Assembly (NCBI GenBank): GCA_022562855.1
Contig: JADFON010000046.1
Coordinates: 1-9,120 of the forward strand
Direction of reading: 5' to 3'
DNA from: Candidatus Zhuqueibacterota bacterium
Lineage (GTDB): Bacteria; SM23-31
Length of the DNA: 9,120 nucleotides
Shown here: positions 1-9,120 of the stretch, piece after piece
Numbering within the stretch: position 1 is the stretch's first letter
Layout of the letters: every line of letters begins with the position of its first letter
Made by a program: the position numbers and the translations under genes
Notes under the pieces: model-generated
Database searches by the model: none
Seen by the model: the letters and a program-made list of their open reading frames with translations, nothing else
Told to the model about the DNA's origin: nothing

Positions 1-67
1 ATTGGGCGCTAGCTCGACGAACGTCCACGAATGGCCGCTTCCAGCATGCCAGGAGTGGCATACTCCA
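1..67. other. GC-rich left edge that does not match NuoJ
   Basis: The first ~70 bases are about 61% G+C by my count, against roughly 37% in the adjoining nuoJ start. On the minus strand the nuoJ frame enters here and loses NuoJ character after residue 18, then stops at TAG (positions 11-9). On the plus strand a frame from position 2 is open for 29 codons (beginning LGASSTNVHEWPLP, ending RPPK) and stops inside nuoJ. I recognise neither reading. The stretch contains an NheI-type palindrome (GCTAGC, 8-13), an SphI-type palindrome (GCATGC, 44-49) and small inverted repeats such as TGCCA-4-TGGCA. It could be a recombination junction, a chimeric contig end or linker sequence. Confidence 0.5.
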
Positions 68-119
68 GCGCCGAACCGACCGCCAAAATAGCAAATCCAT
101 AAAAGAAAATATATTCCAT
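9..119 (-). CDS. nuoJ: NuoJ, N-terminal fragment only (truncated)
   Basis: NuoJ is a membrane subunit of complex I, placed after nuoI in the usual order. The frame starts at ATG 119-117 with MEYIFFYGFAILAVGSAL, which has the character of NuoJ transmembrane helix 1. A family member would go on to an R-N-P-V-type motif and four more helices, about 160-200 residues in all. Here the sequence changes after residue 18 to EYATPGMLEAAIRGRSSS and ends at TAG, giving only 36 residues. The start shares one base with an upstream stop (TAATG, 121-117), a layout typical of translational coupling. Identification rests on the short hydrophobic start plus position downstream of nuoH. The break may be a true truncation or an assembly artefact at the edge. 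Confidence 0.65.
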   Translation of the reverse strand: MEYIFFYGFAILAVGSALEYATPGMLEAAIRGRSSS

Positions 120-166
120 TAATCTGTCCAGATTCGGTTAATTTCTCTTAAAAGGTTTATCTCCCG
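119..166 (-). other. nuoH-nuoJ gap where nuoI is expected
   Basis: In the canonical order nuoI, the 2x[4Fe-4S] ferredoxin-like subunit, sits between nuoH and nuoJ. Here the nuoH stop (169-167) is followed by only 47 non-coding bases before the nuoJ ATG. A GGGAG Shine-Dalgarno-like motif lies directly after the nuoH stop with no ATG at a useful distance. The in-frame stretch after the stop is open for 15 codons (REINLLREINRIWTD) and ends in a TAA overlapping the nuoJ ATG. No CxxCxxCxxxCP motif is present. The gap might hold the ends of a deleted nuoI, but a 15-codon resemblance cannot prove that. Confidence 0.45.
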
Positions 167-1210
167 CTAATTAATAATCGCTACCACAATAGCCGTTACC
201 ATTGCGTTGATTATCGCCAGCGGTAAAAATACTTTCCATCCAAGCGCCATCAACTGGTTGTATTTAAATCTCGGTAATGTCCATCGAACCCATATAAAGG
301 TGATAATAAAGAAAATGGTCTTCAGGCTAAACGACAATACCTGTAGTAACTGTAATATCCAATTCGGCATCGGGATGTTCTCTATCCAGGGTAAATGCCA
401 GCCGCCAAGAAAAAGAGTTGCAATGAGCGCAGATGCTATAACCAGGTTTATATATTCGGCAAGCAGGTACAGCGAAAATTTCATACCGCTATATTCCGTA
501 TGATAACCCGCAACAAGTTCCTGTTCCGCTTCGGCAAGATCAAACGGGAGCCTGTTTGTTTCAGCAAATATCGCTATGACAAAAAGTATAAATGCCAGAG
601 GCTGGAAGAAGATATTCCAACCCGGAATAATACCAAAAAACATTGTATGCTGCTGAGCGACTATATCGGGCAATTTTAATGACCCGGCTACCATTATTAC
701 TCCTATGACAGAAAGACCGAGTGACAGCTCATAACTTATCATTTGCGCCGAAGCGCGCAATCCGCCAAAAAGAGAGTACTTGTTGTTGGAAGCCCATGCA
801 CCGAGAACAATACCGTAAACCCCAAGAGAACCTATAGCGAATATATAGAGAAGACCGAAATCAAGGTTTGCGATTTGCAGCGCTATCTGTTTTCCCGCTA
901 TCGTTATCGAATCGCCGAATGGAATCACGGCGAAAAGTAAAAACGCAGGTATCAAAATAATGGCAGGGGCAATTATGAAGATTACTTTATCCCCGCGTGC
1001 GGTTATTAATTCTTCTTTAAATATGAGTTTGAATAAGTCGGCAAGCGGTTGAAGGAGTCCCTGTGGTCCGACTCGATTTGGGCCAAGCCGGTCCTGGATA
1101 AATGCGCTTAACCGCCGTTCGGCAAGTATAGTCATAGCTGCGGCAGTCAATAAAATCATTAAAACTACCGCAATTTTTGCAACAACAATAAAAATATCAG
1201 CGCTATCCAT
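167..1210 (-). CDS. nuoH: NADH-quinone oxidoreductase subunit H
   Basis: NuoH (ND1 family) is the membrane subunit at the joint of the two arms of complex I. It shapes the entrance of the quinone chamber and begins the proton path. The 347-residue length is normal for the family and the protein is hydrophobic throughout, about eight membrane helices. Visible signatures are AERRLSAFIQDRLGPNRVGPQG (30-51), the GAWASNNKYSLFGGLR loop (137-152), RASAQMISYELSLGL (152-166) and AETNRLPFDLAEAEQELVAG (216-235) followed by HTEYSG. The Glu-rich cytoplasmic loop facing the quinone site is therefore intact. The ATG start has no clear Shine-Dalgarno sequence; it lies 42 bases after the nuoG stop, so reinitiation from nuoG is plausible. 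The next canonical gene, nuoI, is missing downstream. Confidence 0.97.
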   Translation of the reverse strand: MDSADIFIVVAKIAVVLMILLTAAAMTILAERRLSAFIQDRLGPNRVGPQGLLQPLADLFKLIFKEELITARGDKVIFIIAPAIILIPAFLLFAVIPFGDSITIAGKQIALQIANLDFGLLYIFAIGSLGVYGIVLGAWASNNKYSLFGGLRASAQMISYELSLGLSVIGVIMVAGSLKLPDIVAQQHTMFFGIIPGWNIFFQPLAFILFVIAIFAETNRLPFDLAEAEQELVAGYHTEYSGMKFSLYLLAEYINLVIASALIATLFLGGWHLPWIENIPMPNWILQLLQVLSFSLKTIFFIITFIWVRWTLPRFKYNQLMALGWKVFLPLAIINAMVTAIVVAIIN

Positions 1211-1252
1211 AATTTTCAGGTTATGAAAAAAGTGAATCGAAATCTATCGCAT

Positions 1253-2860
1253 TCAAGGTGATGAACCAGCCGTCTGCAATACGGCTTTTAACAAAGCGCC
1301 GGACGCGCCGATTTTAAAATGTGTGAGCCCTTTTAGTTCGGGATAACTCTTTGCCATTTGCATAAAAACATCGCCGTAAGAATTCCATTTTAAATGATGA
1401 TTTTGCATAGAGGCAAGCCGCTTAACAATGTCCCATGTATTTTTTACTCCCTCCGGTGCATTAACCGACTGCTGCAACAGTTGGAGCCGTTTCTGATAAT
1501 TAATAAATGTTCCGGTTTTTTCGAAAGACGTTGCTCCTGGGAGTACGACATCAGCCAGCTTTGCAACCGGCGAAAGAACAATATCTTCAACGATAAGAAA
1601 GGGTAGTTTAGCCAGTACATCCAAAATGCTTTGTGATATTTCGGAAAGATCGTTATGTACCACATAGAGAGCTTTTATGTTCCCCGATTTTATTCGCGAC
1701 ATAATTGAACCGCCATTTATGTCAGGTTTATCCATACCGAAAACCAACTGCAATCCTTCCTGATTCGGGGTCGAATCTCCTTTTATTATAAAGCCTCCTC
1801 TGAAGCTCTTGTCCTCCTTATCGGGTTTATAGAATAACCCGCTGATTTCCGATGAATTTACCGCCGTACTTAGAAACTCCTTTACAGCAAACGCGTCTTC
1901 GATGAGTGCACCGGGCGAAATGAGACCGGCTACGGAATTTTTCGTTTTTTGATATTTTCTCAACCCGTCCGAAGCAGTTTTGACCGCCTCGTTCCACGAT
2001 ATATTTTTCAGCGTTTGTTCTTCTTTTACCTTTGGGATTGTCAAACGCTCAATATCCTCATAGGCTTTATTGCCATACCTTCCGGTTTCACATATCCAAT
2101 GACCGTTTACCTCTTCATTTGTTCTTGGAATAATACGGAAAATCTTATCGAGTGATGAATCTACATAGGTATTACATCCTGCGCTGCATTCTCCGCAGAC
2201 GGAGGGAGTTCTTGAAAGATTCCAGACACGTGTTCTGTGTATGAAATTTTTATCGAGAAGCGCCCCAACAGGACAAATATCAACCACGTTACCGGCGAGA
2301 GGATGCTCTAATTGCCGCCCTTCCGGTACTGCGATTTCACTGTTAGACCCCCTGCTAATGACCGTTAGCTGTGCGTCTCCGCCAATTTCGTCCATAAAGC
2401 GTGTGCACCTTGTACAGAGGATACAACGAGTTGTAGCAAGCATTATATTCGGACCGAGATCTTTGAATGGCGGCACCCGTTTTTCCTCTTTGAACCGGCT
2501 GTGACTCGTACCGTACTCAAAGGAATAATCCTGCAGTTGGCATTCCCCCGCTTTATCGCAAACAGGGCAATCAAGCGGGTGGTTTAAAAGGAGAAACTCC
2601 AGGATGATCTCGCGGTCGCGCTTTATCTTTTCCGATTCCGTTCTGACTACCATTCCTTCTGTCACCGGTGTTCCGCATGCTATTACATCCTTTGGAGCTC
2701 CTTCGATTTCTACCAGGCACAACCTGCAGCTTCCGGCAATGCTCAAAGCGGGATGCCAACAATAATGTGGTATAACAATGCCCGCCTTCTCTGCAGCACT
2801 GATTATTGTGGTTCCGGGTTCAACTGAAACTTCACTGTCATTTATGGTTAATGTAATCAC
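1253..2860 (-). CDS. nuoG: NADH-quinone oxidoreductase subunit G (short form, with N7 ligands)
   Basis: NuoG carries electrons through the peripheral arm of complex I between NuoE/F and NuoI/B. The 535-residue protein starts with a [2Fe-2S] domain (C34, C45, C48, C62; cluster N1b). Next comes the His-Cys box H94-C98-C101-C107 (N5), then C146-C149-C152 with C196 in a CPVGAL motif (N4). A further set, C222-C225-C229 with C257, matches the extra N7 cluster found in only some bacteria. The rest is a reduced molybdopterin-oxidoreductase-like domain ending near ADVVLPGATSFEKTGTFIN. Many NuoG proteins are longer (roughly 680-900 residues), so this is a compact version, but no break is visible. The start is GTG (2860-2858), with AAGAG nine bases upstream. 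A 182-base gap with repeat-like DNA separates it from nuoF. Confidence 0.96.
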   Translation of the reverse strand: MITLTINDSEVSVEPGTTIISAAEKAGIVIPHYCWHPALSIAGSCRLCLVEIEGAPKDVIACGTPVTEGMVVRTESEKIKRDREIILEFLLLNHPLDCPVCDKAGECQLQDYSFEYGTSHSRFKEEKRVPPFKDLGPNIMLATTRCILCTRCTRFMDEIGGDAQLTVISRGSNSEIAVPEGRQLEHPLAGNVVDICPVGALLDKNFIHRTRVWNLSRTPSVCGECSAGCNTYVDSSLDKIFRIIPRTNEEVNGHWICETGRYGNKAYEDIERLTIPKVKEEQTLKNISWNEAVKTASDGLRKYQKTKNSVAGLISPGALIEDAFAVKEFLSTAVNSSEISGLFYKPDKEDKSFRGGFIIKGDSTPNQEGLQLVFGMDKPDINGGSIMSRIKSGNIKALYVVHNDLSEISQSILDVLAKLPFLIVEDIVLSPVAKLADVVLPGATSFEKTGTFINYQKRLQLLQQSVNAPEGVKNTWDIVKRLASMQNHHLKWNSYGDVFMQMAKSYPELKGLTHFKIGASGALLKAVLQTAGSSP

Positions 2861-2880
2861 AATATGAAACTCTTTTTTTT

Positions 2881-2949
2881 AGACACAGATTAACGCAGAT
2901 TTAACCGATTTTCACTGAAATGAAAACCGAAAATGTTCACTATGCTCCC
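2881..2949. repeat. Degenerate intergenic repeat with hairpin, nuoF-nuoG gap
   Basis: The gap 2861-3042 holds no gene. On the plus strand, short units of ~11 bases follow each other: ACACAGATTA, ACGCAGATTTA, then ACCGATTTTC. An imperfect hairpin follows, with arms CGATTTTCA (2906-2914) and TGAAAACCG (2921-2929) pairing at 8 of 9 positions around a six-base loop. The start of the element (2883-2897) matches 4841-4855 in the nuoD-nuoE gap at 13 of 15 bases, so this looks like a dispersed family. From general experience, similar CACAGATTAACGCAGATT-type sequence recurs between genes in several environmental genomes; I could not search for it. It has no T-run and does not look like an intrinsic terminator. 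Confidence 0.5.
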
Positions 2950-3042
2950 CTTTAAATATTTGTCTCCTGATTATATAATTCAATATACTTAATCAAAAAA
3001 CTGTGTTCATCTGTTGTATCGGTGCAAGTCCGTTTCTAATAA

Positions 3043-4314
3043 TCATGCAGCTAATACACACTTTTTCTGTTTTACGTGTTCTTCAAACTCGCTGCGGAAT
3101 TTCGTAACAAATGCCCTCACGGGCCATGCTCCCGCTTCTCCAAATGCGCAAATTGTCCGTCCTTCAATATTATTTGTAATTTCAAGGAGTAAGTCTATGT
3201 CGTCCGGTTCGCCTTGACCGTGCTCAATCCTGTCAAGTATCGATTTCATCCACCCCATACCTTCCCTGCACGGTGTACACTGACCGCACGATTCATGAGC
3301 ATAGAATTTCGAGAGGTTCAGGCAGGCATCGACCATACAGGTTTTGTCGTCCATTACGATAATGCCCGCTGAGCCAAGATGAGAACCGATCTTTGCCAGC
3401 GAATCAAAATCCATTTTTACATCGATTTCACCGGGTGTCAAGACCGGCATCGAAGCGCCGCCGGGAATAACCGCTTTGAGGTTATTGTCATCCCGAATAC
3501 CGTCCGCGCAATCATAGATGAGTTCCTTCAAAGTAATTCCCATAGGAAATTCGTAGAGACCGGGTTTCTTAACATGCCCGCTGATACAATAAACTTTTGT
3601 ACCCGTGCCCCGTTCGACACCAATTGATGCGAATGCGGCATAACCGTTATTAATTATAAAAGGAATATTTGCGAGAGTTTCCGTGTTGTTCACCACCGTG
3701 GGACAGCCAAACGCCCCCTCTAATGCCGGAAACGGAGGTTTGATCCTGGGCCATCCTCTCTTTCCTTCAAGCGATTCTATCAAACCGGTTTCTTCGCCAC
3801 AAATATACGCGCCGGCGCCCCGGTGTACATAAATCCGGTGATCAAATCCACTCCCGAGAATGTTATCCCCGAGATACCCTGCATTCTCCGCCTCTTTTAT
3901 CGCTCTTTCCAGAATTTCAGCTTCGCGATAAAATTCACCCCGGATATAAATATATGACACGTTGCATTTTATTACATAAGAAGAGATAATTTGTCCTTCA
4001 AGCGTTAAATGCGGATCACGAATCATAATTGCCCTGTCTTTAAACGTACCGGGTTCACTTTCGTCGGCATTATTAATCAAGTAGCGCGCTTTCGGAGTGT
4101 CTTTAGGAACGAAGCTCCATTTCATACCTGTAGGAAATCCGGCTCCTCCCCTTCCCCTCAACCCTGACTTTTTCACCTCTTCGATTATTGCATCCTGCGA
4201 CATTTCACCAAGCGCCTTTTTCAGAGCAGAATAACCACCTTCGGCTTCATAGTCTTTAAGGCTGCCGGTGTATCCCGGCTGCTCCATATTTTTCATTATA
4301 ATTTTATTATTCAT
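3043..4314 (-). CDS. nuoF: NADH-quinone oxidoreductase subunit F (NADH/FMN subunit)
   Basis: NuoF (51 kDa family) binds NADH and FMN, takes the hydride and passes electrons to cluster N3 at the tip of the peripheral arm. The 423 residues are normal for the family. Visible are the glycine-rich nucleotide site GLRGRGGAGFPTGMKW (51-66), NNADESEPGTFKDR (81-94) of the FMN/NADH pocket, GAGAYICGEETGLIESLEG in the middle, and the N3 cluster ligands C343, C346 and C349 (SCGQCTPCREG) plus C389. The start overlaps the nuoE stop by four bases (ATGA) and has GGAGGG nine bases upstream (4329-4324), which favours this ATG over Met7 or Met10. E and F are therefore translationally coupled. Nothing is odd in the sequence. 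Confidence 0.98.
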   Translation of the reverse strand: MNNKIIMKNMEQPGYTGSLKDYEAEGGYSALKKALGEMSQDAIIEEVKKSGLRGRGGAGFPTGMKWSFVPKDTPKARYLINNADESEPGTFKDRAIMIRDPHLTLEGQIISSYVIKCNVSYIYIRGEFYREAEILERAIKEAENAGYLGDNILGSGFDHRIYVHRGAGAYICGEETGLIESLEGKRGWPRIKPPFPALEGAFGCPTVVNNTETLANIPFIINNGYAAFASIGVERGTGTKVYCISGHVKKPGLYEFPMGITLKELIYDCADGIRDDNNLKAVIPGGASMPVLTPGEIDVKMDFDSLAKIGSHLGSAGIIVMDDKTCMVDACLNLSKFYAHESCGQCTPCREGMGWMKSILDRIEHGQGEPDDIDLLLEITNNIEGRTICAFGEAGAWPVRAFVTKFRSEFEEHVKQKKCVLAA

Positions 4315-4826
4315 TGTACCGGACCCTCCGCAGAGGGATTATTCACACTCTTGACTGCAAGTCTGTCAATCAATTTATCGATCTTATCCAGCGTCAGGCT
4401 TTCATAATAGTCATCGTTTATCCGCATAGCAGGCGCCGTTCCACATGCCCCGAGACATTCAACTTTTAATAGTGAAAACTGGTTATCGAGGGTCGTTTCC
4501 CCGGGAGAAATTCCAAGCTTGCTTTTCAAATGATCGACAATATTGGCGGCGCCAAGCAATGAACAGGATAGAGTATGGCAAACCTGGATAACATGTTTTC
4601 CCATCTTTTCCCGGTAAAACATTGAATAAAAACTGACAATGTTATTCGTTTCCGCTACTGTCAAATCAAGAAGTCCGGAAACATATTCAATTACTTCGTT
4701 GGATATATAACCGAAATCGCGCTGGGCAAGGAAAAGAGTGGGAATCGAGGCTGCTTTTCGTGTAGGATACCTATCAAGCAGTCCCTCAAATTCATGAAGT
4801 GTTTTTTGTGAAAATTCTACAGACAT
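4311..4826 (-). CDS. nuoE: NADH-quinone oxidoreductase subunit E
   Basis: NuoE (24 kDa family) is a thioredoxin-fold [2Fe-2S] protein that holds cluster N1a next to the FMN in NuoF. The four expected ligands are present: C83 and C88 in CHTLSC, and C124 and C128 in VECLGACGTAP. The N-terminal helical part has the family pattern, with IPTLFLAQRDFGYIS (28-42) and the NNIVSFYSMFY segment (61-71). At 171 residues the length is ordinary. The ATG start has an A/T-rich upstream region and no recognisable Shine-Dalgarno sequence, a trait shared by nuoD and nuoH here. It overlaps nuoF by four bases. A 90-base gap containing short repeats lies between it and nuoD. Confidence 0.97.
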   Translation of the reverse strand: MSVEFSQKTLHEFEGLLDRYPTRKAASIPTLFLAQRDFGYISNEVIEYVSGLLDLTVAETNNIVSFYSMFYREKMGKHVIQVCHTLSCSLLGAANIVDHLKSKLGISPGETTLDNQFSLLKVECLGACGTAPAMRINDDYYESLTLDKIDKLIDRLAVKSVNNPSAEGPVQ

Positions 4827-4840
4827 ATTAAAAAAAATTT

Positions 4841-4903
4841 ACACTGATTAGCGCAAAAATTATATTGAGACGGATAACAATCGTTAATCCTGAAAATCCT
4901 GAA
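4841..4903. repeat. Intergenic repeat, nuoD-nuoE gap
   Basis: The 90-base gap 4827-4916 holds no gene. Bases 4841-4855 (ACACTGATTAGCGCA) match 2883-2897 in the nuoF-nuoG gap at 13 of 15 positions. A perfect tandem pair of AATCCTGAA (4886-4894 and 4895-4903) follows; on the minus strand it reads TTCAGGATTTTCAGGATT. Two different short repeat types thus sit side by side in one small gap. Their role is unknown. Confidence 0.5.
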
Positions 4904-4916
4904 TAAGGAGCTTAAC

Positions 4917-6128
4917 TTATCTATCTAATTCCCCCGCAATAATGTTCAAACTCCCCAGGACGGCGACCGAATCGGACAGCATCTTGCCCTTAAGCATCAT
5001 TGGCAAAACCTGGTAATTGTTTAGAGACGGCGGACGAACACGAAGACGGTACGGGTTATTCGAACCGTCGCTGACTATATAGAAACCGAGTTCTCCGTTG
5101 GGCGATTCGGTTGAAGAGTATATCTCACCTTCCGGAGGACGGATCCCTTTATGTTCCATCGTTATCATAAAATGGTGAATCAACTCTTCCATATTGTTGT
5201 GAACATCCTTCTTATCGGGAAGAATTATTTTCGGGTCGTCGATGTTCACGCTTCCCTCTGGAAGATTTTCTAAGGCTTGTTTAGCAATTATCAGAGACTG
5301 GTTTATTTCCTCCATTCTTACCCAGTACCTGTCGTAAGCGTCACCCCTGTCACCGACAGGAATGTCGAAATCAAAATCCTCATATGATGAATAGGGTTCA
5401 CTTTTTCTAATATCCCACGGCACCCCGGAGCCCCGAAGACAGGGACCGGTAAGACCATAGTTAATCGCCTCTTCACCATCGATAACTCCAATATTCCGCG
5501 TTCTCCCTAAAAATATTTTATTTCTCGTCAACAATGTATCTACTTCTTTAAAGACCGAAGGAAATTTAACAAGAAACTCCCGTGCCGGTTCAAAAAACTC
5601 ATCCGGCAGTTCACGCATCATTCCACCGATCCTCGTATAACTCGTGGTCAACCGGGTCCCGGTTGCAATTTTGAACAGATCGTATAATTTTTCCCTCTGT
5701 TCGAAAAAATACAAAAATGCAGTAAACGCCCCGAGATCCAGCGCCGCAGTGCCAATACTGACGAGATGGTCTGCAATCCTGGAAAGTTCCGCCATTAAGA
5801 CTCGGACGTATTCACACTTTTTTGTTACTTTTATGCCAAACAATTTTTCGCATGCAATCGCAAATCCGATATTATTGTTAAGGGGAGAAAGATAATTCAT
5901 CCGGTCGGACAAAGTAATGAACTGATTGTACGTAAGATGCTCCGCTAATTTTTCAAACCCGGTGTGCAGGTATCCAAGGTGCGGAACGACTTTTAGTATA
6001 GTTTCCCCATCAAGATCGATTTGCAGCCTGAGGGTGCCGTGAGTTGCCGGATGCTGAGGTCCCATACTGATGGTAACCGTCTCGGTCTCTAATCCCGGTG
6101 TTTTGGTTTCGGTCTGAGAATCAACCAT
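4917..6128 (-). CDS. nuoD: NADH-quinone oxidoreductase subunit D
   Basis: NuoD (49 kDa family, related to NiFe-hydrogenase large subunits) forms most of the quinone-reduction site with NuoB. The 403-residue protein is full length and not fused to NuoC, unlike in E. coli. MGPQHPATHG (22-31) is near the start. H30 and Y79 (in SDRMNYLSP) correspond by motif and by a constant offset of eight residues to Thermus His38 and Tyr87, the residues that contact the quinone head group. GPCLRGSGVPWDIRKSEPY, ESPNGELGFY and the terminal LNIIAGELDR are also typical. The ATG start lacks a clear Shine-Dalgarno sequence. Its partner NuoB is not encoded at the usual place in this operon. Confidence 0.98.
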   Translation of the reverse strand: MVDSQTETKTPGLETETVTISMGPQHPATHGTLRLQIDLDGETILKVVPHLGYLHTGFEKLAEHLTYNQFITLSDRMNYLSPLNNNIGFAIACEKLFGIKVTKKCEYVRVLMAELSRIADHLVSIGTAALDLGAFTAFLYFFEQREKLYDLFKIATGTRLTTSYTRIGGMMRELPDEFFEPAREFLVKFPSVFKEVDTLLTRNKIFLGRTRNIGVIDGEEAINYGLTGPCLRGSGVPWDIRKSEPYSSYEDFDFDIPVGDRGDAYDRYWVRMEEINQSLIIAKQALENLPEGSVNIDDPKIILPDKKDVHNNMEELIHHFMITMEHKGIRPPEGEIYSSTESPNGELGFYIVSDGSNNPYRLRVRPPSLNNYQVLPMMLKGKMLSDSVAVLGSLNIIAGELDR

Positions 6129-6212
6129 ATCAAATCAAAAGTAAAATACTTACTTCGGTAAAATTATTACAAAAATTTCAATTACTATTTAAGAAAGTCT
6201 TGCAAAAGCGTC

Positions 6213-6719
6213 TCACACATTTCTCAAATCTGGAAAATTGCTTCTGTACCCCTGCCCCTGAACCGGAAAATCTTTACGAAGCGGATGTCACTGAAAATCC
6301 TCCGGAAGCAAGAGCTTGCTAAGATCGGGATGTCCCTCAAAATTAATGCCAAATAACTCGGCGACCTCCCGTTCCATCCAATCGGCTGATTTCCACAACG
6401 GAAGCATTGTAGGAACATTCATATCATCTTCCGGCACCCAGACCTTCACTCTCAGACGGTGATAATAGGTATGAGAATGTAAGTGATATATTGCTGCGAA
6501 CCGCTCCTCTCCTCCAATTTTGAAACAATCAACTGCTGTAATATCCACAAGAAAATCGAACGCCGTTTCTTCGGACTCCTTAAGAAATTTCATGATCTCA
6601 AATACATCCTTTTTCTTGAGAAGCAACGTAAGATCATCCCGAAATTCCGCTGTGTCTATAAAAGAATCGGGATAACTGCTCGCTATAGAGGAAATATATT
6701 TTTTTTCTTCTTAAGTCAT
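6213..6719 (-). pseudogene. nuoC: NADH-quinone oxidoreductase subunit C, interrupted by two in-frame stops
   Basis: NuoC (30 kDa family) packs against NuoD in the peripheral arm and has no cofactor. The frame encodes the family signature DWMEREVAELFGINFEGHPDL and an N-terminal part with EFRDDLT and AFDFLVDITAVDC. Read from ATG 6719-6717 the full frame is 168 codons, a normal NuoC length. It is crossed by TAA at codon 3 (6713-6711) and by TGA at 6290-6288. After that TGA the same frame continues with HPLRKDFPVQGQGYRSNF to a final TGA at 6215-6213. Family members have a glycine before HPLRKD, so GGA to TGA is the simplest change. The longest uninterrupted piece with a permitted start is TTG 6626 to 6288 (112 residues), lacking both ends. 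Explanations are a pseudogene, sequencing error, or for the 5' stop a different start or slippage at the A8 tract (6703-6710 area). Confidence 0.85.
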
Positions 6720-6768
6720 AGAGGCAAGATTTGGTAGCGGCAAACTTAAGGAAAGAACCTAATCCCAT
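6634..6768 (-). other. Short ORF at the expected nuoB start; possible nuoB 5' relic
   Basis: NuoB should follow nuoA. An ATG at 6768-6766 overlaps the nuoA stop (ATGGGATTAG), has AAGGG upstream inside nuoA and begins MGLGSF; MGL is a common NuoB start. After about six residues it shows nothing of NuoB: no LACCAIEM motif, no cysteine ligands of cluster N2, no CPPRPE. The frame reads on as LKFAATKSCLYDLRRKK, enters the nuoC region out of frame and stops after 44 residues. Deleting one A from the A8 run would join this frame to nuoC. So it may be the stump of a deleted nuoB, an alternative start for nuoC, or chance. Confidence 0.35.
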
Positions 6769-7121
6769 TCAAAAGCGCCCTTTTTCAATAAATAGAGATA
6801 ACCTATAAGCAGAAGTGCAATAAAAGAAATCATTTCATAGAGTATAAAATTCCCCAAAGAGAGTAAATCCTTATAGACAACCGCCCAAGGATATAGAAAT
6901 ACGATTTCAATATCAAAAATGATAAAAAGCATAGCCAAAAAGTAAAATTTGACATTGAACCGGAAACGCGCGTCACCGACGGGATCAATTCCTGATTCAT
7001 ACGCGATATCTTTGACAGGATCAGATTTACGGGGTCCTAAAAAATGAGCCGCGAGTAAAATCACTACGGTGAACCCTGAACCGAATAACCCCAGAATGAG
7101 AACGGGTATGTATTCGCTCAT
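6759..7121 (-). CDS. nuoA: NADH-quinone oxidoreductase subunit A
   Basis: NuoA (ND3 family) is a small membrane subunit beside the quinone chamber; its long loop moves as the enzyme switches between active and resting states. The 120 residues contain three membrane helices (about 5-28, 61-80 and 90-112). The loop holds YESGIDPVGDARFRFNVKFY (41-60), where a serine (S43) stands at the position often occupied by cysteine (YECG). Helix 2 holds FDIEIVFLYPWA (69-80) with the conserved acidic pair. AGGGG lies five bases before the ATG, so the start is well supported and is the strongest ribosome site in the operon. It is the first gene of the operon, divergent from the cytochrome gene. Confidence 0.97.
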   Translation of the reverse strand: MSEYIPVLILGLFGSGFTVVILLAAHFLGPRKSDPVKDIAYESGIDPVGDARFRFNVKFYFLAMLFIIFDIEIVFLYPWAVVYKDLLSLGNFILYEMISFIALLLIGYLYLLKKGAFEWD

Positions 7122-7190
7122 TGTGTCCCCTGAGAATCAATGAAGAATTGAGGCAAATATTACTCCCAAACTTAATGAGAAATGGCATAC

Positions 7191-7219
7191 AAAATACTCA
7201 TTATTAGAAATTTTAGCAA
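7191..7219 (-). promoter_or_regulatory. Candidate sigma70-like promoter for nuoA
   Basis: On the minus strand TTGCTA (7219-7214) and TATTTT (7196-7191) are separated by 17 bases, the ideal spacing for a housekeeping promoter. Transcription would begin near 7184, about 60 bases before the nuoA ATG. In DNA this rich in A+T such matches arise by chance, and a phylum with a different -10/-35 consensus would not use it. Confidence 0.3.
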
Positions 7220-7302
7220 GGAAAAATTATATAAAATATAATTGCCTCATAATTATTTCTATTGATGTAACCGGTCAGATTATATTCATTGCAACGATTC
7301 AT
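7213..7302 (-). CDS. Possible 29-residue leader ORF upstream of nuoA
   Basis: An ATG at 7302-7300 follows a perfect AAGGAG site at a six-base distance, better than the ribosome sites of most nuo genes here. The frame starts MNRCNEYNLTGYINRN, has a hydrophobic tail (AIIFYIIF) and ends in a TAA that overlaps the candidate nuoA -35 box. I recognise no family. It could be a regulatory leader peptide or small membrane peptide, or a chance ORF in AT-rich DNA. Confidence 0.25.
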   Translation of the reverse strand: MNRCNEYNLTGYINRNNYEAIIFYIIFPC

Positions 7303-7500
7303 GAATAGCTCCTTACAAATTCTGCGTCATGAATTCGAAAATTGTTAAACGCAATAAGCGCAGGTCAAATTTTTAGTTTTGATAATTTTTTCTCATATTT
7401 AAAAATATTCAGAGTTTTTTGAGATTGAATTTCAAAAAAAATAACACTATTGAGCACAATATTATTTGGAATAAATTTTATACCAATGGCACTGTTTTTG

Positions 7501-7539
7501 CAAATATATAAACAGAACGGCAATTTTCCAAATATATAA
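7501..7539 (+). repeat. 11-base direct repeat CAAATATATAA
   Basis: CAAATATATAA occurs at 7501-7511 and exactly again at 7529-7539, a period of 28 bases, 85-123 bases before the cytochrome start. The second copy contains most of the TATAAT hexamer at 7535-7540. Repeated sites at such spacing can be operators, but low-complexity A/T sequence makes chance likely. Confidence 0.4.
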
Positions 7540-7613
7540 TGTGAAATAATGAACATTAAATAATTAAATTTATCACATGCGTCCAAAGTTAATTTCTTGA
7601 CTTTATGTTGAAT

Positions 7614-7619
7614 GGAGGG
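7614..7619 (+). promoter_or_regulatory. Ribosome binding site GGAGGG of the cytochrome gene
   Basis: GGAGGG lies four bases before ATG 7624 and fixes the start, placing a typical signal peptide at the N-terminus. Confidence 0.85.
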
Positions 7620-7623
7620 AACG

Positions 7624-9120
7624 ATGATTCTTAAAAGAGCATATGTTTTGATTTTACTTTCTGTCGCAGCAGTCTTTATCGCTACATCTTTTTTTGTAGC
7701 CGACCCTCCTACCGCTGAGATAGAACTTCTTGCATTTTCTCCTGAAGATGTGGCAGCCGATCCAACCAAGCTCGTGTCGGCGGGTCTTCCCAACATTGGC
7801 GTCGGTATCCGTGTTTACCTAATTGGAAACAAAGGCGACGCAACTATTACCGGTTATTCCTGGGCGATAGAAACGAAACCCGCAAGTAGTTCTGCCGCAC
7901 TCGATGATGCATCCAGCCGGACACCGTTCTTCACGCCTGACACTTCGGGTCAGTATAAAATAACTCTTACCGTAACCAATGCAGACGGCACAAGCAATCC
8001 TGTAGAGTTATGGATCAATGCAGGCACCTATGTAGGGGTAGGAACCGTTGGAGGCGCCACACCCGATTACAAAAAAAGTCAGTGCGCAGTATGTCACAGC
8101 CGAAAAGAAGAAGCATGGGCGCAAACCAAACACGCAACGGCGCTACAGAAAAAGATCGACGGAGAAGGCGTATCGTTTTTTGCAGAAAGTTGTCTTGAAT
8201 GTCACACCGTCGGTTACAGGGATGATGCAGTAAATGCGGGTTTCGACGATGTTGCATCCGATTCCGGCTGGACCTTTCCTTCTACTATAGAGGCGGGGAA
8301 TTTCCTCGACATGGTAATCAATTTTCCGGAGGTGGCGGCTAAGGCTAATGTACAATGCGAGAATTGCCACGGACCGGGCAGTGAGCACGCAGCAAGAACA
8401 AGCAAGAACCAGATCGCAAAAAGTTTTGAATCGGGCGTCTGTACACAGTGCCATGATGCCCCCTCTTATCATATATTTCCATCACAATGGCAGAATTCCA
8501 AACACTTTGTCGCTACGAAATATCCCTCCGGTCCATCAAGAGGCTCGTGTGTTCAATGCCACACCGGTACAGGGTTTATAACGACATACGATAACGATTA
8601 CGACGAAGTCAATACAACCTATTCCAATATAAACTGCCAGACCTGCCATGATCCTCATTCACGTGATAATGAGCACCAGATTCGGAAAATGGACGATGTA
8701 ACACTTTTCAATGGATTTGTAGCCTCCGGCGGCGGTCTCGGTCAAATTTGTATGAACTGCCACATGTCACGACGCGACGCCGATGAGTATGTTCTCGATT
8801 ATCACTCGCATTATGGTCCTCACAACGGACCTCAGACCGATATGCTGTTCGGGACAAACGCGATAGAATTCGGCAAACCCGTCGGAATCTCTCCCCACAT
8901 GGATGTTGTCGAGAATACTTGCGTAACCTGCCATATGCAGGAATTCACGAGTACCGGCGATGTCAAGACAGACTTTGGCGACCCGGCTATGACCGATGAG
9001 AAAGCAGAAGAATTGAGAGATAATATTTACGGGCACTCATTCTGGAACGTATACACTGACGCCGCCGATACTAAATATGAGAATGTTAAAGCCTGTAACA
9101 CATGCCACGTCGGTATTACA
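7624..9120 (+). CDS. Secreted multiheme cytochrome c with PKD/Ig-like domain, 3' end outside the window
   Basis: This is a periplasmic or cell-surface electron carrier with covalently bound c-type hemes. The visible 499 codons have no stop. Residues 1-26 form a signal peptide (K4-R5, then a hydrophobic stretch 6-25, likely cleavage after FVA). Residues ~33-132 look like a PKD/Ig-like beta domain (GYSWAIETKP, TPDTSGQYKITLTVTNADG). Nine CxxCH heme sites follow, with first cysteines at 154, 190, 245, 273, 309, 338, 376, 433 and 491, and more may lie past the edge. CENCHGPGSEHA (245-256) resembles the cytochrome c554-like family, and CxxCHM occurs twice. Histidines in TKHATAL, NSKHFVA and GHSFWNV are possible distal ligands. 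The exact family and electron partner are unknown. It is divergent from the nuo operon, which hints at respiratory co-regulation but does not show it. Confidence 0.93.
   Translation, partial: MILKRAYVLILLSVAAVFIATSFFVADPPTAEIELLAFSPEDVAADPTKLVSAGLPNIGVGIRVYLIGNKGDATITGYSWAIETKPASSSAALDDASSRTPFFTPDTSGQYKITLTVTNADGTSNPVELWINAGTYVGVGTVGGATPDYKKSQCAVCHSRKEEAWAQTKHATALQKKIDGEGVSFFAESCLECHTVGYRDDAVNAGFDDVASDSGWTFPSTIEAGNFLDMVINFPEVAAKANVQCENCHGPGSEHAARTSKNQIAKSFESGVCTQCHDAPSYHIFPSQWQNSKHFVATKYPSGPSRGSCVQCHTGTGFITTYDNDYDEVNTTYSNINCQTCHDPHSRDNEHQIRKMDDVTLFNGFVASGGGLGQICMNCHMSRRDADEYVLDYHSHYGPHNGPQTDMLFGTNAIEFGKPVGISPHMDVVENTCVTCHMQEFTSTGDVKTDFGDPAMTDEKAEELRDNIYGHSFWNVYTDAADTKYENVKACNTCHVGIT

Follow-up and report, generated by a model that had tools for sequence, protein, structure and literature searches.

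Probable relocation of nuoB and nuoI out of the main complex I operon of an uncultured Zhuqueibacterota bacterium

The genes of complex I, a large assembly that is built in order, are usually thought to stay together. Two of its subunits, NuoB, which carries cluster N2, and NuoI, which carries N6a and N6b, form together with NuoCD the connecting part of the enzyme. In the canonical nuoA-N order, nuoB lies between nuoA and nuoC, and nuoI between nuoH and nuoJ. This order is not found in the stretch of DNA analysed here (the window), 9,120 nucleotides that make up the entire contig C52 of a MAG, G000, which has 491 contigs and is 79.6% complete. The minus strand of the window encodes nuoA, C, D, E, F, G and H and then the first codons of nuoJ. 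The question is where, if anywhere, this genome keeps nuoB and nuoI, and with which enzyme their products would work.

The operon begins with nuoA (6759-7121), followed by a spacer without any gene at the standard place of nuoB (6720-6758) and by nuoC (6288-6719), nuoD (4917-6128), nuoE (4311-4826), nuoF (3043-4314), nuoG (1253-2860) and nuoH (167-1210), the last recognised by the NCBIfam NuoH models; all of them lie on the minus strand. The best explanation of this gene set is that in this uncultured bacterium the window carries the main complex I operon, the one for the NADH-oxidising enzyme. The reading frame of its nuoC is broken twice, by a TAA at codon 3 (6713-6711) and by a TGA (6290-6288) that precedes a conserved C-terminal tail; this tail, HPLRKDFPVQGQGYRSNFPDLR, matches the intact nuoC of a relative (G002, below). 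With two in-frame stops the operon may therefore be in recent decay in the source strain, or the consensus may be in error. The start of nuoJ (63-119, minus strand) belongs to a cut gene whose likeness to relatives ends after about 18 codons, and bases 1 to about 62 of the window are unrelated sequence. They are probably a chimeric contig end, because they are GC-rich (60% versus 43%) and unlike the nuoJ of relatives. A repeat or mobile element at bases 1-70 was ruled out, no second copy being present in the genome. On the plus strand, a divergent ORF rich in CxxCH haem motifs (7612-9120) runs off the contig; it weakly resembles UshA-like and DmsE-type multihaem proteins, with all scores below cut-off.

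The standard place of nuoI is a spacer (120-166, minus strand) that holds neither a gene nor a remnant. The first-pass annotation had described 47 bases between the nuoH stop and the nuoJ start, with no nuoI, and the coordinates agree: the nuoH TAG occupies 169-167 and the nuoJ ATG 119-117, which leaves bases 166-120 between them. It had also pointed to an orphan GGGAG site and to a 15-codon open stretch whose TAA overlaps the nuoJ ATG. Both are present, the GGGAG directly 3' of the nuoH stop, but neither is evidence of a gene. The 15 codons (CGG GAG ATA AAC CTT TTA AGA GAA ATT AAC CGA ATC TGG ACA GAT) span the 45 nt from one stop of the nuoH frame, the nuoH TAG, to the next, the TAA over the nuoJ start; they contain no ATG, GTG or TTG start and do not resemble NuoI, and chance is expected to produce open stretches as short as this. 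A nuoI remnant in the gap is thereby ruled out. A search of the whole contig found nuoI nowhere else in the window, and nuoB was likewise not found between nuoA and nuoC.

The absence of nuoI concerns this position in the operon and not the genome. The genome-wide search that the first-pass annotation had proposed located NuoI on contig C444, in the gene order iscS-iscA-tpx-nuoI, and a matching NuoB on contig C351, where lipA-nuoB is followed by a class-III aminotransferase gene. NuoI scores 133.7 bits against TIGR01971 (curated cut-off 113.05) and keeps both CxxCxxCxxxCP motifs for N6a and N6b, CVACELCATACP and CIYCGMCEEACP; NuoB scores 222 bits against TIGR01957 (curated cut-off 142.7) and keeps the four cysteine ligands of N2, in CC, GAC and PGCPP. 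Between G000 and a second family member, G001, with synonymous sites close to saturation, dN/dS is 0.07 for nuoB, and pN/pS is 0.12 for nuoI, 0.16 for nuoH and 0.28 for nuoG; these ratios indicate that both detached genes are under purifying selection. G000 thus encodes A-H including B, as well as I, with the defects of nuoC and nuoJ described above; K-N of this set (set 1) fall outside the assembly and are present in the sister genome G002. A complex that works without NuoB and NuoI, both truly lost, would be favoured only by their absence from the operon and has next to no probability: genome searches recovered both genes intact, which refutes loss for the genome as a whole. The earlier suggestion of real losses or of a modified complex is likewise unsupported, both proteins being encoded with all their cluster ligands.

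The two contigs could still mislead if nuoB and nuoI really lie in the operon and the assembly left them out of the contig, or if C351 and C444 come from another organism. The fragmented state of the MAG (80% complete in 491 contigs), the probably chimeric contig end and the interrupted nuoC are what such an artefact would have in its favour. Against it stands G002, of the same family but of a different genus, in which the operon A-C-D-E-F-G-H-J-K-L-M-N runs uninterrupted and without nuoB and nuoI on one 28.7-kb contig. In the same genome lipA, nuoB and nuoI are adjacent on the minus strand of L157 (nuoB 10162-9683, nuoI 9639-9100). G001, whose nuoA-nuoC junction falls outside the assembled sequence, has the shared neighbourhood too, in the order lipA-X-nuoB-iscS-tpx-nuoI. 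Thus lipA-nuoB is common to G000 and G002, and iscS-tpx-nuoI to G000 and G001. Beyond nuoI, G000 and G002 share an amidohydrolase, a TPR protein, an aldehyde dehydrogenase (ALDH), NadE and RsmI, named from their own sequences, and this synteny ties C444 to the family. The GC contents of the three contigs of G000 agree as well (0.43, 0.45 and 0.42). Misbinning of C351 and C444 is ruled out by the synteny with G002, and an artefact of either kind is highly unlikely.

A different question is whether the detached genes serve the operon of the window at all. A second complex I without EFG is encoded on contig C57 of G000 (A-B-C-D-H-I-J-K-L and the start of M), and the window complex might use the NuoB and NuoI of that operon, with the detached copies serving another enzyme. 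The C57 proteins, however, are of the EFG-less type (set 2) and 37% (NuoI) and 54% (NuoB) identical to the set-1 proteins I1 and B1. In the trees, the detached proteins of three family members, NuoB as well as NuoI, stand apart from the C57 type and group with the in-operon copies of G004 and G005 (UFBoot 95 for both), to which they are orthologous, and no gene of another enzyme able to use them adjoins them. Identity and trees together rule out the C57 copies as partners of the window operon, and the alternative, which can point to the B and I that the C57 complex possesses, is very improbable. Judged from the trees, the detached NuoB and NuoI are by descent the partners of the window operon. 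It is very probable, on this comparison of sequences, that nuoB and nuoI were relocated from the operon, remain in the genome and supply the operon's partner subunits. Expressed from the second site, they would join the same complex in trans; we infer that they assemble with the subunits encoded in the window.

How the move took place is suggested by more distant genomes. In G004, of the same class and another family, A-B-C-D-E-F-G and H-I-J-K stand on two separate contigs, and G005 has A-B-C-D-E; theirs is the closest family in which the standard order is retained. In the ancestor of the window's family, nuoB and nuoI would have moved as a linked pair to a site after lipA. The pair now has other genes between or beside its members in two of the three genera (iscS, iscA and tpx, and in G000 the aminotransferase after nuoB). 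The simplest account would be that the pair moved once and that other genes later came to separate it. The first-pass annotation's idea of a relocated B-I pair therefore suits the family, as seen in G002 with nuoB-nuoI adjacent after lipA and neither gene in the operon; in G000 the two sit on separate contigs, and the adjacency is that of G002.

The order A-C-D-E-F-G-H-J, for which a survey of related genomes had also been proposed beforehand, recurs in G002 and, elsewhere, in a Latescibacterota MAG (L012/G060), so that the canonical order is absent from these as from the window. In G060 the operon reads A-C-D-E-F-G-H-J-K-L, without B and I, and nuoI lies 4 bases ahead of an iscU/nifU-like gene. 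Its detachment of B and I may be one event with that of the window's family or a separate event. G060 also has a second complex I operon (A-C-D-H-J) without B and I, and a nuoB-nuoI pair of the second type adjoins the first-type nuoB on another contig (L163:8705-11468; L170:7470-12759).

Detached nuoB is not rare in a wider survey of 213 genomes. The listed nuoB copies (the best 150 matches) were checked, and a copy was called detached when no A, C, D or H lay within about 7 kb. Among these best 150 matches there are at least 14 detached loci in at least 11 families besides that of the window; nuoB-nuoI pairs were found in G009 and G152, of one family, and in G216. In 4 of the 11 other families (again among the best 150 matches) detached nuoB has an immediate, co-directional Fe-S assembly neighbour (sufC, erpA/iscA or hesB). 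G135, assembled as a single contig, has sufR-like - nuoB - sufC - sufB (L206:3995-8338), with SufB and SufC above and the SufR-like protein below cut-off. The orders are iscS - radical SAM - erpA/iscA - nuoB - nuoI, with lipA further on, in G216, nuoB - hesB-like - apbC-like in G131 and nuoB - hesB-like in G150. Co-directional, closely spaced isc, suf or lip genes beside nuoB or nuoI thus occur in G000, G001, G060, G216, G131, G135 and G150. As a side observation, the order iscA-nuoA-nuoH-nuoG-nuoI, another linkage of isc and complex I genes, occurs in two genomes of one family, G098 and G222 (L264:6953-10948; L265:3304-7352). Separately, sodB is a neighbour of a solitary nuoB, adjacent or at most about 3 kb away, in two more families (G058; G207/G080; L228:6876-8580; L231; L232), and in G058 a YjbQ-like gene is found there too.

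It is an even call whether the relocation, though real, is neutral, the Fe-S and lipoate genes having become neighbours by chance and without regulatory coupling. Rearranged nuo orders are common, the pair of G002 follows lipA only, and in many genomes (G009, G152, G215, G207, G080, G098 and G222) nuoB or nuoI alone is detached without a nearby Fe-S assembly gene. Eight solitary nuoI loci of the survey have no such neighbour, and the idea that solitary nuoI is generally found among Fe-S genes is rejected on that ground. Against neutrality, the direct neighbours in 4 of 11 families compare with only two Fe-S assembly genes, both in one locus, in a control of 111 loci and 1.04 Mb of non-nuo sequence, or about 0.2% per gene; the control consisted of flanks of nuo operons, not of random genes. 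By a binomial estimate the probability is about 2e-7, rising to about 1e-5 at a threefold rate; the estimate is optimistic, the neighbour class having been picked after the first cases were seen, from the best 150 matches, with nuo flanks as controls. The nuoI of G060, next to its iscU-like gene, and the isc genes beside nuoI in the window's family also speak against chance.

Making the [4Fe-4S] subunits NuoB and NuoI together with their cluster supply would be beneficial, and the site beside Fe-S and lipoate synthesis genes would have been kept because it ties expression of the segment with three [4Fe-4S] clusters to Fe-S supply. That the site was retained for this reason in the window's family is a tentative suggestion drawn from gene neighbourhoods. 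Equally tentative is the broader proposal that nuoB and nuoI, with N2, N6a and N6b, have repeatedly and independently moved to Fe-S assembly neighbourhoods (suf, isc, hesB-apbC, iscU and lipA), so that the last electron-transfer segment may be synthesised in step with Fe-S supply or under oxidative-stress control.

Compared with the 14-subunit nuoA-N operon of the E. coli and Thermus type, the subunits, the order of the remaining genes and the orthologous NuoB and NuoI with all ligands are the same; the difference is that nuoB and nuoI lie elsewhere, near lipA and isc genes. Dispersed complex I genes as such are already known. Rhodothermus marinus has two operons, and its nqo8 (NuoH) and nqo9 (NuoI) stand by themselves outside them; nuoB (nqo6) stays in its operon. 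The NUO-2 set of Nitrospina gracilis is spread over the genome with nuoB2 outside the operon, but there nuoI stays in the cluster and nuoF2 is the other solitary gene (PMC3578206). Caldithrix abyssi, like G000, combines an NADH-type set with a set lacking NuoEFG, but all of its NADH-type set lies in a single cluster (PMC5317091). Seen from isc and suf Fe-S assembly clusters, the likeness is that in some lineages a detached nuoB or nuoI stands in a co-directional isc or suf neighbourhood; the difference is that the products of nuoB and nuoI are client proteins, not assembly factors. Searches of an open-access literature library found no report of a joint removal of B and I, nor of either gene being placed among suf or isc genes.

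For annotators, the operon alone is insufficient to call such a complex I incomplete. For the family itself, the genes of the two subunits linking the NADH module with the quinone site appear to have left the operon as a pair, and detached copies in several unrelated lineages adjoin genes that build their clusters; if this arrangement was selected, it would be a natural record of how Fe-S supply couples to the assembly of complex I.
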